DNA from: a virus
Virus record (IMG/VR): IMGVR_UViG_3300027801_000011
Location: 1 to 64,000 of that record
Strand: one strand, 5' to 3'
DNA: 64,000 bases
Shown: positions 1 through 64,000 of the stretch, piece by piece
Position numbering within the stretch: position 1 is the first letter of the stretch
Layout: each line of letters starts with the position of its first letter
Translations under genes and position numbers: made by a program
Notes under the pieces: model-generated
What the model was told of the DNA's origin: nothing
The model's input: only the letters and a program-made list of their open reading frames with translations
Database searches by the model: none

Positions 1-204
1 CAACACGCATACAAGTTCGCAAAGAGCAAAGGCGTGATAGTTGATCCTTCTGAGATTGACAACAAGGTTGCATCTGGGCCTAAGAAACCATCTTCTGGTA
101 AGACTAATTCTTTTATTCTAGATACTAACAAAAAACAAAAGGTACACATTCAAGTTGCTAATCTCGACAATAAGAGATATGAACTGAACATGTATATTGA
201 CTGA
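1..204 (+). CDS. C-terminal end of a truncated unknown protein
   Basis: Frame 1 is open from the first base to a TGA at 202-204, giving 67 residues of a protein whose start lies outside the window. The fragment is hydrophilic and rich in Lys, Ser and Asn, with no recognisable motif. Its stop overlaps the ATG of the next gene (TGATG), so the two are probably translationally coupled. No function can be assigned from this fragment. Confidence 0.7.
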   Translation, partial: QHAYKFAKSKGVIVDPSEIDNKVASGPKKPSSGKTNSFILDTNKKQKVHIQVANLDNKRYELNMYID

Positions 205-593
205 TGATTAAGGTATACTTATTTCTGCTAATCATGGGGATCATGGGAGCAGCTGGTTACGGTGCTTATTATTACTATAAGGACACTCAGTCTAGAATTG
301 CTACTCTTACGGAGAATAGTGCTAAGTTAGAAATGGCTGCAAAGACACAGAAGAACACTATCGATACTCTCATTGCAGATGCAAAGAAGTTTCAAGAATT
401 GAACAGTGAATTGAACATAAAATTAACCGAAGCAACTAAATATAAGAACCTTCTCTTAACTAAGTTGAGAAAGATTAATCTTGCTAAGGTGAGTGCAGAG
501 AACCCTGCCTTATGGGAAAAGAAGATAAACAATGCAAGCAAACGTGTACTGGAAAGTTTCGAGTCTATTACTGCTATCCCTGCTGTTAAGTAG
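204..593 (+). CDS. Inner-membrane spanin-like protein (Rz-like)
   Basis: A 129-residue protein with one N-terminal membrane segment (about residues 4-25, ending in a run of Tyr) followed by a long helical, Lys/Glu/Thr-rich periplasmic region likely to form a coiled coil. This is the plan of an i-spanin, which fuses inner and outer membranes at the end of lysis. The key support is the next gene, a lipoprotein whose start lies inside this one in another frame, the classic Rz/Rz1 arrangement. Spanins diverge too fast for sequence identity to help, so the call rests on topology and gene overlap. Confidence 0.7.
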   Translation: MIKVYLFLLIMGIMGAAGYGAYYYYKDTQSRIATLTENSAKLEMAAKTQKNTIDTLIADAKKFQELNSELNIKLTEATKYKNLLLTKLRKINLAKVSAENPALWEKKINNASKRVLESFESITAIPAVK

Positions 594-927
594 CTGTAGT
601 ACTTGGAATCCATTAAAGACAGTTGAGATTAAGACGGTTGAAGTTGACAGGCAAATTCCTGTACAGAATCGCCCTCAACCTATTAAGATAAACAGCAACA
701 TGAAGTGGTGGGTTGTTACTGAGGAAAACTTTAAGGAATTTAAAGAACAATTCCAAAAAGAGAATGGCGATCCTTTGGTTGCATATGTGCTAAGTGTTAA
801 AGATTATGAGACGCTAGCGATCAATATGGCTGAGATTAAGAGATATATTGAACAACAGAAATCGATAATTGTGTACTATGAAGACGCAGTTAAACCTGTA
901 GTGAAGGAAAAAGATATTAAGAAATGA
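532..927 (+). CDS. Outer-membrane spanin-like lipoprotein (Rz1-like)
   Basis: A 131-residue protein starting inside the preceding gene in a different frame. It has a signal peptide with a lipobox ending LLLSSC at about residues 17-22, so it should be lipidated and held in the outer membrane. The mature part has a Pro-containing linker and a helical C-terminus, able to meet the i-spanin. It is longer than the short proline-rich Rz1 of lambda. The arrangement with 204-593 supports a spanin pair that would act after the lysozyme or SleB-type hydrolase encoded further along. Confidence 0.7.
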   Translation: MQANVYWKVSSLLLLSLLLSSCSTWNPLKTVEIKTVEVDRQIPVQNRPQPIKINSNMKWWVVTEENFKEFKEQFQKENGDPLVAYVLSVKDYETLAINMAEIKRYIEQQKSIIVYYEDAVKPVVKEKDIKK

Positions 928-974
928 CGTTCATCCCAATGGGACGGAAGTAGCTATGCTGCGAAGGAACGCAC
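928..974 (+). promoter_or_regulatory. Glutamine riboswitch (glnA / Downstream-peptide family)
   Basis: The conserved segments of the glutamine aptamer are present in order: CGTTCATCC, GGACGGAAGTAG and GAAGGAACGC. They fold as the family three-way junction: P1 CGTTC (928-932) with GAACG (967-971), P2 TCCC (934-937) with GGGA (941-944), and P3 AGC (952-954) with GCT (958-960). The family is known from cyanobacteria and marine phages, where it controls nitrogen genes or a short downstream peptide. Here a 35-codon ORF with a strong ribosome site begins 28 bases later. Assigned from memory of the consensus; a covariance search would settle it. Confidence 0.87.
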
Positions 975-1001
975 TTAACCTGTAAAGAGGGGAAGTGTGA
1001 T

Positions 1002-1109
1002 ATGCCTAAATTAATATACTACCAATACTTAAAATTGATTAGAGAACGAAGAATTAAAGAAATTAATAAGATACTACAAAGAAGGAAGAGAACATATGGG
1101 AACTTTTAA
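1002..1109 (+). CDS. Small basic peptide downstream of the glutamine riboswitch
   Basis: A 35-residue, strongly basic and partly amphipathic peptide (many Arg, Lys, Ile and Tyr). The ATG follows a purine-rich ribosome site (AGAGGGGAAG at about 986-995). Its position just after the riboswitch matches the Downstream-peptide arrangement, so its translation is probably set by glutamine. It overlaps the next gene by 14 bases in another frame. The function of such peptides in phages and cyanobacteria is not something I can state from sequence. Confidence 0.65.
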   Translation: MPKLIYYQYLKLIRERRIKEINKILQRRKRTYGNF

Positions 1110-1608
1110 TGGGAAGATCACAGCGGAGTTTACCCCACCCCAGACTTGGGTGTTGGAGAAGGGTCTTTCCTTTGCTACAGATGATCTAACAGACCAAGAA
1201 ATTGCTACACTAAAACATGTTGGAGCTAATATTGCAGAAAGCGGTAGGATTACTTGTAAGAAAGGTATGAAGACAGATTTGGCATCAACTCCAAGAATTC
1301 TGTGGAACTTCATTGCCCCTTGGGATGTTGCTCGAGCCGCTATTATACATGATCATTTGTATTCAACTCTCAGAGTATTTTATGACAACAATATCAGATT
1401 GGGTAAAGGCGACAAAGAGGAACACAAAAATAAGTGGGCTCAGGCAAGAGCAATATCTGATAAGGTATTTCGATTGGCCATGGAAAGTGCAACTCCAGAA
1501 GTTCCTGCTTGGAAGATTAAATCAGCATATCAAGCTGTACGACTATTCGGAAGGTGGCCTGCTTCTAAACAAGAAGAATCGGCATACTTGACAGGTAAGG
1601 GGAAATAG
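1096..1608 (+). CDS. DUF1353-family protein
   Basis: A 170-residue protein with the signature of phage DUF1353 proteins: TDLASTPR near residue 62, then a stretch containing AIIHDHLY near residue 85. The family is common in tailed phages and is often found near lysis or tail genes; its biochemical role is unknown. The start chosen is the ATG overlapping the small riboswitch peptide gene. It sits in a tight run of small genes (1002-2858) that follow the spanin pair. Confidence 0.75.
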   Translation: MGTFNGKITAEFTPPQTWVLEKGLSFATDDLTDQEIATLKHVGANIAESGRITCKKGMKTDLASTPRILWNFIAPWDVARAAIIHDHLYSTLRVFYDNNIRLGKGDKEEHKNKWAQARAISDKVFRLAMESATPEVPAWKIKSAYQAVRLFGRWPASKQEESAYLTGKGK

Positions 1609-1764
1609 ATGACCCAATGTAGTAACTGTGGTCATGATTCTCACTGTGGTACTAAACTTATGAAAGACTATCGCCGTGAACCTTATAATCACGGAATGGA
1701 AGGTCAGATAGAAGTTTGCAAGAAGTGTAGATGTGAGAAATGCACTGCTCCAGATTGGGGCTAA
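1609..1764 (+). CDS. Small cysteine-rich zinc-binding-like protein
   Basis: A 51-residue protein whose ATG directly follows the stop of the DUF1353 gene. It has CxxC near the N-terminus, a further Cys at residue 13, and a C-terminal cluster CKKCRCEKC. The spacing suits one or two structural zinc sites. No named family was recognised. The next gene starts one base after its stop, so it belongs to the same translational unit. Confidence 0.65.
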   Translation: MTQCSNCGHDSHCGTKLMKDYRREPYNHGMEGQIEVCKKCRCEKCTAPDWG

Positions 1765-1765
1765 T

Positions 1766-2005
1766 ATGATTAATACCGAACACCCTAGAGATGTGGGGCT
1801 AACCTATTTTCAGCATCTCAAATTTGCGTGGTTTGAATCTATTTGCGCTTTTAGAATTTTCCTTTTAATGTTTATTCATGGTCTACTCCCTTGGATTTGG
1901 GATTGGAAATTTAATGAATATCTTGATGACGCAAAAAAACGAGTGGAACCTCAAGATAAAGTGAGGAAAAATTCTTGGGGTAAACCCACAATTTGGATGG
2001 AATAA
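1766..2005 (+). CDS. DUF6356-like small membrane protein
   Basis: A 79-residue protein resembling DUF6356: an N-terminal EHPRDVGLTYFQH segment, then a hydrophobic stretch leading into HGLLPW. DUF6356 proteins are short membrane proteins of unknown function found in alphaproteobacteria and phages. One or two hydrophobic segments span about residues 22-50. The ATG at 1766 is preferred over an upstream GTG/TTG extension because it lies directly after the preceding stop. The stop overlaps the next ATG. Confidence 0.65.
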   Translation: MINTEHPRDVGLTYFQHLKFAWFESICAFRIFLLMFIHGLLPWIWDWKFNEYLDDAKKRVEPQDKVRKNSWGKPTIWME

Positions 2006-2253
2006 TGTGGATTTTTTTAATTAGTAGTATCGCATCCAGTATACTAGGAAGTGCAGCTGATAGTTGGTTTTCAGGCACCAAAGCTGGTGTGTGGTTCTAT
2101 AAGAAAGTTGACAATGTTTCGACATGGGCTTCTGAAAAGTTGGGATTGAAGGTTTTGGCAGATGAAGAGAATTGGAAAGCACAATACCCCAATGTCAGTA
2201 AGAAAATTGACAAACTTGAGGCCAGAGTTAACAAATTAGAAAAAGGAGATTAA
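2005..2253 (+). CDS. Small membrane-anchored coiled-coil protein
   Basis: An 82-residue protein with a hydrophobic N-terminus (MWIFLISSIASSILG), a central Trp-containing amphipathic part and a Lys/Glu-rich C-terminal heptad pattern likely to be a short coiled coil. The ATG at 2005 overlaps the preceding stop (TAATG). It may belong to the lysis group by location, but no family was recognised. Confidence 0.6.
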   Translation: MWIFLISSIASSILGSAADSWFSGTKAGVWFYKKVDNVSTWASEKLGLKVLADEENWKAQYPNVSKKIDKLEARVNKLEKGD

Positions 2254-2254
2254 C

Positions 2255-2422
2255 ATGATTTCAGATTGGATTGGAAATCGAATCAAAGAAGGCTCTACAC
2301 ATCAAGGCACTATCGTTGTTATTGCTGCTGTAGCTGTACTTTTCTTTGCAATACCATTAACCAAAGTAATTCTTTGGGGCGCACTCGCTTGGGGCGCTTG
2401 GTCGATTTTGAAAAGCAACTAG
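2255..2422 (+). CDS. Small membrane protein, holin candidate
   Basis: A 55-residue protein with a good ribosome site (AAAAGGAGAT) 5 bases before the ATG. After a short polar N-terminus it is almost entirely hydrophobic (residues 19-52), enough for one long or two short membrane helices, and ends in a Lys. Small size, hydrophobicity and closeness to the spanin genes make it a holin candidate, but the protein at 37191-37487 is an alternative and nothing in the sequence proves pore formation. Confidence 0.55.
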   Translation: MISDWIGNRIKEGSTHQGTIVVIAAVAVLFFAIPLTKVILWGALAWGAWSILKSN

Positions 2423-2423
2423 G

Positions 2424-2858
2424 ATGGCTTCAGAGTTAGAGACAAAGGTTAACTTTTTAAAGAAAGAACTTCATGATCAAGCAAAGATACATGACCGGCT
2501 AGATATAGCAATTGAGAAATTGACTGATGTCTCTAACTCTATCCACCGCATGCTTGCTGTCCACGAAGAAAAGATTGCCCGACAGGAAGATGCAATTATA
2601 CTGGCAGAGAGAAACGTCGAAACCCGTAGGAACGATCTGGAAAAGAAAATAGACGATCTTCACTCTCGAATTACTACAAACACTAAAGAGATTATGAGTG
2701 CTGCTTCAACGCAACATAACGAACAGAACCAGGCGATTCAGAGAATTAGGGACGAATTGTCCAATAGAGTAGGTGTGCTAGAGAAGTGGCGGTATGTGCT
2801 TATAGGTTCATCTATAGTAATAGGTTTCATTCTTCATAAATTTGTAGATTTTACCTAA
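2424..2858 (+). CDS. Coiled-coil protein with C-terminal membrane anchor
   Basis: A 144-residue protein, nearly all heptad-rich helix from residue 1 to about 115, with a single C-terminal transmembrane segment (VLIGSSIVIGFILHKF). Proteins of this shape are widespread in marine T4-like phages; the central IEKLTDVSNSIHRMLAVHEEK stretch looks familiar from cyanophages. Function unknown. It ends the first gene cluster, just before the promoter of the primase gene. Confidence 0.65.
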   Translation: MASELETKVNFLKKELHDQAKIHDRLDIAIEKLTDVSNSIHRMLAVHEEKIARQEDAIILAERNVETRRNDLEKKIDDLHSRITTNTKEIMSAASTQHNEQNQAIQRIRDELSNRVGVLEKWRYVLIGSSIVIGFILHKFVDFT

Positions 2859-2865
2859 AAGTCCC

Positions 2866-2894
2866 TTGACAATTATGGCCGAATAGTATACTAT
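2866..2894 (+). promoter_or_regulatory. Sigma-70-like early promoter for primase
   Basis: TTGACA at 2866-2871, then 17 bases, then TACTAT at 2889-2894. Initiation about 7 bases later would leave almost no leader before the primase ATG at 2902. It belongs to the promoter family repeated throughout the window with the same spacing. Confidence 0.75.
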
Positions 2895-2901
2895 CTGTTC
2901 T

Positions 2902-3900
2902 ATGAGTTCATACATTGACATTAAATATCTTAACATAATTTCCCCACAGCTAATGCAATTCAAGAAGAAGGGCGATGCCCTTTGGAATTTTCGTTGCCCG
3001 TACTGTGGAGATTCGAAGAAGAACAAGACTAAAGCCAGAGGATTCGTTTATCGTAAGAAGAATGATCTGTTCTTTAAGTGTCATAATTGTCAAGTTGGCA
3101 CTACTCTAAGTAAGTTGATAGAGCTCCTAGACTCTAAAACTCACAATGACTATATAATGGAACGATATAAAAAGGGTGTTAAGAAACAGACGCCAGAACC
3201 AGAGTTTAAATTCAATGCACCAGTTTTTCGCAAAAAGGGTATCTTTAAAGACCTCACTTCTATCTCAGAACTTGAGCCTGATCACCTTGCTAGAAAAATT
3301 GTTGAAGAGAGAAAATTACCACCCGAATCACTCAAGGACTTATTCCTATGTGATTCATTCTTTAAATTCACCAATAGTTTAATACCAAATAAGTTCCCTT
3401 CTTTGGATGGAGATCATCCAAGGCTATTAATACCGTTTCGAAATGAGCAAGGAGAAATATTTGCATATCAAGGAAGAGCATTTGGAGAAGAAAAACCAAA
3501 ATATATTACGATCAAGTTAGAAGATCGTACTAAGATTTTTGGACTAGACAAACTTGACAGAGATCAACCTCTGTTTATTGTTGAGGGCCCACTAGATAGC
3601 TTGTTTCTGGATAACTGTATAGCAGTTGCTGGATCAGACTTTGGAGTGTATCCGAATGAAGTTACTATAATATACGATAACGAACCAAGGAATAAGGAAA
3701 TTAATAAACAGATTGAGAAGTCTATTGATTTGGGTAATAATATAGTTATATGGCCTGACTCAATGGAACATAAAGATATTAACGATATGATTATCGCTGG
3801 TTACACTAAAGAAGAATTAATGGAAATAATAACAGTTAACACCTTTACTGGCGCTTCGGCTAAGTTAAGGTTCGCAGAATGGAGAAAGATCGATGCCTAG
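2902..3900 (+). CDS. 61: DNA primase (T4 gp61-like)
   Basis: A 332-residue DnaG-type primase making RNA primers for lagging-strand synthesis together with the gp41 helicase (49171-50565). The N-terminal zinc site is visible as C32-P-Y-C35 and C60-H-N-C63, the middle carries the catalytic core, and a TOPRIM-like EGPLDSLF motif followed by the acidic IYDNE stretch lies around residues 227-260. Length agrees with T4 gp61. A promoter lies directly upstream, and the stop overlaps the start of the reductase gene, coupling primer synthesis with nucleotide supply. Confidence 0.92.
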   Translation: MSSYIDIKYLNIISPQLMQFKKKGDALWNFRCPYCGDSKKNKTKARGFVYRKKNDLFFKCHNCQVGTTLSKLIELLDSKTHNDYIMERYKKGVKKQTPEPEFKFNAPVFRKKGIFKDLTSISELEPDHLARKIVEERKLPPESLKDLFLCDSFFKFTNSLIPNKFPSLDGDHPRLLIPFRNEQGEIFAYQGRAFGEEKPKYITIKLEDRTKIFGLDKLDRDQPLFIVEGPLDSLFLDNCIAVAGSDFGVYPNEVTIIYDNEPRNKEINKQIEKSIDLGNNIVIWPDSMEHKDINDMIIAGYTKEELMEIITVNTFTGASAKLRFAEWRKIDA

Positions 3901-5812
3901 CAATTACCTACCAACGTCCTACCAAGAATTTATTCACTTATCAAGATACTCAAGGTGGTTGCCAGAAGAGGAACGCCGAGAAACGTGGGATGAAACCGTA
4001 GGGAGATATTTCAATTTCTTCAAAGAACATTTGGATGAAATGCATGAGTATAAACTTTCAGATAAACTTAGGAAAGAACTAGAAGAGGCAGTTCTCTCTC
4101 AAAGAGTTATGCCCTCCATGCGTTGTCTTATGACTGCTGGTGAAGCATTGAAGCGTGAGAACATCGCTGGATACAATTGTTCATATGTTGCAGTTGATCG
4201 CCCACAGGCGTTTGATGAAATCCTGTATGTGTTGATGAATGGTACAGGTGTTGGTTTCAGTGTTGAACGCCAATACGTATCTGAGCTACCACGGGTTGCT
4301 GAAGAATTCCATCCTACCGACACTACTATCACCGTTGCCGATTCTAAGATGGGTTGGGCAAAGGCCTTTAAGGAATTGGTTGGTATGTTGTATATCGGTC
4401 AGATTCCACGTTGGGATTTGTCTAAGGTACGTCCTGCTGGCGCTCCCCTTAAAACTTTCGGTGGTCGTGCATCTGGGCCAGAACCCTTAGAGAGTCTATT
4501 CAACTTTTCTGTAACGACATTCCAGAACGCTGCTGGTCGTAGATTGTCTTCACTTGAAGCACATGATATCGTATGTAAGATTGCTGAAGTTGTTGTAGTT
4601 GGCGGTGTTCGTCGTTCTGCTCTCATTAGTCTATCTAATCTATCTGATGACCGTATGCGTGATGCAAAGGCAGGACAGTGGTGGATCAATGATGGACAGC
4701 GTGCATTAGCAAACAACTCTGCTTGTTATACTGAGAAACCCGACATGGGGATTTTCATGAGCGAATGGAAAGCTCTTTATGATTCCAAGTCTGGTGAACG
4801 TGGTATCTTCAATCGTGAGTCTGCTGTTAAGATGGCTGCAAAGAATGGTCGTAGGAATACAGAAGACTATGATTTTGGTACAAACCCTTGTTCTGAGATT
4901 ATCCTACGTAATCGTGAGTTCTGTAATTTGTCTGAGGTTGTTGTTCGTGTTACTGATACGAAGGAGACTCTTTTGGAGAAGGTGCGTCTAGCAACGATTC
5001 TTGGCACTATCCAGGCAACACTTGTGAACTTCAAGTACGTATCATCCTCATGGAAAAAGAATTGTGAAGAAGAGAGACTTTTAGGAGTCTCTCTTACTGG
5101 TATTATGGACTGCCAGTTCACTAATGGTAAGAAAGCTGGACTTGAAACTCTTCTTGATGACTTACGTGCTATGGCAGTTAAGACTAATAAGGAGTTTGCA
5201 CAAAAGATAGGAATCCCACAAAGTGTCGCTATAACGTGCGTCAAACCCTCAGGCACTGTCTCTCAGTTGGTTGATGCTGCAAGTGGTATACATGCTAGGC
5301 ATAATCCCTACTATATTCGAACTGTACGTGGCGACAAGAAAGACCCACTTACAAAGATGATGACAGACGTTGGATTCCCTGTAGAAGATGATGTTATGAA
5401 CCCCAATAATACTGTTGTGTTCTCATTTCCTCATAAGATCGACAAGGGTGCTGTATTTCGTACAGACATGACTGCTATTGAACAGTTGGAGTTATGGTTG
5501 ATATATCAGAAACATTGGTGTGAGCATAAACCTTCTGTGACCATTTCAGTGAAAGATAATGAATGGATGTCAGTTGGTGCATGGGTATATGAATATTTCG
5601 ACTACATGTCTGGCGTCAGCTTCCTGCCTCACACAGACCATACATATAAGCAAGCACCGTACCAAGACATCCAAAAAGAAGAGTATGAAGTTCTTCTTGG
5701 ACAGATGCCAAAAGATGTGGATTGGAATAAATTGTCAGAATACGAAAAAACAGATATGACCGTGGGAGCCCAAGAGTTAGCATGTGCAGCTGGGTTCTGT
5801 GAGATTCAATGA
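3893..5812 (+). CDS. nrdJ: Class II (B12-dependent) ribonucleotide reductase
   Basis: A 639-residue monomeric reductase that reduces ribonucleotides to deoxyribonucleotides using adenosylcobalamin. Seen directly: the active-site N-x-C-x-E motif (NPCSEI, about residue 330), the GGVRRSALISL segment, an N-terminal cysteine in GYNCSYV, and a C-terminal redox pair C631/C636 (ACAAGFCEI). It is shorter than the roughly 740-residue Lactobacillus type, as in many phages. T4 uses class Ia NrdAB instead; no nrdB or glutaredoxin is visible here. Use of this enzyme implies that the host makes or imports cobalamin. Confidence 0.92.
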   Translation: MPSNYLPTSYQEFIHLSRYSRWLPEEERRETWDETVGRYFNFFKEHLDEMHEYKLSDKLRKELEEAVLSQRVMPSMRCLMTAGEALKRENIAGYNCSYVAVDRPQAFDEILYVLMNGTGVGFSVERQYVSELPRVAEEFHPTDTTITVADSKMGWAKAFKELVGMLYIGQIPRWDLSKVRPAGAPLKTFGGRASGPEPLESLFNFSVTTFQNAAGRRLSSLEAHDIVCKIAEVVVVGGVRRSALISLSNLSDDRMRDAKAGQWWINDGQRALANNSACYTEKPDMGIFMSEWKALYDSKSGERGIFNRESAVKMAAKNGRRNTEDYDFGTNPCSEIILRNREFCNLSEVVVRVTDTKETLLEKVRLATILGTIQATLVNFKYVSSSWKKNCEEERLLGVSLTGIMDCQFTNGKKAGLETLLDDLRAMAVKTNKEFAQKIGIPQSVAITCVKPSGTVSQLVDAASGIHARHNPYYIRTVRGDKKDPLTKMMTDVGFPVEDDVMNPNNTVVFSFPHKIDKGAVFRTDMTAIEQLELWLIYQKHWCEHKPSVTISVKDNEWMSVGAWVYEYFDYMSGVSFLPHTDHTYKQAPYQDIQKEEYEVLLGQMPKDVDWNKLSEYEKTDMTVGAQELACAAGFCEIQ

Positions 5813-5973
5813 AATTAATAGTATGTGAAAAGTGTGAAGCGGAATGGAAGATGTTACACAATATGAGTGAACACTACTATGTGGTTACATATTGTACTTT
5901 TTGTGGTGAGGAATTAACACAGGAAGAGCTTCAAGATGAAATTGATCTTGAGATTTTTGATGAGGATGATTAG
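5809..5973 (+). CDS. Small zinc-ribbon protein
   Basis: A 54-residue protein with CEKC at residues 6-9 and CTFC at 29-32, a standard four-cysteine zinc ribbon, followed by a very acidic tail. The ATG overlaps the stop of the reductase gene (ATGA), so the two are coupled. Target unknown; the acidic tail suggests a protein rather than nucleic-acid partner. Confidence 0.65.
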   Translation: MKLIVCEKCEAEWKMLHNMSEHYYVVTYCTFCGEELTQEELQDEIDLEIFDEDD

Positions 5974-5975
5974 AT

Positions 5976-6812
5976 TTGAAACTAGAACATGATGAGATAA
6001 TTGTTAAAGATGATTTGATAGAAGATAAGTTACACCAGGCGGTATACGATTGGGGACAAAATGTCTCTTGGTATACTATGTGGTTAGCGGCAACTTCTAT
6101 AAAGGGCATGGAACAAGCAGTTCCCATGAACGAATACATTCCATCTAAACATGGCAACTACAATAACAGACACATCCTTGGGCCTGTTAATGATCTGTCT
6201 GCCTTACATAAACTAACAAAGTTTGTAATGTATAGACACCCTGTAGGTTGGGATGATGAAAGTTGTGAACTGAGATCACCCGTTATCTGGGATTTGTGGT
6301 CTAAGATCAATAAACATTTCTTTGATGGCAATGCTACACTAGATGGAATCAAAGAACCGTGTGGTGGTCTGCGAGGGCCAAATCACTTCTATGATGGAGA
6401 AGATTTCTATAAGAAGCATGATGTGCCCTTTAACAACAACGAATGGTCTTCTATGTTAAATGCTAGAACAGTAGAAATATTCGATACTGAAATAGGTAAT
6501 CGGGTTGGACAATACCACAAAGATACAGCACCAGAACATAAAGATTCTGATAAACACTTCACAGTCCTATATGTTGCCAATAGAGAATGGTATCCAGATT
6601 GGGGTGGTGAACTAACTTACTTTGATGGTGGTGAAACTGGAGCTAAACATTGGAGAAGGGGATATGACTTAGGATGGCCTTGTAAGGTTGTTGGTCATAA
6701 ACCAAATCGAATTATGATATATCGTCATGATCAAATCCACAACACCGCTCCACCTAAACCAAACGCTCCAGAGATGACACAGAAAATTGCCTTTAGAGTT
6801 AGAATGAAGTAA
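5976..6812 (+). CDS. 2OG-Fe(II) dioxygenase-like protein
   Basis: A 278-residue protein of the prolyl-hydroxylase-like fold. The iron ligands can be read as H-K-D in QYHKDTA and a distal His in RHDQIHN, with an Arg in the final RVRM strand as the 2OG contact; GGELTYFDGG is a typical fold motif. The substrate is unknown. Start: a TTG at 5976, with a GAGG ribosome site 9 bases upstream; no in-frame ATG lies nearby. The stop overlaps the next ATG. One of eight such proteins in the window. Confidence 0.8.
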   Translation: MKLEHDEIIVKDDLIEDKLHQAVYDWGQNVSWYTMWLAATSIKGMEQAVPMNEYIPSKHGNYNNRHILGPVNDLSALHKLTKFVMYRHPVGWDDESCELRSPVIWDLWSKINKHFFDGNATLDGIKEPCGGLRGPNHFYDGEDFYKKHDVPFNNNEWSSMLNARTVEIFDTEIGNRVGQYHKDTAPEHKDSDKHFTVLYVANREWYPDWGGELTYFDGGETGAKHWRRGYDLGWPCKVVGHKPNRIMIYRHDQIHNTAPPKPNAPEMTQKIAFRVRMK

Positions 6813-6961
6813 TGTGGGAATATTGGTGTAAAGCAATAGGTACTAAAGCATACGATGATAAACGACAAGCAGACAAAGTTGCTGTATTAAGGACTATTTG
6901 GATCGTCCTACATATATGTACATGTGGAGCGATTATAATGAATACTTGGAGACAGTGGTGA
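6812..6961 (+). CDS. Small membrane protein, unknown
   Basis: A 49-residue protein coupled to the upstream oxygenase (TAATG overlap). The N-terminal half is polar and basic; residues 27-43 form one membrane segment containing two cysteines. No family recognised. Confidence 0.55.
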   Translation: MWEYWCKAIGTKAYDDKRQADKVAVLRTIWIVLHICTCGAIIMNTWRQW

Positions 6962-7056
6962 ACAATCCTTGGTACGTATGGGTAATGGTTACATTTACAG
7001 CCGTTTTTATAGGATGGACTATTTGGATGAAATATAATGGATATACGATAGGATGA
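6958..7056 (+). CDS. Very small membrane protein, unknown
   Basis: A 32-residue single-pass membrane protein rich in Trp, starting with GTG that overlaps the preceding stop and ending with a TGA that overlaps the next ATG. The tight overlap on both sides is the main reason to believe it is translated. Confidence 0.5.
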   Translation: MNNPWYVWVMVTFTAVFIGWTIWMKYNGYTIG

Positions 7057-7403
7057 AAACTAGTAGTGCAAAAGCAAAAGGTAGACGATTTCAACAGTGG
7101 GTTCGTGATCAACTTATTGAACAGTTAGATGTACATCCAGAAGATGTTGAATCCCGTAGTATGGGTGCTGGTGGTGAAGACCTCATTATGGCACGTGCTG
7201 CTAGGGAAAAGTTTCCATACTCAATTGAGTGTAAGAATCAAGAGAGCTTGAACATATGGAAGGCATATGAACAAGCAACAGAAAACTCTGGTAAATATGA
7301 ACCAGTTTGTTTTATTAAACGCAACAACCAGAAACCTCTTGTGGTGGTTGATGCAGAATATTTTATTAGGATACATAATGGCAAAGTCGAATTGGTGGAT
7401 TGA
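7053..7403 (+). CDS. PD-(D/E)xK-type nuclease-like protein
   Basis: A 116-residue protein with the layout of small VRR-NUC/Holliday-resolvase-like nucleases: an N-terminal GRRFQQWVRD helix, GGEDLIMA, then the catalytic ECK in IECKNQ near residue 68, and a final FIKRNNQKPLVVV strand pair. It probably acts on branched or damaged DNA during replication. It overlaps the start of the methyltransferase gene by 26 bases. Confidence 0.65.
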   Translation: MKTSSAKAKGRRFQQWVRDQLIEQLDVHPEDVESRSMGAGGEDLIMARAAREKFPYSIECKNQESLNIWKAYEQATENSGKYEPVCFIKRNNQKPLVVVDAEYFIRIHNGKVELVD

Positions 7404-7950
7404 ACAATACAAAGAATATCATGCAGATCAGAATACCAGATACCCTGGCAACAATTTAAAACCTCAACTGCATCACATCAAAACTCTCGTAGAGGATACT
7501 AAGGCCGAATCACTTTTAGATTTCGGTTGTGGTAAAGGACTCCAGTATACCAAATGGAAGCATCATGAAGAACTAGGTATCATGCCTGCTCTCTATGATC
7601 CTGCTGTACCAGAGTATGAAAATCTACCAGACGGCAAATTCGATGGCGTTTACTCTACAGATGTAATGGAACATATCCCCAAAGAACAACTTCCAGAAAC
7701 TTTTGATATGATTTTTTCGAAGGCCGAGAAATTTGTATTCCTTGCAATATGTACTCAACCCGCTATCGCTATACTCCCTAGTGGAGAGAACGCTCACTGT
7801 ACAGTAGAACCGATTGGGTTCTGGAAAACTATGGTAGACAAGTATGCTCCCAAGAGGGTATACACACATATCAAAACCTACGGTAATTGTAATAACTATG
7901 AAATCATGAATGAAGATTTGTATCTAGAATGGTATGTCGATCAACTATGA
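7378..7950 (+). CDS. Class I SAM-dependent methyltransferase
   Basis: A 190-residue protein with the SAM-binding motif LLDFGCGKG near residue 46 and a second acidic strand around YSTDVMEHI. Start: ATG 7378, preceded by AGGA; the frame extends upstream but only as shadow of the nuclease gene. Substrate unknown; neighbours include a second methyltransferase and P-loop transfer-like proteins, suggesting small-molecule or surface modification. Confidence 0.75.
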   Translation: MAKSNWWIEQYKEYHADQNTRYPGNNLKPQLHHIKTLVEDTKAESLLDFGCGKGLQYTKWKHHEELGIMPALYDPAVPEYENLPDGKFDGVYSTDVMEHIPKEQLPETFDMIFSKAEKFVFLAICTQPAIAILPSGENAHCTVEPIGFWKTMVDKYAPKRVYTHIKTYGNCNNYEIMNEDLYLEWYVDQL

Positions 7951-8594
7951 GGCATATAGTAGAATATGTTGGTGGTAGTAAAGGCGATATGGTCTGTAGA
8001 TTTCTTAACAGGGAAGCTCCTTCTATGGATAAAAATGGAAAGACCCTTCCTCTCAGTTTAGAGTTGAAGATGTTGAATCCTTTTGACTATACATTAGAGC
8101 TGTTCGAAAAGGCTCTTGTTGAAAATGAGTATGAATATATGCCTGCTCATCCTATGTGGTATACTAACGATACCCGATACATGGATTTGATGAAGAAACA
8201 TAAGTATGATATTATATCAATTAAGTTTGAACAAAAGCATTACACTACTATTTCTATAGAGAATATGATTAAAAACAAATTGCCCGATCTGCTGGCCAGA
8301 TTAGATGAGGTTCCAGATTTTGCATACAAAATGAGAGCTATCCCTAATAACCTGTTCAATGAGATGTTAGACGATAGAAAACTGCTTCACTATGAAGACT
8401 TGTTTTGTAGTGATCAACCTTTCCCACATTATCCACACAGAAGAACAGAATGGTTGTCTCTAGTACAAGATAGCTGGTGTGATTTTAATGGGCATGGTTA
8501 TAGAGAATTTAAACTACCAAAAACCTTTGATGGGACTAGACGCCCCATTCCTATGGTAGAACAGATAGAAAAATATCTGTCTGGTTTTAAATAG
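7947..8594 (+). CDS. Unknown protein with possible P-loop, sulfotransferase-like
   Basis: A 215-residue protein starting with ATG overlapping the preceding stop. Near the N-terminus HIVEYVGGSKGD resembles the phosphate-binding start of sulfotransferase-type P-loop proteins common in marine phages. The rest shows no firm motif. The similarity is weak and the call tentative; 10546-11130 is a clearer member of the same type. Confidence 0.5.
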   Translation: MRHIVEYVGGSKGDMVCRFLNREAPSMDKNGKTLPLSLELKMLNPFDYTLELFEKALVENEYEYMPAHPMWYTNDTRYMDLMKKHKYDIISIKFEQKHYTTISIENMIKNKLPDLLARLDEVPDFAYKMRAIPNNLFNEMLDDRKLLHYEDLFCSDQPFPHYPHRRTEWLSLVQDSWCDFNGHGYREFKLPKTFDGTRRPIPMVEQIEKYLSGFK

Positions 8595-8607
8595 AAAGAA
8601 GATTATA

Positions 8608-9147
8608 ATGGAAAGTGAAATAAAAGAATTTTTTGGAAAGACATGGAATCAGACTGAAGTGGATGATCATGTAGTGGACAGATTGAAGGCTGCTAGAAAT
8701 GTTATTGATGTGGGGTGTGGTTTTAATCCTTATAAGAAACATACTAATAATCTAGTCGGTGTTGATATTGTTAATGGCAGTGCTGATTGGATAGGTGATA
8801 TTATAGATTATAAGCCTGTTACAAAATTTGATGTAGCAATCTGCTATGGTATCTTACACTTCAATTCTTACGATTGGATACGAGAACGTCTAGAGTGGGT
8901 TGTGAATAATCTTACAGAAGATGGTGAAATTCTAATTAAAGTAAATCCATCCAGAAAAGAAGATCAGGCAGAAGAACTACGGAGTTCTGATGTCATTTGG
9001 TTTGATAAGTGGAACCGTGGATTAGCAGATCATTTTGCTGACATATATAAATTAGAAGTTTGGAATTGGAGGGAATGGCGTAACCCGCTAGATAATAGTT
9101 TACGCATTAAATTTGATTATAGGAGAAAAGATCATGGACTCAAGTAG
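8608..9147 (+). CDS. Class I SAM-dependent methyltransferase
   Basis: A 179-residue protein with the motif VIDVGCGFNP near residue 32, an acidic VGVDIV strand about 20 residues later and a catalytic-region-like FDVAICYGILHF. A ribosome site (AGAAAGAAG) precedes the ATG. It overlaps the symporter gene by 14 bases. Substrate unknown. Confidence 0.75.
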   Translation: MESEIKEFFGKTWNQTEVDDHVVDRLKAARNVIDVGCGFNPYKKHTNNLVGVDIVNGSADWIGDIIDYKPVTKFDVAICYGILHFNSYDWIRERLEWVVNNLTEDGEILIKVNPSRKEDQAEELRSSDVIWFDKWNRGLADHFADIYKLEVWNWREWRNPLDNSLRIKFDYRRKDHGLK

Positions 9148-10549
9148 TGGATTAATAGTACTAGCAGTATATGGGTTGTTTGCATTTGCAATGACGTATT
9201 GGTATGCTAGGGGTTACAATAATAATAAAGAAGGGTTTCTAGTTGCTAAACGGGAACTTGGTACGTTTCAAGGCAGTTTAAGTATTTCTGCCGCTTGGTT
9301 GTGGGCGCCAGGATTGTTTATCTCTGCCCAACAGGCATATGTAAATGGCCTTGCTGGACTGTTCTGGTTCTGTCTAGGTAATTTCTTAACGCTAGGCGCT
9401 TTTGCTTGGTTCGCAAGAAACCTAAGAGATAAGGAACCTAATGGATTCACATTCTCTGGTTATCTAAAAGAAAAGTTCTCTGGTCGAGTACAGAACCTAT
9501 TTCTCGTAGAGATGATGATCCTTGCTGTCTGTGCTTTTGCAATCAATCTGATTGCTGGTTCTAAGACTGTAGAAGTACTTACAGGTCTAGACGCTGGGTG
9601 GACTAGTCTACTCATGGTTCTAGTTGCTATACTCTATTCATTTAGGGCTGGACTGAAAGCAACCGTTATTACTGAGGTGATTAAGATCATCGTAGTGTGG
9701 ACAGGTGCTGTTGTTCTAGTACCGTGGGTGATCATCAATGCTGGTGGTTGGGATACTGTTGTTGCTGGAATGGACGGAATAAAGAATCCAAGTTGGGTAT
9801 CAGTATTCTTAGGTTTTGGTGCAGCTGCATTTCTTGGACATATGGGTGGCCCTTGGGGCGACAACTCATTCTACCAACGTGCATTTAGTATCAAAAAGAA
9901 ATCTATTATTCCATCATTCGTGATTGCATCATTTGTGTTTATTGTGATACCTATCATGATGGGACTTCTAGGTTTTGTTGCCGCTGGTTCTGGTATGCAG
10001 ATAGATAACGTGGGTGTAACTAATGCCATCGTTATTGCAGAGTTCCTACCTATGGGTGCGTCTATATTCTTTATGTTTATGGTCTTCGCTGGTTTGGTTG
10101 CAATTCTAGATTCTCAGTTTGCTTCTGTCGCTAACATGACAGGACACGATATCTATAATAAGTTTAGGTACAATAGCTGGAATATGCCAGACTCAGAAAT
10201 CAAATGGGCACGATGGGGAATGTTACTTCTCGCCGCCGTTGCGTTGGGTATCTCTCATATCCCTGGCATAGAGTTAATGCATCTATTTCTATTCTTTGCA
10301 GTACTACGTGCTAGTGTTTGGTTGCCTTCTATGTTATCATTTCTTAAACCCGATCTAATCAATGAGAAAGGCATGTTCTGGGGAATCCTAATATGTGCTA
10401 CTGCTGGTGAGATTTTGTTTGTTAGTGGTAAACTAGGGTTTAGTGATACTGCCTTTTTGGGTACAATGGTTGCAGTCTTTGGTTCGCCTCTGCTTGCAAT
10501 TCTTATCTCTAAGAAACCAGATATGATTAGTACTGAAATTCAACCGTGA
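9134..10549 (+). CDS. Sodium:solute symporter (SSS family)
   Basis: A 471-residue integral membrane protein with about a dozen hydrophobic segments, the size and topology of SSS-family symporters (LeuT-like fold, sodium-driven uptake). The N-terminus shows the family pattern of a first helix, then YNNNKEGFLVAKRELG before helix 2; the MGGPWGDNSFYQRAFS stretch resembles the DxxxxQR region of urea/proline-type members. Start ATG 9134 with ribosome site AGGAGAAAAG. The gene looks intact. A transporter of this class is rare in phage genomes; the solute (urea, amino acid, osmolyte) cannot be read from the sequence. Confidence 0.88.
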   Translation: MDSSSGLIVLAVYGLFAFAMTYWYARGYNNNKEGFLVAKRELGTFQGSLSISAAWLWAPGLFISAQQAYVNGLAGLFWFCLGNFLTLGAFAWFARNLRDKEPNGFTFSGYLKEKFSGRVQNLFLVEMMILAVCAFAINLIAGSKTVEVLTGLDAGWTSLLMVLVAILYSFRAGLKATVITEVIKIIVVWTGAVVLVPWVIINAGGWDTVVAGMDGIKNPSWVSVFLGFGAAAFLGHMGGPWGDNSFYQRAFSIKKKSIIPSFVIASFVFIVIPIMMGLLGFVAAGSGMQIDNVGVTNAIVIAEFLPMGASIFFMFMVFAGLVAILDSQFASVANMTGHDIYNKFRYNSWNMPDSEIKWARWGMLLLAAVALGISHIPGIELMHLFLFFAVLRASVWLPSMLSFLKPDLINEKGMFWGILICATAGEILFVSGKLGFSDTAFLGTMVAVFGSPLLAILISKKPDMISTEIQP

Positions 10550-11130
10550 AAATACTACTAATCATAGGCCCCCAAGGTTCTGGAAATCATATCTGGAGTA
10601 AAATCTTGGGGACTTGGGCAAATTCAGAGTTTTGGGTGGGGCACAAAGATGAGCCCCACTCTCACCTCTGGGCAGATGTAGAATTATGGAAAGAACATAA
10701 TTGGCCTGATGTACATACTTTGATATCTGTATCAGCGCCATTTGCTATTAACGGTACTACAATATTTCCAGACATTAAACGATGGAAGGAGATCATGACT
10801 GATCGTGGACTACCACATGAGATCGCTGTGATAACCAGAGACAAGACCATCAACATGTATCAGAACGAAAGACTTAGACCAGTAAATAACTATCAAAATT
10901 CTGTGGACTTCCTTAATGGGCTTGAAGTAGACGCTTTCTTGTCCACGGAGACACTTATGATCTACAAAGAAAAGTATCTTCAAGTTCTTAATAAACAATT
11001 AAAATATCCTATCGTAGCTCCTAAAGACCTTGATAACATCGTATCACAGTCTTTTAATGAAAAATATGTGACATATGTCACAGATTCACCCCTAGATAAT
11101 GTCGTTAGAAAAGTATCTGGATATAAATAG
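10546..11130 (+). CDS. P-loop protein, sulfotransferase-like
   Basis: A 194-residue protein beginning with GTG that overlaps the symporter stop. The N-terminus carries a Walker-A-like loop, GPQGSGNHIWSKIL, typical of a group of cyanophage/pelagiphage proteins related to sulfotransferases. The remainder is mixed alpha/beta without clear catalytic residues. Its last codons contain the T4-like late promoter box of the next gene. Confidence 0.55.
   Translation: MKILLIIGPQGSGNHIWSKILGTWANSEFWVGHKDEPHSHLWADVELWKEHNWPDVHTLISVSAPFAINGTTIFPDIKRWKEIMTDRGLPHEIAVITRDKTINMYQNERLRPVNNYQNSVDFLNGLEVDAFLSTETLMIYKEKYLQVLNKQLKYPIVAPKDLDNIVSQSFNEKYVTYVTDSPLDNVVRKVSGYK
11122..11129 (+). promoter_or_regulatory. 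T4-like late promoter box TATAAATA
   Basis: An exact TATAAATA, the T4 late consensus recognised with gp55 and gp33, lying inside the last codons of the preceding gene and 45 bases before the ATG at 11175. It probably drives the exported-protein cluster late in infection. Confidence 0.6.
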
Positions 11131-11174
11131 CTGTAGAAATAGCAAGATAGACCATCTTGGGAAAGGCTACAATT

Positions 11175-11702
11175 ATGAAGTACCTAGCATCTGTTTTTGC
11201 TTTGGTATTGTGCGTTTTACCCATACATCATTCTTATGGGGCAGATACAAATACTGTCTCAACCGTTGTGACCGACAAGGCACCACCAACAGCATCGGCA
11301 CCATCGATAGTCATTAATAACAGTGACATCTGTAAGAGTGCCGCCAGCGCTGCAATTCAGACTCAGATTTTAGGGTTTGCATCTGGCATTACGATAACAG
11401 ACGAAAATTGCGAACGGCTAAAACTCAGCCGCTCAATGTATGGCATGGGCATGAAGGTTGCTGCCGTCAGCATGTTGTGTCAAGACGCAAGAGTTTTTGA
11501 CGCTATGTGGATGGCAGGCACACCATGCCCTTACAATGGCCAAATAGGAGATGAGGCTAAAACCTCATGGGAAACAAACCCATCCGAAACCCCTACTGGA
11601 AGTTTAGTGTTCTCTGAAGAGAGACTTAAAAAAAAAGAGCTGAACACGGAGAAGGAGAAGACCACGGAGACTCAGATAGAGGAAGAGAACAACTGGGACT
11701 GA
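11175..11702 (+). CDS. Exported protein; zero-frame product of a frameshift gene
   Basis: A 175-residue protein with a type I signal peptide (cut probably after SYG, about residue 22), a cysteine-containing globular middle and a charged tail. ATG 11175 is preferred to an upstream TTG because only it yields a proper signal peptide. A run of nine A (11628-11636) sits near the end: the zero frame stops at 11702, while the -1 frame stays open to 11887 and adds an acidic, membrane-anchored tail. Family not recognised. Confidence 0.7.
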   Translation: MKYLASVFALVLCVLPIHHSYGADTNTVSTVVTDKAPPTASAPSIVINNSDICKSAASAAIQTQILGFASGITITDENCERLKLSRSMYGMGMKVAAVSMLCQDARVFDAMWMAGTPCPYNGQIGDEAKTSWETNPSETPTGSLVFSEERLKKKELNTEKEKTTETQIEEENNWD

Positions 11703-11887
11703 GTGACTACGAAGATTTGAATGGCGATGGATATGGAATAACAGACGATTACGAGGAAGAAGAAACTTTAGATGAATATGCAGATGCAAATAAAGACAGC
11801 GAAACGAAGAGTTTTGGCTGGATCAATGGCGTGGGCATCCTTGTGGGTGTTGCTGGCATGTTCTTTGGTATTCCCCCAATCTTCTAA
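11630..11887 (+). CDS. -1 frame extension: acidic EF-hand-like tail plus membrane anchor
   Basis: An 85-codon open frame with no ATG near its start, entered from 11175-11702 by a -1 shift at the A9 run. It encodes an acidic region with an EF-hand-like calcium loop (DLNGDGYGITDD), then a C-terminal membrane segment (FGWINGVGILVGVAGMFFG). The composition looks coding. A shift would turn the secreted protein into a membrane-anchored one. Ribosomal frameshifting, RNA polymerase slippage, a TTG start near 11719 or a sequencing error in the A run are all possible. It overlaps the next gene by 116 bases. Confidence 0.55.
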   Translation, partial: KKRAEHGEGEDHGDSDRGREQLGLSDYEDLNGDGYGITDDYEEEETLDEYADANKDSETKSFGWINGVGILVGVAGMFFGIPPIF

Positions 11888-13235
11888 AGCAGAACAAGAA
11901 ATCGTTACGGGTCAAACTACCACGGGAAATCTTGTCGGTACAGACTTGAACACTTACACTAGAGAAGGTAAAACATTTATAGGGCCAACTGGTCAAGGAT
12001 GTAGTACAGGAGAGTTTTGTACTGGCGGTAAAGAAATAGGTGGTAAATTCTCTACAACTTTCAATCTACAGAATAGCATGACACTAGACAATATCAATAG
12101 GGGATTCACGCTAGATTCTGGCGTGGATGTTTCAAGTCATATTAGTAATGTTACTGTCCCTAATTGTGTAACTATGACTCAGGCCTCTCCAGATTGTAAG
12201 GATACATTTTCATTAACAATTTCACTATACAATTCTCAACACACAACAGGAACAGCAATACATACATTTGTACATCAAGTTGAATTAGACTTTAGTGGTG
12301 CTCGGAGTTTTCTCTTTCAAGACTTAATCCCTGCTAACGAGTTTTCCTTCATGACAGGTGAGTTTTCTTTGTTCGGCATAGACGCTGGGTTTGGATCAAA
12401 TGCGTTTGGCCCTCAATTCTCAAACCCCACAATGACATCTACGTTTGATGTAGTATCTATTATTCAAGATGTAATTATAGATGTAATCGAAGAGATGGTA
12501 TTACCAGAATTTACTGTTCCAATAACCAATATTGAGGTGGAGATAAATAACAGTACAGTAGAAGCTAATGCACCTATGCCACCAATGCAGATTGCAGAGA
12601 TTCAAACTGTAGAACTGCAAGCCCCAGTAATGGTGGCACCAGTACAAACAACAACTGTTGAACAGATTGCCGAGGTGGCAACTACTGCTTCAGTTGAACA
12701 AGAAATGGAAGTTGTTAATGAACCTACCAATGAACAACCTGTTGAATCTACCGTCACTAATGGCCCAGAGCCGAGTGAGGAAGGTGGAACCAATAGTGCA
12801 ACTACAGAAAATGAAGACGCCGACAATGGATCAACGGATAGTGGGGTACGAAGAGGGCCCCCAGCTGCATCTGCCGATGAACCAGAAGAAGCACAAACTG
12901 AATCTGCTAGTGTAAAGAAACCCACAGCGAAACAAAAGATTGCGAAGAAACGTGCAGCTAAACAAAAAGTTGCTAAGAAGATAATGAAACGCATGGGTGA
13001 TAAAGGAAAATATGATAGTACGAACCAAGTACGACAACTAGTAGTAATGCAAGTACTGGGGAATACTAGAAGTTTTTTTAATGTTTCGAAGATAATACCA
13101 GATACGCCTGGTTTCTTTAATGAGACAAAAATACCAGACACATCAATATCAGACAATAATTACTCGGCTTATATTTTATTTGGAGGGAGTGACGTTGCTC
13201 ATGACGCCTTGACGGCAAGCCAATACAGGAGGTAA
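11772..13235 (+). CDS. Large exported protein, unknown
   Basis: A 487-residue protein with a long basic N-terminus and signal peptide (cleavage likely after SKA, about residue 40), a beta-rich Thr/Ser/Asn domain with paired cysteines to about residue 230, a low-complexity Val/Thr/Glu/Pro linker (260-370), a Lys/Ala-rich helical stretch (about 385-415) and a short C-terminal domain. The order suggests a surface or virion-decorating protein. It begins inside the frameshift extension and is followed by two small membrane proteins. Family not recognised. Confidence 0.65.
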   Translation: MNMQMQIKTAKRRVLAGSMAWASLWVLLACSLVFPQSSKAEQEIVTGQTTTGNLVGTDLNTYTREGKTFIGPTGQGCSTGEFCTGGKEIGGKFSTTFNLQNSMTLDNINRGFTLDSGVDVSSHISNVTVPNCVTMTQASPDCKDTFSLTISLYNSQHTTGTAIHTFVHQVELDFSGARSFLFQDLIPANEFSFMTGEFSLFGIDAGFGSNAFGPQFSNPTMTSTFDVVSIIQDVIIDVIEEMVLPEFTVPITNIEVEINNSTVEANAPMPPMQIAEIQTVELQAPVMVAPVQTTTVEQIAEVATTASVEQEMEVVNEPTNEQPVESTVTNGPEPSEEGGTNSATTENEDADNGSTDSGVRRGPPAASADEPEEAQTESASVKKPTAKQKIAKKRAAKQKVAKKIMKRMGDKGKYDSTNQVRQLVVMQVLGNTRSFFNVSKIIPDTPGFFNETKIPDTSISDNNYSAYILFGGSDVAHDALTASQYRR

Positions 13236-13240
13236 AAAAA

Positions 13241-13414
13241 ATGCCACTAGAGACAATACAGGCCATAAGCTCGCTATGGCCGTTAGCATTTGGAATATTA
13301 ACTTTAGTAATTGTATTGGCGAAAATGCATGGTGCTATATCGACACTTCAAGAAAAAATAAAGAGTGCCTTTGAACTGATAAACAAAATACAGGAACGGC
13401 AAAGAGGAGACTAA
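13241..13414 (+). CDS. Small single-pass membrane protein
   Basis: A 57-residue protein with a perfect ribosome site (AGGAGG) 8 bases before the ATG. One transmembrane segment (residues 11-28) is followed by a basic amphipathic helix. It sits between the exported protein and a coiled-coil membrane protein with very short gaps. Function unknown. Confidence 0.6.
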   Translation: MPLETIQAISSLWPLAFGILTLVIVLAKMHGAISTLQEKIKSAFELINKIQERQRGD

Positions 13415-13415
13415 C

Positions 13416-13967
13416 ATGGCAGAGGTAGAGGTAGCAGGCATAAAATTTCGTGGAGGCAAGATGGTAGCAGTTCTGATGGCTTTAAGCACATTGGGCGGCG
13501 GTATCTATGCGGGCTTGGAATTCTATAAAGATTATGCAAATATGAAACAGAAGATCGCCAATTATACGGCGCCAGACCTAAGTGGGATTCGTAAAAATCT
13601 TGCAGTTCTAGATAAGAAGATGGATGGCGTAGTACTAAGCGTAACAGAAGGCGTAGACTATACCAGAGATATCAAGAATGATCTAAAGAAAGATATTGGT
13701 CGTATTGAGAAACAGGTGGACAGTGTAGAACGGCGTGGTAAGGATGCCTTTGCTCTAGTACGAGAGAGTATAGAAACTAATGATTCTAAAGTACGTAAGA
13801 TGGTATCTAATGCTACAGATCGTTTTGACAAACGTAGAGAACAGACACGATCAAATATGGACGATCTAGAAATAAGAAACAAAGCTGCAATGAAAGCACT
13901 ACAGGATGTTATCAACATGCAGATCAAAAAGGCTCTAGAAAATCCACTGGCTAATATGAGAAAGTAG
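13416..13967 (+). CDS. Membrane-anchored coiled-coil protein
   Basis: A 183-residue protein with one membrane segment (about residues 16-34) and a long coiled-coil region with repeated Asp/Lys/Arg heptads to the C-terminus. Similar proteins occur in marine T4-like phages, with no known role. GAGGAGA precedes the start. About 95 bases without a gene follow it. Confidence 0.6.
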   Translation: MAEVEVAGIKFRGGKMVAVLMALSTLGGGIYAGLEFYKDYANMKQKIANYTAPDLSGIRKNLAVLDKKMDGVVLSVTEGVDYTRDIKNDLKKDIGRIEKQVDSVERRGKDAFALVRESIETNDSKVRKMVSNATDRFDKRREQTRSNMDDLEIRNKAAMKALQDVINMQIKKALENPLANMRK

Positions 13968-14063
13968 TCATGCAATAATTACATATCGGTCACATCATAA
14001 AGACATGTCCAGAATACATGCCTCTCTTATACATATAGGTATCACATACAACAGGAGAGACTT

Positions 14064-14255
14064 ATGATAACCAGAGATTACTTTGGTTACGATAATAATT
14101 CATTTGATATCGTAACAGACAAACTAAAGAAAATGTACCAAGGTACTTGCAATTTGATCCTTGCATTTGGATATGCCAGGGCAGCAGGCGAACTTAGTCG
14201 TGCAGGGCTTCATGCTGAGGCCAAATCATTAATGATGGAACTTAAAGAAAAATAA
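14064..14255 (+). CDS. Small helical protein, unknown
   Basis: A 63-residue, mostly helical protein with a good ribosome site (AGGAGAG) 5 bases before the ATG. It ends 9 bases before the -35 of the next promoter. The 96 bases upstream (13968-14063) show no TTGACA-type promoter or clear terminator. No family recognised. Confidence 0.55.
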   Translation: MITRDYFGYDNNSFDIVTDKLKKMYQGTCNLILAFGYARAAGELSRAGLHAEAKSLMMELKEK

Positions 14256-14263
14256 AAAGGTAC

Positions 14264-14292
14264 TTGACATTCCTCTATCTTTGTGTTATTAT
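14264..14292 (+). promoter_or_regulatory. Sigma-70-like early promoter
   Basis: TTGACA at 14264-14269, 17 bases, TATTAT at 14287-14292, preceded by AAAAAGGTAC, the extended form also seen at 46667. It heads the run of exported and lipoprotein genes from 14332. Confidence 0.75.
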
Positions 14293-14331
14293 CTATTATA
14301 AGGTCAAAAATTGAGAAAGATAAATAATATT

Positions 14332-14568
14332 ATGGATGTTTACTTACACACTGCTATAGCTTTTGGATGTATATTTGGATCATATTGTGCTGGCGCTTTT
14401 ATAGCCAAGAAGAATGTGGTCGAGAATATAGTTGGAAATATGCTTGACAAGTTGGAGACAGATGGATATCTCGCTACCGTTACGGACAAAGACGGCGAGA
14501 AGAACATTGTCACCTTATCTGAAATACGTGCTACAGCGGTGAAAGATGCTTTATCAAAAAATAACTAA
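14332..14568 (+). CDS. Small membrane protein, unknown
   Basis: A 78-residue protein with a first hydrophobic segment (residues 3-24) and a polar C-terminal half. A TTG at 14311 would add seven residues, but the AAGG before it lies at the predicted transcription start and could not act as a ribosome site, so the ATG is preferred. It overlaps the next gene by 23 bases. Confidence 0.55.
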   Translation: MDVYLHTAIAFGCIFGSYCAGAFIAKKNVVENIVGNMLDKLETDGYLATVTDKDGEKNIVTLSEIRATAVKDALSKNN

Positions 14569-15010
14569 GACTGTTCTAGCTCTTACTCTACTTTCTACAA
14601 CTGCTCTCGCTACAGAGACTCCTTGTGACTTCAATACTAATGATCAAACGATCTATGAAGGTACAATAGACTCTGTGAGAGTGGTTGATAAGAAGGTAGA
14701 AAAGTATGTTGCTGATACATTCAAATGTACTATGTCAATTGAGGGCAGAGTACGTGGTCAATGGTATCCAGCAAACGCCTCGTATATATACGGCCCAGAC
14801 GTTTCCCAAGAAAATGCTTGTACTAATGCTGAAAATCGTGCTAAGAAGTCGATTTTGAGGAAATTTGTACCCGAAACGCTGAAAAGTGAAAAGAATCTTA
14901 AATGTGACTTGACAAAGGTCAAGAAATCGTGTAAGGTAGTATACATAAATGCCCTTGTGGGCGAATTTGGTAAACAACGGATAAGGATGGTAAGTTGTGA
15001 TGAAAAGTGA
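14546..15010 (+). CDS. Exported cysteine-containing protein
   Basis: A 154-residue protein with a signal peptide (cleavage after ALA, about residue 22) and a mature part containing six cysteines, able to form three disulfides in the periplasm. No family recognised. It is translationally linked to the entericidin-like lipoprotein gene that follows (11-base overlap). Confidence 0.6.
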   Translation: MLYQKITKTVLALTLLSTTALATETPCDFNTNDQTIYEGTIDSVRVVDKKVEKYVADTFKCTMSIEGRVRGQWYPANASYIYGPDVSQENACTNAENRAKKSILRKFVPETLKSEKNLKCDLTKVKKSCKVVYINALVGEFGKQRIRMVSCDEK

Positions 15011-15173
15011 AGACTATATGAAGATGACATTGTGGGCTATTTTTGCCGCCGTGATCATTTTCGCACTAGCAGGTTGTGGAAACACAATGAAAGGTTTCGA
15101 GACAGATATTTACGAAAAGCGTAAGGCTGTGTCGGATTTCGTTTCTCCCGCTGAAAAAGCGGAGGAGAAATGA
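15000..15173 (+). CDS. Entericidin-like lipoprotein
   Basis: A 57-residue lipoprotein with a membrane-spanning signal and lipobox ALAGC (Cys26), then the entericidin A/B pattern C-x-N-T-x-K-G-F-x-x-D-I. Bacterial entericidins are tiny outer-membrane lipoproteins linked to cell lysis and antidote function. ATG 15000 overlaps the preceding stop region; an internal ATG seven codons in is an alternative start giving a shorter signal. A phage copy could affect the envelope late in infection or block superinfection; that is inference. Confidence 0.65.
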   Translation: MKSEDYMKMTLWAIFAAVIIFALAGCGNTMKGFETDIYEKRKAVSDFVSPAEKAEEK

Positions 15174-15313
15174 TTAAAATAATTATTGCATTTATTATTG
15201 GTTGCATGGTAGTTACATACTACCCAGCAATTGGTACTATTGCAAAAAGCAAATTTCTAGAGTCAGATGGCGCTAGGGATGCATTGGTAAATACATTGAA
15301 GGAGATTAAATAA
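15170..15313 (+). CDS. Small membrane protein, unknown
   Basis: A 47-residue protein coupled to its neighbours on both sides (ATG in the preceding stop, stop in the next ATG), with GGAGGAGAA as ribosome site. One N-terminal membrane segment with a cysteine at residue 12 is followed by a polar tail. Family not recognised. Confidence 0.55.
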   Translation: MIKIIIAFIIGCMVVTYYPAIGTIAKSKFLESDGARDALVNTLKEIK

Positions 15314-15987
15314 TGAACGCCAAACTACTCGCAACCGTATCGGTGGTTGCACTAACTCTTGGCGCTTGTAGTGCCACAGTCCCAGTTTCGATGGTAGATA
15401 CACCAGAGATTCGTTATCAGACTCAGAAGGTCGAAGCAGCTGTTGCTCTCATACCTTCTTGGTATAGTGAGATGCCTGAGAAGAAAGGTTCTATCTTTAC
15501 TGTAGGTTCTGCTACTGCCCCAGATTTGCAATTGGCAGTTGATATTGCAACACTTAACGGCAAGGTTGTTCTTGCAGATCGTATCAACGGTAAGTTGAAA
15601 GCGATGACTAAATCATGGATGGCTAAGTTTGGTCAGTCTGATGTAGACACCCGTGTTATGAGTGAGATCGAAAAGGTTGCAAAGAATGTAATCGCTAATG
15701 TCGATGTCGCTGGTTATAATCCTGTTAAGGTAGATGTTTCTGCTGCTGGTACTCAGTTTCGTGCATTTGTACTTCTAGAGTATTCTGATAAGGAAGCTTC
15801 TAAAGTCATCTTCAATCGGTTACGTAAGGATAGGATGGTATATTCTAGGTTACGTTCCACAGAAGCGTGGAAAGAGCTTGATGCAGAAGTCAATTCATCT
15901 GAGAAGAAAGATGAAGGTACGTCACTAGAAAACCTTGAGAATGTAATCAAGAAAAACAAGGTGGTGAATGAAGACACTACTTCTTAG
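15313..15987 (+). CDS. LPP20-family lipoprotein
   Basis: A 224-residue lipoprotein with signal and lipobox LGAC (Cys19). The mature domain carries the LPP20-like stretch VGSATAPDLQLAVDIATLNG, seen in lipoproteins related to the TolB-N/FlgT fold. The C-terminus is acidic and lysine-rich. Such proteins sit in the outer membrane and interact with larger envelope assemblies in bacteria. It overlaps the next lipoprotein gene by 20 bases, so the two may be made in fixed ratio. Confidence 0.7.
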   Translation: MNAKLLATVSVVALTLGACSATVPVSMVDTPEIRYQTQKVEAAVALIPSWYSEMPEKKGSIFTVGSATAPDLQLAVDIATLNGKVVLADRINGKLKAMTKSWMAKFGQSDVDTRVMSEIEKVAKNVIANVDVAGYNPVKVDVSAAGTQFRAFVLLEYSDKEASKVIFNRLRKDRMVYSRLRSTEAWKELDAEVNSSEKKDEGTSLENLENVIKKNKVVNEDTTS

Positions 15988-16510
15988 TACTGTTCTTGCA
16001 CTATCCCTTAGTGGGTGTTTTTTGCCTTCGGGCATAAACCCCACTCTTGGGTGTAGTCCATTAACTGGATGTCAGCAGAAGGATTTCTATCTGCCTGGCA
16101 GAGGAGTATGGGCGCCAAAACAACCATTGTTAAACAAAGCGGTTGCTGGTGCTGGAATTATGAGTTTAGGTGCGGCTTATATGGTTAGGGGTCAAGACCC
16201 ATTAACAATGGCGACTGCCGCTACATTAGGACTGATAATTGGTTATTCAGTCGGGGATGCTTTAGATAAGGTCGATACAATGTATGGAACTATGTTACTA
16301 AATCACACTCTAACACATAATCAAAATGGTGTGGTAAATACTTATAACAACCCAAATACAAATGTCTCAATTACTGCTGGGCCCATTAAGACGTTGGGAA
16401 CTTGTCGAGAGTTTATTACTAACATCAAGATAAATACTTTGATGAAGAAGGTCAAAGGAACGGCGTGTCTAGAGAATGGCACGTGGGAATTGAGGGAACT
16501 ATATAGATGA
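15968..16510 (+). CDS. Outer-membrane lipoprotein with glycine-rich segment
   Basis: A 180-residue lipoprotein with lipobox LSGC (Cys17). A Gly/Ala-rich hydrophobic region (about residues 58-95, AVAGAGIMSLGAA and LGLIIGYSVGDAL) resembles glycine-zipper surface antigens that pack in membranes; the C-terminal half is beta-rich with two Cys. No named family is certain. It closes the envelope cluster of 11175-16510. Confidence 0.6.
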   Translation: MKTLLLSTVLALSLSGCFLPSGINPTLGCSPLTGCQQKDFYLPGRGVWAPKQPLLNKAVAGAGIMSLGAAYMVRGQDPLTMATAATLGLIIGYSVGDALDKVDTMYGTMLLNHTLTHNQNGVVNTYNNPNTNVSITAGPIKTLGTCREFITNIKINTLMKKVKGTACLENGTWELRELYR

Positions 16511-16537
16511 TAACCTCACAAATGAAAAGGAAGAATA

Positions 16538-16798
16538 GTGAAACCTATTAACAAACGACATACTAACTTTACAGCATCCAACGCTAAGCCTGGATTGACT
16601 GTAGAGGTTCGAAATAATAATGTGGATAAAGCATTGCGTATTTTGAAAAAGAAACTCCAAGAAGATGGACTCTTCAACGAGTTGCGTGATCGTGAACACG
16701 CTATGACTAAAGGTGAAAAAGGCCGAAAGAGTCGTGCCGCTGGGAAGAGACGCCAGCAAAAGACATTGCAGAAACGCATGTCAGAATTTGGGTATTAA
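16538..16798 (+). CDS. rpsU: Ribosomal protein bS21
   Basis: An 86-residue basic protein with the bS21 core: VEVRNNNVDKALRILKKKLQ followed by FNELRDREH and a Lys/Arg-rich C-terminal helix. bS21 sits near the anti-Shine-Dalgarno end of 16S rRNA and helps choose mRNAs. Phage copies are known and are thought to enter host ribosomes and favour phage messages. Start is GTG 16538 with ribosome site AAGGAAG. It overlaps the next ATG (TAATG). Confidence 0.9.
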   Translation: MKPINKRHTNFTASNAKPGLTVEVRNNNVDKALRILKKKLQEDGLFNELRDREHAMTKGEKGRKSRAAGKRRQQKTLQKRMSEFGY

Positions 16799-17106
16799 TG
16801 AAGGAAAAGTACGAAGAGGAAACTATAGTATTGAAAGAGCATGAGAATTTAACTAAGTCAATGACGCCATCTAGGCATCACCACCCAATTTCGTGGTATG
16901 TCAAATGGATTTCTAGTTGTATTCTGGTGCTTGGGATGATCGCAACCACAAATAACCTGTACCCCTATAATATGGTACTACAGTTTATTGGTTGCTTTGG
17001 ATGGTTATGGGTCGCCATCATCTGGAATGACCGAGCATTAATAGTTATCAATGCAATTGCTGTTGCGATATTTATTAATGGATTTGTAATGTTCTTTAAA
17101 GGATAA
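16798..17106 (+). CDS. DUF6552-like membrane protein
   Basis: A 102-residue protein with a polar, His-containing N-terminus and three closely spaced hydrophobic segments (about 37-56, 60-77 and 79-100). The ISWYVKWISS start of the first helix and the Trp-rich second helix look like DUF6552, known from marine bacteria and phages. Function unknown. It is coupled to the bS21 gene. Confidence 0.55.
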   Translation: MKEKYEEETIVLKEHENLTKSMTPSRHHHPISWYVKWISSCILVLGMIATTNNLYPYNMVLQFIGCFGWLWVAIIWNDRALIVINAIAVAIFINGFVMFFKG

Positions 17107-17112
17107 AGAAAA

Positions 17113-17655
17113 ATGGCTAAAAAGAAAATCACTGTTTCTACTGAAAATAATAATTGGGTTCAACCTAAGACTAGGAAGAAACGTAAACCTATGACTGAGG
17201 AGCAGAAGATTGCTGCCTCAGAACGACTTGCTATTGCAAGGGAGAAGAAGGTCGCTGCTGATCCTACTTATGGTAAAAATGCAATTCACAAGTCTCTTTG
17301 GGATATGCCCGATGCTGCTCAACTACACCCAGACAAGGTAAAGGGTTGGATCAAGACTCAAAAGGAACTTGCCTCTACAGAACGGGCTCAAGTTAAACAG
17401 AATATCAAGGGAGCTATCGCACGCCTTGGTAGTCATGATGGATATATAAGAGAGATGCAACACTATCTCAAACACGGTGATTGGTCTTCTATGTTCTATG
17501 GTGAGTATCAGCAGAATAAGATTCGTAATCGTTGTGTGGCACTTGGTTACTATTGGTATGGCCCAAACATTGGGAAACCTAAACGTGACGTTGGAACTTT
17601 CTACCCAGATTTGGGACTAGTATGGGAAAAAGATATGGATGAGTCTGAAGGATGA
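17113..17655 (+). CDS. Conserved marine phage protein, unknown
   Basis: A 180-residue protein with a basic N-terminus (TRKKRKPMTEEQ), a helical middle and an aromatic C-terminal domain containing HGDWSSMFYGEYQ and LGYYWYGP. It looks like a conserved hypothetical of marine T4-like phages; no function known. It overlaps the next gene by four bases. Confidence 0.6.
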   Translation: MAKKKITVSTENNNWVQPKTRKKRKPMTEEQKIAASERLAIAREKKVAADPTYGKNAIHKSLWDMPDAAQLHPDKVKGWIKTQKELASTERAQVKQNIKGAIARLGSHDGYIREMQHYLKHGDWSSMFYGEYQQNKIRNRCVALGYYWYGPNIGKPKRDVGTFYPDLGLVWEKDMDESEG

Positions 17656-18059
17656 AAACCGAAGATGGTAAAAACATAATACAGGGGCCTTGGAAGAAGG
17701 GCCGCAAAGTTAAGTTGCCCGATCTTGAAGAGGTTGATAAGATCAGCGAAGACTTGTACTTTGCTGATGAACTGACTCAATCTCTGCTTGTTGGAATGAT
17801 CCACACTATGGGTGAAAATGGTTTCGATGTTAATGGTAAACCATTTGTCCATAGTATGGGATTTCTTATTGAGGCGGTTAGGTCAACAGTCTATAAAGAA
17901 CTAAACCTAGTCCACCCTCTAACTAAGCTAATGGAAGACTTGACAGATATGGAATCTGATAAGGATGAATTGTCAAGCAAGTTAAATGAACATAGACTTA
18001 GTGTAGTATATGATATAGTATCGTGGGAGCTTGATGGTGATGACCCCGAAGTTTCATAG
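17652..18059 (+). CDS. Small phage protein, unknown
   Basis: A 135-residue acidic, mostly helical protein with IIQGPWKKGRK near the start. No catalytic motif or membrane segment. It overlaps the following oxygenase gene by about 20 bases, in the same early-gene run as RNase H. Confidence 0.55.
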   Translation: MKTEDGKNIIQGPWKKGRKVKLPDLEEVDKISEDLYFADELTQSLLVGMIHTMGENGFDVNGKPFVHSMGFLIEAVRSTVYKELNLVHPLTKLMEDLTDMESDKDELSSKLNEHRLSVVYDIVSWELDGDDPEVS

Positions 18060-18693
18060 ACCATTTTCCCCAATGATAATGGAGTCGTGTGTTCCGAATA
18101 GATTTGTTTCTATTATTAATCACTCAGCAGACGGCGTATTGAATGATGAGAAGAAATCTGTTCAATGGGATTGGTCACATAAACTTGTGGGCAAAGTTAG
18201 TAAAGAAATACAAATACCTATTATGCCTGATGAGATCGAATATACAAAGACGATCATGAAGGAAGCGTGCTTAAGTTATCTAGAGAATTCAATAGAGAAC
18301 AAAACTGATCATAATTGGAAAAGGGCTGCTGGAAATGCAAAACCTGAGCTCAAAAATATTCACCTGACTCAAAGTTGGGTAGTTAGTCAATTTGCAGGCG
18401 AGTATAACCCTTGGCATCATCACACGGGAGACTTCTCTGCCGTGATCTATCTTAAACTACCACCTAAGATGAATGAAGAGCACAAAGAAGATAACAAAGA
18501 TCACTATCCAGCAAATGGATTGATCGAATTTATGTTTGGTGAGAACCAGACATTTCGATGTGACAATATTAAATTTAAACCAGAAGTGGGCAAGTTGTTG
18601 GTATTTCCATCATGGCTTAAACATTTCGTATATCCGTTCCATGTGTCGGGTGAAAGAAGGAGTATGAGTTTTAACGCTCATATACAGTTATAA
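18040..18693 (+). CDS. 2OG-Fe(II) oxygenase-like protein
   Basis: A 217-residue protein with a double-stranded beta-helix signature: NPWHHHTGDFSAVIYLKLP (iron ligands H and D), then GKLLVFPSWLKHFVYPF (distal His) and RRSMSFNAHI (2OG-binding Arg). This matches the 2OG-FeII_Oxy_5 type found repeatedly in marine phages. Substrate unknown. ATG 18040 is chosen; an ATG three codons upstream is equally open. Confidence 0.75.
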   Translation: MTPKFHRPFSPMIMESCVPNRFVSIINHSADGVLNDEKKSVQWDWSHKLVGKVSKEIQIPIMPDEIEYTKTIMKEACLSYLENSIENKTDHNWKRAAGNAKPELKNIHLTQSWVVSQFAGEYNPWHHHTGDFSAVIYLKLPPKMNEEHKEDNKDHYPANGLIEFMFGENQTFRCDNIKFKPEVGKLLVFPSWLKHFVYPFHVSGERRSMSFNAHIQL

Positions 18694-18694
18694 T

Positions 18695-19540
18695 ATGATA
18701 CTAGTTGATATGAACCAAATTTCTGTTGCGTCTGTGATGATGCAAATGGCGATGAACAAGACTAACGAACCAGATCATGGTCAAGTACGGCATATGATTC
18801 TCAATTCATTACGGATGTATCGTTCTCGCTTCCTGTCTGAATTTGGTGAGGTTGTGTTGTGTTATGATTCGAAACATTACTGGAGGCGTGATTACTTTCC
18901 AGAGTACAAGCATAATCGTAGGAAGGGACGAACTTCTGATAGCAAGGATTGGGACGCTATTTTTGATTGTCTAAATACTATTAAGGAAGAAATCAAAACG
19001 AATATGCCTTATAAGTTTTTAGAGGTGTATGGTGCAGAGGCCGATGACATTATTGCGACAATATGTTCTGAGTATGCTGAGGAGATTATGATACTATCTG
19101 GTGATAAAGATTTCATCCAACTACAGAAGTTTCCTAATGTGAAACAGTATAGCCCTATTACTAAGAAGTTTGTAGATGGCGAAAATCCAGAGACATATAT
19201 AAAAGAGCATATCTTTAAAGGAGATTCTAGTGATGGAGTACCGAATGTACTTTCACCAGACAATACCTTTGTGGATGGATTGAGACAGAAGCCGATGACT
19301 AAGAAGAAGATCGAAGCGTGGTTAGATCATGATTTTGAAGATGTGGCACCAAATGACGAAGTTAAACGAAACTATCAAAGAAATCGTAAGTTGATTGATT
19401 TGAGTTACACCCCAAAGGAACTGTCCAGCGAGATACTTGAAACATATCGGGACGCTCCAAATGGAAACCGAAGTAAGATATTAAATTATTTTATACAAAA
19501 GAGGCTAAGCACCCTCACTGAATCGATAGGAGAATTCTAA
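18695..19540 (+). CDS. rnh: RNase H / 5'-3' exonuclease (T4 Rnh-like)
   Basis: A 281-residue FEN1-family nuclease that removes RNA primers during lagging-strand synthesis. Metal-binding acidic motifs are visible in order: D near the N-terminus (LVDMNQ), EADDIIA near residue 111, LSGDKDF near residue 136 and GDSSDGVPN near 177. Length is close to T4 RNase H (305). The 3' end reads directly into the next gene. Confidence 0.88.
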   Translation: MILVDMNQISVASVMMQMAMNKTNEPDHGQVRHMILNSLRMYRSRFLSEFGEVVLCYDSKHYWRRDYFPEYKHNRRKGRTSDSKDWDAIFDCLNTIKEEIKTNMPYKFLEVYGAEADDIIATICSEYAEEIMILSGDKDFIQLQKFPNVKQYSPITKKFVDGENPETYIKEHIFKGDSSDGVPNVLSPDNTFVDGLRQKPMTKKKIEAWLDHDFEDVAPNDEVKRNYQRNRKLIDLSYTPKELSSEILETYRDAPNGNRSKILNYFIQKRLSTLTESIGEF

Positions 19541-19541
19541 A

Positions 19542-20042
19542 ATGGCTAGAGAAAATAATGGTTACACCCCCCTTTATTCCGAAATCTTGGAAGAGGTGAG
19601 TAAGAAGAAGAGTAAGAAAGAAAAGGTACAATATCTACAGCTGCATAATTCAGATGCTCTGAGGATGATCATCAAAGCTTCATTTGATCCAAAGATCGAA
19701 TGGTTGCTACCCCCTGGCGATGTTCCTTTCACACCGAATGATGCCCCAGAAGGCACTGAACATGGCAATCTAGCATATGAGTCCCGTAAGTTGTACCATT
19801 ACATTAAAGGTGGTAACGGTAAGTTGACTCAGAACAAGCGAGAATCTATGTTTGTTCAGATGCTCGAGAATCTACATCCAGATGAGGCAGATATTCTAGT
19901 TGCTGCTAAGGATAAGGTTTTGCATCAGAAATACAAGGGATTGTCCAAAAACGTAGTTATGGAAGCCTTTAATTGGGATGATAACTTCATGGTAGTCGAG
20001 CAGGCTAAATATCCACAGACGCCTGGTGGAGCCAACGGATAA
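19542..20042 (+). CDS. DUF6433-like phage protein
   Basis: A 166-residue soluble protein with YTPLYSEILEEVSKKK at the N-terminus and WLLPPGDVPF in the middle, the appearance of a conserved cyanophage/pelagiphage family (DUF6433). Role unknown. A ribosome site (AGGAGAATTC) precedes the ATG. The 175 bases after it hold the promoter and leader RNA of the next operon. Confidence 0.6.
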   Translation: MARENNGYTPLYSEILEEVSKKKSKKEKVQYLQLHNSDALRMIIKASFDPKIEWLLPPGDVPFTPNDAPEGTEHGNLAYESRKLYHYIKGGNGKLTQNKRESMFVQMLENLHPDEADILVAAKDKVLHQKYKGLSKNVVMEAFNWDDNFMVVEQAKYPQTPGGANG

Positions 20043-20103
20043 TCTTTTTTAAAGTTTTTTCAAGTTTCCTTTAAAATCAATGACTTACAAGGTACGATTT
20101 TGC

Positions 20104-20132
20104 TTGACATTATCCTTTTAGTGTGTTACTAT
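20104..20132 (+). promoter_or_regulatory. Sigma-70-like early promoter, extended type
   Basis: TTGACA 20104-20109, 17 bases, TACTAT 20127-20132, preceded by GTACGATTTTGC. The same upstream block precedes the promoters at 45186 and 45819, so these three form a subgroup. Confidence 0.75.
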
Positions 20133-20150
20133 AAGGTATAATCAAGAGAC

Positions 20151-20204
20151 AGAGACTTCTGGAGATGGAATCACCATCTAGGGCATGTGCCACCGCTAGT
20201 CTCT
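20151..20204 (+). ncRNA. Leader RNA with three-way junction, copy 1
   Basis: Begins about 12 bases after the predicted transcript start. P1 pairs AGAGACT (20151-20157) with AGTCTCT (20198-20204); P2 pairs AGATGG (20163-20168) with CCATCT (20174-20179); P3 pairs GGC (20182-20184) with GCC (20189-20191). The joining strands TCTGG, AG and ACCGCT match the second copy at 46709-46773. The ribosome site AAAGGAG follows P1 directly, so folding could control translation of 20219-20518. Not matched to any riboswitch I know. Confidence 0.6.
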
Positions 20205-20218
20205 TCAAAGGAGATTTA

Positions 20219-20518
20219 ATGAATAAAGTGATTGATGTAGGTTCTACCTTAATAGAAATCAATACTAAGAAATTAGGTGAAGCCTGTGGTTGGATTGGAA
20301 TGATTCTAATCCACGGGGCGACTGCTCCTACTTCTATTTCTGTTCTAATGGGGTGGAGTAGTGCTCTTCCCCCTTTGAACTTTATATTGTTGATTTGGGC
20401 AGGATTGTTCTTGTTCTTAATTAGGGCAATTGTTGCTAAAGATGTGTTATATATGGTGTCCAATGCAATTGGATTTGCCCTAAATAGCTTGCTTCTTAGT
20501 TTAATTGCTTTTTCTTAG
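20219..20518 (+). CDS. Membrane protein downstream of leader RNA
   Basis: A 99-residue protein with an amphipathic N-terminus and three hydrophobic segments (about 22-45, 52-70 and 76-98). ATG 20219 has ribosome site AAAGGAG 5 bases upstream, right after the structured leader. No family recognised. If the leader is a sensor, this is its first target. Confidence 0.6.
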   Translation: MNKVIDVGSTLIEINTKKLGEACGWIGMILIHGATAPTSISVLMGWSSALPPLNFILLIWAGLFLFLIRAIVAKDVLYMVSNAIGFALNSLLLSLIAFS

Positions 20519-20526
20519 AGGTTTAA

Positions 20527-20997
20527 ATGAACTATATTAATGTAGTTGGTGGAACGAAAACGGATAGGGCCCTTGCTAAAAAGGTCGCCCTATTCTGCAT
20601 CAAAGAATTGATGCCAAGATTCAGTACGTTAGATATTGAGATTATGTTTACAAAATGTCTAGATGATGGTGCTTATGGCTTTTGCTACGGCATGGACACG
20701 GATCGTGAATTTACGATTGAGATAGACAAAAGAATTACAAAATTTAAGAATGGTAAGGTCAAGAAAAGTGGTAGAGATATCTTCATTGAGACGCTTTGCC
20801 ATGAATTTGTTCACGTTATGCAGACTGCTAAAGGTCTGATGGTGGACAGGGTTTATCCTAAGAAATTAGGATATAGAAGGTTGTGGAAAGGTGTCGATCA
20901 TACAAAAACGACATATAGCAAACAGCCTTGGGAACGTCAGGCATATAGGATGCAGGGCAAATTGGTAACAGACTTTAAGAAGAGTGAGAAAATATGA
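20527..20997 (+). CDS. SprT-like zinc metalloprotease
   Basis: A 156-residue protein with the zinc-protease motif HEFVH near residue 93 inside a helix, the hallmark of SprT/SPRTN-type peptidases, and a conserved aromatic/basic C-terminal region. In cells such enzymes cut DNA-protein crosslinks; the phage role is unknown. Start ATG 20527 follows GAGGTTTAA. It overlaps the next gene by four bases. Confidence 0.7.
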   Translation: MNYINVVGGTKTDRALAKKVALFCIKELMPRFSTLDIEIMFTKCLDDGAYGFCYGMDTDREFTIEIDKRITKFKNGKVKKSGRDIFIETLCHEFVHVMQTAKGLMVDRVYPKKLGYRRLWKGVDHTKTTYSKQPWERQAYRMQGKLVTDFKKSEKI

Positions 20998-21173
20998 GTA
21001 AGATGAAGAACTTTATGATGGACATGGAAGAGTTGGTAGATTGTGCTTTGATCGAAGGATCAGAGACTTTCAAGGAAGTTGGGAACTACGTGATGGCAAA
21101 CTACAAGCCCATGTCATTTGTTGATCTTGAGTATTGCAAAGAATACTACAACAAAACCATCAAGGAGATGTAA
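20994..21173 (+). CDS. Small acidic protein, unknown
   Basis: A 59-residue acidic, Met-rich helical protein whose ATG overlaps the protease stop and whose stop directly precedes the next ATG. No family recognised; translation is supported by position and by ribosome site GTGAGAAA. Confidence 0.55.
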   Translation: MSKMKNFMMDMEELVDCALIEGSETFKEVGNYVMANYKPMSFVDLEYCKEYYNKTIKEM

Positions 21174-21698
21174 ATGGATATAGGAGCGCTAATCGCTGGA
21201 CTGCTGTTTATAACACCAGTTCAGGCAGACATATCTAACGTGAAGTCGGCACAATGTCTTGCTATGAATATGTATCATGAGGCTAGAGGACAAGGAGTTG
21301 CTGGCGTACTGGCGGTTTCTTTTGTCGTTCTAAATAGAGTTAAGGATAAGAGGTTTCCTTCCACAATATGTGAGGTTGTGAAACAAGGCCCTGTTAGGGA
21401 AAGTTGGAAAACTAGACAAACCAAGAATCCTAATGATGCCAAATTTTTTCCTATTAAGAATCGCTGCCAGTTCAGCTGGTGGTGTGACGGCAAATCTGAT
21501 GTACCTAAAGACAAGGTAACGTATCAGAGGTTGCTAGCAATATCACAGGGAATAGTTGATAAAGACTATACCTTAGTTGATATAACAGATGGTGCTTTAT
21601 TTTACCATGCTGATTATGTAACGCCCGGCTGGGCAAAAACGAAGGTGAAGACTGTAGAAATACAGGATCACATATTTTATAGGTGGGAAACCAAATGA
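21174..21698 (+). CDS. Cell-wall hydrolase, SleB type (endolysin candidate)
   Basis: A 174-residue protein with an N-terminal hydrophobic export or signal-anchor segment and the Hydrolase_2/SleB domain: LAMNMYHEARGQG with the probable catalytic Glu, then VLNRVKDKRFP, CQFSWWCDG and GALFYHADYV. These enzymes cut the glycan strand of peptidoglycan. The N-terminal segment could deliver it to the periplasm without a holin. The window also holds a T4-type lysozyme (24467-24907), so two muralytic enzymes are present. Confidence 0.8.
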   Translation: MDIGALIAGLLFITPVQADISNVKSAQCLAMNMYHEARGQGVAGVLAVSFVVLNRVKDKRFPSTICEVVKQGPVRESWKTRQTKNPNDAKFFPIKNRCQFSWWCDGKSDVPKDKVTYQRLLAISQGIVDKDYTLVDITDGALFYHADYVTPGWAKTKVKTVEIQDHIFYRWETK

Positions 21699-22003
21699 CA
21701 TTTGATGAGTATCAAGAATTCGCTAGATCAACGGCAGTCTATCCAGAAGACTGTAAAGTAGTATATCCAACACTAGGTTTGTGTGGAGAAGCAGGCGAAG
21801 TCGCAGAAAAGATTAAGAAACATATGAGAGATGGCCGATCACTAGTTGGAGTAGGACTTGAACTAGGTGATGTGCTTTGGTATATCTCTGCTCTTGCAGA
21901 TGATCTGGGGGTAACTCTAGAAGAGGTTGCACAGGCGAATGTAGATAAACTTCAATCACGTAAAGACCGTGGTAAGATAGGTGGCAGTGGGGATAATCGT
22001 TGA
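21695..22003 (+). CDS. mazG: MazG-like nucleotide pyrophosphohydrolase
   Basis: A 102-residue all-helical protein with the MazG signature: GEAGEVAEKIKK (metal-binding ExxE) and ELGDVLWY (ExxD). MazG enzymes hydrolyse (d)NTPs; the marine phage form is often discussed as altering nucleotide pools or ppGpp signalling. ATG 21695 is chosen, overlapping the hydrolase stop. It ends in an overlap with the next gene. Confidence 0.85.
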   Translation: MTFDEYQEFARSTAVYPEDCKVVYPTLGLCGEAGEVAEKIKKHMRDGRSLVGVGLELGDVLWYISALADDLGVTLEEVAQANVDKLQSRKDRGKIGGSGDNR

Positions 22004-22581
22004 ACGATTTCAGCGAGCATGCTCGCATGAGCCATTTCAGATTCATAGAAGAGAATTTGGATGTCAAAAACATCTTACAAGAAGTATTAGATAATCCTCA
22101 AGATTGGGATGTCGCTGGTAACATCAAGGGTGCTTCTGGAGACTTGAAACCGTATGGATTTCTACCATTAACGATGGCAGTGATTCGTGCAGCAGGCGAC
22201 GATCCCAAAAATACGGAGTTACAACAGGACACTCCGTTGAGGGCAAAATATAAAAAGATAAGAAAGTTTCTTAAACGACATAAGTGTCAACAACACTCTA
22301 GGGCTGCCTTTTTTAAATTGGCGCCAGGAGATCAAGTAGGTTGGCATATAGATGACGGGACTTACTATCTAACTAGAGACAGATACCACTTGTCTCTACA
22401 AGGAACGTATCAGTATTGGGTTGGAGATGAACCTAATGTTGAAACAGCAGAACTTCATACTATTGAACCAGGCACATTCTTTTGGTTTGATAATAAGAAG
22501 CATCATCGTGCCCTTAATGTAGGGGATGTTGATAGAATTTCTTTTGTATTTGACGTACCTAAGAAAAAAAGTAACCCATAG
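22000..22581 (+). CDS. Aspartyl/asparaginyl beta-hydroxylase-like protein
   Basis: A 193-residue cupin-fold protein with the pattern of this hydroxylase group: GWHIDDG, RYHLSLQGTYQYWVG, then FFWFDNKKHHRALNVG and a final Arg/FDV strand. The His/Asp and distal His are the likely iron ligands. Start is TTG 22000 overlapping the MazG stop; ATG 22027 is the alternative. Substrate unknown. Confidence 0.7.
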   Translation: MNDFSEHARMSHFRFIEENLDVKNILQEVLDNPQDWDVAGNIKGASGDLKPYGFLPLTMAVIRAAGDDPKNTELQQDTPLRAKYKKIRKFLKRHKCQQHSRAAFFKLAPGDQVGWHIDDGTYYLTRDRYHLSLQGTYQYWVGDEPNVETAELHTIEPGTFFWFDNKKHHRALNVGDVDRISFVFDVPKKKSNP

Positions 22582-22585
22582 TGAC

Positions 22586-22614
22586 TTGACATATTATAGT
22601 TTCTGTGGTATATT
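22586..22614 (+). promoter_or_regulatory. Sigma-70-like early promoter
   Basis: TTGACA 22586-22591, 17 bases, TATATT 22609-22614, directly after the hydroxylase gene. It serves the 22644-26232 run. Confidence 0.75.
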
Positions 22615-22643
22615 AAGAACATCATAACGAATAGGAGTATTTT

Positions 22644-22721
22644 ATGGTTTTAGGTTTAGCAATTTTTGGCGGCATTATCGTTGCCAATACAGCATTATAT
22701 TTAATTGGTTCCATTTTTTGA
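22644..22721 (+). CDS. Tiny membrane protein, unknown
   Basis: A 25-residue single-helix membrane peptide with a good ribosome site (AGGAG, 6 bases before the ATG), first in its transcript. Its TGA overlaps the TTG start of the next gene, so its translation probably drives that of 22718-23245. It may serve mainly as a leader for coupling. Confidence 0.55.
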   Translation: MVLGLAIFGGIIVANTALYLIGSIF

Positions 22722-23245
22722 ACGTATTTTATTTAAATCGTGACCCTGTTATAGCTGCACAAATGAGTTGTAACAAACATGTGGTTAAGATGATCTTGGA
22801 GAGCGCTCAGTTGCTCTCCACAGCTCATCGTGTTCTAGACGGTGATGATTACGCCGACTTAGCAGGAATGTATAAGTTGACTCATAAAAATCACCCTACC
22901 AATATCTGGGTTCGTGAATCTGATAAACACTATGATTGGGTGTACTCCCATATGATAGGACTCATGCAAGAGTATACGTATCGCTATGATAAACATCATG
23001 CCACTGAGCGTCTAGAATTTGCTCTCTCTAACTGTCCAGATAACATCCCTGTCGGAGACTATCGTGATCCGCCCCAATGTATGCCTGATAATTGTAAGGG
23101 AGATGACGCAGTTCTAGCTTATCAAACTTACTATATAGTAGAGAAATCTGGGTTCGCACAATGGAAAAGACGCAGACAGCCGGAGTGGTTTAATGAAGAC
23201 AGCAAGAGAATCCTATTGGGATTACATGGGAAGAAGATTGCGTGA
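22718..23245 (+). CDS. Conserved phage protein, unknown
   Basis: A 175-residue protein with an N-terminal YLNRDPVIAAQMSCNKHVVKMILESAQLLSTAHR, recognisable as a family found in many T4-like phages but without known function. The start is TTG, coupled to the upstream peptide. Several His and Tyr are conserved-looking, so an enzymatic role is possible. The 3' end overlaps the next gene by 53 bases. Confidence 0.65.
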   Translation: MNVFYLNRDPVIAAQMSCNKHVVKMILESAQLLSTAHRVLDGDDYADLAGMYKLTHKNHPTNIWVRESDKHYDWVYSHMIGLMQEYTYRYDKHHATERLEFALSNCPDNIPVGDYRDPPQCMPDNCKGDDAVLAYQTYYIVEKSGFAQWKRRRQPEWFNEDSKRILLGLHGKKIA

Positions 23246-23432
23246 AGATAGAAAAGAACGTGGTGAAGAACCAATGACGCCGAACATGACTGATATGGCA
23301 AACCTTACAGAATCGTATTATAATGTTTTGAAACGTACCAAAGAACTTAGTGACAGGGTACACGATCTAGAATACAAAGTCCGTACAATGGGCGGCGATT
23401 CTAGACAATTAGAATTAAAATTTGGAGATTAA
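23193..23432 (+). CDS. Small coiled-coil protein
   Basis: A 79-residue charged helical protein with heptads from about residue 38 to 65. Its start lies inside the preceding gene in another frame. No family recognised. Confidence 0.5.
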   Translation: MKTARESYWDYMGRRLREDRKERGEEPMTPNMTDMANLTESYYNVLKRTKELSDRVHDLEYKVRTMGGDSRQLELKFGD

Positions 23433-23433
23433 G

Positions 23434-23757
23434 TTGCCTACCTATACATTTATTGACGATTCCATCAAAGATGGAGAAGAGTGGGATGACTTCATTTCCA
23501 TGTCTGAGAAAGAAATTTACCTCGCTGCAAACCCCAATATAAGACAGGTCATAAAACCTGTAGCTCTGGTTGGAGATCATATGATGGGCGTTGGCCCTAA
23601 GACTGATGGAGGTTTTCAAGAGAACATGCAACGTATCAGTGCCGCTCATCCAGGCAGCCCATTAGCAGACAAATTTGGCGGTAGCACTGAGACACATAAA
23701 AATATTAAACTACGATCAGCTCTAGACAAAATGAAAAAGAAAAAAGGAATTACATAA
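23434..23757 (+). CDS. FmdB-like protein lacking the zinc cysteines
   Basis: A 107-residue protein whose start (PTYTFIDDSIKDGEEWDDFISMSEKE, then ANPNIRQVIKPVAL) follows the FmdB/zinc-ribbon regulator pattern, but the metal cysteines are absent. Start is TTG 23434 with GGAG 6 bases upstream. Phage members of this kind are common in marine T4-like genomes; role unknown. The stop overlaps the PhoH start. Confidence 0.6.
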   Translation: MPTYTFIDDSIKDGEEWDDFISMSEKEIYLAANPNIRQVIKPVALVGDHMMGVGPKTDGGFQENMQRISAAHPGSPLADKFGGSTETHKNIKLRSALDKMKKKKGIT

Positions 23758-24467
23758 TGGCATCTAAAAAGAATAAAGAAATTCAAATTGGTAGTCTGCT
23801 ACCCATTAAACCTTTAACAGAATCCCAAGGTACAGTATTTAAGACTTGGAAGAAAGGTTTGAATCAATTCCTTTTTGGGTGTGCTGGTACGGGTAAAACA
23901 TTTGCTCCGTTGTACTTGGCATTGAATGATGTACTTGATCTAAAGACACCTCAAGACAAGGTGATCTTGGTTCGATCTCTTATTCCCACACGTGAGATTG
24001 GTTTCTTGCCTGGCGATGAAGAGGACAAGGCCGCCCTGTATCAAGTACCGTATCAAAATATGGTACAGTTCATGTTTGAGCAACCTAACGAACAGGCATT
24101 TAATAATCTATATGATCGCCTCAAGGGACAGGGTTCTCTCTACTTCCTATCAACTTCTTTTCTAAGGGGGTTGACATTTGATAATGCAATCATTATAGTG
24201 GATGAATGTCAGAATATGAACTTTCATGAGCTAGACACAATCATTACCCGTGTAGGTAAAGATTCTAAAATTGTTTTCTGTGGTGACTTCGATCAGACTG
24301 ATCTACAGCGTACCAATGAACGTAATGGTCTACATGACTTCTTACGTATCCTTGAAGAGATGGAAGAGTTTAACTGTACTGAGTTTACAATTGGAGACAT
24401 TGTACGCTCGGGTTTTGTTCGTAGTTATCTTATCAACAAAACCAAACTAGGAATAGGGATGGAATAA
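23757..24467 (+). CDS. phoH: PhoH-like ATPase
   Basis: A 236-residue P-loop ATPase with Walker A GCAGTGKT at residues 41-48, Walker B IIIVDECQN and a downstream GDFDQTD sensor. PhoH is among the most frequent accessory genes of marine phages; an RNA helicase or RNase-linked role is suggested for relatives, but the phage role is unsettled. It is in an overlapping series with the lysozyme gene. Confidence 0.9.
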   Translation: MASKKNKEIQIGSLLPIKPLTESQGTVFKTWKKGLNQFLFGCAGTGKTFAPLYLALNDVLDLKTPQDKVILVRSLIPTREIGFLPGDEEDKAALYQVPYQNMVQFMFEQPNEQAFNNLYDRLKGQGSLYFLSTSFLRGLTFDNAIIIVDECQNMNFHELDTIITRVGKDSKIVFCGDFDQTDLQRTNERNGLHDFLRILEEMEEFNCTEFTIGDIVRSGFVRSYLINKTKLGIGME

Positions 24468-24907
24468 TGGACTTAGAAAAGTTACAAAAGCAACTAGAAA
24501 TTGACGAGGGCGTTAAATATGAAATTTATAATGATCATCTTGGGTACGCTACTTTTGGTGTTGGCCATCTCGTATTGGAATCCGACATGGAACATGGACT
24601 CCCAACAGGTACGGGGGTTTCAGAAGATAGAGTTAATGAGGCCTTCAGATCGGATTGCGAAAGTGTCTTGTCTGACTGCAACATCCTTTACGAAGACTTT
24701 GAAGATTTGCCAGAAGAAGTTAAACAAATAGTGGCAAATATGATGTTCAATATGGGGCGTCCTCGCTTATCCAAATTTAAGGGTATGAAACGTGGTGTAG
24801 ATGCCCAAGATTGGAACGCAGCTGCTGATGAGATGGTAGATAGCGGTTGGTATAAACAAGTAACTAATCGAGCAGATCGACTAGTGGATAGAATGAGGAA
24901 CGTATGA
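24467..24907 (+). CDS. e: T4-type lysozyme (gp e-like)
   Basis: A 146-residue muramidase with the T4 lysozyme catalytic triad at matching spacing: E14, D23 and T29 (E11, D20, T26 in T4), in EIDEGVKYEIYNDHLGYATF. The C-terminal helices and MMFNMGRPRLSKF fit the family, and the length is slightly short of T4 (164). No signal peptide, so it would need a holin. It may also replace the lysozyme domain missing from the gp5 protein at 55526. Confidence 0.9.
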   Translation: MDLEKLQKQLEIDEGVKYEIYNDHLGYATFGVGHLVLESDMEHGLPTGTGVSEDRVNEAFRSDCESVLSDCNILYEDFEDLPEEVKQIVANMMFNMGRPRLSKFKGMKRGVDAQDWNAAADEMVDSGWYKQVTNRADRLVDRMRNV

Positions 24908-25095
24908 GTGAAAATGTAACACATCGTGTCAGTGACAAAGTTTGGGATTATGATGCAATTGATGCCCAGCGTAATGAAGAATGGGGTGGCATCCATAAAC
25001 TCGTAACAGATCATGCCGTAGAGAAGCGTGTAACAGCACAAGAGATTGCTAAACGAAACTCTATATTTTACAACCATAAAGAGATTAATAAATAA
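24904..25095 (+). CDS. Small phage protein, unknown
   Basis: A 63-residue hydrophilic protein overlapping the lysozyme stop and the next ATG. Its C-terminal half looks helical and basic. No family recognised. Confidence 0.55.
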   Translation: MSENVTHRVSDKVWDYDAIDAQRNEEWGGIHKLVTDHAVEKRVTAQEIAKRNSIFYNHKEINK

Positions 25096-25823
25096 TGTTC
25101 AACCATTTAAACGTGGAGTTGCCTCCTATAAGTGCAACAACAACAGACGGTGTACGCCTTTATGAGACACCAGAGGGTAACAAGTACCCATCAATCACAA
25201 CCATTTTACAAGTTCGTAATAAGTCTGGACTTGATCAATGGCGTAAACGTGTGGGCGAAAAGACTGCTAACTACATTGCTGGTAAAGCAGCCGCTCGTGG
25301 TACTAAGGTACATCACATGTGTGAGGACTATCTAAACAATATGGAATCTAATTTTCCCAAAGATTGGGAGAAGCATAAGAAGGATTTCCTGCCTTTTTGT
25401 TTGTTTGGTCAATTAAAAACCGTTATTCAGAATATAGATAACATACATGCACAAGAAGCAGGCCTCTATTCTGATAAATACAAGGTAGCAGGAAGGGTTG
25501 ACTGTATCGCAGAGTACAATGGAGTGCTGTCGATTATAGACTTCAAGACTTCAACCAAAGAACGCAATGATGAATGGAATGAAAACTATTATATTCAATG
25601 TTCGGCTTATGCAGAGATGTATGAAGAAAGAACTGGTACAGAGATAGAACAAATTGTTATTCTATGTGTAACCGAAGACGGCACTGTACAAGAGTTTGTA
25701 AAAGAGAAGTATGATTACCTCGATTCATTGGTAGAAACCGCTACCATATGGAGAGAACAAAATGAAACACCTAATAGCAATATGGGCGGTGTTTCTGTTA
25801 ATGGGTTGTCAGACCAACAATAA
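25095..25823 (+). CDS. RecB-like PD-(D/E)xK exonuclease
   Basis: A 242-residue nuclease of the RecB/MGME1-like type. Motifs: YPSITTIL and GTKVHHMCEDYL at the N-terminal side, then GRVDCIAEYNG and SIIDFKTS (the D...DxK core) around residues 133-153, and IQCSAYAEMYEE. Likely roles are host DNA breakdown or recombination. It overlaps the following lipoprotein gene by 62 bases in another frame. Confidence 0.78.
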   Translation: MFNHLNVELPPISATTTDGVRLYETPEGNKYPSITTILQVRNKSGLDQWRKRVGEKTANYIAGKAAARGTKVHHMCEDYLNNMESNFPKDWEKHKKDFLPFCLFGQLKTVIQNIDNIHAQEAGLYSDKYKVAGRVDCIAEYNGVLSIIDFKTSTKERNDEWNENYYIQCSAYAEMYEERTGTEIEQIVILCVTEDGTVQEFVKEKYDYLDSLVETATIWREQNETPNSNMGGVSVNGLSDQQ

Positions 25824-26232
25824 TATTCCCAAAGACAGCATATCGTCTACACCAATAGTAGAAGCAGATGAAGAGCTGGCAGAAGAATCTCAAAAAACGC
25901 CAGAAGAACCAAAAGTGGAAGGTCAACTAAACCAACCTCAAGTTGGTGCCTTTGTGGTACACAGACCAACTCTATGCGGGGATGCTGTCTCAATAATGAC
26001 GGGAATTGATAAGAATTCTAAAGAAGAACCTGTTGCTTTTTGGACTGATGCTCAATATGGACATAAGGTTATGATGCTTCGTAATGATGAGACTAAGACT
26101 GTTAGTATGATTGAATGGCCTAGGCCTGAGATTGCTTGTTTTATATCAGTTGGTACTGATTCTATGATGAAACCAGCTGAAGATGTTGGACAGAAAGTAG
26201 TTTATAAAAGGGACTTGACATTTGCACCTTGA
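25762..26232 (+). CDS. Lipoprotein, unknown
   Basis: A 156-residue protein with signal peptide and lipobox LLMGC (Cys16), an acidic Pro/Glu linker and a globular domain with two further Cys. The start lies inside the nuclease gene, and the last codons contain the -35 of the tmRNA promoter. No family recognised. Confidence 0.6.
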   Translation: MKHLIAIWAVFLLMGCQTNNNIPKDSISSTPIVEADEELAEESQKTPEEPKVEGQLNQPQVGAFVVHRPTLCGDAVSIMTGIDKNSKEEPVAFWTDAQYGHKVMMLRNDETKTVSMIEWPRPEIACFISVGTDSMMKPAEDVGQKVVYKRDLTFAP

Positions 26233-26243
26233 TATGGTATAAA
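26215..26243 (+). promoter_or_regulatory. Promoter for split tmRNA transcript
   Basis: TTGACA 26215-26220, 17 bases, TATAAA 26238-26243. The -10 also reads TATAAATA, so late activation is conceivable. Initiation near 26250 would place both tmRNA pieces and the two mini-ORFs on one precursor. Confidence 0.75.
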
Positions 26244-26263
26244 TAGTATACAATTTGATGATA

Positions 26264-26313
26264 CGAATTGAAAGCTGAACTGGACGAGGGGGCAGTACCC
26301 TCCGCCTCCACCA
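26264..26313 (+). ncRNA. ssrA: tmRNA acceptor piece (3' half, permuted)
   Basis: Ends in a tRNA-like acceptor strand CGCCTCC (26303-26309), discriminator A and encoded CCA (26311-26313). The strand pairs with GGGGGCG at 26473-26479 of the coding piece over 7 bp with one G-U. Directly 5' is a T-arm: stem GAGGG/CCCTC with the 7-base loop GGCAGTA, which is unlike the normal T-loop but fits my memory of alphaproteobacterial split tmRNAs. Lying upstream of the coding piece is the signature of a circular permutation. The exact 5' end is not determinable. Confidence 0.85.
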
Positions 26314-26326
26314 AAAGGAGACTAGA

Positions 26327-26383
26327 ATGCTAGAGATATTGTTAGGGGATTCTGATGAAGACCCCCTTAGTACGAGAGGTTAG
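26327..26383 (+). CDS. 18-codon mini-ORF between the tmRNA pieces
   Basis: An acidic 18-residue peptide with a strong ribosome site (AAGGAGA, 6 bases before the ATG), beginning 14 bases after the acceptor CCA. It overlaps the next ORF in another frame and may be a translational leader for it. Expression is unproven. Confidence 0.4.
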   Translation: MLEILLGDSDEDPLSTRG

Positions 26384-26471
26384 TAAGTGGATGTTTAAAG
26401 CATATATCGTTTGGAGTATATGTGCTGACATTACCCTACTAGCGGGTTTAATATACCTAGTCTTTTTTTGA
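26355..26471 (+). CDS. 38-residue membrane protein in tmRNA intervening segment
   Basis: A 38-residue peptide with a basic N-terminus and one membrane helix (residues 15-37). AGGGGA lies 5 bases before the ATG. It has the look of a small conserved protein of marine T4-like phages. Its stop ends one base before the mature 5' end of the tmRNA coding piece, so RNase processing of the tmRNA would cut this message out of the precursor. Confidence 0.6.
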   Translation: MKTPLVREVSKWMFKAYIVWSICADITLLAGLIYLVFF

Positions 26472-26472
26472 T

Positions 26473-26641
26473 GGGGGCGAAATAGGATCGACAGGCAGAG
26501 ATAGATGAGTGGAGAATTGTCGGATGACTCCGTTATTGGTCAAATTAGTAAATGCAAACGATAATATTGCATATGAGGATTTCGCACTAGCTGCGTAATC
26601 TGTCGGGGTTCGGGGAGTAACCTAGCAACAGAATACTCCCC
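26473..26641 (+). ncRNA. ssrA: tmRNA coding piece (5' half with tag frame)
   Basis: Starts with GGGGGCGAAATAGGATCGAC, matching the conserved 5' end and D-like loop of tmRNA. The tag frame begins at the resume codon GCA (26554) and reads ANDNIAYEDFALAA before TAA at 26596-26598, a textbook degradation tag. CGACAG (26489-26494) can pair with CTGTCG (26600-26605), and GGGGAGTA/TACTCCCC (26612-26619 / 26634-26641) forms a terminal hairpin. The piece rescues stalled ribosomes with SmpB, which is not in the window. The 3' end is placed at the hairpin. Confidence 0.88.
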
Positions 26642-26660
26642 ACTTTATTCGTAAAGGGGG

Positions 26661-26689
26661 TTGACATATACATAAGACTATGTTATACT
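26661..26689 (+). promoter_or_regulatory. Sigma-70-like early promoter
   Basis: TTGACA 26661-26666, 17 bases, TATACT 26684-26689, a near-perfect match. It starts the transcript of the HTH gene at 26805, so the tmRNA and the following genes are separately expressed. Confidence 0.8.
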
Positions 26690-26710
26690 CTGTACATAAT
26701 AAGAATTCGG

Positions 26711-26781
26711 GTGAAAGCTCGATGAGTTTGGAAGTTCTCTTGTAAAAACTTCACAATAAAAGTTGATGCTTTTTTCAACTT
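26711..26781 (+). promoter_or_regulatory. Possible attenuator leader with seven-codon ORF
   Basis: The leader of 26805 holds a 7-codon ORF (ATG 26722, MSLEVLL) and mutually exclusive pairings: GTGAA 26711-26715 with TTCAC 26750-26754, or GAAGT 26731-26735 with ACTTC 26748-26752. A 7-bp hairpin AAGTTGA/TCAACTT (26760-26766 / 26775-26781) with a T-rich loop follows. The layout could be an attenuator; nothing more can be said. Confidence 0.35.
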
Positions 26782-26804
26782 ATTTGTCATGTAAAGGATA
26801 TTTT

Positions 26805-27059
26805 ATGACTATTACTACCCAGGCCGCTAAGGTCGAAGCCGCACTCGTAAATGGTGCATCACTAACCGCTAAACAGATTACATCACGTTATGGTGTTAAG
26901 AACGTCCGTTCGGTAATCAGCAAACTTCGTTCTGAAGGTCTTACGATCTATCTGAATAAGCGTGTGTCCACCTTTGATGGCCTATCGTATATGAAGTACA
27001 TGATTGGTACTCCTACACGAGCAGTAGTTGCAGCCGGTTACAAGGCGCTACGTGCTTAA
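26805..27059 (+). CDS. HTH DNA-binding protein
   Basis: An 84-residue basic protein with a helix-turn-helix/winged-helix core: SLTAKQITSRYGVKNVRSVISKLRSEGLTIYLNKR, the last part being the wing. Small proteins of this type are common and often multi-copy in cyanophages; probably a transcription regulator. It has its own strong promoter and ribosome site (AAAGGATA), and the downstream leader contains repeats that could be its operator. Confidence 0.7.
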   Translation: MTITTQAAKVEAALVNGASLTAKQITSRYGVKNVRSVISKLRSEGLTIYLNKRVSTFDGLSYMKYMIGTPTRAVVAAGYKALRA

Positions 27060-27077
27060 AACGTAATACCTTGTTGA

Positions 27078-27110
27078 CCGATAGACAGGTCATTAATTAG
27101 TGTCTATCGG
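27078..27110 (+). terminator. Stable hairpin after HTH gene
   Basis: CCGATAGACA (27078-27087) pairs perfectly with TGTCTATCGG (27101-27110) around a 13-base loop. There is no T tract, so it may protect the 3' end or be a regulatory element rather than a classical terminator. Confidence 0.5.
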
Positions 27111-27113
27111 GTA

Positions 27114-27148
27114 ATGCCGTAATACATTCGGGTCATGCCGTAATACAT
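27114..27148 (+). repeat. 14-bp direct repeat upstream of gp33
   Basis: ATGCCGTAATACAT occurs exactly at 27114-27127 and 27135-27148, centre spacing 21 bp (two helical turns), a typical operator geometry. A related CGTAATACC lies at 27062-27070. Confidence 0.6.
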
Positions 27149-27152
27149 GCGA

Positions 27153-27187
27153 GTGGGGTCTATGGTTAACCCCACACTTTATTATTT
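27153..27187 (+). terminator. Terminator/attenuator hairpin before gp33
   Basis: GTGGGGT (27153-27159) pairs with ACCCCAC (27169-27175), followed by a T-rich ACTTTATTATTTT. It lies just before the gp33 ribosome site, so read-through could set the level of late coactivator. Confidence 0.55.
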
Positions 27188-27203
27188 TAATTGGAGAAGA
27201 CTA

Positions 27204-27422
27204 TTGTCATTGAACACACCGAAAACTTTCGCTATCAAGATAGAAGAAGTTGTTAAAGAAAAAAAGATATCACATATGGATGCTGTCCTGTGGTATTGTG
27301 AGGATCAAGCAATTGAACCAGATTCGGTTAAGAGTTTAATCTCCAAAGCGTTGAAGGAAAAGATCGAAGCTAATGCTAGAGATTTGAATTTCCTTCCCCG
27401 CCAGGCACAATTGCCAATATAG
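27204..27422 (+). CDS. 33: Late transcription coactivator (T4 gp33-like)
   Basis: A 72-residue helical protein. The pattern IEEVVKEKKISHMDAVLWYCEDQAIEPDSVKSLIS aligns by eye with the core of T4 gp33, which links the sliding clamp to RNA polymerase at late promoters. TATAAATA late boxes elsewhere in the window fit its presence. Start is TTG 27204 with GGAGA 6 bases upstream; the upstream frame is only leader sequence. The weak start and the upstream hairpins suggest tight control. Confidence 0.72.
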   Translation: MSLNTPKTFAIKIEEVVKEKKISHMDAVLWYCEDQAIEPDSVKSLISKALKEKIEANARDLNFLPRQAQLPI

Positions 27423-27434
27423 CTAGGAGCTACT

Positions 27435-27644
27435 ATGTTTATTCTACTTGCAATCATTCCACTTATATTTGTAACCGCCAATGATGAGGCGCTAGACAAG
27501 TTCGCAGAAGAACGTGCTTTAGGTGCAGAATGGCACTACGTAGGTAAACAACCAGTAGACCCAGATGCTAAATCTATACCCCTACAAGTAGAGGGTGAAG
27601 AACCTTATATTTTATATAAGTTGAAAATGCCAGATGCAAAATAG
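27435..27644 (+). CDS. Small exported or membrane-anchored protein
   Basis: A 69-residue protein with a hydrophobic N-terminus that could be a signal peptide (cleavage near VTA-ND) and a charged mature part. Ribosome site TAGGAG. It overlaps the next gene by 11 bases. No family recognised. Confidence 0.55.
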   Translation: MFILLAIIPLIFVTANDEALDKFAEERALGAEWHYVGKQPVDPDAKSIPLQVEGEEPYILYKLKMPDAK

Positions 27645-27825
27645 TCTATTACAGGCTATTATAGTATTATTACCAACGTACATTGTCGCCTATTTTACAG
27701 ACAAGATGATATACGTTATTCCTATGTTGGCTGCATGTTCGTTTATTGCAGCCAGTTTATCTCCTGCTAGTGTGAGAAGTAGAGTTGAAGAAGATGGCTA
27801 CCGAAAAGACGATGGAACCGATTGA
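27634..27825 (+). CDS. Small membrane protein, unknown
   Basis: A 63-residue protein with two hydrophobic segments (about 5-22 and 26-45) and a charged C-terminal tail. Starts within the previous gene and overlaps the gp59 gene. Function unknown. Confidence 0.5.
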   Translation: MQNSLLQAIIVLLPTYIVAYFTDKMIYVIPMLAACSFIAASLSPASVRSRVEEDGYRKDDGTD

Positions 27826-28396
27826 CGTTTATTTGATGTATTGTGCATTGAAGGCTCATTTCGGCAAGGGTGATTACGACTACATCACCTATAAAGGTAA
27901 GACAAAGATCAAGAGAGAATCGTTCTATAAACGTAAAGATAGAGGTTTCTTCGCTCGTATATCTAAGAAGTATTCAAATCCACAGGATTACTTTATAGCA
28001 AATTTCATCAAGGACAGAAGTGGCTATGTTGCTAACTTCACTGATGAACATTATCAATCGTGGAAATTAAAGAGACAAGGTTTCTTTGAAGAATTTTTAG
28101 TTGAACTACAACCCCTAATCAATGCCCCACCGTTTGACAATCTTTTTAAAGTTGAGGATGGCACTCATCCTAAGCTCTTGAAAGAATTTCTTGGTGGGCG
28201 TGTGTCTATAGAGACAGTAATTATATTAGATGAACTGGTTGGGTTCAGCGTAGAATGGGATCAAAAACTGAATGAGGATGTTATATGGCCTAACTTAAAA
28301 AAACTTATGAAAGATTACAAAAGGTTCTTGACAATTGATGTCAAGAGGTATAAACTAAAGCTATTGAAGTTGATAGAGGAGTCCAATCATGGATGA
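27794..28396 (+). CDS. 59: Helicase loader (T4 gp59-like)
   Basis: A 200-residue, basic, all-helical protein. The two-domain pattern fits T4 gp59: an N-terminal YLMYCALKAHFGKGDYDYITYKGK with YKRKDRGFFARISKKY, and a C-terminal half containing GRVSIETVIILDELVGF and WPNLKKLMKDYKRFL. gp59 brings the gp41 helicase onto gp32-coated forks; both partners are in the window. ATG 27794 is chosen; a TTG three codons earlier is possible. Length agrees with T4 (217). Confidence 0.82.
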   Translation: MATEKTMEPIDVYLMYCALKAHFGKGDYDYITYKGKTKIKRESFYKRKDRGFFARISKKYSNPQDYFIANFIKDRSGYVANFTDEHYQSWKLKRQGFFEEFLVELQPLINAPPFDNLFKVEDGTHPKLLKEFLGGRVSIETVIILDELVGFSVEWDQKLNEDVIWPNLKKLMKDYKRFLTIDVKRYKLKLLKLIEESNHG

Positions 28397-28619
28397 AAAA
28401 AATAAGGCCATTTTGGCCAAGACGGTCAGAGTCGAAGGGTTCTTTGAATCCAAGACTGCCGAACTTACAGCTCAAGTTTCGAAACTTGAGGGAGAGTGTG
28501 CTGAGTTGGTAGTTTCCAACAAAGAACTCTCAGAGCGTTGTGCTAAGTTAGCAACACGCCATCCTACGTGGCCGCAAGGTTATAAACCACGTAAGTATGT
28601 GAATAACGGAAGTCGATGA
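28389..28619 (+). CDS. Small coiled-coil protein
   Basis: A 76-residue protein with heptads over about residues 15-55 and a basic, Pro-containing tail. Its ATG lies inside the end of the gp59 gene and its stop overlaps the halogenase start. No family recognised. Confidence 0.5.
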   Translation: MDEKNKAILAKTVRVEGFFESKTAELTAQVSKLEGECAELVVSNKELSERCAKLATRHPTWPQGYKPRKYVNNGSR

Positions 28620-30067
28620 CAACTGTTGTTGTAGTCGGTGGTGGTACAGGAGGCGCACTAACGTGTGGCCTCCTTGCTACTAATGGTTATAATGTTATAT
28701 CTGTACGTAGTGTAGATATACCTATAATTGGTGTAGGTGAAAGTTCTACTCCACCACTCGTAGCCGCATTAAATCGTATGGGTATTGCCAAGGAGTTTGT
28801 TGAATCAAATAATTGTTGGCCAAAATACGGTGTTGTCTTTGAAGGTTGGGGTGATACTCCAATGGTTGGTGGATGGCCTGTTAACGGTAGACGTAATGAA
28901 TGTATTACCTACCTAGAGGGTTTAACGAGAGGCGAAGAGATAGGTCGTATCGGTAGTGAAGTCATAGATGGCAAGATGCCGTATATGGAAGAAGCTGATA
29001 GGTTCTATACTACTATAGCATTGCATATAGATTCTACTGATACATCTGAGTTTATATTTGATAAGTTTAAAGATAAGATACAAACTGTTTATGGTAATGT
29101 TGTTGATGTCCAAAAGGGCTCACAGGGTATTGACCATATACTAGTTGATAATACTGGCGCCAATGGCGGTGCCACAGTATTATCTGGAGATTACTTTATT
29201 GATGCCACGGGGTTCAGTAGAGTGTTGATTAAAGAGATGACTGATTCCTTTATCCCGTCAGAGATACCAACGAACTCTGCTGTGTTTGGTGAGATAAAGA
29301 GATTAGATAAGGCGCCAAACGAGGTTTTGTTTGGATGGAATAGTATGATGACTACCGCTAAGACAGCGACTGCTGGGTGGATGTGGAACATACCACTGAG
29401 AGATAGATACGGTTCTGGGTATGTTTATAGTTCTGATTTTCTTACAGAGGAAGAGGCAGAGAAAGAGTTTTATGATTATAGTGGTTGTGAGAAGTTTGGG
29501 CATATGCATTATACGCCTGGATGGATGGCTGACCCAGCAGTAGGTAACTGTTTCGCAGTAGGTATTGCCGCTGGATTTTTAGATGCTTTGGACTCTCCGT
29601 CTATTGGATTGACCGTACTACATATTATGAGTTTCATGAGGAATAAGGAAACGCCCCATAAACACAATAAGTACTGTTCTGGTGCATTTAATGAGTTAGA
29701 AGAATACCTCTTAATGCACTATAAAACCTGTAATAGAACTGAAGCATTTTGGAAGAGCTTCACTCACTTTACAGAAGAGGAAATGAAACTAAGATTTGTG
29801 ATGGCAATAAATTCTAAGGATTGGGATGATAGGTCTGTTAGTGGATTCACTAATAGTGCCACTGCTAGAATTATTACACACAGAATGAAAATCGATGAAG
29901 ACTATGCTAGTATGATATATGAGAATATACCTCAAGCAGAACGAGATCAAGCAAAGATTCAATGGATCATGGCTAGAGATCAATTCGTACCATTTTCATA
30001 CGAACTGTTTACACGGCACGTATTGGAATCAACTAACATCAAAGAAAGAGAAGGACAGTTTAGATGA
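28616..30067 (+). CDS. Tryptophan-halogenase-like flavoprotein
   Basis: A 483-residue FAD protein of the flavin-dependent halogenase group. The FAD-binding GGGTGGALTCGLLA is at the N-terminus, GVGESSTPP follows at about residue 40, and the halogenase motif WxWxIP appears as GWMWNIPL near residue 258. Such genes are frequent in marine T4-like phages. True halogenation needs a specific Lys and a flavin reductase, neither verified, so oxidation of another substrate is possible. Confidence 0.82.
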   Translation: MTTVVVVGGGTGGALTCGLLATNGYNVISVRSVDIPIIGVGESSTPPLVAALNRMGIAKEFVESNNCWPKYGVVFEGWGDTPMVGGWPVNGRRNECITYLEGLTRGEEIGRIGSEVIDGKMPYMEEADRFYTTIALHIDSTDTSEFIFDKFKDKIQTVYGNVVDVQKGSQGIDHILVDNTGANGGATVLSGDYFIDATGFSRVLIKEMTDSFIPSEIPTNSAVFGEIKRLDKAPNEVLFGWNSMMTTAKTATAGWMWNIPLRDRYGSGYVYSSDFLTEEEAEKEFYDYSGCEKFGHMHYTPGWMADPAVGNCFAVGIAAGFLDALDSPSIGLTVLHIMSFMRNKETPHKHNKYCSGAFNELEEYLLMHYKTCNRTEAFWKSFTHFTEEEMKLRFVMAINSKDWDDRSVSGFTNSATARIITHRMKIDEDYASMIYENIPQAERDQAKIQWIMARDQFVPFSYELFTRHVLESTNIKEREGQFR

Positions 30068-30738
30068 GTAAAGTAACATATGTCGATCACATGGGATCAG
30101 ACCTATCCGTAGTTAACGCTGCTAGGGTTAGTTTTGCAAAAACGTCAGAGTGGATGTCTATACCAGAAGCAGGCCCAACAGTGGGTCTTTTGACTGAACA
30201 AGATGAGAAGATTATTAATTATCTTGCTAAGCATAATCATTGGAGTCCTTTTGGTCATGCATCTTTACAAATCCATGTCAAGGCCCCAGTGTTTGTTGCC
30301 AGGCAGTTGGTTAAGCACCAAGTTGGATTGGTGTGGAATGAAGTATCTCGTAGGTACGTAGATCATGAAGTAGAATTTCATATGCCCGATGTGTGGCGTG
30401 GTCGTGCTGATGATAAGAAGCAAGGATCGTCTGAAGAAGAGATTGATATCAATCCTAGACATTCTATGGTAGATGATTATGAACAGGTTTGTCAGAAAGC
30501 AAAGTGGACGTATGAACACCTTCTAAGGCAGGGTGTGTGTCCAGAACAAGCTCGTATGGTACTACCACAATCAATGATGACTGAATGGTACTGGAGTGGT
30601 ACACTAATGGCATTTGCCCGTGTATGTAATCTACGATGTAAACCAGATACACAACTTGAGACACAGATGGTAGCAAATCAAATAGATGAGATAGGTAATG
30701 ACCTCTTCTCTTATTCATGGGGAGCTTTGCGTAAGTGA
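30064..30738 (+). CDS. thyX: Flavin-dependent thymidylate synthase
   Basis: A 224-residue ThyX that makes dTMP from dUMP with FAD and methylene-tetrahydrofolate. Visible motifs: NAARVSF, HWSPFGHASLQIHVKAP, the ThyX signature region RQLVKHQ...NEVSRRY, and a C-terminal CNLRCKPDTQLETQ. It overlaps both neighbours by four bases. With the class II reductase it gives the phage its own route to dTTP. Confidence 0.92.
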   Translation: MSKVTYVDHMGSDLSVVNAARVSFAKTSEWMSIPEAGPTVGLLTEQDEKIINYLAKHNHWSPFGHASLQIHVKAPVFVARQLVKHQVGLVWNEVSRRYVDHEVEFHMPDVWRGRADDKKQGSSEEEIDINPRHSMVDDYEQVCQKAKWTYEHLLRQGVCPEQARMVLPQSMMTEWYWSGTLMAFARVCNLRCKPDTQLETQMVANQIDEIGNDLFSYSWGALRK

Positions 30739-31799
30739 AGGACTTTGTTTACATAAGCAATCACTACCGTAATTGCTGGAAGTCCTATGTTGAGAACATT
30801 GAGAAATGGGATCACTGGGAACCCTTTGATGATGATTTTAAATTTGAATTTGATTTCCTATTAGAGAAAGAAAGCAGGCAACTAAAGAAAGTCAATAGGT
30901 TGCCCAGTTGGTATCTTAATGATGCTCTTGGTTACGGTGATGAATTTCTGTTTAGGACTAGTAACAAGTTCTATGAAGAGGTCGAATACAAGTACACCGA
31001 AAACCTACCAGCCTTTAAAGACATTATGATAGAGCGTGCCACAGAGATGCGTGATATGGGTAAGATCATTGATGTTCTATATTCTGGTGGTATTGACAGT
31101 GTTGCTATACTTCTTGCCCTTTATGAAGTGTGTCCCAAAGATCAGATAAACGTAATAACATCTGGGTGGGATGCGATAAAAGAGTATCCTAAAGCATACA
31201 AAGAAATGATAGCATGGACTAAAACCACCCAGAATACAGGTAACATCTTTGGGGCCGCAGATATACGTAACCATCTATTCACCACGGGTTGTGAGGCAGA
31301 TAGGTTATTTGGTAGTACGGGATACCCTCATAGTAGGAACACCAACAAAGAAAGATACACCCATGAAAATGACTACGATTACCACCACAAGCGCTGGTGG
31401 GAAATAACACAATATACGTTGCTAACACAATCGTTCCGTTTTCTACAGAATATTAAGGAAGACTTTGATATGAATCATTATCAGCCGTTCTTCCTATGTC
31501 CCCAGATACACAAGTTCGCCATCAATCAACACATTGATCGTGAAATAGTTTGGCACACAAATACATGGAGTGGTGATGAATTCCTAAAGTCGAAAATGGC
31601 TATTAGACATTTCATCGCTGGATTTGATCCAGACTATGCATACAGCAAAAGAAAAACTGATATGCCTCTGAGTGTTCAATATGGGATGGGTATGCCATTC
31701 CAAACAATATATAATGTGTGGGCCATAACGTCAGATGGTAAGATTGTCAATCAAGATAATATCATGGATTATATGGATAGGGAGTATCTAACAATATGA
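30735..31799 (+). CDS. Asparagine-synthetase-like PP-loop ATPase
   Basis: A 354-residue protein with the ATP-pyrophosphatase loop YSGGIDSVAILLAL near residue 115 and a later CEADRLFG resembling the GADELFGG motif of asparagine synthetase. The N-terminal glutaminase domain of AsnB is missing, so it would need free ammonia or be a diverged amidotransferase or ligase. Start is GTG overlapping the ThyX stop. The substrate is unknown. Confidence 0.72.
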   Translation: MKDFVYISNHYRNCWKSYVENIEKWDHWEPFDDDFKFEFDFLLEKESRQLKKVNRLPSWYLNDALGYGDEFLFRTSNKFYEEVEYKYTENLPAFKDIMIERATEMRDMGKIIDVLYSGGIDSVAILLALYEVCPKDQINVITSGWDAIKEYPKAYKEMIAWTKTTQNTGNIFGAADIRNHLFTTGCEADRLFGSTGYPHSRNTNKERYTHENDYDYHHKRWWEITQYTLLTQSFRFLQNIKEDFDMNHYQPFFLCPQIHKFAINQHIDREIVWHTNTWSGDEFLKSKMAIRHFIAGFDPDYAYSKRKTDMPLSVQYGMGMPFQTIYNVWAITSDGKIVNQDNIMDYMDREYLTI

Positions 31800-31963
31800 C
31801 AGACTTAGAAAGAATGATTGTACTAGTCGAAGAGATTGGTATGATGAAAAACAGGTATGAAGAAAATGCCGGCATGGGAAACCTCAACACAGCAATATCT
31901 GTGTTAGAGCGCCGTGTTGAAGACTTAAAACTTAGAGTTGAAGCGACAAGGCAATCATGCTAA
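31796..31963 (+). CDS. Small coiled-coil protein
   Basis: A 55-residue helical protein with heptads throughout, overlapping the upstream stop (ATGA) and the next start by seven bases. It may partner one of its neighbours; no family recognised. Confidence 0.55.
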   Translation: MTDLERMIVLVEEIGMMKNRYEENAGMGNLNTAISVLERRVEDLKLRVEATRQSC

Positions 31964-32865
31964 CTAGAGAACGAAACAAAATATTTGAGTTTTCACCTAT
32001 GATCAATTTAGATAATGCACAGAATAAGGCTATTGTTTTTGGTAATGGTGAATCTAGAAAGTGGTGTGAAGGCAACCAGCATAATTGGAAAGATATACCT
32101 ACATGGGGTTGTAATGCTATCTATCGTGACTTCTGGGTAGACAACTTAGTGGCTGTAGACTATGCCATGCAACAGGAAATATACACTTCTGATCTACTAG
32201 AAGAGCAACACGATTCTGATGATGTTGAGCAGGGGTCAATGAAGTTTCACTTTGCTAACTGGAATCCTATTCCTGCTGAGATTGCAGATATGATGTTCAT
32301 GGGACAAGACGTTCCAGAGGAATTTATCCATAGGACTCCTAGAAGTGGCAACCACACAGAGCAGTGTGTAGTGTCTGGTAAGGAACCTAGTAAGATACAG
32401 GAGAGCATCGAATCGATGATCAAGCAGTTCCCCGATCTTGATGAGTTAGACCTAATGCTCAAAATGGGGAAGGATGTGGGTGTTTGGATCACCTATCTAA
32501 GAGACGTTGATTTTGTTAAATCAATAGACTTCCCTGTGGGGTGGTCTGCTGGTAATACAGCCCTACATCTTGCATGTCAAGAAGGGCCAAAAGAAGTATA
32601 CATGTTGGGATTTGACTTGTCATCATATGACGAGCCTCTAAACAACATATATAAGGGGTCAGATAACTATCTGCCCAGTGATGCAAAAGGTTTTAACACA
32701 ATCAATTGGTTTAACCAGATGCAAACAGTGTTCAGCGAGTTTAAGGATATTACCTTTAATTGGGTAGACCCTATTCATCGTGCTGGAGAGATATCTAATG
32801 TTAATAATAATAACATAAGGTACTTGACAAAAGAAGAACTCTGTGGTATATTACATATACGATAA
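31957..32865 (+). CDS. Marine phage protein, possible DUF115/GT42-like fold
   Basis: A 302-residue protein. The N-terminal IVFGNGESRKW resembles the nucleotide-sugar loop of CstI-type sialyltransferases and DUF115 (MAF) proteins, and the C-terminal SAGNTALHLACQEGPKEVYMLGFDLS fits the second conserved block of that fold. The link is tentative. It contains one copy of a 25-bp exact repeat (32214-32238). The gp32 promoter lies in its last codons. Confidence 0.5.
   Translation: MLTRERNKIFEFSPMINLDNAQNKAIVFGNGESRKWCEGNQHNWKDIPTWGCNAIYRDFWVDNLVAVDYAMQQEIYTSDLLEEQHDSDDVEQGSMKFHFANWNPIPAEIADMMFMGQDVPEEFIHRTPRSGNHTEQCVVSGKEPSKIQESIESMIKQFPDLDELDLMLKMGKDVGVWITYLRDVDFVKSIDFPVGWSAGNTALHLACQEGPKEVYMLGFDLSSYDEPLNNIYKGSDNYLPSDAKGFNTINWFNQMQTVFSEFKDITFNWVDPIHRAGEISNVNNNNIRYLTKEELCGILHIR
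32214..32238 (+). repeat. 25-bp exact direct repeat, copy 1
   Basis: Identical over 25 bases to 33913-33937, inside a different gene but in the same codon phase, encoding SDDVEQGS in both proteins. Flanking bases differ. See the findings. Confidence 0.85.
32824..32852 (+). promoter_or_regulatory. Promoter for gp32
   Basis: TTGACA 32824-32829, 17 bases, TATATT 32847-32852, preceded by AAGGTAC and embedded in the end of the upstream gene. The gp32 ribosome site AAGGAGAT follows with a 40-base leader. Confidence 0.8.
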
Positions 32866-32898
32866 CAAAAAAGCATATATTTACATAAGGAGATACAT

Positions 32899-33789
32899 AT
32901 GTCGTTAAGTACACTAAAGAAGTCCAATTCTTTGGACAAACTGCTCGGTGCAGTCCAAGCAGAGAACGCCCCCCAAGAGAAGAAATCCTACGTGGATGAT
33001 CGTATCTGGAAGCCAGTAATGGATAAGACAGGTAACGGTTATGCCGTAATTCGTTTTCTACCAGCAGTCGATGGTGAAGATATGCCATGGGCAAAGGTTT
33101 GGAACCATGCGTTTCAAGGCCCTACTGGTCAGTGGTATATTGAGAACTCTCTCACTACCATCAATCAGAACGATCCAGTATCAGAATTGAATTCTAATTT
33201 CTGGAACTCTGGAGTAGAATCTGATAAGGAAATCGCTCGTAAGCAGAAGCGTAAGTTGCAATACTTCGCTAATATCTTGGTAGTTCAAGATAAGGCTAAT
33301 CCTGCCAATGAAGGTAAAGTTATGCTTTATCGTTTTGGTAAGAAAATCTTTGATAAGTGCATGGAAGCAATGCAACCAGCATTTGAAGATGAGACTCCTA
33401 TGAATCCTTTTGATTTCTGGGAAGGTGCAGACTTCAAGTTGAAGTTACGTAAGGTTGAAGGTTATTGGAACTATGATAAGTCAGAGTTCGCTGATCCATC
33501 ACCTGTCTTTGATAATGATGAAGAGATTGAAGCACTGTGGAAGAAGCAGTATCCGCTTTCGGAGTTTACTTCTGCTTCCAACTTCAAGTCTTATGATGAG
33601 TTGAAGACTCGTATGGAGACAGTCTTGTCTGGAACTACTAGTGTTAGTAAGGCTGCTGAGATGATGGTTGCAGAACCATCTACTACAGTTACAGTTGATA
33701 CTGTTGCTGTTCCTGCTCCGTCTGTGTCTGCTTCATCTGATGATGAGGACACTATGTCCTACTTTGAAAAACTTGCAGATAAGGGGTAA
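32899..33789 (+). CDS. 32: Single-stranded DNA-binding protein (gp32)
   Basis: A 296-residue gp32 homologue that coats ssDNA at forks and recombination intermediates. Visible: the basic N-terminal cooperativity region (LSTLKKSNSLDKLLG), an OB-fold core with aromatic residues (YAVIRFLP, WYIENSLTT, QYFANILVV), and an acidic C-terminal tail (SSDDEDTMSYFEKLAD) for protein contacts. The zinc-ligand cysteines of T4 gp32 are missing, as in cyanophage forms. It has a dedicated promoter. Confidence 0.92.
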   Translation: MSLSTLKKSNSLDKLLGAVQAENAPQEKKSYVDDRIWKPVMDKTGNGYAVIRFLPAVDGEDMPWAKVWNHAFQGPTGQWYIENSLTTINQNDPVSELNSNFWNSGVESDKEIARKQKRKLQYFANILVVQDKANPANEGKVMLYRFGKKIFDKCMEAMQPAFEDETPMNPFDFWEGADFKLKLRKVEGYWNYDKSEFADPSPVFDNDEEIEALWKKQYPLSEFTSASNFKSYDELKTRMETVLSGTTSVSKAAEMMVAEPSTTVTVDTVAVPAPSVSASSDDEDTMSYFEKLADKG

Positions 33790-33796
33790 TCTGATA

Positions 33797-34294
33797 ATGC
33801 AAAACTATTTAGCATCGGCAATTGTCGTAGTTACTTTAGTGTCTCCAGCCATAAGTCTGGCTGGAGATAAAACTCTAACTGTTCCTGTGCCCAAGACCAT
33901 CACACTAGTTTGTTCTGATGATGTTGAGCAGGGGTCAGTTGTACTTACCAATCCACCTAAGTTTAGTTGTAAAGATTATGAAACTATTCAAGGAGTTGTT
34001 GGTTTGGGTATTACTATTGGGCCTGATTCTAAGGCGTTGGAAATCTCTCAAGCAATTAAAGATGCTAAGAAAGAACCAACCTTCGTAGCCAAACGTAATG
34101 TAATGCCTCCACTAACTGCTACTAAGGAGTTTGATATTGATCGTAGGGAGAGTAATCCTATTGTTCAACAGAAACGGTTGGAATTGGTTAGAGCTAACCG
34201 CCTAGAGTATTGGCGTGCTTGGGATCAGAACAACGGTACTTATACAGATAAGTTCGCTGGTATCAAGAGGAATCGGTCATTTTTCAATGACTGA
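33797..34294 (+). CDS. Exported protein, unknown
   Basis: A 165-residue protein with a signal peptide (cleavage after SLA, about residue 22) and a basic C-terminal half. ATG 33797 starts 8 bases after the gp32 stop; the longer upstream frame is shadow. It carries the second copy of the 25-bp repeat, encoding SDDVEQGS. No family recognised. Transcription ends at the hairpin at 34362. Confidence 0.6.
   Translation: MQNYLASAIVVVTLVSPAISLAGDKTLTVPVPKTITLVCSDDVEQGSVVLTNPPKFSCKDYETIQGVVGLGITIGPDSKALEISQAIKDAKKEPTFVAKRNVMPPLTATKEFDIDRRESNPIVQQKRLELVRANRLEYWRAWDQNNGTYTDKFAGIKRNRSFFND
33913..33937 (+). repeat. 25-bp exact direct repeat, copy 2
   Basis: Second copy of the sequence at 32214-32238, 1699 bases downstream, in the gene just after gp32. 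Confidence 0.85.
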
Positions 34295-34361
34295 TGGTAA
34301 GGCGAAACGTCTCCCTGTCGCTGAATAGGATTCGGGCTAAAAAGATCGCTGTAAAGAAGAG

Positions 34362-34387
34362 CCCCTCATGGAAACATGGGGGGTTTT
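34362..34387. terminator. Bidirectional intrinsic terminator
   Basis: A 9-bp stem, CCCCTCATG (34362-34370) with CATGGGGGG (34375-34383), one G-T pair, closed by a GAAA tetraloop and followed by TTTT on the plus strand. It lies between convergent gene blocks (plus ending 34294, minus ending 34386), so it should stop both. The 65 bases before it hold nothing else clear. Confidence 0.85.
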
Positions 34388-34940
34388 ACTTAGCTACGTA
34401 CCACAAGTAACCCCAAATTAGGGCAACAACACCTATAACTATAATAGTACCACCAATGTTGTTTATCAGTTTAAGTAACTTCTGACGCTTCTTCTCTCGT
34501 TCCTCTTCGAATTTGAGTTTAGCAATCTTACGTCTCTCTTTATTCTCTTCTAATCTTTCATCTCTAAGGTCTAGTATCTCATTCCATGTATTGAAACCAA
34601 AGCGCTTGTTTATCATACGTGCCATCTGTGCTATAGATTCTTCTATCTGCTTCTTCTGAATAACTTCGGCAGTAATATCTGACATGGATTCTCCAGGCGT
34701 TTGACCATCATCTTTCCATTTTTTAGATAGGAAAGACTTCCACTGAGGATCGCCTTTATGGAGTTTATGTTCATTCTCTATATTGTATTGTGCTTGAAAT
34801 ACTTGATCTACATAACCAGCGACTTCTGAGGGGTCTTTACAATTAGAGATCATCCCCTTCACACCGGCGACTGCTGCTTTAGATAACGCAAGTGCGTCCA
34901 CACACATCTTTAGACCTAGAGCTACTTCTACTATGGCCAT
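34386..34940 (-). CDS. Coiled-coil protein with C-terminal membrane segment
   Basis: A 184-residue protein with a hydrophobic helical N-terminal part, a charged coiled coil (about 125-155) and one C-terminal membrane segment (GGTIIVIGVVALIWGYLWYV). It follows the tape-measure gene in the minus-strand virion operon, where similar proteins occur in marine T4-like phages. Function unknown. Confidence 0.6.
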   Translation of the reverse strand: MAIVEVALGLKMCVDALALSKAAVAGVKGMISNCKDPSEVAGYVDQVFQAQYNIENEHKLHKGDPQWKSFLSKKWKDDGQTPGESMSDITAEVIQKKQIEESIAQMARMINKRFGFNTWNEILDLRDERLEENKERRKIAKLKFEEEREKKRQKLLKLINNIGGTIIVIGVVALIWGYLWYVAK

Positions 34941-34983
34941 ATGGGATTTCCTTTTCCTCTATGTCTATAGCAACCCCAATTTA

Positions 34984-37191
34984 TCAGCCCTGGCTGAATC
35001 TAGCATGTCCTTGCGCTGTAACTTGTACCTGAGTTTTTTTGTTTATAACGGTGTTGCTAGTGTTAAATTGACCACCACCACCACTTGCTGCACCTAGCAT
35101 CGCCACGGTAAGAGCGTCTATAGATTTTGTTAATTTCTCATTCCAAAGCGAATCACCAGTACTTGCACCATCACTTGGTGCTTCCACGGCGGGTGGAGCA
35201 CCAGGCATCGTTGTTTCCATACCAAGAGATGCTCTCAAGGTAGCTACATTTTTTGATGCCTCAGTGAACTTAATTTCTGGACTTGCTAAACCTTTAAGTT
35301 TTGATCCAGAACTAAACCAACCTTTACCTACCGTACCACCCATAATTGCTACTTCTAGGGCGGGGATAGATTTCATTAAATCTCCTGTAAATCTAGATAT
35401 TGACATTCTTGTCGTACCAAGACTACCTAATTTTGCGAACTCTTGTAATGCTTGTACATTCTTCTTGACCTTTAAAGGATCAATGTCTTTTTTAGCAAAT
35501 GTCTCTAGGTCGGTCATAGGGTCACGATCTTTTGTGAATATACTACCTATACCTGTCATGAGATTACCAATCATATCTCCAAATGTGGTTGGGATTTTAA
35601 GTCCAGTTAAACCACTCATTGCTGTAACATATGCTTTAATACCTTCTCCATTCGATTTGATTTTTACTACCTCTGCGTCTGTCACAGTTGTTTTAGCAAA
35701 CATCTTTAAATCATCTAGTGGGCTCTTAACCTTACCACCAAACATTTTTGTCAATCCATCAAATGCTCCACCAAGCATATTAAATACTGAACCTAATGCT
35801 TTACCACCACTACCAGCAGCGCCGGCTGCCATGGCACCAGCAAATGCAACCATCGCTTCAGCATTGGCCTTTATCTTAACTACATCGATACCTGTAGCTG
35901 CACTTAATTTCTGCATACCCAATATTTGGGCATCTAATACACCCTTACCACCAATTGCTTTACTAACTCCATCCATAATCTCAGAAACTGTATTGCCCGC
36001 ACTAGCAATGGCCTTTCCAACACTACCAACAGCGCCGGCTGCCATGGCACCAGAAAATGCAAGAGCAGCACCAGCAAAGATCAGAATCTTATCTTTGGAA
36101 ATACCTTGCGCTGCACTGATCTTTTGCATACCCGATATTTGGGCATCTAATACACCCTTACCACCAACTGCTTTACTAACGCCGTCTAGTACTGAACTAA
36201 CTGTATTAGCAAGTGCCGCAACAGCTTTCATACCCATCGCAGCAGCGCCGAGTGCCATTGCTTTAAGATATTCCATCATTGCTTCGGCGTTGTTTATAAC
36301 ACCCTCTTTGTTTACAACTGCAAGACCAAATTTTTGCATTGCTTCTAACGGTGGTACTCCACCTATAAGTTTACCAAGTCCACCAATAGCTCCAGATGCA
36401 AGAGTACCAACAGCAGCAAGGGTAGTTCCACCAGCACCCAGCGCCATGGCGCCACCGTATGCAACCATTGCTTCAGCGTTACTTTTAATGTTTTTAGCGT
36501 CCAGTTTAACCGCACCAAACTTCTCCATCTTTTTGAATAAAGTATCTTCCGATGCCTCAACACCAAATAATTTACCAATACCATCAGCGGCAGCACCAAT
36601 CAGATTACCAACTGCTCCCATTGCTCCACCAAAACCTTGGGCGCCTAGGCCAAGACCCATAGCACCCATACCGATACCAACTTCTTCAAGTTTCTTACCA
36701 TCTAAGACTTCAAACCCCTTCATTCCTGCTATAATAGTAGGGAAGGCCTTGGTGTATAGGGCCATACCAAGAACAAGTGGCGCCATAAATGCGGCGATAC
36801 CAACACCTAAACCACCCATGACCAAAATGAATGGGCCAATAGAAGCGACACCAGCAGCCATGCCAGTCATAAATCCACTTACTAGTCTACCTATTCCAGA
36901 ACCAATACCACCTACTGCTTTAGCAATAGATGCGAATATTCCACCAGACTTTTTATCACCAGAGGATTCTGAACCGGCGTCTGGGATTGATCCCATAGCT
37001 GCAGCAATGGTTGAAAGGTATGCGTTATTCTCTTTCGCCATCTGGTTGCCTTCACGCTTCTCTTCAGCGGAGGCAGAACCCTTACTTTTAGTTGACCTTG
37101 CTAATATCATAGCAGCTTTGTCTAATTTAGTTGCAGTATTAGCTAATTTGTCTATGGTGTCACTAAATTTTTTAGTATTGTCATCAGCCAT
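34984..37191 (-). CDS. Tail tape-measure-like protein
   Basis: A 735-residue protein with a helical N-terminus, several Gly/Ala-rich hydrophobic segments and five to six diverged repeats of about 70-90 residues (for example the GKGVLDAQI-GMQK block occurs twice, nearly identical). Size, composition and position among hub genes indicate a tape measure/hub protein filling the role of T4 gp29. Such proteins set tail length and reach the host membrane during injection. Its strong Gly/Ala bias produces long spurious frames on the opposite strand. Confidence 0.72.
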   Translation of the reverse strand: MADDNTKKFSDTIDKLANTATKLDKAAMILARSTKSKGSASAEEKREGNQMAKENNAYLSTIAAAMGSIPDAGSESSGDKKSGGIFASIAKAVGGIGSGIGRLVSGFMTGMAAGVASIGPFILVMGGLGVGIAAFMAPLVLGMALYTKAFPTIIAGMKGFEVLDGKKLEEVGIGMGAMGLGLGAQGFGGAMGAVGNLIGAAADGIGKLFGVEASEDTLFKKMEKFGAVKLDAKNIKSNAEAMVAYGGAMALGAGGTTLAAVGTLASGAIGGLGKLIGGVPPLEAMQKFGLAVVNKEGVINNAEAMMEYLKAMALGAAAMGMKAVAALANTVSSVLDGVSKAVGGKGVLDAQISGMQKISAAQGISKDKILIFAGAALAFSGAMAAGAVGSVGKAIASAGNTVSEIMDGVSKAIGGKGVLDAQILGMQKLSAATGIDVVKIKANAEAMVAFAGAMAAGAAGSGGKALGSVFNMLGGAFDGLTKMFGGKVKSPLDDLKMFAKTTVTDAEVVKIKSNGEGIKAYVTAMSGLTGLKIPTTFGDMIGNLMTGIGSIFTKDRDPMTDLETFAKKDIDPLKVKKNVQALQEFAKLGSLGTTRMSISRFTGDLMKSIPALEVAIMGGTVGKGWFSSGSKLKGLASPEIKFTEASKNVATLRASLGMETTMPGAPPAVEAPSDGASTGDSLWNEKLTKSIDALTVAMLGAASGGGGQFNTSNTVINKKTQVQVTAQGHARFSQG

Positions 37192-37487
37192 TATTTGCTA
37201 TCCTTCTTTCCACCAGAACCAACATAAAGACCAAACCATGCGGCTCCTGCTCCTACAATGACACTTACAAATGCACTTTGAGGAGCAGTAGGTTCTGGGA
37301 TTGCCATGAACCATTCTGTAGTACGCCAGAACATGATACCATATAGAGTAATCAATGCCCTGGGCCAAATACGCCATTTGTCGATAACGGAAGAACTGAT
37401 ATGATTATACCATGAGGTTTCTTCTACTTCAGTAGTGCTACGATCCACTTCAACAATTGTGATAGGATCAGATTTTCTACTTGCCAT
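37191..37487 (-). CDS. Small membrane protein, holin-like
   Basis: A 98-residue protein with an N-terminal basic/acidic part, WYNHISSSVIDKWRIWPRALITLYGIMFW and a second hydrophobic segment FVSVIVGAGAAWFGLYVGSGG, giving two membrane helices and a Lys tail. It looks like a conserved marine T4-like family sometimes labelled holin. Encoded just upstream of the tape measure, it could instead act in tail assembly. Confidence 0.6.
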   Translation of the reverse strand: MASRKSDPITIVEVDRSTTEVEETSWYNHISSSVIDKWRIWPRALITLYGIMFWRTTEWFMAIPEPTAPQSAFVSVIVGAGAAWFGLYVGSGGKKDSK

Positions 37488-37884
37488 TTTCTATCTCCGT
37501 TATGCGACTATCGTTGTTCTTTATCTGTACATTGTTATTTAGGGGAGTTCGGTCAAAAATTATCTTTTCTAATTTAAGAAAATCGATACGTTCATTCGGC
37601 ACATAACGCCATACATAATCCCCATCTAATTCACCACCTTTTTTAGTTACCCCAAATACGGTCTGTGATATACCTATCTTAACGATTAAGGCACGTTCTC
37701 CATCAATAAGAACATGATCACCCTCTTGAAACTGCTTATTCATGCTAAATGCAAGACCCTTGCTAAACTTAGTCGCAAAATCCTTTATCATAAACCCTAT
37801 GATGACGATCATTATCATACCAATGTATGGCAATAGGTATTGAGTCATCTCAATAGCAGCTGTGTTGGGTGTAGGTATTTCCAT
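37477..37884 (-). CDS. MscS-like small membrane protein
   Basis: A 135-residue protein with one membrane helix (about residues 17-33) followed by a beta domain resembling the cytoplasmic beta-barrel of MscS channels: FQEGDHVLIDGERALIVKIGISQTVFGV. Full MscS has more helices, so this is a cut-down relative or unrelated mimic. It lies inside a virion operon. Role unknown; a gate or seal at the membrane is conceivable. Confidence 0.5.
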   Translation of the reverse strand: MEIPTPNTAAIEMTQYLLPYIGMIMIVIIGFMIKDFATKFSKGLAFSMNKQFQEGDHVLIDGERALIVKIGISQTVFGVTKKGGELDGDYVWRYVPNERIDFLKLEKIIFDRTPLNNNVQIKNNDSRITEIENGK

Positions 37885-38058
37885 TTAATTTCTCATCTTT
37901 CTTTCTTCAGCCGAAATTTTATCTCTTTCCTCTTTCAAATATTGCATTAACAGTCCTAAGTATATTTCCCTCTCCCATGGCATCATATCTTCTAATTCTG
38001 TTAGACTGTAATTGTGGTGTTGCATCATTGCAAAATTAGTTTTATAATAGTTCTCCAT
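37885..38058 (-). CDS. 51: Baseplate hub assembly protein (gp51-like)
   Basis: A 57-residue protein starting MENYYKTNFAMMQHHNYS and containing MPWEREIYLGLL, a pattern of the short hub-assembly proteins next to gp26 in T4-like marine phages. It lies exactly between the gp26-like gene and 37884 with no spacer. In T4, gp51 helps assemble the central hub without staying in the virion. The assignment rests on motif and order. Confidence 0.6.
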   Translation of the reverse strand: MENYYKTNFAMMQHHNYSLTELEDMMPWEREIYLGLLMQYLKEERDKISAEERKMRN

Positions 38059-38075
38059 ATTCTCATGTGAGAGGG

Positions 38076-38780
38076 CTATTCGAAAAAACTTTGCAGGCCC
38101 TCCACTACAATCTCATTCTTCTTCTTAGTCACGGGGTTGGTCACATTGATAATATGCCTTAGTTTTGGCATAGTCTCAAAGAAAGCACTAACCTTAGCGA
38201 ATTGATCTTGACTCATACTGTCGATGAAATCATCCAACTCTTTGTCTGTCATGTCTACCCTATTGTGAATAGAGGCACCATCGTGGATTTCACTAACACA
38301 TCGTTTGATCATATCGAAGATCATCTTGATCTGTCCACCGCCATCAAATAAGGCCATATCAGACAACATAGGATAACGCATGTGTATACTAATCTCATCA
38401 TTAATTTCAATGACATGACTATGATCCAAATCCATTTGAATCTTAACGTCTGTTAGATCGACTTCTTGTTCTACTCTAGTTACCTTATCATCATCGCACA
38501 GCAGACTTAGTTTAAGTTTCTCTCCTACTGATTTGCCTCGTAGTTGTAGAAAGATATATTCCACATCAAATAGAGGCACCTCGTAGGGATCAATCTTACC
38601 AAACGTGCAATCCCGTACAATAGATGCAAATGCACTTTCTACCTGTTTAGTGTCTTCAGACTCTTGGGCAATCATAAGAACCTTTTGTTCCTTTACAAGC
38701 CAAGGCCTGTACTTAATTTTCTTAGTGGTAGAAGGTAACTCCAACTCATATGTTAACGTACTCAGTTTAGGTAAAGCCAT
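38076..38780 (-). CDS. 26: Baseplate hub protein (gp26-like)
   Basis: A 234-residue protein with LPKLSTLTYELELPST and IKYRPWLVKEQKVLMIA at the N-terminus, typical of gp26-type hub proteins and related to the T4 tail assembly chaperone region. The C-terminal third is acidic and helical. It is encoded between gp54-like and gp51-like genes, as in cyanophages. Function in hub assembly is inferred from family. Confidence 0.75.
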   Translation of the reverse strand: MALPKLSTLTYELELPSTTKKIKYRPWLVKEQKVLMIAQESEDTKQVESAFASIVRDCTFGKIDPYEVPLFDVEYIFLQLRGKSVGEKLKLSLLCDDDKVTRVEQEVDLTDVKIQMDLDHSHVIEINDEISIHMRYPMLSDMALFDGGGQIKMIFDMIKRCVSEIHDGASIHNRVDMTDKELDDFIDSMSQDQFAKVSAFFETMPKLRHIINVTNPVTKKKNEIVVEGLQSFFE

Positions 38781-38807
38781 AATTTTTCATCCTTTAAAAT
38801 AATATGA

Positions 38808-39530
38808 TTAACGAAGACCGTTTCGCAATACAGCGGGTAAGGCCCTTGATATGTTTCTTTCGACTGTATTGATTACAGTCTGTCCAATTTTATCCATCAA
38901 ACTTGGTGGTTCTTGATTAAGGTCGGCGGTAGTCCAGTATCTAAAATTCATGTTCATTGTGAATTCTACGATTTGATTTCCACTCCCATACGACAAGGAC
39001 ACAGGGCCCACAGTCTTAGGGAAACACTCCCACAACTTCAGTCCATAACGTCTTTGCATCTGGTTGTCTAAAAGGTAGATGAACACAGTGCCGACATAAT
39101 CATTATAATAACCCATGTTCCATGTTTGTGGGTTATATGCTGCGTACTGCCATTTCTCAAATAAGACTCGTTCTGACAGGTCAGAACTACTCTGGAAATT
39201 GATAGAAATACCATCATCAAATATAACATTGTCTGCCACTTGTCGTTGCGGCCCATGTATGTTGGTGTCTGGGGATGTCGCTAAAGTTCTGCCAGGCAAT
39301 GTAATACTAGATGCTCGTAAGGATATGTTTGAGATATCCTGTTTGCTTACTCCCTGTACTAATCCCCTCATGGCATTTTCTGAAGTACCAGATGATGAAC
39401 CAGCGGGTGGGAAAATTTCTACTTCATAATGGTTGGGTGTAGCGTATCCTTCATTAGAATGAAACGATGACAGGATGTTATTCAATATCCCATAAGCGCC
39501 GCCTTCTAGAAACTTAGGTAATACAGACAT
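38808..39530 (-). CDS. 54: Baseplate tail-tube initiator (gp54/gp19-like fold)
   Basis: A 240-residue protein with a tail-tube fold: ATPNHYEVEIFPP, LRASSITLPGRTL, then FEKWQYAAYNPQTWNMGYYNDYVG and LWECFPKTVGPVSLSYGSGNQIVEFTMNMNFRYW, the last being the classic tube-protein strand pair. In T4 gp54 starts the tube on top of the gp48 cap; the gp48 gene is nearby. A second tail-tube-like role cannot be excluded. Confidence 0.75.
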   Translation of the reverse strand: MSVLPKFLEGGAYGILNNILSSFHSNEGYATPNHYEVEIFPPAGSSSGTSENAMRGLVQGVSKQDISNISLRASSITLPGRTLATSPDTNIHGPQRQVADNVIFDDGISINFQSSSDLSERVLFEKWQYAAYNPQTWNMGYYNDYVGTVFIYLLDNQMQRRYGLKLWECFPKTVGPVSLSYGSGNQIVEFTMNMNFRYWTTADLNQEPPSLMDKIGQTVINTVERNISRALPAVLRNGLR

Positions 39531-40087
39531 TAGATCATTCCCCTAGAGTCTTTCCATACAACAGACTCACTGCTCTTCTTGAATCTCTGTACGGGCAACA
39601 GTGTGGCCACAGTAAATTCATCAGCATCTATTCTACGGAATTGTGTTTTAACGTGACCAGCCAAATATCTCTTTAAGGTTGGCTTAATTTCTCTTATGTT
39701 TTTAAGGGCACTGTAGTCCACATCTAATTTCGTTGACTCATCAAATTTGGTGTTATTACTAAAGTCCACCAACTTATCCAACAACCTCATCCTCAAACCT
39801 AACGGCAGATAATGTAGATTACACCCTAGAAACCCATCCTTATACAGTTCAATAGGTAGAACTAGGGGGAATGAATCATAGTAAGGTAACGTCTTCTTAT
39901 GCTTTGGATCATAGATAAACATATTAAGTCTACCGAAGAATGGGGCGCTTGCCCTTTTACCGTCTCTAATTAAGTCCATAGCGCCTGGTTGCCCAAACTC
40001 TTTGATCTTGTCTTTGTACCAATTGGTTGAACGTGGTCTTCCACCTTGTGCCTTTAGTACTGATTGTATATATTTGCTCTGTGCCAT
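39530..40087 (-). CDS. Conserved T4-like virion protein, unknown
   Basis: A 185-residue basic protein with FIYDPKHKKTLPYYDSFPLVLPIELYKDGFLG and NLHYLPLGLRMRLLD, which look like a conserved family of marine T4-like phages encoded next to gp4. It is preceded by a TATAAATA box exactly 5 bases before its ATG. Function unknown; a head or neck role is suggested by position. Confidence 0.6.
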   Translation of the reverse strand: MAQSKYIQSVLKAQGGRPRSTNWYKDKIKEFGQPGAMDLIRDGKRASAPFFGRLNMFIYDPKHKKTLPYYDSFPLVLPIELYKDGFLGCNLHYLPLGLRMRLLDKLVDFSNNTKFDESTKLDVDYSALKNIREIKPTLKRYLAGHVKTQFRRIDADEFTVATLLPVQRFKKSSESVVWKDSRGMI

Positions 40088-40091
40088 ACCT

Positions 40092-40535
40092 CTATTTATA
40101 CGATATGCCCAGATGATCCTCGTTTAGTATTTTAAACTCAATACCATTGATGTCACAAAATTCTGTAGCATACTTCCATTTTGCTTCATTAACAGCCCAC
40201 GTTTTGATGTCTCTATAGAATCTATTGGTCTTCCTTTGTGGTATCTTGGGTGGAGAGCATTGGGCCTTGGGTTTGATCTCTACAATAGACTTCTCTATTT
40301 TACCATCTGCCCTTTTCACTTTAATATAAAAATCTGGGAAGTATCTGTGGATTCTACCATCGACAGGTGATAAATAGGGGATGATGATCTCTTCACTACC
40401 CCATTCTAGTACTGCCTTGTTAGTGTCGCAGTACACCATGAACTTACGTTCCCATAGAGAGCGGTATACAATACGAGATAGATCACCCCGATATTTTCTT
40501 GGATTGATTGGTATATATTTCCCTTTGTATGCCAT
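40092..40535 (-). CDS. 4: Head completion protein (T4 gp4-like)
   Basis: A 147-residue protein with the gp4/gp50 pattern: YRSLWERKFMVYCDTN, SEEIIIPYLSPVDGRIHRYFPDFYIKV and SIVEIKPKAQ, i.e. a PD-(D/E)xK-like core (D...ExK). In T4 gp4 finishes heads after packaging and was proposed to be a nuclease-fold protein. It is the first gene of the minus-strand virion operon, divergent from gp48. Confidence 0.88.
   Translation of the reverse strand: MAYKGKYIPINPRKYRGDLSRIVYRSLWERKFMVYCDTNKAVLEWGSEEIIIPYLSPVDGRIHRYFPDFYIKVKRADGKIEKSIVEIKPKAQCSPPKIPQRKTNRFYRDIKTWAVNEAKWKYATEFCDINGIEFKILNEDHLGISYK
40093..40100 (-). promoter_or_regulatory. T4-like late promoter box, minus strand
   Basis: TATAAATA on the minus strand, followed by GAGGT and then the ATG of 40087. 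At T4 spacing, initiation would fall at or beside the A of the ATG. GAGG could otherwise be a close ribosome site on an upstream transcript. Confidence 0.6.
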
Positions 40536-40570
40536 GACTAAGTTACCTAAATAGTTGTGTATTATAAGGA

Positions 40571-40578
40571 TATTTATA
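40571..40578 (-). promoter_or_regulatory. Late promoter box in divergent gp4/gp48 gap
   Basis: TATAAATA on the minus strand, 35 bases before the gp4 ATG, inside a palindromic ATTTATAAAT. The plus-strand reading (TATAAATG) contains the gp48 ATG and so cannot supply its leader; gp48 has AAGGA at 40567-40571 as ribosome site and its plus promoter is not obvious. Confidence 0.6.
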
Positions 40579-40579
40579 A

Positions 40580-41716
40580 ATGGCGTTTACATCAGCAATA
40601 TCTAACCAAGTCGCCCGAAGTGTTAATAGTAGGGTTTCGGGTGTTATCTCCAAAGGACTAAAAGATGTTTTTGGTACTAACGGTGGATCGAACTCTTCAG
40701 ACACACGAGCTCTTGCTGCCAATGGTGGTGCAACGACTAAGAATTTTCAATATCCTCTAAACGTAGAAGGTGATGAACAACAGGGTCATTACATTATGTT
40801 TATGATCAATACTGCCCAACAACCAAAGATTGGTAAGGGTAAGGGCGGAGCACCAGCTACCCCTAGTTCAAACCAACAACAAAATGGCCCATCCAAAACA
40901 AACCAAGAAGCATTTAGAAGTGGTAGTGGTGGTAACACGCTATCTGCTAAACGTCCACCTAGTACTAGATTAGATACTGCAATATCTCTTTACATGCCAC
41001 CTAGTGTTACTGTTGCATATAAGGCAGAATATGTTGATGATGAAATTGGTGGTATGGCAGAGGCTGGTGTGAAAGCGGGCAATAAGATTATTGAAGCATT
41101 TAGTAGTGGTGGCATTAAGAGTGCAATGAAAGAAGGTGCTAGTCAGATAACTGGCACAGTACTCCCAGCAGTTGGACAAGTCGCTGGACAAGCAGTACTG
41201 GGCATGATGGATAAAGTTGCTCAAGGTTCTGGTACATTGGTACAATTACAAAGTGGTGTGGTGTTTGGTAGTAAATTCGAATTGCTCTTTAAGAACATTG
41301 GACGTAGACAGTTTTCTTTCTCATTCAACTTCTTACCGAAGAGTGAACAGGAAGTTATTATGGTTGCTCAGATATGTGACACATTCAAACGGCATATGAT
41401 GCCTAGTGTTGCTGAGTCCATGAACGTAGGTAGTATTTCACTCAAACAACCAAAAGGACGCCTCCTGACAATTCCTGATACATTTGATATACAGTACATG
41501 TATCAAAGTAAAGAGAACCCATTTCTCAATAAGATTTCAACGTGCTATCTTACAGGTGTTGACGTATCGTATGGTGGTGATAAGTACTCCACATTCGAAC
41601 CAGTTCAACATCCAATTACTAAAGGTATTGGGCCTGCTCCACAGAAGACTAGTATTAAACTAGATTTCAATGAAATTGAGATCATGACTAAAGAACGTAT
41701 AGAGGAGGGCTACTAA
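40580..41716 (+). CDS. 48: Baseplate tail-tube cap (gp48-like)
   Basis: A 378-residue protein with a low-complexity Gly/Asn/Gln loop (about residues 70-120), TAISLYMPPSVTVAYKAEYVDDEIG and a C-terminal tube-fold half (FELLFKNIGRRQFSFSFNFLPKSEQE, YLTGVDVSYGG), matching the marine T4-like gp48 which caps the hub and starts the tube with gp54. It overlaps gp53 by one base, the usual neighbour. Confidence 0.85.
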   Translation: MAFTSAISNQVARSVNSRVSGVISKGLKDVFGTNGGSNSSDTRALAANGGATTKNFQYPLNVEGDEQQGHYIMFMINTAQQPKIGKGKGGAPATPSSNQQQNGPSKTNQEAFRSGSGGNTLSAKRPPSTRLDTAISLYMPPSVTVAYKAEYVDDEIGGMAEAGVKAGNKIIEAFSSGGIKSAMKEGASQITGTVLPAVGQVAGQAVLGMMDKVAQGSGTLVQLQSGVVFGSKFELLFKNIGRRQFSFSFNFLPKSEQEVIMVAQICDTFKRHMMPSVAESMNVGSISLKQPKGRLLTIPDTFDIQYMYQSKENPFLNKISTCYLTGVDVSYGGDKYSTFEPVQHPITKGIGPAPQKTSIKLDFNEIEIMTKERIEEGY

Positions 41717-42240
41717 TGTATTTTGCAGCATTCCCTAAGATATATTACGATGGTAAAGGAGATGGACACTTCAAGGTAGTAACTAATTTCTTACGCCGAG
41801 TAGCAGTACGTACCAAACTAAAAACACATGGAGCCCTATTCGATACCTATGATGTTAAAGAGGGTGAAACTCCAGAGATGATTGCACACAAACTGTATGG
41901 AGATTCAGAGTACCATTGGGTGGTACTGCTTATGAATGATGTAGTTGATAGGTTCCACGGGTGGCCAATGTCTACTCCACAGTTCCTAGCATTTGTTGAA
42001 GAGAAGTACGACAGTGCAGATGATATACATCATTACGAAATAGATTCTGTGTCTGGGCCTGTTAAGAAGATCGACATAGGTAAGGACAATACAGATTACC
42101 CTATGGCTAGTATTGTTACTAACATAGAATTTGAAGAGGCAGAACAGGATAAGAAACGGAAGATTAAACTACTAGACCCACGATACTTAGAACAATTTAC
42201 GACAGAATATAAAGCAATAATGTCGGAGTCGCAGATATAA
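41716..42240 (+). CDS. 53: Baseplate wedge protein (gp53-like)
   Basis: A 174-residue protein beginning YFAAFPKIYYDG with DTYDVKEGETPEMIAHKLYGDSEYHWVVLLMNDVVD, the LysM-like segment characteristic of T4 gp53, which staples wedges together. Position directly after gp48 agrees with marine T4-like order. Confidence 0.88.
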   Translation: MYFAAFPKIYYDGKGDGHFKVVTNFLRRVAVRTKLKTHGALFDTYDVKEGETPEMIAHKLYGDSEYHWVVLLMNDVVDRFHGWPMSTPQFLAFVEEKYDSADDIHHYEIDSVSGPVKKIDIGKDNTDYPMASIVTNIEFEEAEQDKKRKIKLLDPRYLEQFTTEYKAIMSESQI

Positions 42241-42241
42241 A

Positions 42242-43690
42242 ATGGTTGATACTATTGGTAATGCCGGCGAATTCTCACTTGAATTAGTGCAGATAATCGC
42301 TGCAGACGGAACAGAACTAGACATTACATCAAATGTCATGGAGATCGATATATACGAAGATATTGAATCTCCATGCATTAGAGGTACAATAGCATTCAAT
42401 GATCCGATAAACTTTATGAACACACTGCCTGTTGTAGGGCAAGAGATGATTCGGGTACAGGTTAAAACTCCTTCATTCAAAACCTCAGAAGAAATCATAG
42501 AGTACCTATTCTACATGTACACGATTAGGTCTATGGTTGAAACCAATCCAAACAGCAATGTTGTTGTTATGGAATTCAGTTCTGTTGAATATATTGTCGA
42601 TGCTAGGAAGAGAGTCAACAGGACGTTAAAGGGTACGTGGTCAGATATAGTTACAGCCATAGTACGAGGTGATCTAGAAAGCACCAAAGATGTATGGGCT
42701 GAACCTACCGCAGGCATTAAACAAATAATGGCCCCAGACATTTCTCCATTAGCTGTTATTAAGAACGCTAAGAGGGAGGCTATATGTACTGAGTTCGGTT
42801 CGCCCACATATCATTTCTATGAGACAACACAGGCATTTCATTTCAGATCATTAGAGAGTTTGTACACAAAGGAAATTGCTGGATACTACACCACAGCACC
42901 ACAGGGCGGATTAGAGAAGAGAAATAAGGGTATGCCCAATGTCCTTGCAGACTTCCAGAAGATAAGAGAATGGACAATAGACCAGACACGTGATACCCTA
43001 TCTAACAGTGCAAATGGCATGTGGTCATCTGAAACCATTGAGCATGACATATTCAACAAGACGTTCACTACAACCAATTATAACTATTTCGATTCCTTTG
43101 AGACTGAGAAACATATAGACGATTTCGATGAGAAGACTACTTCACAGCCTCTCTTTAGTGCTGGTGCTGTAGATGATTCTAATGGTAGGTTGTCAGACTA
43201 CTATAAGAAGAGTTATCTGTTGCCAGTATCAATCAAGGATAAGACATCTGGTAGTGACTCACATTACACAAATTCCAAGGGTCGATATCCTTTCACTGGA
43301 TATAATCCCAGTAAGTGGATAGGTAGACGCACATCCACAGTAGAGCAAGTTAATGCAGGCCTTAGTATAACCATGACTGTTGATGGATACACTGCCATTC
43401 ATGCTGGTGATGTTGTAGAATTAGAACTGCCCTCCTCTAGTCAGAATAAGAGTGCAGACGGACAAACGGTTGATAGGTGGTTTCGTGGTAAATTCCTTAT
43501 TAGGAATATGAAACACTCATTTAGTGTGACTACGGGTAAGCATGAAATCATGATGCAATGTGTTAAGGACAGCACAGCATCTCAACCAGAAGGTGATCCC
43601 AAAGAACCTAGTCCACAACCAAAACAATACGGCAAGTCAAATCAATTGGCGCCGAAGACATATAACAAACGTAGCGATTTCTACGGATAA
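42242..43690 (+). CDS. 27: Baseplate hub protein (gp27-like)
   Basis: A 482-residue protein with the beta-rich hub pattern: FSLELVQIIAADGTELDIT, an acidic EIDIYEDIESPCIRGTIAFND stretch, SSVEYIVDARKRVNRT and a C-terminal GDVVELELP/KFLIRNMKHSF barrel. T4 gp27 forms the trimeric ring that carries the gp5 needle, encoded here at 55526. Assigned by fold pattern and location. Confidence 0.75.
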   Translation: MVDTIGNAGEFSLELVQIIAADGTELDITSNVMEIDIYEDIESPCIRGTIAFNDPINFMNTLPVVGQEMIRVQVKTPSFKTSEEIIEYLFYMYTIRSMVETNPNSNVVVMEFSSVEYIVDARKRVNRTLKGTWSDIVTAIVRGDLESTKDVWAEPTAGIKQIMAPDISPLAVIKNAKREAICTEFGSPTYHFYETTQAFHFRSLESLYTKEIAGYYTTAPQGGLEKRNKGMPNVLADFQKIREWTIDQTRDTLSNSANGMWSSETIEHDIFNKTFTTTNYNYFDSFETEKHIDDFDEKTTSQPLFSAGAVDDSNGRLSDYYKKSYLLPVSIKDKTSGSDSHYTNSKGRYPFTGYNPSKWIGRRTSTVEQVNAGLSITMTVDGYTAIHAGDVVELELPSSSQNKSADGQTVDRWFRGKFLIRNMKHSFSVTTGKHEIMMQCVKDSTASQPEGDPKEPSPQPKQYGKSNQLAPKTYNKRSDFYG

Positions 43691-43760
43691 CCAAAGGAGA
43701 GTCCACATCAGTCAGCGTAACAAGTTTATCTCAGAACGAATTAAAGCAAAGGAACTCAAA

Positions 43761-43937
43761 ATGGCTAAAACAAAAAACAGAATCAAAAATATGACATTTC
43801 AGACCCAACCTCGCCAGATGGAACCGTTAACCCCCCTTTCAGAAAGTGATAAATATATTGCGAACCTACAGAGATACAGTTACAAAGAACTAGGACAATT
43901 AGATGAAAAGATACCACGAACTACTGCCCTTGCTTGA
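43761..43937 (+). CDS. Small basic phage protein, unknown
   Basis: A 58-residue protein with basic N-terminus and FQTQPRQMEPLTPLSESDKYIANLQRYSYKEL. ATG 43761 has ribosome site AAAGGAA; a longer frame upstream has no start of its own. It overlaps the kinase gene by 35 bases. Confidence 0.55.
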   Translation: MAKTKNRIKNMTFQTQPRQMEPLTPLSESDKYIANLQRYSYKELGQLDEKIPRTTALA

Positions 43938-44589
43938 AGGGGTGTACGACAAAAATATCTTTAAAGCAGTCTTCCTCGCTGGTGGGCCTGGTAGCGGCAA
44001 ATCTTATGTCGTTGGCCAGACCACTGGTGGGTTGGGCCTTAAAGTAGTCAATTCAGATGATAATTTTGAAAGACTATTAGATAAGGCAGGGCTGACTAAG
44101 AAGATGGATACTAAACGAGGTGAACGTGAGGCAGAAAAAAGAGATGTCGTGCGGGATCAGGCTAAGAGTATCACTGATAAACAGAAGAACACCTATGTTG
44201 ATGGTCGCCTTGGGTTGATCATTGATGGTACTGGACATGACTTTGAAAAGATTAACAGGATGTCTTCGAAACTGAGGATGTTAGGATATGAGACATATAT
44301 GGTCTTTGTTAACACTTCTCTAGACGTTGCACTACAATCCAATGCAGAAAGAGACAGAGTTGTACCTAGTGCTATTGTTGCTAAGTCCCATAAAGCAGTG
44401 CAGTCTAATCTAGGTAAATTCAGTAATCATTTCAGAGGCAATCTAGTCATCGTGGACAATAACGACAGAACACAGGAACCTATTAAGCTAGCCACTAAAC
44501 AGGTTAGACGTTTGCTTAAGAAACCAGTAAACACCTCAATATCAAAGAATTGGATCGCTGGTGAGATGGAGAAGAAAAGAGCTAAATAA
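43903..44589 (+). CDS. P-loop kinase, zeta-toxin-like
   Basis: A 228-residue protein with Walker A FLAGGPGSGKSYVV near residue 25, NSDDNFERLL as the acidic follow-up, and a later IIDGTGHDF. The layout is that of zeta-toxin/polynucleotide-kinase-like P-loop kinases found in marine T4-like genomes beside hub genes. Substrate unknown. Confidence 0.72.
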   Translation: MKRYHELLPLLEGVYDKNIFKAVFLAGGPGSGKSYVVGQTTGGLGLKVVNSDDNFERLLDKAGLTKKMDTKRGEREAEKRDVVRDQAKSITDKQKNTYVDGRLGLIIDGTGHDFEKINRMSSKLRMLGYETYMVFVNTSLDVALQSNAERDRVVPSAIVAKSHKAVQSNLGKFSNHFRGNLVIVDNNDRTQEPIKLATKQVRRLLKKPVNTSISKNWIAGEMEKKRAK

Positions 44590-45152
44590 TGAATTTTTGG
44601 GAAACTCTTGACTCTTGGGCAGACAACGATCTAACAGACCTACTTCATGATCACGTAGACAATCACGCCACCATGCTCTCTGAGTGTGAGGCGTTTGAGC
44701 ATTGGACACGGGTAGATGAAAACTATGGATTCTGGACACCAGATTCAATAAAGAACCATATCAAAGGCATTGCACCTAATATCGCCAAGTCATCACCACA
44801 TGGCCCTTGGGATAGGTGGTTTGCTATGCCCACAGAAGAAGACTTCCCCACACTACACAAATACCTCTATTCACACAGTGAATACAAGAACCCCATCATA
44901 TCTAAGCTTGGCCCAGGAGCTCAACTAGCTCCCCATTCACATCCTAAACAAAAAATGCTTTATAATATGTCGATTAACTACCCAGAAGGGTGTCAATTTG
45001 CGGTGTATCCTACAGGACTTATACCATATAAGGCAGGAGATGTGTATAAAATCAAGGTTCAGCAGGAACATGCGGTATATAACCGCTCTAATAGTGACAG
45101 ATATCATGTTCAAATAGCAGATGTTGCAGATATGTCACGCATCTTCAGATAA
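44589..45152 (+). CDS. Aspartyl beta-hydroxylase-like protein
   Basis: A 187-residue cupin-type protein: LGPGAQLAPHSHPKQKMLYNMSINYPEGCQFAVYP, then AGDVYKIKVQQEHAVYNRSNSDRYHVQI. The first His and the distal EHAVYN His suit metal ligands and the Arg suits the co-substrate, as in the Asp/Asn hydroxylase group. Substrate unknown. Overlaps the kinase stop. Confidence 0.65.
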   Translation: MNFWETLDSWADNDLTDLLHDHVDNHATMLSECEAFEHWTRVDENYGFWTPDSIKNHIKGIAPNIAKSSPHGPWDRWFAMPTEEDFPTLHKYLYSHSEYKNPIISKLGPGAQLAPHSHPKQKMLYNMSINYPEGCQFAVYPTGLIPYKAGDVYKIKVQQEHAVYNRSNSDRYHVQIADVADMSRIFR

Positions 45153-45185
45153 TTTAAAAATAATGCATTTAATGTACGATTTCGC

Positions 45186-45214
45186 TTGACATTACCCTTT
45201 GGATGGTCTATACT
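45186..45214 (+). promoter_or_regulatory. Sigma-70-like early promoter, extended type
   Basis: TTGACA 45186-45191, 17 bases, TATACT 45209-45214, preceded by GTACGATTTCGC as at 20104 and 45819. It starts a cluster of small early genes. Confidence 0.8.
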
Positions 45215-45243
45215 AAGGTATAAACTGAGAAAAGGAAGACAAG

Positions 45244-45543
45244 ATGTTAATTAGTAATTGGAAAGAGAATTTTAAAGGCACTGGCGTTTGGGAAGCAACT
45301 AACTGCATCTCAGGCAATATCTCGCAGAGTCCTAAACTTGTCGGCGATGCCCCCGATGGATGGGGTCATAAAACAAGCTTTACGGCATTTGGTGGTTTCG
45401 GTGAAATCATGAATATGGGTGAGGCGTTTGAGACTTTTGAGGAGGCCGCTGAATTTATGGAGGCGTGCTTCACTTGGGAAGTTGAACTCAACGGACGCTC
45501 CCTTACTCTAACAGGTGATAGGGTGAACCTCAATGATGAATAA
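45244..45543 (+). CDS. Small early protein, unknown
   Basis: A 99-residue acidic protein with KTSFTAFGGFGEIMNMGEAFETFEEAAEFMEACF, a compact alpha/beta appearance and ribosome site AAGGAAG. First gene after an early promoter, so probably expressed at once on infection; host-takeover proteins are typical here. Overlaps the next gene by 11 bases. Confidence 0.6.
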   Translation: MLISNWKENFKGTGVWEATNCISGNISQSPKLVGDAPDGWGHKTSFTAFGGFGEIMNMGEAFETFEEAAEFMEACFTWEVELNGRSLTLTGDRVNLNDE

Positions 45544-45805
45544 TGAATTCGTATTCCTTTCCCCCGAAGTCTCTAGTAAGACTAGAGATGTCATGGGCTT
45601 TGATGACTGTGGCACAGGGGAGAATATCATGATAAACTCTTCTTGGATGATGGCTCATATCATGCACCGAATCGGTTTGTTCCCAAGTGTGGGAATCGCC
45701 CGTAAAAATGGGTGGAATAAGGCCATTCCAGAGGGCTTTTCGGAGTGGACGGTAGGAAAAAATAAAATAAAAGTTTGGATTCTCAATGAATTCAATGAGT
45801 TATAG
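45533..45805 (+). CDS. Small early protein, unknown
   Basis: A 90-residue protein with two Met start choices (45533 and 45536), a Met/His-rich middle and a C-terminal basic/aromatic strand. No family recognised. It ends just before another strong promoter. Confidence 0.55.
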   Translation: MMNNEFVFLSPEVSSKTRDVMGFDDCGTGENIMINSSWMMAHIMHRIGLFPSVGIARKNGWNKAIPEGFSEWTVGKNKIKVWILNEFNEL

Positions 45806-45818
45806 GGTACGATTTCGC

Positions 45819-45847
45819 TTGACAAAACCCTTTAGTGCTGTTATACT
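45819..45847 (+). promoter_or_regulatory. Sigma-70-like early promoter, extended type
   Basis: TTGACA 45819-45824, 17 bases, TATACT 45842-45847, with GTACGATTTCGC upstream. Only about 630 bases after the previous promoter of the same subgroup, as expected for densely transcribed early genes. Confidence 0.8.
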
Positions 45848-45880
45848 ATGTATATAATGAGAGTTAACAAAGAGAAAGAT

Positions 45881-46123
45881 ATGATTATGAAAAACGATTT
45901 TGCAATGTTTACCACTAAAGGTAATAATGAAGTTGGTAAGTTAGTTGATGCCGCTATCGCTGGTGAATGGAAGTGGGAAAAGACTTCTTATGCCTTGGCT
46001 TTACTTGGTGGAACTGAGATTGGTGGTGAATTTGAAGAAGCCACGGATACTGCTGTTAGAGAAGCAGTTTGGGAAGCCATGATTACTTACAATCCTGGCA
46101 TGGACTATGGAGTAACAAAATAA
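45881..46123 (+). CDS. Small early protein, unknown
   Basis: An 80-residue protein with an acidic C-terminal half and AIAGEWKWEKTSYALALLGGTEIGGEF. Start ATG 45881 is supported by AAAGAGAAAG; ATGs at 45857 and 45887 are alternatives. The stop overlaps the next ATG. Confidence 0.55.
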   Translation: MIMKNDFAMFTTKGNNEVGKLVDAAIAGEWKWEKTSYALALLGGTEIGGEFEEATDTAVREAVWEAMITYNPGMDYGVTK

Positions 46124-46527
46124 TGGTTATGGTTAATAAAAAGTTCGACAATATCGATGACGGTATTGCAAATATGATCGCTGCTGCGAATTATGATTAT
46201 GATAATTTCAACGTGAGTGATGACATGAAGGCCGACTTTAAGAAGGGTTGGGAGATCAAGAAAGGTTCTAAGTACATCAAGATTAATACTAAGAACTCTG
46301 CTTGGGGATTCGTTGTCAACACTGATGACGATAAGAAGTTCATGAAGGGCGACTTGCTCATGTGTGCTGGTTATAAGGCCCCTGCTAGAAATGGTGCAAG
46401 AGGTAACGTCCTTGAAGGTGGTTTCGAAATCCGCTGGACTGGCCCTCTCTACTTGGTAGATAAAGGTCGAAAGGCCGCAAATTGGGGCAACCCTGCCGCA
46501 AAACTTAGCATTAACATTGGAGGTTAA
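46123..46527 (+). CDS. Small early protein, unknown
   Basis: A 134-residue protein with a helical acidic N-terminus and a beta-rich basic C-terminal domain (KYIKINTKNSAWGFVVNTDDDKKF and GGFEIRWTGPLYLVDKG). No family recognised. ATG 46123 overlaps the preceding stop; the longer upstream frame is shadow. Confidence 0.6.
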   Translation: MVMVNKKFDNIDDGIANMIAAANYDYDNFNVSDDMKADFKKGWEIKKGSKYIKINTKNSAWGFVVNTDDDKKFMKGDLLMCAGYKAPARNGARGNVLEGGFEIRWTGPLYLVDKGRKAANWGNPAAKLSINIGG

Positions 46528-46529
46528 TT

Positions 46530-46658
46530 ATGGAAAACCCTAACACATTTCGAGAGAAATTCATCACGTTCAGCAGGATTGCTGGAGACACCCTTGCTAT
46601 CTTGTCTATCTTTGGCATGGGTTACGTTTGTTTGGTAGTTTTTGGAGATAGATATTAA
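46530..46658 (+). CDS. Small membrane protein, unknown
   Basis: A 42-residue protein with strong ribosome site GGAGG and one membrane helix (about residues 19-38). It ends 8 bases before the next promoter. Confidence 0.55.
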   Translation: MENPNTFREKFITFSRIAGDTLAILSIFGMGYVCLVVFGDRY

Positions 46659-46666
46659 AAAGGTAC

Positions 46667-46695
46667 TTGACATCTTGGTGATGTTATGGTAGTAT
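46667..46695 (+). promoter_or_regulatory. Sigma-70-like early promoter
   Basis: TTGACA 46667-46672, 17 bases, TAGTAT 46690-46695, preceded by AAAAAGGTAC as at 14264. It transcribes the second copy of the three-way-junction leader. Confidence 0.75.
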
Positions 46696-46707
46696 AATAA
46701 CACTGAA

Positions 46708-46774
46708 GGAAGACTTCTGGAGATGGGTTTAGTGACTTTTCCCATCTAGGGCATAACGCCACTGTTAGTCTTTC
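46708..46774 (+). ncRNA. Leader RNA with three-way junction, copy 2
   Basis: P1 pairs GGAAGACT (46708-46715) with AGTCTTTC (46767-46774), P2 pairs AGATGGG (46721-46727) with CCCATCT (46741-46747), P3 pairs GGC (46750-46752) with GCC (46758-46760). Joining strands TCTGG, AG and ACTGTT match copy 1 at 20151; the P2 loop is 13 bases here and 5 there. One P1 pair changes G-C to A-T, keeping the pairing. It begins about 6 bases after the predicted transcript start. Confidence 0.6.
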
Positions 46775-46971
46775 ATTCGGATTTCCTCTGGTAATCAAAC
46801 TACCCCCCAGAGGAATAGCAAGAGGGACGCAGCTCGAAACGCCAAAGATAAAATCAAGGCGACAACAAGGCGGGGTATTGGTGATGTACGTACTACCATT
46901 AAAGATGTACCGCTGTTGGGGGTCAGCGTTAACAAAACCCCCACTTATTGGTTTCTAATGGAAGAAAGTAT
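46775..46971 (+). other. Structured leader, no assigned gene
   Basis: About 200 bases between the junction RNA and the next start codon. It holds a hairpin CCTCTGG/CCAGAGG (46784-46790 / 46811-46817) and GGGGGT/ACCCCC near 46918-46943. One plus frame is open from about 46767 to 46997, basic in composition, but has no ATG, GTG or TTG at a useful place. Probably leader RNA or a free ncRNA. Confidence 0.4.
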
Positions 46972-47283
46972 ATGTCTAAAATTGACGCTCTAATGAAAAC
47001 TTACGAAGGTGTGGAAACTGTTTCTGTTATCCATGCCGCTATGGATGATGCAATCAGTCCAACTGTGGTTGCAATGGTCGAAGTCTCTAGTGGACTTAGC
47101 GATACTGCTAAGTTAGAGAAGGCCTTCATGTTGACGAACTCTATTAATGATGCATGGTGGAATAACAAAGATGTTACCCCTATGTTCAGCGAGAAAGGTT
47201 GTCGATCTACTATGGTTGGAGACATGGTGCTAATCGGTACTGTGAAATATAAATGTGACTCAATGGGATGGAGTAAAGTATAA
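46972..47283 (+). CDS. Small early protein, unknown
   Basis: A 103-residue protein, helical N-terminal half and a beta-rich C-terminus. ATG 46972 has ribosome site GGAAGAAAG. It is the first clear gene after the long structured leader. No family recognised. Confidence 0.6.
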   Translation: MSKIDALMKTYEGVETVSVIHAAMDDAISPTVVAMVEVSSGLSDTAKLEKAFMLTNSINDAWWNNKDVTPMFSEKGCRSTMVGDMVLIGTVKYKCDSMGWSKV

Positions 47284-47426
47284 TGTGGAAGTTTAAATCA
47301 AATGTGTATGGGGGGACTGCCCCTGCCGTAGTACGGCGGTTGAAGAGACAGGATGTCGATTTGTCTGATTCAGTTAGTCGGGCGAAGTTTGGATACAACT
47401 ATTTGGAGTATGTGTCCAATGATTAA
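47283..47426 (+). CDS. Small basic protein, unknown
   Basis: A 47-residue basic protein with APAVVRRLKRQDVDLSDSVSRAKFGYNYLEYV. Its ATG overlaps the preceding stop (TAATG) and its end overlaps the next gene, supporting translation. Confidence 0.55.
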   Translation: MWKFKSNVYGGTAPAVVRRLKRQDVDLSDSVSRAKFGYNYLEYVSND

Positions 47427-47706
47427 AGCGATGTTGATTGTTGCCTCTATGGGCATCAATACGGAGATGCCTGATATGGACTCTTGCTTAAAAGCAAGGG
47501 CCATGATCATGTCCCAAGATTCTTCAATCAAGAGTCTATGTGTACCAAAGGCGGCCGATAGTGATAAGATGAAGGAGATGTTCGGCGTCTTCATGGATAT
47601 GATTGATAGAATAAAGGAGTATGAAGAACTTGATAGATTCAATAGAGAAGAAGATAGACAGTGCTGTACGGATGAGGGAAATCTCGACTACAGACTGGGC
47701 TCGTAA
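47419..47706 (+). CDS. Small protein with hydrophobic N-terminus
   Basis: A 95-residue Met-rich protein with a short hydrophobic start and four cysteines. ATG 47419 lies in the end of the previous gene. Its last third shares DNA with the ORF 47621-47767 in another frame. Confidence 0.5.
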   Translation: MIKAMLIVASMGINTEMPDMDSCLKARAMIMSQDSSIKSLCVPKAADSDKMKEMFGVFMDMIDRIKEYEELDRFNREEDRQCCTDEGNLDYRLGS

Positions 47707-47767
47707 TTACTGGACGATGGTAGTTAAACAACTCCTTGCAATCGCAACGAGGGTCGAACCTAAATAA
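47621..47767 (+). CDS. Overlapping small helical protein
   Basis: A 48-residue basic amphipathic protein in a frame different from 47419-47706, overlapping it by 86 bases. AAGGAG sits only one base before the ATG; a TTG at 47630 has better spacing (10 bases). Either both frames are used or the upstream protein is shorter in reality. Confidence 0.4.
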   Translation: MKNLIDSIEKKIDSAVRMREISTTDWARNYWTMVVKQLLAIATRVEPK

Positions 47768-47785
47768 TAATGAAAGAACTATAGA

Positions 47786-48028
47786 ATGATCGATGACGAA
47801 AAGCTAATGGAACTCTATAATAAGAGTTTCGTTCAAACCGTACAATTATCAGAAGAGTACAGCGTTCTCGCTGTCGCTGCAACCTTGTTAGGTCAGTCGA
47901 TGAGATTGTATAAAACTGTTTTGGATGAAGATGAGTTTTATGATATGATTGAGGCGTTTACTGAAACGGTGGGAGAGATCAAACCGTATGACCCTCAAAT
48001 GATAGCAGAAGGGTCTACAATCCATTAA
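47786..48028 (+). CDS. Small acidic helical protein, unknown
   Basis: An 80-residue acidic protein with a hydrophobic helix SVLAVAATLLGQSMRLY and an acidic tail. It precedes the HesB-type gene by 12 bases and may be cotranscribed. No family recognised. Confidence 0.55.
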   Translation: MIDDEKLMELYNKSFVQTVQLSEEYSVLAVAATLLGQSMRLYKTVLDEDEFYDMIEAFTETVGEIKPYDPQMIAEGSTIH

Positions 48029-48040
48029 AAAGGGGCGGAA

Positions 48041-48364
48041 ATGGTAACTATTACAGAAGCAGCACGAAAATATATGAAGAGTGTTATCTTATATGGTGAC
48101 TTTGTAACGCTTGGTGTTAAGGGCGGTGGGTGTTCAGGCTTTCAATATGTCTGGGGACTCAAGAATGGTGATCTGCAAGGTATGACTGAAAACGTGAAGT
48201 GGTCAGACCCTATTGATGAGGTACTAGTATTAGACCCATTGGCAGAGATGTATATCATGGGCAGCGAAATAGATTATGTCACCGAATTGGGTGGATCATA
48301 TCTCGCAGTCAAGAACCCCACTAGTAAGAGTAGCTGTGGTTGTGGCGAGAGTTTTGGAGTATAG
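48041..48364 (+). CDS. HesB/IscA-type iron-sulfur protein
   Basis: A 107-residue A-type Fe-S carrier with the three family cysteines: C31 in GGGCSGFQY and C99, C101 in SCGCGESF. Such proteins hold and pass on Fe-S clusters. They are frequent in marine T4-like phages. Ribosome site AAGGGGCGG. Iron-using partners in the window include the oxygenases. Confidence 0.88.
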   Translation: MVTITEAARKYMKSVILYGDFVTLGVKGGGCSGFQYVWGLKNGDLQGMTENVKWSDPIDEVLVLDPLAEMYIMGSEIDYVTELGGSYLAVKNPTSKSSCGCGESFGV

Positions 48365-48368
48365 CGTC

Positions 48369-48863
48369 TTGTGGCGTAGACTGAACATACAATATGATAT
48401 CGATCAGATCAAATGGGAATACGAAAATACCAAGAACATGTTGTCTTGGTATGACTCCATTGGCGGTTCGAAGCAACTGGCATTACAGTCCTATGATGGT
48501 GATCCTACCCCATATAAGAGTGGCTGTGGTAGCATGAAGCGTCAGCCAGGTATGACAGAGTACGATTATAATGTGATAAATCCCGCTTTCAATAAAGGCA
48601 TATTTTCTAGGATAATCACCCCATATCATCGTGCTAGATTCATGACAATGATTAAACACAGTACATATAGTGTACACAAGGATAAATCACCTCGCCTTCA
48701 TATGGCAATAGACACACACCCCCATGCATATTTCTTTTGGCCTGACACCAAAGAGGTTGTACATATACCAGCAGATGGTTTTGTGTATTGGGTGGACACT
48801 ACAGAGAATCACACATTTGTCAATGCAGGGCCAGATAGAACGCATTTAGTTATGGTCGAATAG
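48369..48863 (+). CDS. Aspartyl beta-hydroxylase-like protein
   Basis: A 164-residue cupin-fold protein: ITPYHRARFMTMIKHSTYSVHKDKSPRLHMAIDTHPHAYFFW, then ADGFVYWVDTTENHTFVNAGPDRTHLVM. The H-K-D and the distal NH residues are likely iron ligands, R in PDRTH the co-substrate contact. No ATG near the start; TTG 48369 with TTGGAG 9 bases upstream is chosen, TTG 48354 is possible. Confidence 0.7.
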   Translation: MWRRLNIQYDIDQIKWEYENTKNMLSWYDSIGGSKQLALQSYDGDPTPYKSGCGSMKRQPGMTEYDYNVINPAFNKGIFSRIITPYHRARFMTMIKHSTYSVHKDKSPRLHMAIDTHPHAYFFWPDTKEVVHIPADGFVYWVDTTENHTFVNAGPDRTHLVMVE

Positions 48864-48872
48864 GAGATTATT

Positions 48873-49190
48873 ATGGACATCAAGAGCAAGTACACATACG
48901 TGACTAACAATAAGGATGAGACTCAATGTATTGGACTCACGCCTGAAGCTAGTACATTCCAAGGTGTAATATACAAATACGGCAAGGTGTCAGCACCTAA
49001 CCCAGATGAATTAAATTCAGAAGGGGACTTGCCTTTACGGTTCGACTATGATATAGTAGATAATAATTCGCTTCCAGAAGAATGGTTGAGAAGCGATGAA
49101 TTTCATACACTCATTGGTGATATCCTTGTGGATATTATGGATGAACAACTAACTAAAGGAACATTGAATTTTGCCAACACAGACGATTGA
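48873..49190 (+). CDS. Conserved phage protein, unknown
   Basis: A 105-residue acidic protein (KYGKVSAPNPDELNSEGDLPLRFDYDIVDNN) similar in look to a protein found next to gp41 in marine T4-like phages. Ribosome site AGGAGA. It overlaps the helicase gene by 20 bases. Confidence 0.6.
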   Translation: MDIKSKYTYVTNNKDETQCIGLTPEASTFQGVIYKYGKVSAPNPDELNSEGDLPLRFDYDIVDNNSLPEEWLRSDEFHTLIGDILVDIMDEQLTKGTLNFANTDD

Positions 49191-50565
49191 ACGAACGACT
49201 TTAAGTCAACTAGTATATAATGAAGAATATGCACGTAAGGTGCTTCCCCATATGAAGGCAGACTATTTCTCAGACAGGACTGAGAAGATCGTGTATCAAG
49301 AGATACAGAAGTTTGTAGAACGATACAATGCCCTACCTACCAAAGAAACCCTTGAGATAGAGATTGACACACGCCGTGATCTGAATGAAGATGACGTTAA
49401 GCGTGTGCTATTGGTGGTCAAGGACTTAGACCCAGATAAGGATGTCAATTTTGAGTGGTTGGTAGAGACTACTGAGAAATTCTGTAAAGACAAGGCTGTG
49501 TATAATGCCATTGTCGAGGGCATATCCATCATTGATGGCAAGGATAAGGATAGGTCAGCAGATGCTATACCTACCATATTGACAGATGCCCTTGCTGTGG
49601 GATTTGACAATAGAGTGGGCCATGATTATCTGCAAGATGCAGAAGAGCGTTTTGATTACTACCACACGATAGAAGAGAAGATACCATTTGATCTGGAATT
49701 CTTTAATAAGATCACGAAGGGTGGACTACCACCTAAGACATTGAACATTGCCCTCGCTGGTACAGGTGTAGGTAAATCGTTGTTTATGTGTCACGTTGCT
49801 GCCAATTGTATGACACAGGGAAAGAATGTCCTGTATATCACACTAGAGATGGCAGAAGAACGTATCGCTGAACGTATAGATGCCAATCTCATGAACATAT
49901 CAATGGAAGACTTACATGATCTACCTAAGACCATGTTTGATTCTAAGATTGGTCGTATCATGAAGAATACCACAGGTCAGCTCATTGTCAAGGAATACCC
50001 TACTGCTGCTGCCCATACAAATCATTTTCGTGGACTGCTTAAGGAATTAGCAGTCAAGAAATCATTTAAACCAGACATCATATTCATAGATTATCTGAAT
50101 ATTTGTGCATCATCACGACTCAAGGGAGCAGCGAATGTCAATTCTTACACGTATATTAAATCAATTGCAGAGGAACTTAGGGGACTTGCTGTTGAGACTA
50201 ACGTACCGATTATGTCTGCTACACAGACTACAAGGTCGGGGTTCTCTAACTCAGACGTTGGGTTGGAAGACACAAGTGAAAGTTTTGGACTTCCTGCTAC
50301 AGCAGACCTCATGTTTGCTCTTATTAGTAACGAAGAGCTTGACGCTCTCAATCAGATCGCAGTTAAACAGTTAAAGAATAGGTATAATGACCCAACTGCC
50401 AATAAGAGATTTGTGATTGGCATAGATCGTGCCAAGATGCGACTCTATGATGTGAAGTTGACTGAACAGGAAGGTATACTGGATGCTAATCTAACTGGTG
50501 ATGTACCAGATGCATTTAGTGAACCAGTATTCGATAAAACAGATTTCGGTGGATTCAAGGTATGA
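49171..50565 (+). CDS. 41: Replicative DNA helicase (T4 gp41-like)
   Basis: A 464-residue DnaB-type hexameric helicase: N-terminal helical domain, then Walker A ALAGTGVGKSLF near residue 200, Walker B DIIFIDYLNIC, and the DnaB motif ATQTTRSGFSNSDVGLEDTSES. It unwinds DNA ahead of the leading strand and recruits gp61. Start is TTG 49171 with AAAGGA 10 bases upstream; no ATG nearby. It is convergent with the following gene, 9 bases apart. Confidence 0.93.
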   Translation: MPTQTIERTTLSQLVYNEEYARKVLPHMKADYFSDRTEKIVYQEIQKFVERYNALPTKETLEIEIDTRRDLNEDDVKRVLLVVKDLDPDKDVNFEWLVETTEKFCKDKAVYNAIVEGISIIDGKDKDRSADAIPTILTDALAVGFDNRVGHDYLQDAEERFDYYHTIEEKIPFDLEFFNKITKGGLPPKTLNIALAGTGVGKSLFMCHVAANCMTQGKNVLYITLEMAEERIAERIDANLMNISMEDLHDLPKTMFDSKIGRIMKNTTGQLIVKEYPTAAAHTNHFRGLLKELAVKKSFKPDIIFIDYLNICASSRLKGAANVNSYTYIKSIAEELRGLAVETNVPIMSATQTTRSGFSNSDVGLEDTSESFGLPATADLMFALISNEELDALNQIAVKQLKNRYNDPTANKRFVIGIDRAKMRLYDVKLTEQEGILDANLTGDVPDAFSEPVFDKTDFGGFKV

Positions 50566-50574
50566 GGTTGCCCT

Positions 50575-51816
50575 TTACTTGTCCCAAGACTTGATGGCAG
50601 TAAAGTTATTGTAAGAGAATTCCATACGATCCACTAGTTTGACAGCATCACCAGAGATACGATCAATCGCAACATAACCCTCTGGGTTAGTCACCTTGAA
50701 GCCATCAGCAGTACGTACAAATGTACCCATACCCTTAACAGAATTCAATTTCTTAACAATCATCATCTTACCCTCAACCAATAGGTTCTGAAAGGTGATA
50801 ACCTGTACGAGATTGATGGTATGCTTCTTGACTTCTCTCATGAATTCTTTCTGAATATTCGTGTATTTCTTCTTACCGCCCTCTGATTTGGCTTTATCAA
50901 TCTGCTTCTGTATGCTGGTCATAACCCATTCCTCATATCCCTTGGCATGCTTGGCTGGATTAGTAATGATCTGACCAGCACGTACCTTAGAGTTATTGTA
51001 GGTTTTGAGGGATGCACCAGCAACGGCGCCTGTCATAGAGTTTTGTAGAGCAAGGAAAGATCGTAGTTTAACAGCACTAATCTTTTGGAATGTCTTACCA
51101 GTAGAGGATAGAATCGCTGTGATTTTCTCTGTCTCGCCCGTAGTGAATGTAGACGAACCAGACGTATCCTTATAAGTGGCATCATCCATCCATATAGAAG
51201 AGGGTTTCTTCAAAGAACTGATATTGGCACCAAATGATGCTTTCATTCCTTGGAGTGTACTACCTGTATATGTGGTATGCCATACGATACCTATTTTAGA
51301 CTTTTTTATATAATTACCAAGATCACTATCCACGGGTACAGCATAGACAATAGTGTTAGGTTGAAATGTGATATATTTAATGCCATCGATAGTCTTATTC
51401 TCAGTATCATCAGTCCACATAAGATCGCCCTGTAGAACGCCTTTGATACCAAGTTTAGAGAATTCAGTAAGTGCCACCTTGAATTTACTATTCAATGCAC
51501 CAGATAGATCATCATCAATTTCCTTAATAGACTTATACAATTTGGGATTAACATTAAACACAGACTTTTTGGCAACAAAGAACTTACCATCATCGGGGTC
51601 TATACCAGCAAAGATCGCTGGTGCGCCATCCCATTTGACAGTCATATTAACAGAAGAACGAGAAGAACCAGCCAACATATCACGTAGAGAACGAAGGAAG
51701 TTCAATGCTGCCCTACCACCATCAACACCAAAGTTAATGATCTCATCCTCTAAGTGTTCAAGATGTAAGTTCTTGCCACCTTTATCTTCAGTAATCATTG
51801 TATTAAATTTCATCAT
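50575..51816 (-). CDS. DUF6267-type protein with ligase-like KxDG motif
   Basis: A 413-residue protein. TVKWDGAPAIFAGIDP near residue 50 has the K-x-D-G core of DNA/RNA ligases and capping enzymes, and VLQGDLMW about 90 residues later resembles their third motif. The family (DUF6267) is common in cyanophages. Nucleotidyl transfer is inferred only. Start ATG 51816 (or 51813) sits 5 bases after a TATAAATA box; the frame continues upstream to 52164 but only as shadow. Confidence 0.7.
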   Translation of the reverse strand: MMKFNTMITEDKGGKNLHLEHLEDEIINFGVDGGRAALNFLRSLRDMLAGSSRSSVNMTVKWDGAPAIFAGIDPDDGKFFVAKKSVFNVNPKLYKSIKEIDDDLSGALNSKFKVALTEFSKLGIKGVLQGDLMWTDDTENKTIDGIKYITFQPNTIVYAVPVDSDLGNYIKKSKIGIVWHTTYTGSTLQGMKASFGANISSLKKPSSIWMDDATYKDTSGSSTFTTGETEKITAILSSTGKTFQKISAVKLRSFLALQNSMTGAVAGASLKTYNNSKVRAGQIITNPAKHAKGYEEWVMTSIQKQIDKAKSEGGKKKYTNIQKEFMREVKKHTINLVQVITFQNLLVEGKMMIVKKLNSVKGMGTFVRTADGFKVTNPEGYVAIDRISGDAVKLVDRMEFSYNNFTAIKSWDK

Positions 51817-51821
51817 GCTTC

Positions 51822-51852
51822 TATTTATATCATAAACAATATAGTATGTCAA
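51822..51852 (-). promoter_or_regulatory. Composite early/late promoter, minus strand
   Basis: On the minus strand TTGACA (51852-51847), 17 bases, TATAAA (51829-51824), the latter extended to TATAAATA (51829-51822). Both early and late polymerase could use it. The ATG at 51816 begins 5 bases later, so the transcript would have little or no leader. Confidence 0.65.
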
Positions 51853-51870
51853 GTCACAATAAATAGAATA

Positions 51871-52074
51871 ATGCCAGATAGATACGGAGAAAATACAAGA
51901 GAATGGATGATCATGTATAGTGATATAGAGATGGATAAAGAGTGGCATACGACTGCCTGTATAGGGGTTTGCACGCTCGAGGATGACGTATGCATAGGGT
52001 GTAATAGGACTATGGATGAGATTAGAGAAGCGTATATAGAGAGTATGCGGAGAGATTCCCATATAATCCCATAG
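51871..52074 (+). CDS. DUF1289-like small cysteine protein
   Basis: A 67-residue protein with CIGVCTLEDDVCIGCNRTMDEI, matching DUF1289, a short family in proteobacteria with four cysteines that probably bind a metal. A weak ribosome site and an AATAAATA box just upstream suggest late expression. Function unknown. Confidence 0.65.
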   Translation: MPDRYGENTREWMIMYSDIEMDKEWHTTACIGVCTLEDDVCIGCNRTMDEIREAYIESMRRDSHIIP

Positions 52075-52375
52075 GAACCCATAAAATAGGGTATTTAAAT
52101 AAAGGTTAAAATAAACATGATGCCGTTGTGATATGAATTTGTAGACTCTCAGCATAAGCTCCACACAGCCCTCAGAATTATTATAGAAAGGGACTTGACA
52201 ATGGCCCCATATAGGTGTATATTAGGCCATGCTGGGCTTTTAAGGGTAGCTATAGAGTGTAACATTAATACAACACAGAGATAATAAACACAAATAAGCT
52301 AAATGAGTGCTTGACATATCCCTGCCAGCCATGTATAGTATTACTATAATGAGGATTAACGGTAAGGATAGAGAG
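52075..52375 (+). promoter_or_regulatory. Gene-free stretch with two early promoters
   Basis: About 300 bases without a convincing gene. It holds TTGACA 52195-52200 / TATATT 52218-52223 and TTGACA 52311-52316 / TATAGT 52334-52339, each with 17-base spacing. A transcript from the first would run about 90 bases before the second promoter with no ORF, so it may encode a short RNA or simply double the output for 52376. Confidence 0.6.
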
Positions 52376-52594
52376 ATGACTGAATTAACACTAGTGGCAG
52401 ACGGCTGGATGGAGAAGGGTGTACGAGTGGTATGCTGGAGATATGGTTCATATGACTATGAGATAGAGATATACAATATGAAGCTAACATCTAAGGAGAC
52501 TAAGGTCACTATACCGTATAAGGCCTCCTATGAGGCGACTATCGCCCATGTTAAGGAGATGTGTGCAGCTACTAACGCCTGTTGTGTGTATTAA
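52376..52594 (+). CDS. Small early protein, unknown
   Basis: A 72-residue protein, beta-rich, with GVRVVCWRYGSYDYEIEIYNMKL and three cysteines near the C-terminus. Start ATG 52376 has AAGGA 7 bases upstream; ATG 52349 lies too near the transcript start. No family recognised. Confidence 0.55.
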   Translation: MTELTLVADGWMEKGVRVVCWRYGSYDYEIEIYNMKLTSKETKVTIPYKASYEATIAHVKEMCAATNACCVY

Positions 52595-52604
52595 AAGAAA
52601 GTAC

Positions 52605-52633
52605 TTGACATATACCTTATAGTGTGTTATAGT
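52605..52633 (+). promoter_or_regulatory. Sigma-70-like early promoter
   Basis: TTGACA 52605-52610, 17 bases, TATAGT 52628-52633, preceded by AAGTAC. It transcribes the structured region 52645-52765. Confidence 0.8.
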
Positions 52634-52644
52634 ACTAATAGAAT

Positions 52645-52765
52645 TGAGAGAGTGATTCGTTAAGGTTGGATGGGTCATGTTAAAGTTCCACAATGGTGGT
52701 GTGACAAGTGAGTCGATCCTCTCTCAGCTCTCTCTAAGAAGGGTGGCCCCTTTAAACTGGCCGCC
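52645..52765 (+). ncRNA. Probable structured ncRNA or leader
   Basis: Right after a strong promoter: TGAGAGAG (52645-52652) pairs perfectly with CTCTCTCA (52719-52726). Inside, GTCA/TGAC (52674-52677 / 52702-52705) and CCAC/GTGG (52688-52691 / 52696-52699) can form. A second hairpin GGTGGCC/GGCCGCC (52742-52748 / 52759-52765) follows and may end the RNA. No ORF lies inside. Identity unknown. Confidence 0.5.
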
Positions 52766-52797
52766 AATGTCTAATCTATAAATGTAATAAGTATCCA

Positions 52798-53001
52798 ATG
52801 AAACATCTAACAGCAACTGAAAGGATCAACCCCCCAATGGCCAATTCCCCTATATCTTTAAGCTCCTCAGAGGCAATCACAATATCAGTATTAGAGAAGG
52901 AACTTGGTTCACCCTCTATAGATTCCCGATACAGAGAATGTATCATTAGGAGAATTGAGTACATCAAGGAGAACTTACAGGACAACATGGCCACCCCCTA
53001 A
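52798..53001 (+). CDS. Small helical protein, doubtful
   Basis: A 67-residue protein with a Pro/Ser-rich start and a helical C-terminal half. The ribosome site is weak. A TATAAATG box lies 13 bases before the ATG. The end coincides with a strong hairpin (52987-53018). Coding is plausible but not strong. Confidence 0.45.
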   Translation: MKHLTATERINPPMANSPISLSSSEAITISVLEKELGSPSIDSRYRECIIRRIEYIKENLQDNMATP

Positions 53002-53018
53002 AACTGGAAGGGGGCCAT
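52987..53018 (+). terminator. Strong hairpin, terminator-like
   Basis: CCCCCT (52994-52999) pairs with AGGGGG (53009-53014), extended by ATGG (52987-52990) with CCAT (53015-53018) around a short bulge. No T tract follows. The loop AAAACTGG recalls the loop of the hairpin at 52742-52765 (TTTAAACTGG). Confidence 0.55.
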
Positions 53019-53062
53019 ATCCCTTAACTGGGAATAAAAATTCAGCTGGCCCAAAAAAAGAC

Positions 53063-53091
53063 TTGACAAGGCTGTTTATATGTGTTACTAT
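53063..53091 (+). promoter_or_regulatory. Sigma-70-like early promoter
   Basis: TTGACA 53063-53068, 17 bases, TACTAT 53086-53091, with the T-G-T-G-T stretch before the -10 that is shared by several promoters here. It drives 53125 and the oxygenase genes after it. Confidence 0.8.
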
Positions 53092-53124
53092 AACACTTAA
53101 CAATTGAGAAGGAACTACTACACT

Positions 53125-53445
53125 ATGAATGAATACAATATTGGCGACACCGTGTCCTATCTGGACGAATATAACGGAATGAAGTCTGGAGTTATCGCAG
53201 AGGTTGCCTCTGATATGGACTCCTATAACGATATGAAGCTTGAGGATGGTATTCCTTACTATGCTTCGAAGAAGCTGACAGCAGCTGCGAATAAGAAGTT
53301 AAAAAATGAAGCGAAAGCTCCGTTAACCTCTCCCGTATATGCGAAGGTCAAGCCGAAGAACATGGAATCAGTCTTCCTTATTCTGAAGAAGGATTTGGCG
53401 GCTGTTGAGGAGGAGTTTATCATGATGGATGATGTTATTGGATAA
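53125..53445 (+). CDS. Small early protein, unknown
   Basis: A 106-residue protein with a KOW/SH3-like first half (IGDTVSYLDEYNGMKSGVIAEVASD) and a helical, Lys-rich second half. Start ATG 53125 has AAGGA upstream. It overlaps the first of three adjacent oxygenase genes. Confidence 0.6.
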   Translation: MNEYNIGDTVSYLDEYNGMKSGVIAEVASDMDSYNDMKLEDGIPYYASKKLTAAANKKLKNEAKAPLTSPVYAKVKPKNMESVFLILKKDLAAVEEEFIMMDDVIG

Positions 53446-53983
53446 CCTTATAAGGACTGTGGATGGCGCTCTTAGTGCTGAGCAGTGTGATTACCTTATC
53501 GATATGTTTGAGAGGAACGTAGCTCTTCAAGAGACGCAGATGAATGGCAAAGGCCAATCATTAACCCGTATGAATTTGATGGGTTCCTCTCATACCCCCT
53601 TTAGAGAAGACTTGGATTACTTAACCAAGGTCTTTAGTGCTGGTGTGGAGAAGTACAAGGCTGCATGTGGTATTCAGTCATGGCAGTTCCCGAAGAAGTA
53701 TGCCCTAGAGGCCATAAAAATCAAGCGATACGAGCCTGATACTAATGAGAGCTTCCCCGATCATATAGATGTGATGGATTTAGAGATGAGCCGCCGTTTT
53801 TTGGTGATGTTTATCTACCTTACTGACAATGAGGGTGGTCAGACGTTCGTACAGGACTTTGTAAGCCCCTGTAAGCAAGGCACTATGCTATTGTTCCCAC
53901 CTATGTGGCCTTGGGTTCATTCAGGCGAGTCTCCTGTGAAAACATCTAAGTATATTTTAGGGAGTTATCTGCATTATGTCTAG
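53429..53983 (+). CDS. 2OG-Fe(II) oxygenase
   Basis: A 184-residue protein with the double-stranded beta-helix motifs: ESFPDHIDVMDLEMSRRFLVMFIYLTDNEGGQTFV (HxD and GG), then GTMLLFPPMWPWVHSGESP (distal His) and a final SKYILGSYLHYV. Similar to prolyl-hydroxylase-type phage proteins. First of three head-to-tail oxygenase genes with short overlaps. Confidence 0.8.
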   Translation: MMLLDNLIRTVDGALSAEQCDYLIDMFERNVALQETQMNGKGQSLTRMNLMGSSHTPFREDLDYLTKVFSAGVEKYKAACGIQSWQFPKKYALEAIKIKRYEPDTNESFPDHIDVMDLEMSRRFLVMFIYLTDNEGGQTFVQDFVSPCKQGTMLLFPPMWPWVHSGESPVKTSKYILGSYLHYV

Positions 53984-54626
53984 TTTATCTCGTTTGGCTG
54001 GTTCTGTGACGCCGGGCGCTACATTCAGTGAGAAGTTTAAGGCGAAAGTGGTTGACTTGGAACAGTCGATGCACTATAATACCGAACGAGCCACTGGAAC
54101 TTGCGTTGGTGGCACCGAAGGCTATACGATGGCCGAGATGAACGATGCCCTACGGAATGATATAAGAGAATCAGGCGATTCGTTTCAAGGTCGGAACTCT
54201 TCTACTGCCTCCTTTATGACAAGATGGGACATGCATCAAACCTATGGTTCATTTTCTCTTCTGGGTGATCTAGCAATAGAGGCAGCCGCAGACATACCCC
54301 TGGCGATACGGACGTTTGCTGATGGAAGTCCTAATCCTATATCTCTTTACGTTCAAGAGAGCTGGGGTTTGATATATAATAAGGGTCATACGTGTAAAAC
54401 GCATACGCATTGGCCTTCCACGTGGTCTTACACCTATTGTGTGGATGCATGTGAGAAATGTGCGCCTCTTTGTTTCCCAACAAATGATGGTGTTCATCCT
54501 ATACCCCCAAAGCAAGGGCAGTTAATACTCTTTCCTTCTTGGGTTAATCACTTTGTGCCAGAGCATGAGTGTGATCACGAAAGAATTATGATCTCTGGCA
54601 ACCTAGACGTAGATTGGAAAAAGTAA
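53976..54626 (+). CDS. 2OG-Fe(II) oxygenase-like protein (Oxy_5 type)
   Basis: A 216-residue protein whose second half matches the 2OG-FeII_Oxy_5 group: KTHTHWPSTWSYTYCV, PLCFPTND, GQLILFPSWVNHFVPEHECDHERIMISGNL. A CxxC pair (DACEKCAPLCF) is unusual for the group. Substrate unknown. The next gene is a diverged relative. Confidence 0.75.
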   Translation: MSSLSRLAGSVTPGATFSEKFKAKVVDLEQSMHYNTERATGTCVGGTEGYTMAEMNDALRNDIRESGDSFQGRNSSTASFMTRWDMHQTYGSFSLLGDLAIEAAADIPLAIRTFADGSPNPISLYVQESWGLIYNKGHTCKTHTHWPSTWSYTYCVDACEKCAPLCFPTNDGVHPIPPKQGQLILFPSWVNHFVPEHECDHERIMISGNLDVDWKK

Positions 54627-55273
54627 TGCAAGGTAAAATGAGTTTAAAAGAATTAAGTGCTATGGTTAATGTCAACAATAAGGCGTTCGATGCTAATCGA
54701 CGGCCTGATATGTACCAGCATCCGAAGAACAGACCCTTTCAAGTGGGATATCCGCTCATTCAACAGCATGTTGATCTGCCAGAGGGTGTAGATGAGGAAC
54801 TTATACAGATTATCAAGGGCCGAGGTGATACACAACGTCACAAAACGAACGTCAAAGCGGATATGACGGATTGGTTCATGCAAAAACAGCACCCACAGTT
54901 TCAATTGGTGGGCGATGTAGCGATTGAACTCGCAAAACGTGAGTCTCCCTATGACATGGCGATGGAACTGTTCGATTGTTGGGGTGTCATCTATCAAAAA
55001 GACGATTGGACAAAGGCCCACGATCATTGGCCTCACCCGTGGTCGTTCGTTTATTACATAAGATGCGGAGTAGACGATTCGCCCCTAGCGTTCCCCGATG
55101 GATATCAAGGTGAGCATCATTTGAAGCCTGTTTCTGGTGACATGATCCTCTTTCCAGGCCATTTGAGGCACAAAGTACCCAGACAAACGCATGATTCAGA
55201 GAGAATCATAGTGGCAGGGAACATTTCACCCATGCTTTTACCTTTGGCACACCCTTTTAGAAGGTTTGATTAG
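54626..55273 (+). CDS. 2OG-Fe(II) oxygenase-like protein (Oxy_5 type)
   Basis: A 215-residue protein with the same order of motifs as its neighbour: KAHDHWPHPWSFVYYIR, PLAFPDGYQ, GDMILFPGHLRHKVPRQTHDSERIIVAGNI. The two genes look like an old tandem duplication. Start ATG 54626 overlaps the preceding stop; the TTG upstream is not needed. Confidence 0.75.
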   Translation: MQGKMSLKELSAMVNVNNKAFDANRRPDMYQHPKNRPFQVGYPLIQQHVDLPEGVDEELIQIIKGRGDTQRHKTNVKADMTDWFMQKQHPQFQLVGDVAIELAKRESPYDMAMELFDCWGVIYQKDDWTKAHDHWPHPWSFVYYIRCGVDDSPLAFPDGYQGEHHLKPVSGDMILFPGHLRHKVPRQTHDSERIIVAGNISPMLLPLAHPFRRFD

Positions 55274-55289
55274 TCTAAATAAACTTCAC

Positions 55290-55508
55290 ATGACAATAAG
55301 AACCACAAAAACGGGAAACAAGTTTCGTGTAATGGTCTTAGAAGACCCTAATGTTCCAGATGTGTATCTGGAGTATCAGAGCGGACTGAGCTTTGAGGAG
55401 GCACATGAGATGTTAGCCTTCTACGCAGACCAAGGAAAGAATGACTTGGTACTTGAAGAATACTATCCAGATGCTAATCGTATAGGACGCAATCCCGAGC
55501 TCCATTAA
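55290..55508 (+). CDS. Small phage protein, unknown
   Basis: A 72-residue alpha/beta protein with SGLSFEEAHEMLAFYADQGKNDLVLEEYYPD. The ribosome site at ATG 55290 is weak; TTG 55266 inside the previous gene is an alternative start. It ends 4 bases before the late promoter box of gp5. Confidence 0.5.
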   Translation: MTIRTTKTGNKFRVMVLEDPNVPDVYLEYQSGLSFEEAHEMLAFYADQGKNDLVLEEYYPDANRIGRNPELH

Positions 55509-55512
55509 TCCT

Positions 55513-55520
55513 TATAAATA
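55513..55520 (+). promoter_or_regulatory. T4-like late promoter box before gp5
   Basis: TATAAATA at 55513-55520, then GGTTT and the ATG at 55526. At T4 spacing the transcript would begin at the ATG itself. It heads the block of baseplate genes 55526-64000. Confidence 0.7.
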
Positions 55521-55525
55521 GGTTT

Positions 55526-57040
55526 ATGGAAACAGAAAATCAATATTTTATGGGCATGGACGGATTCGTATGGTTCGTTGGTGTTGTTGAAGATCGTAAC
55601 GATCCAGACCAACAAGGCAGGGTTCGAATACGCTGTCTAGGATATCATAGTCAGAACCATCATGAGGTTCCAACAACTGATCTACCTTGGGCTCACGTTA
55701 TGCATCCCGTCACAGACCCTTCTATGCATGGAATGGGCAACAGTCCTTCTTGGCTTGTTGAAGGCTCTTGGATTATCGGATTCTTTCGAGATGCAATAGA
55801 GAAACAACAACCCATCATCATAGGTTCAATGCCTGGCCAACCTTCTGAGGTTGCGAACTACCGAACAGGGTTCAACGATCCTCGACACAAAGAGTCCACT
55901 CAGACAAATGATGCTGGTATTAAAGAATATGCAGCCAACCCAGAAGATGAGGCGGATTACGGCCCCTATCCTTTGGGAGCGATAAAGGATAACTCTCTAC
56001 CAGAAGACAAACAAACGAAATTCAGTAGGTTCTCTGGACACACTGTCGGAGAAACGGACACAAGTCGTTTGGGTAGAGGTATAACATCAGAAAATCATGC
56101 TGCACTATCACGAAGACGCAAGCAACGCCGTACGAAGATACCTACTGCCACCAAACCATTCATACCTACGGTTGAAAACCTTAGTGTAAATGGAACTAAT
56201 AAAGCAGATGTGATGAAACCGTGGGATGAATTGCATCCTAAAGGTCTAACCAAGGATGCATCTCCCTATATCTCAGCCGCTTATCCATACAACCACGTAT
56301 ATGAGAGCGAGTCTGGTCATCTTATGGAGATTGACGATACGCCAGGCGGAGAAAGACTCCACAGAGAGCATATGTCTGGTACGTTTGAAGAGATTCATCC
56401 AAAAGGAGATAAGGTTGTCAAGGTTGTCGGATCGAACTACGAGATTATCGCTGGTTCCTCTAATGTTATTATAACAGGAGATGTAAATCTTACAATAGAA
56501 GGCACGAAGAAAGAACTTATCAAGGGAGATTACGTTCTAGAGGTAGAAGGCGATTATACGAGGAAGATACATAAGAACGAGAGAATGAAAGTTGGGTCTG
56601 GAATAGGTGGCAACCTAGAACAAGAGATTGTTGGAAACAATTCCTTCAATATCAATGGTGCAGTAAAGGGCCGGATTAATAAAGACTCCGATACTACCAT
56701 TGTAGGAAACCAACAACACACCGTAGAGGGATTCCAACGTACTTCTATCACAGGAGACATCGGCAGGAAGTCTACTAAGGGTTCTATTATGGATGAGGCG
56801 TTTGTTAACTACTCTCAACTGTCGATATCTGGTATCATGTCTGTCAAGTCTGGTACAACAGGTAACTTTAAGACTGCTGATGTCATGACAATTCATTCAG
56901 AGGCCGCAACCAATTGGCGTTCCGAAGGCTTGGTTACAGAAACCTTCGAAGCAAGTCATACTAATAACACTACAGGGATTTTCGACTTGAACGTATCGAC
57001 TGAAGTTGATATCGACAGTGCGTTGATTAACTTAAACTAG
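55526..57040 (+). CDS. 5: Baseplate needle protein gp5 without lysozyme domain
   Basis: A 504-residue cell-puncturing protein. The N-terminal OB fold is clear (GFVWFVGVVEDRNDPDQQGRVRIRCLGYH, then TDLPWAHVMHPVT and PIIIGSMPGQP), a linker follows (about residues 125-235), then the C-terminal part starts with HVYESESGHLMEIDDTPGGERLHREH and continues as a repetitive triple beta-helix (IEGT, VEGDYT, INGAV turns). The lysozyme domain inserted in T4 gp5 is absent; a separate lysozyme lies at 24467. The needle is sharpened by the PAAR protein encoded next. Confidence 0.9.
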   Translation: METENQYFMGMDGFVWFVGVVEDRNDPDQQGRVRIRCLGYHSQNHHEVPTTDLPWAHVMHPVTDPSMHGMGNSPSWLVEGSWIIGFFRDAIEKQQPIIIGSMPGQPSEVANYRTGFNDPRHKESTQTNDAGIKEYAANPEDEADYGPYPLGAIKDNSLPEDKQTKFSRFSGHTVGETDTSRLGRGITSENHAALSRRRKQRRTKIPTATKPFIPTVENLSVNGTNKADVMKPWDELHPKGLTKDASPYISAAYPYNHVYESESGHLMEIDDTPGGERLHREHMSGTFEEIHPKGDKVVKVVGSNYEIIAGSSNVIITGDVNLTIEGTKKELIKGDYVLEVEGDYTRKIHKNERMKVGSGIGGNLEQEIVGNNSFNINGAVKGRINKDSDTTIVGNQQHTVEGFQRTSITGDIGRKSTKGSIMDEAFVNYSQLSISGIMSVKSGTTGNFKTADVMTIHSEAATNWRSEGLVTETFEASHTNNTTGIFDLNVSTEVDIDSALINLN

Positions 57041-57048
57041 GAGATGTT

Positions 57049-57345
57049 ATGCCAGAAGTAACAAGAGTGGAATCAGACCAGCATGTAGGACACGCAAGTC
57101 CTACGCCAGGCCCATTCCACAAAACAGCATATGCAACAGGTTCGCCAGATGTGTTTGTGAATGGTAAAAAGTGTACACGTATTACAGACACTACGGCTTG
57201 TGGTGATCCAGCTGTGGTAGGAAGTGCAACTGTATTTGCAAACGGTCTTAAAGTTCATCGTAAAGGTGACGGGACAGGTGGTCATGCTTCATGGGTTCCT
57301 AATGCTTCTGCATCTGGTTCACCTAATGTGTTTGCTGGAGGTTAA
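57049..57345 (+). CDS. PAAR-domain spike tip
   Basis: A 98-residue protein with PAAR-type repeats: SPDVFVNGKKCTRITDTTACG, SATVFANGLKVHRKGDGTGGH and SPNVFAGG, ending in the usual GG. Such proteins form the zinc-binding conical tip on the gp5 needle. Metal-binding His and Cys are present. Ribosome site AGGAG; encoded directly after gp5 as expected. Confidence 0.88.
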   Translation: MPEVTRVESDQHVGHASPTPGPFHKTAYATGSPDVFVNGKKCTRITDTTACGDPAVVGSATVFANGLKVHRKGDGTGGHASWVPNASASGSPNVFAGG

Positions 57346-57347
57346 CT

Positions 57348-58067
57348 ATGGATTTTAATGTACCTAATTTGCCAGGCGCTAGTGCCATATACAATAAGAT
57401 TGCAGCCAAAGTTGCGGATATCGAAAAGGATATTAAAGCAGCGCTAGATATTACGGCTTCTGAAATCAAAGCGATCATGGATGCTAACATGGTAGACCTT
57501 GTGGAAAGAACCAAAGGTCTTATTCCAGAGTTGCCGACTACCACTCCTGTAAATTTTCAAGCAGAGGTGGAAGGTTTGCTTTCTATGGCACCCACTAGTG
57601 CTATCTATGCGGAAAAGCTTGCATCACTAACAACAAGTTTTGGCCCAGGCCTAAAAGATGCTGGATATGCGTTAGATGATTTGGTAGTTGCTGGAGCAGC
57701 TGCATTGAAAGGTGATGCTGCCAGTCTGGCCGGAGCAATACCTAACTTTGAAATACCGCCTGGTTCTCTAGATGCAATTGAAGTTGCACACGCATCTTTA
57801 ATGCCAGACCTGTTAACCTTAAAAGAGGCCGCTCATAAATTTTCGGAAGATGTTTCGGAAGATGATATCAAAGGATTGTTTGGAGATAAGTTCTCTACGG
57901 AAGAATTAAATAAAACCAAAACTGCTATGGAAGCTCATGCGAAACAGATTGAAAAGGTATGGGGAGCTAAAATGAAAAGACTTGGAGTTGAAATTGAAGC
58001 AAGGGCAGAAGAAGTTAGAAAAGATTCACAAAACATCGGCACTTCAGCTGAAGTTATATCACTATAG
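57348..58067 (+). CDS. Baseplate-region helical protein, unknown
   Basis: A 239-residue, almost fully helical protein with Ala-rich segments and a coiled-coil-like C-terminus. It lies between the PAAR gene and the gp25-like gene, so a virion or chaperone role is likely. No family recognised with confidence. Confidence 0.6.
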   Translation: MDFNVPNLPGASAIYNKIAAKVADIEKDIKAALDITASEIKAIMDANMVDLVERTKGLIPELPTTTPVNFQAEVEGLLSMAPTSAIYAEKLASLTTSFGPGLKDAGYALDDLVVAGAAALKGDAASLAGAIPNFEIPPGSLDAIEVAHASLMPDLLTLKEAAHKFSEDVSEDDIKGLFGDKFSTEELNKTKTAMEAHAKQIEKVWGAKMKRLGVEIEARAEEVRKDSQNIGTSAEVISL

Positions 58068-58075
58068 GATTAGTT

Positions 58076-58339
58076 ATGGGTAAGAAGAAATCAAGAGAAG
58101 GACAAACATCGAAAGGTGAGCGTAGGAATGTTGTTGCTGGGAAGGGCCCCGATTGGAGTCCCCTAGAAACTCTACATCATAAGGTAGATGCTTGGAAACG
58201 GGGGAAACCAGTAATGCTAACTATTGCTAACCCTATTAAGAGTGAAACGTCAAAACCATTTGTAAAAGTACAAGCAACAGACGTTTGGGGTAAATATACT
58301 CCTTATCTAATGAAGCACAATCCTGCCGCCGGAGTATAA
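58076..58339 (+). CDS. Small basic phage protein, unknown
   Basis: An 87-residue basic protein with an N-terminal Lys/Arg-rich tail and DWSPLETLHHKVDAWKRGKPVMLTIANP. Its last codons contain the late box of the next gene. The look is that of a conserved protein in marine T4-like baseplate clusters; function unknown. Confidence 0.55.
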   Translation: MGKKKSREGQTSKGERRNVVAGKGPDWSPLETLHHKVDAWKRGKPVMLTIANPIKSETSKPFVKVQATDVWGKYTPYLMKHNPAAGV

Positions 58340-58342
58340 ATA
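58335..58342 (+). promoter_or_regulatory. T4-like late promoter box before gp25
   Basis: TATAAATA at 58335-58342, followed by a ribosome site (AAGAAGGAG) and the gp25 ATG 17 bases on, a normal short late leader. Confidence 0.7.
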
Positions 58343-58359
58343 GAAGAAGGAGTTAATAA

Positions 58360-58824
58360 ATGTCTACTACGAATACAAATTATGCATGGCGAAATACCGA
58401 TGTTGCTCGTGATGCCGCTGGAGCAGGGGCATCCCGTAGTTCCAATTTGTATACAGACCTTGATTTATTCTTTAGTAAAAACAATACTACTGGTGACGTT
58501 AATACACTAACAGATGTTGCCGCTGTTAAGCGGTCTATACGTAATTTGGTATTGACCAATCAATATGAGAAACCCTTTCATCCAGAAATTTTCTCTGGGG
58601 TAAGGGGGCAGTTGTTTGAACTGATGACTCCTATAACAGCAGTCATTATAGCACGCCAAGTTGAAGATGTTATCACAAACTTTGAACCAAGGGCCAGACT
58701 AGTTGGTGTACGTGCTACACCAGACCTTGATCGTAATATGTATGAAATAACCGTAGAATTTTATATTGTTAATGCTCCTACTGAATTGGTTGACTTAACA
58801 CTAACATTAGAGAGAGTACGATAA
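58360..58824 (+). CDS. 25: Baseplate wedge protein (gp25-like)
   Basis: A 154-residue protein with the gp25 core: DLDLFFSKNNTTGDVNTLTDVAAVKRSIRNLVLTNQYEKPFHPEIFSGVRGQLFEL, where the E-P-F-x-P region and following helices match the family. In T4 gp25 joins wedges to the sheath start. It overlaps gp6 by one base, the standard order. Confidence 0.92.
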   Translation: MSTTNTNYAWRNTDVARDAAGAGASRSSNLYTDLDLFFSKNNTTGDVNTLTDVAAVKRSIRNLVLTNQYEKPFHPEIFSGVRGQLFELMTPITAVIIARQVEDVITNFEPRARLVGVRATPDLDRNMYEITVEFYIVNAPTELVDLTLTLERVR

Positions 58825-60734
58825 TGGCCACAGGAACAAATCGAAGATTAGATGTAACAGAGTTTGATTTTGATGAGGTAAAATCAAATCTAAAAACTTT
58901 CCTCAAAGGGCAGTCTCAGTTTAAAGATTATGACTTTGAAGGTGCTGGTATTAACGTGCTTCTAGATACTCTCGCTTACAACACTCACTACCTTGGTTAT
59001 AACTTGAACATGGTTGCTAATGAGATGTTCTTGGACAGTTCTACTCTACGTTCTAGTATAGTATCACATGCAAAGACACTAGGATACGAAGTTAGTTCTG
59101 CAAGGGCTTCTTATGCGGAAGTTAATATTGTCCTAAACGATGCTTCCAAGGCCTCCGCTGTTATGCCTGCTGGTACAAAGTTTTTAACCAAATTAGATAA
59201 TATAGATTATCAGTATGTCACTGTAGCAGATGTTGTGGCTTCAAGTACTGGAGTGGAGATTCCTTTTAACAATATTAAGATATATGAAGGATCGTATATA
59301 ACAACACGATACGTTGTAGACTCTACCGATCTTAATCAGAGATTTCTTATAAACGACAACTCTACTGATACGACAACTCTTACTGTTAAGGTACAGAACT
59401 CCGTATCTGATTCTACGACAACCAAATACACCAGAGCATCTGACATAACTCAATTGATAGGTGATTCTACAGTTTACTTCTTACAGGAAGTCGAGAACGG
59501 AAAGACGGAAATCTATTTCGGTGACGGTGTTACTAGTGCTAAAGTTCTGGACGGTAATGTAGTTTACCTTGAATATGTTATATCAAACAAGGCCGCTGGA
59601 AATGGTGCGAAAGACTTTACTCCATCTGGGGGTATTGATTCAGTAACAGACGTTACGGTCACTACACTTAACAGATCGATAGGTGGTGCAGAATCAGAAT
59701 CACTGGCTTCTATAAAACTAAATGCTCCCTTGGATTACGCTTCTCAAGGGCGATGTGTTACTACGGAAGACTATAAAGTTTATGCAAGGAAACTGTTTCC
59801 GCAAACTCAAGCGGTAATGGTGTTCGGCGGAGAAGCCGGTTCCTTTGATCCTAGTCTTGGTGTAACAAGTACAGCGTCTTATGGTAGAGTTTATATATCA
59901 ATCAAATCTACCACAGGAAATAATTTAACAATATCTCAGAAAGAGCTACTTGTATCTCAGTTAGGAAAATTTAATGTTGCTTCTATTACTCCTGTCATTA
60001 TTGACCCAGACGTAACCTCACTAATTTTGAATATTGGATTCAAATACGACTCCAGTAAAACCACCAAAGAAAAATCTGGCCTGCAAACTGCCGTTATCAA
60101 TGAGTTAAAAGATTATAACAACAAACAGCTAAAATCTTTTAACCAAGTATTCCGTTTCTCTAACGTGTCTGCTATTGTTGATAGTGTGGACACATCGATT
60201 TTAAATAATACAATGACTGTTACTATGTCTAAAAAAATCGAACCAGTGCTAAATGTTAAACGTGGTTACTTCCTATATTTCAATAACCCAATTTACAACC
60301 CCCATCCGACACATAACGAAGAGAATGGCGGTGTTACTACTTCATCAGGCTTCTATCAAGACGGGAATACTACTAACGAAATATTCTTTGATGATGATGG
60401 TGAGGGGAATATGAGAACATACTATATTTCTGGTATTACCAGATTATATACAAATCGTCTAGCAGGGAAAATTGATTACAATACAGGCTCAATCGTAATC
60501 AACTCTATCAACATTACGAAGATGTCTAAAGTGGATGGATTGAAAACAACTACAATCCGAATTACTGCTTTACCGACATCTAAAGATATTGTACCTGTTC
60601 GAAATCAGATATTAGAATTAGACATAGTGAACTTAGGATGCGTAGGAGAAATAGATACAATTGCTGTTGGGGATGCTGGTGCTAGTTCAACCTATACCAC
60701 CACACCTTCAGCTCCAGATAATAAGAGTTATTAA
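58824..60734 (+). CDS. 6: Baseplate wedge protein (gp6-like)
   Basis: A 636-residue protein of the gp6/baseplate J-like type: VTEFDFDEVKSNLKTFLKGQSQFKDYDFEGAGINVLLDTLAYNTHYLGYNLNMVANEMFLDSSTLRSSIVSHAKTLGYE at the N-terminus is highly typical, and the C-terminal half has the beta-rich wedge domains. gp6 forms the continuous inner ring of the baseplate. Length close to T4 gp6 (660). Confidence 0.93.
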   Translation: MATGTNRRLDVTEFDFDEVKSNLKTFLKGQSQFKDYDFEGAGINVLLDTLAYNTHYLGYNLNMVANEMFLDSSTLRSSIVSHAKTLGYEVSSARASYAEVNIVLNDASKASAVMPAGTKFLTKLDNIDYQYVTVADVVASSTGVEIPFNNIKIYEGSYITTRYVVDSTDLNQRFLINDNSTDTTTLTVKVQNSVSDSTTTKYTRASDITQLIGDSTVYFLQEVENGKTEIYFGDGVTSAKVLDGNVVYLEYVISNKAAGNGAKDFTPSGGIDSVTDVTVTTLNRSIGGAESESLASIKLNAPLDYASQGRCVTTEDYKVYARKLFPQTQAVMVFGGEAGSFDPSLGVTSTASYGRVYISIKSTTGNNLTISQKELLVSQLGKFNVASITPVIIDPDVTSLILNIGFKYDSSKTTKEKSGLQTAVINELKDYNNKQLKSFNQVFRFSNVSAIVDSVDTSILNNTMTVTMSKKIEPVLNVKRGYFLYFNNPIYNPHPTHNEENGGVTTSSGFYQDGNTTNEIFFDDDGEGNMRTYYISGITRLYTNRLAGKIDYNTGSIVINSINITKMSKVDGLKTTTIRITALPTSKDIVPVRNQILELDIVNLGCVGEIDTIAVGDAGASSTYTTTPSAPDNKSY

Positions 60735-60737
60735 CAG

Positions 60738-63700
60738 ATGGCGCCCTTTGATGCAGAATTAACAACTAAAATTTCTCCACTGATAGAAGGCCAGGTGCCT
60801 GATTATCTTCAGGCAGAGAATCCAAAGTTTGTCGAATTTCTAAAACAGTATTATCAGTTTTTGGAAGCTGCTGAACTACGGGTCAGTGGTATTATTAATA
60901 ATATAGTTTTAGAGAATACTGATGTTCGATATCTACGTAGTGAAGATGGCACAAAGATTGTTGCTGAATCAGGCGTAGGTACTACTGGTAAATTTATCGA
61001 AGGTGAATTAATAACTGGTACTGATACCAAAGCTACAGCTACAGTTTTGATTGATGATCTAGATCAAGAAAAACCTAGATTGTTTATTTCCTCTACTCAG
61101 AAATTTAATATAGGTGAAACGGTCACGGGTGCAACTTCTGGTGCTTCTGCTCAGATCATTCAGTATCGTGCTAATCCTATTCAGAACATACAACAACTAT
61201 TAGATTACTCCAATGTGGACAATACTACTTCCACAGTATTAGATGAAATGCAACGGCAGTTTATGGATGCTATTCCAGAGACTTTGGCTAATGGAGTTTC
61301 TAAGAGAAATCTATTAAAGAATATTAAAGACCTCTATGCGGCTAAAGGAACTTCTGAAGGACATAAACTCTTTATGCGTTTGATGTTTGCTGAAGAGGCA
61401 GAAATCTTCTATCCTACACAATACATGTTAAGAGCATCAGATGGTAACTGGACTAAGAAATCTGTTATCCGTTGTGAAAATTCACAAGGAGCAAATGGTC
61501 AAGAAGTTATAGGACAGACACTAGTAGGACGATCCTCTGGTGCTTCAGTCTTTGTTATTAATGCAGTTACGTTTGCCCAAGGTAGTGCTTCCATAACAGA
61601 ATTCGATGTAGACTTACGATATGTTGTTGGTACTTTTATTGATGGTGAAACTCTAACGGCCGATGGACTACTAACCTTCACCGAACAAAATTTTACTATT
61701 CAAAAGATTATCGCAAGTGCCACAGTAGATAACGGTGGTATACTTTACAATGCTGGTGACATTATTTCTATTAGTGCTGGTGGTAACAATGCAGCTCGTG
61801 CTCAAGTCAACACTACTGGTGTTGGTACTGTGGATGGTGTTCATATCGATACTGGGGGTTCTGGTTATAGAGTTGGCGATAGATTTGTTTTCACTAGTGA
61901 TGCTACATCTCAACCAGCTGAGGGTTATGTCTCTTCTATTGGTGGATCGTTTCTTTTAGAAAACAATGAAAATATAGACGGTGTGATCAGCGAAGATTAC
62001 TTATCACAGGAAGAAAATACAACTTATCAATATGCAGATATTAATATAGGACTAGAAGAAGGTGGTTCACTATTAATAGATGCTACAGACTCCAGCGGGA
62101 CAGATGAGAATTGGTATTTTGATTATGAGGCCGCCGTTGAACGAAAGTTAATAGCGGACGGTAATGCTTCTAAAAGAATTACCTTTGAAGCTAACACCAA
62201 CTTAACGTATGGTGAAATCGCAAACGTGATAGTGACAACCAGAGGCGCTGGTTATATTAGGTTGCCTCAAATTTCAATAACATCTGTGAATGGTACAGGT
62301 GGTAAAATTATTCCTACTACAAATACTATTGGTACAATTCAAGATGTGTCTATTGTTGATGCTGGGTTTAACTATAAGGTTGTTCCCGAAGCAGCCGTTG
62401 ATGCTAAGTTTATTGTTAAACAAGTCTCTGGATCATTTTCTGCGGCAGAGAAATTAACAACTCACACAGGTACAGTTACGGGTTGGAGTTCCCAAGATCA
62501 AGTACTCTCAGTTTCAATTGAAGATGTTATCCGTATTAAGATGGAACAAGAGACTGCTGACATAAATGAGAATATCCAATTAGAAGTAAATACCGATAAT
62601 GAATTTAATAGAGTACTAGGTGAGAATGCTGTAGAAGGAAACACTGGCCCAGAACTAGTTGCTAGAGGTTTGGATGATGTAGACACTACTGGTATTGTAG
62701 TAAAAGAAGAATACAGATATGATATAGAAGATCAACTAGTACTTGATTCAGATGGTAGTACTAAGGTAACAATTCCTTTAGAACGGCCGTCTGCCCCAGG
62801 CCCTAGAGCAGTCTTCAATCAACCATCTGTGGCATCAGGCATGACGCCGTTTCCGCCTTTACGACATCAATTTCCAGACCCTGGCTTGGGGGGATATGAT
62901 AATGACGGCGCACTCTTTAGAGAGAACGTAGAACTTGAACAAAGATTTGTTGGCCCCGATGGTTTTGAGGATACTATTTTTGATGGTGTGACTAAGTTGC
63001 CTTCTCTTACTACTTACAGTGGTGCGTTTTCTGATGTTAACCTTCTATTAGAAGGTACTGCTGTGGGTGATGATCTACAATTAAATGGCACAGATGCAAG
63101 TCAGACTGACGCTGGTGATGATTTCCGTCAAGAAGATGGATCAACAGGCTCTGGTATGGGCGACAAGTTGATACAGGAATCCTTGGATGATGGTAATAGA
63201 GTTCGATACGAAACTCATGGCATGGTGGATAACCTCCAGTATAAGAAAGATAAGTTTCAATTAAACGGAACTAAAGAACAAGTATATACTAGTGGTGGTT
63301 GGGTTGATGCAGATCGAGCAACTTCTGAAGAGTTACAGATAGTCAGCAGTCACGTTGTTGTTGAACCTGGCAAAGAAGGTGATAGAATTATTACAGAAGA
63401 CGGCGTTGATCTTATAGTGCTGGATGGTACTAATGGTAAAGCGCTTTTTAGAATAGGGTCTGCTGCGACATTCTGGGAGAAGACACTTGACGAAGGTAGC
63501 TACCTTAGAAACGAACCATTGCCAGATCGATATGTTAATGTTGAACACCCATCATCTAGAATAGTAGATGATACAGATGGTATTTTACTAGAAGATGCAT
63601 CTGCTCAATCTACTGTTAACTGGACAGAGTATTTGATTCTACAGGGTCAAGATGGTACTTCTAATTCTGATGCTGACGGTTGGTATACTGAGTACACAGA

Positions 63701-64000
63701 TTATAAAGCTTCTCATGGTAACGATGATAGAGACATTTGGATTTTAGAAGATGGAGATTGTGTCTTATCAGAAGAGTCTGTAGATGACCCTAATGGTGGA
63801 TTTGATGCTGCCACATTATTGGCAAGGACTACTAATTCGGGAAGTAGAGTTATACTCGACAATAATATTGTGGGTGGTCTTGATGATATTCATATTGTTC
63901 TAGATGGGACAGATACAGAATTGACAAATGCCGGCGGGTATATGCTTCACGATGGTTTCTCTACAACAGAAAGAGGTGGAACAACTCTAGTACAAGAGAG
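60738..64000 (+). CDS. Large virion structural protein, incomplete at window end
   Basis: A frame open from ATG 60738 to the last base, more than 1,087 codons, following gp6 by three bases. The N-terminus (APFDAELTTKISPLIEGQVPDYLQAE, FLKQYYQFLEAAELRVSG, then NLLKNIKDLYAAKGTSEGHKLFMRLMFAEEAEIFYP) matches the large wedge/structural proteins that follow gp6 in cyanophages, roughly in the place of T4 gp7. The rest is made of beta-rich, Gly/Asp/Thr-heavy modules with repeated I-x-x-G-E-x-I/V-T-G and ILEDG-type turns, as in fibre-linked proteins. Confidence 0.85.
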   Translation, partial: MAPFDAELTTKISPLIEGQVPDYLQAENPKFVEFLKQYYQFLEAAELRVSGIINNIVLENTDVRYLRSEDGTKIVAESGVGTTGKFIEGELITGTDTKATATVLIDDLDQEKPRLFISSTQKFNIGETVTGATSGASAQIIQYRANPIQNIQQLLDYSNVDNTTSTVLDEMQRQFMDAIPETLANGVSKRNLLKNIKDLYAAKGTSEGHKLFMRLMFAEEAEIFYPTQYMLRASDGNWTKKSVIRCENSQGANGQEVIGQTLVGRSSGASVFVINAVTFAQGSASITEFDVDLRYVVGTFIDGETLTADGLLTFTEQNFTIQKIIASATVDNGGILYNAGDIISISAGGNNAARAQVNTTGVGTVDGVHIDTGGSGYRVGDRFVFTSDATSQPAEGYVSSIGGSFLLENNENIDGVISEDYLSQEENTTYQYADINIGLEEGGSLLIDATDSSGTDENWYFDYEAAVERKLIADGNASKRITFEANTNLTYGEIANVIVTTRGAGYIRLPQISITSVNGTGGKIIPTTNTIGTIQDVSIVDAGFNYKVVPEAAVDAKFIVKQVSGSFSAAEKLTTHTGTVTGWSSQDQVLSVSIEDVIRIKMEQETADINENIQLEVNTDNEFNRVLGENAVEGNTGPELVARGLDDVDTTGIVVKEEYRYDIEDQLVLDSDGSTKVTIPLERPSAPGPRAVFNQPSVASGMTPFPPLRHQFPDPGLGGYDNDGALFRENVELEQRFVGPDGFEDTIFDGVTKLPSLTTYSGAFSDVNLLLEGTAVGDDLQLNGTDASQTDAGDDFRQEDGSTGSGMGDKLIQESLDDGNRVRYETHGMVDNLQYKKDKFQLNGTKEQVYTSGGWVDADRATSEELQIVSSHVVVEPGKEGDRIITEDGVDLIVLDGTNGKALFRIGSAATFWEKTLDEGSYLRNEPLPDRYVNVEHPSSRIVDDTDGILLEDASAQSTVNWTEYLILQGQDGTSNSDADGWYTEYTDYKASHGNDDRDIWILEDGDCVLSEESVDDPNGGFDAATLLARTTNSGSRVILDNNIVGGLDDIHIVLDGTDTELTNAGGYMLHDGFSTTERGGTTLVQE

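Follow-up and report, generated by a model that had tools for sequence, protein, structure and literature searches.

The window analysed here is a 64,000-nucleotide stretch of viral DNA (positions 1 to 64,000 of IMG/VR record IMGVR_UViG_3300027801_000011) that matches the Rfam alpha_tmRNA model at 26211-26642 with 137.4 bits (E 2e-37, gathering cut-off 50) and the tmRNA_permuted model with 122.6 bits (E 2e-23, cut-off 47). The original prediction had placed a phage-encoded, circularly permuted tmRNA at this site and named covariance models as its check, and with both scores far over the curated cut-offs the gene is confirmed. The locus comprises the following features.

26215-26245, plus strand: candidate composite promoter, TTGACA (26215-26220), 17 nt and TATAAATA (26238-26245), from its sequence and conserved place
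26250-26313, plus strand: acceptor piece with T arm, acceptor 3' strand CGCCUCC and encoded ACCA (26310-26313), from the Rfam RF04321/RF01849 alignments
26314-26472, plus strand: intervening segment (IVS, the spacer) between the two pieces, 159 nt, length and frame the same in 32 distinct relatives (bacterial median 34 nt)
26314-26325, plus strand: closing helix, 5' arm AAAGGAGACUAG, including the AGGAG of ORF1, from RNAfold and viral-spacer pairing statistics
26327-26383, plus strand: ORF1, 18-aa leader-like ORF (MLEILLGDSDEDPLSTRG) overlapping ORF2 by 29 nt, start kept in 32/32, pN/pS 1.03
26355-26471, plus strand: ORF2, predicted 38-aa single-span membrane protein MKTPLVREVSKWMFKAYIVWSICADITLLAGLIYLVFF, open in 32/32, pN/pS 0.24
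26457-26468, plus strand: closing helix, 3' arm CUAGUCUUUUUU, from RNAfold and viral-spacer pairing statistics
26473-26642, plus strand: coding piece with 5' acceptor strand GGGGGCG and mRNA-like part, from the RF01849 match at 26211-26642
26554-26598, plus strand: tag reading frame ANDNIAYEDFALAA plus UAA, from the sequence and close tag variants in other phages

As had been predicted, an acceptor piece ending in CCA (26313) lies upstream of a coding piece beginning GGGGGCG (26473), the acceptor strands CGCCUCC/GGGGGCG pair over 7 bp, one of them a G-U pair, and the tag frame runs into its UAA after a hydrophobic AA end. Close variants of the tag, such as ANDNFAPQDFALAA and ANDNIASQDFALAA, occur in other phage tmRNAs. 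The score, the permuted order with encoded CCA and the tag all assign the gene to the alpha-type two-piece tmRNAs (RF01849/RF04321). It is very improbable that this tmRNA is decaying and that the locus now serves mainly as an mRNA for the small protein: a simple tag pattern gave no tag in 71 of 300 viral tmRNAs among the matches listed, as decay would predict, but the window retains an intact T arm, acceptor pairs with their G-U, an ALAA-ending tag and a 137-bit Rfam score, and ANDN...ALAA-type tags recur in other phage tmRNAs. The neighbouring genes encode PhoH, an exonuclease (PD-(D/E)XK in the Melnitz annotation), a late promoter regulator (T4 gp33-like), a helicase loader and a tryptophan halogenase. 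Because the PhoH protein is closest to that of Melnitz (66%), followed by HTVC008M (62%), we place the window phage among the T4-like marine myophages, and as judged by its sequence the locus is an intact two-piece, alpha-type tmRNA gene of such a phage. A search of the phage record (115,309 bases, possibly incomplete) found no match for SmpB, and rescue would therefore use host SmpB.

Several other features of the region may be recorded. The tryptophan halogenase gene (28616-30067) lies shortly downstream of the tmRNA, and a strong sigma70-like promoter (TTGACA-17-TATACT, 26661-26689) stands directly behind the coding piece, before a gene at 26808. A glutamine riboswitch (RF01739, 50 bits) occupies 926-975 of the window, and behind it comes a small basic ORF (1003-1110, MPKLIYYQYLKLIRERRIKEINKILQRRKRTYGNF); in Melnitz, a similar sequence lies just downstream of the tmRNA, also before a small basic ORF (MTLYQQWCYLKAQKEYRRRQKILMYFRIRLKG), where the Melnitz record has its annotation on the other strand.

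Phage-encoded two-piece tmRNAs as such are established. The original prediction had mentioned reports of ssrA-like genes in related marine phages, and these are real: Methylophilales phage Melnitz was published with one in 2022, in a paper that counts 53 such structures in phages, of which 50 are aquatic (PMC9004378). Pelagibacter phage Mosig also has a two-piece tmRNA. Both phages (Melnitz SsrA, MZ577097; Mosig SsrA, MT647606) share with the window a two-piece tmRNA in a T4-like marine myophage and a similar neighbourhood, with the PD-(D/E)XK nuclease and late-transcription coactivator in both and PhoH in Melnitz. They differ from it in the spacer, which in Mosig is a short non-coding hairpin, whereas in Melnitz it holds an ORF from a different family, which extends into the coding piece and has no annotation of its own, SsrA being the only feature recorded there.

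It is the spacer that sets the window apart. ORF1 is preceded by an AGGAG ribosome site, and ORF2, with a maximum 19-residue hydropathy of 2.11, ends in a TGA one base before the coding piece, as had been predicted for a 38-residue membrane ORF; this UGA is part of a conserved UGAU. The proposed comparison of spacers with those of related phages bears ORF2 out: among the matches listed its frame is open in 32/32 distinct relatives with a 159-nt spacer, within a window family of at least 52 distinct spacers. Across these 32 spacers the entropy at the three codon positions is 0.51/0.17/0.86, and the pN/pS of 0.24 lies below that of column shuffles (mean 0.73, minimum 0.37). In the same relatives the start codon position of ORF1 is kept as ATG, GTG or TTG (32/32 among the matches listed), and the part of ORF1 outside the overlap has a pN/pS of 1.03, showing no amino-acid constraint. 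Thus, of the two protein genes originally proposed for the spacer, both reading frames exist and ORF2 is under selection, whereas ORF1 as a selected protein is rejected by its pN/pS. On its pattern of substitution, ORF2 is a conserved protein gene in a tmRNA spacer; ORF1 we read as a leader, the strong AGGAG site of which would load ribosomes. A tblastn search of ORF2 against 50,697 phage records gave no match, and a PHROGs and Pfam search with ten spacer proteins gave no family; weak matches to DUF2542 and holin HP1 fell below the cut-off and were not used. The likely site of action of the ORF2 product is the inner membrane, late in infection.

To place this spacer among others, we cut spacers from permuted tmRNAs, at least 300 viral and at least 118 bacterial, that were collected with the same 20-base probe on viral contigs (many of them short fragments) and bacterial genomes, plus three probes for long-spacer types. 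The 118 bacterial spacers listed look like plain non-coding hairpins of 4-277 nt (median 34 nt), and match lengths of 385 alphaproteobacterial genomes against RF04321 likewise imply mostly short spacers. The window, with its 159 nt and conserved ORF2, departs from this short non-coding type. An SD-ORF of at least 20 aa spanning half the spacer is present in 24 of 121 viral records of the same-probe set (window, Melnitz and Mosig included) and in 0 of 118 bacterial ones among the matches listed (Fisher 3e-8, a guide only, given the non-independent records and the shorter spacers of bacteria). The claim that the phage spacer differs from the discarded bacterial one is thus upheld for the bacterial spacers listed. 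Among the matches listed, 65 of 181 distinct viral spacers of at least 60 nt have an SD-ORF reached in <1% of dinucleotide shuffles of the spacer concerned. Bacteria with long spacers were considered as doing likewise and set aside, the outliers checked (L571-L578) looking non-coding.

In other marine phages the same slot is occupied by small proteins of at least five more unrelated families and by several singletons; these phages include the Melnitz isolates, in which the spacer ORF is 68% identical over 38 aa to that of a family from viral contigs. Four of these other families have pN/pS values of 0.29, 0.17, 0.16 and 0.41; a value of 0.68 for family 2 comes from a loose alignment, so that support for this family rests more on its conserved sequence. 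Homologues of the spacer proteins also occur outside the spacer. Those of the L019, L020 and L006 proteins are free-standing genes up- or downstream of the tmRNA in many contigs, and a homologue of ORF2 itself lies 113 nt upstream of the acceptor-piece end in L063 and 244 nt upstream in L326, where the spacers (96 and 89 nt, respectively) have no ORF of the ORF2 family. We regard such homologues as the strongest sequence evidence that the spacer is a gene. They bear directly on the view that RNA structure, or chance in AT-rich DNA, accounts for the open frames, the long spacer being a structured or small RNA. Short ORFs commonly arise by chance, and spacers of 60-120 nt with a structured, apparently non-coding character do exist in other phage lineages, but the homologues outside the tmRNA, the codon periodicity, the pN/pS of 0.24 against shuffles and the conservation of amino acids across divergent DNA make this explanation of the locus highly implausible; at the level of sequence it is already refuted for ORF2, and it still stands for ORF1.

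Two further groups of spacers were observed. A second phage class of about 60-120 nt looks structured and non-coding (L011, L028, L039, L120, L558-L565), with T-loop-like motifs (GGTTCGAATCC) in some, and is found in roseophage and rhizobiophage isolates too. A C-terminal motif, HRxHTxxYEDLC, is common to several spacer ORFs with different N-termini and also stands beside the tmRNA outside the spacer; its loci include L043, L254, L302, L332 and L371, and L048 and L079.

The spacer content turns over readily. On a tree of 131 tmRNAs built with the spacer left out, a quick tree of modest support with several long branches, the spacer class changes at least 46 times, and close pairs differ strongly, one member having a spacer ORF that the other lacks: the tmRNAs of L113 and L083 are 96% identical with spacers of 37 vs 239 nt, and those of L112 and L184 are 90% identical with spacers of 32 vs 159 nt. 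The ends of the reading frames vary as well. Of the 87 SD-ORFs listed, 26 use the UGA of UGAU as their stop and 22 have it at another place in the spacer, while 19 run into the coding piece as far as the UAG of GAAAUAG and 20 continue beyond it; in this tally the script sometimes took ORF1, or a start inside the frame, to represent the window family. The one-base gap between the ORF2 stop and the coding piece is no general rule, since in many other families the stop stands at another place in the spacer or within the coding piece.

The predicted fold of the precursor links the reading frames to the RNA. RNAfold gives -64.7 kcal/mol for 26303-26479 (z = -5.3 vs shuffles), and the first bases of the spacer pair with its last bases, ending four bases before the coding piece. 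In 181 viral spacers the first ten positions are 93% paired, vs 65% when the 3' ends are dealt to other sequences, and alternative registers of the closing helix leave only 43-63% paired over the first eight positions. Most inner positions of the helix show several pair types in the viral spacers, and the helix is compensatory in viral and bacterial spacers. CCA faces UGAU or UGGC, and the precursor is therefore predicted to form one long stem. As read from these comparisons, ORF2 sits in the enlarged apical loop of the ancestral hairpin that prolongs the acceptor stem, and in the modelled fold the strongest ribosome site, the AGGAG of ORF1, is buried in that base-paired stem. A GGGG/CCCC hairpin over the ORF2 ribosome site pairs in most relatives; as codon constraint may account for this pairing, no claim is built on it.

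Gene packing without coupling is a serious rival at this point, to which we assign somewhat less than even odds: a densely packed genome would simply tolerate insertions in the spacer, either the precursor or read-through mRNA would yield the small protein, and translation and maturation would proceed independently. The many unrelated families in the slot and their frequent turnover (at least 46 class changes on the 131-row tree) agree with this, as do the presence of some of the same genes up- or downstream of the tmRNA and the varying stop positions. Two traits of the window suggest more than storage, namely that the ribosome site of ORF1 is kept in the paired stem and that, in the window family, the UGA that ends ORF2 falls within the conserved UGAU at the processing site.

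The octamer TATAAATA is the T4 late -10 sequence. It stands upstream of the tmRNA in most members of the window family (48/52) and family 2 (38/46) and in every member of family 3 (12/12), compared with 1/116 bacterial tmRNAs (matches listed in each case); a -35-like TTGAC usually precedes it by 16-18 bases in the window family. In the window, the element expected upstream of a T4-type late unit is found at 26238-26245. As the octamer alone is not rare there (7 found vs 5.4 expected), weight is given to its conserved place. By analogy with T4 we infer that TATAAATA acts as a late promoter, and the arrangement suggests late or double expression of the tmRNA locus; for Melnitz SsrA, its authors proposed early expression (PMC9004378).

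We favour, with a probability of about 0.7, the reading that the locus is an alpha-type two-piece tmRNA of a T4-like phage in which the spacer, normally discarded, now serves as a protein gene, so that the precursor would have a dual fate. One transcript from the sigma70/late composite promoter would serve two ends. Ribosomes loading on the leader ORF1 or on ORF2 would open the stem and reach the base before the coding piece, and a ribosome ending ORF2 would cover the first coding-piece bases, which should prevent acceptor-stem pairing and RNase P cleavage. The folded precursor would hide the ribosome site in return, and precursors free of ribosomes would fold and be cut into tmRNA, the excised RNA being lost. 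Each precursor would thus be either translated or matured into tmRNA, and from this geometry the ribosome and RNase P should compete.

Where the stop lies within the coding piece, as in the 19 and 20 SD-ORFs given above, RNase P would make a non-stop mRNA. This would permit a self-targeting loop, in which the cut spacer mRNA, its stop codon at or past the extreme end, is rescued and its product tagged by the phage tmRNA, limiting the small protein when tmRNA is plentiful. Although 39 of the 87 SD-ORFs listed have no stop before the coding piece (theirs is the UAG of GAAAUAG or lies beyond it), and in the window a single base follows the ORF2 stop, that stop codon itself survives the cut, and we consider such a loop unlikely. 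The dual-fate reading could also be extended to a large marine phage group, in which spacer translation would block RNase P, processing would cut the message at or before its stop, one transcript would set the ratio of small protein to rescue RNA and the tmRNA would be able to tag its own spacer product; this extension is tentative, and we regard it as well short of probable.

With respect to known systems, the alphaproteobacterial two-piece tmRNAs (RF01849/RF04321) share with the window the order of the pieces, the acceptor pairing, the stem-extending spacer ends and an ANDN...AA tag, and differ in their short spacer (median 34 nt vs 159 nt with a conserved gene). Genes nested in the removed part of a tmRNA precursor are known from the parts of a 2025 tmRNA database paper that were available: tmRNA group I introns carry homing endonuclease genes, and one permuted spacer, nominally archaeal, contains a tRNA gene (PMC11915505). 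The window differs from both, having a protein gene in the spacer rather than an endonuclease gene in a self-splicing intron or a tRNA gene in a spacer, and those parts of the paper make no mention of protein genes in permuted tmRNA spacers. The words 'intervening' and 'spacer' are absent from the Melnitz paper (PMC9004378), and the literature searched, outside preprints and most subscription journals, yielded no report of protein genes in tmRNA spacers. As far as this literature reaches, the spacer protein gene is new, while the phage two-piece tmRNA itself was already published.

Since ARAGORN, when run on the window, did not detect the tmRNA gene, and the Melnitz record annotates SsrA only, small phage proteins may lie hidden in tmRNA genes. 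On this evidence, protein genes have repeatedly settled in the removed part of a structured RNA precursor. Ribosomes would have to read the very transcript that must fold for RNase P, so that the case lends itself to testing directly how a single molecule accommodates both translation and RNA maturation, and as Melnitz can be cultivated with its host, the question of coupling is testable now.
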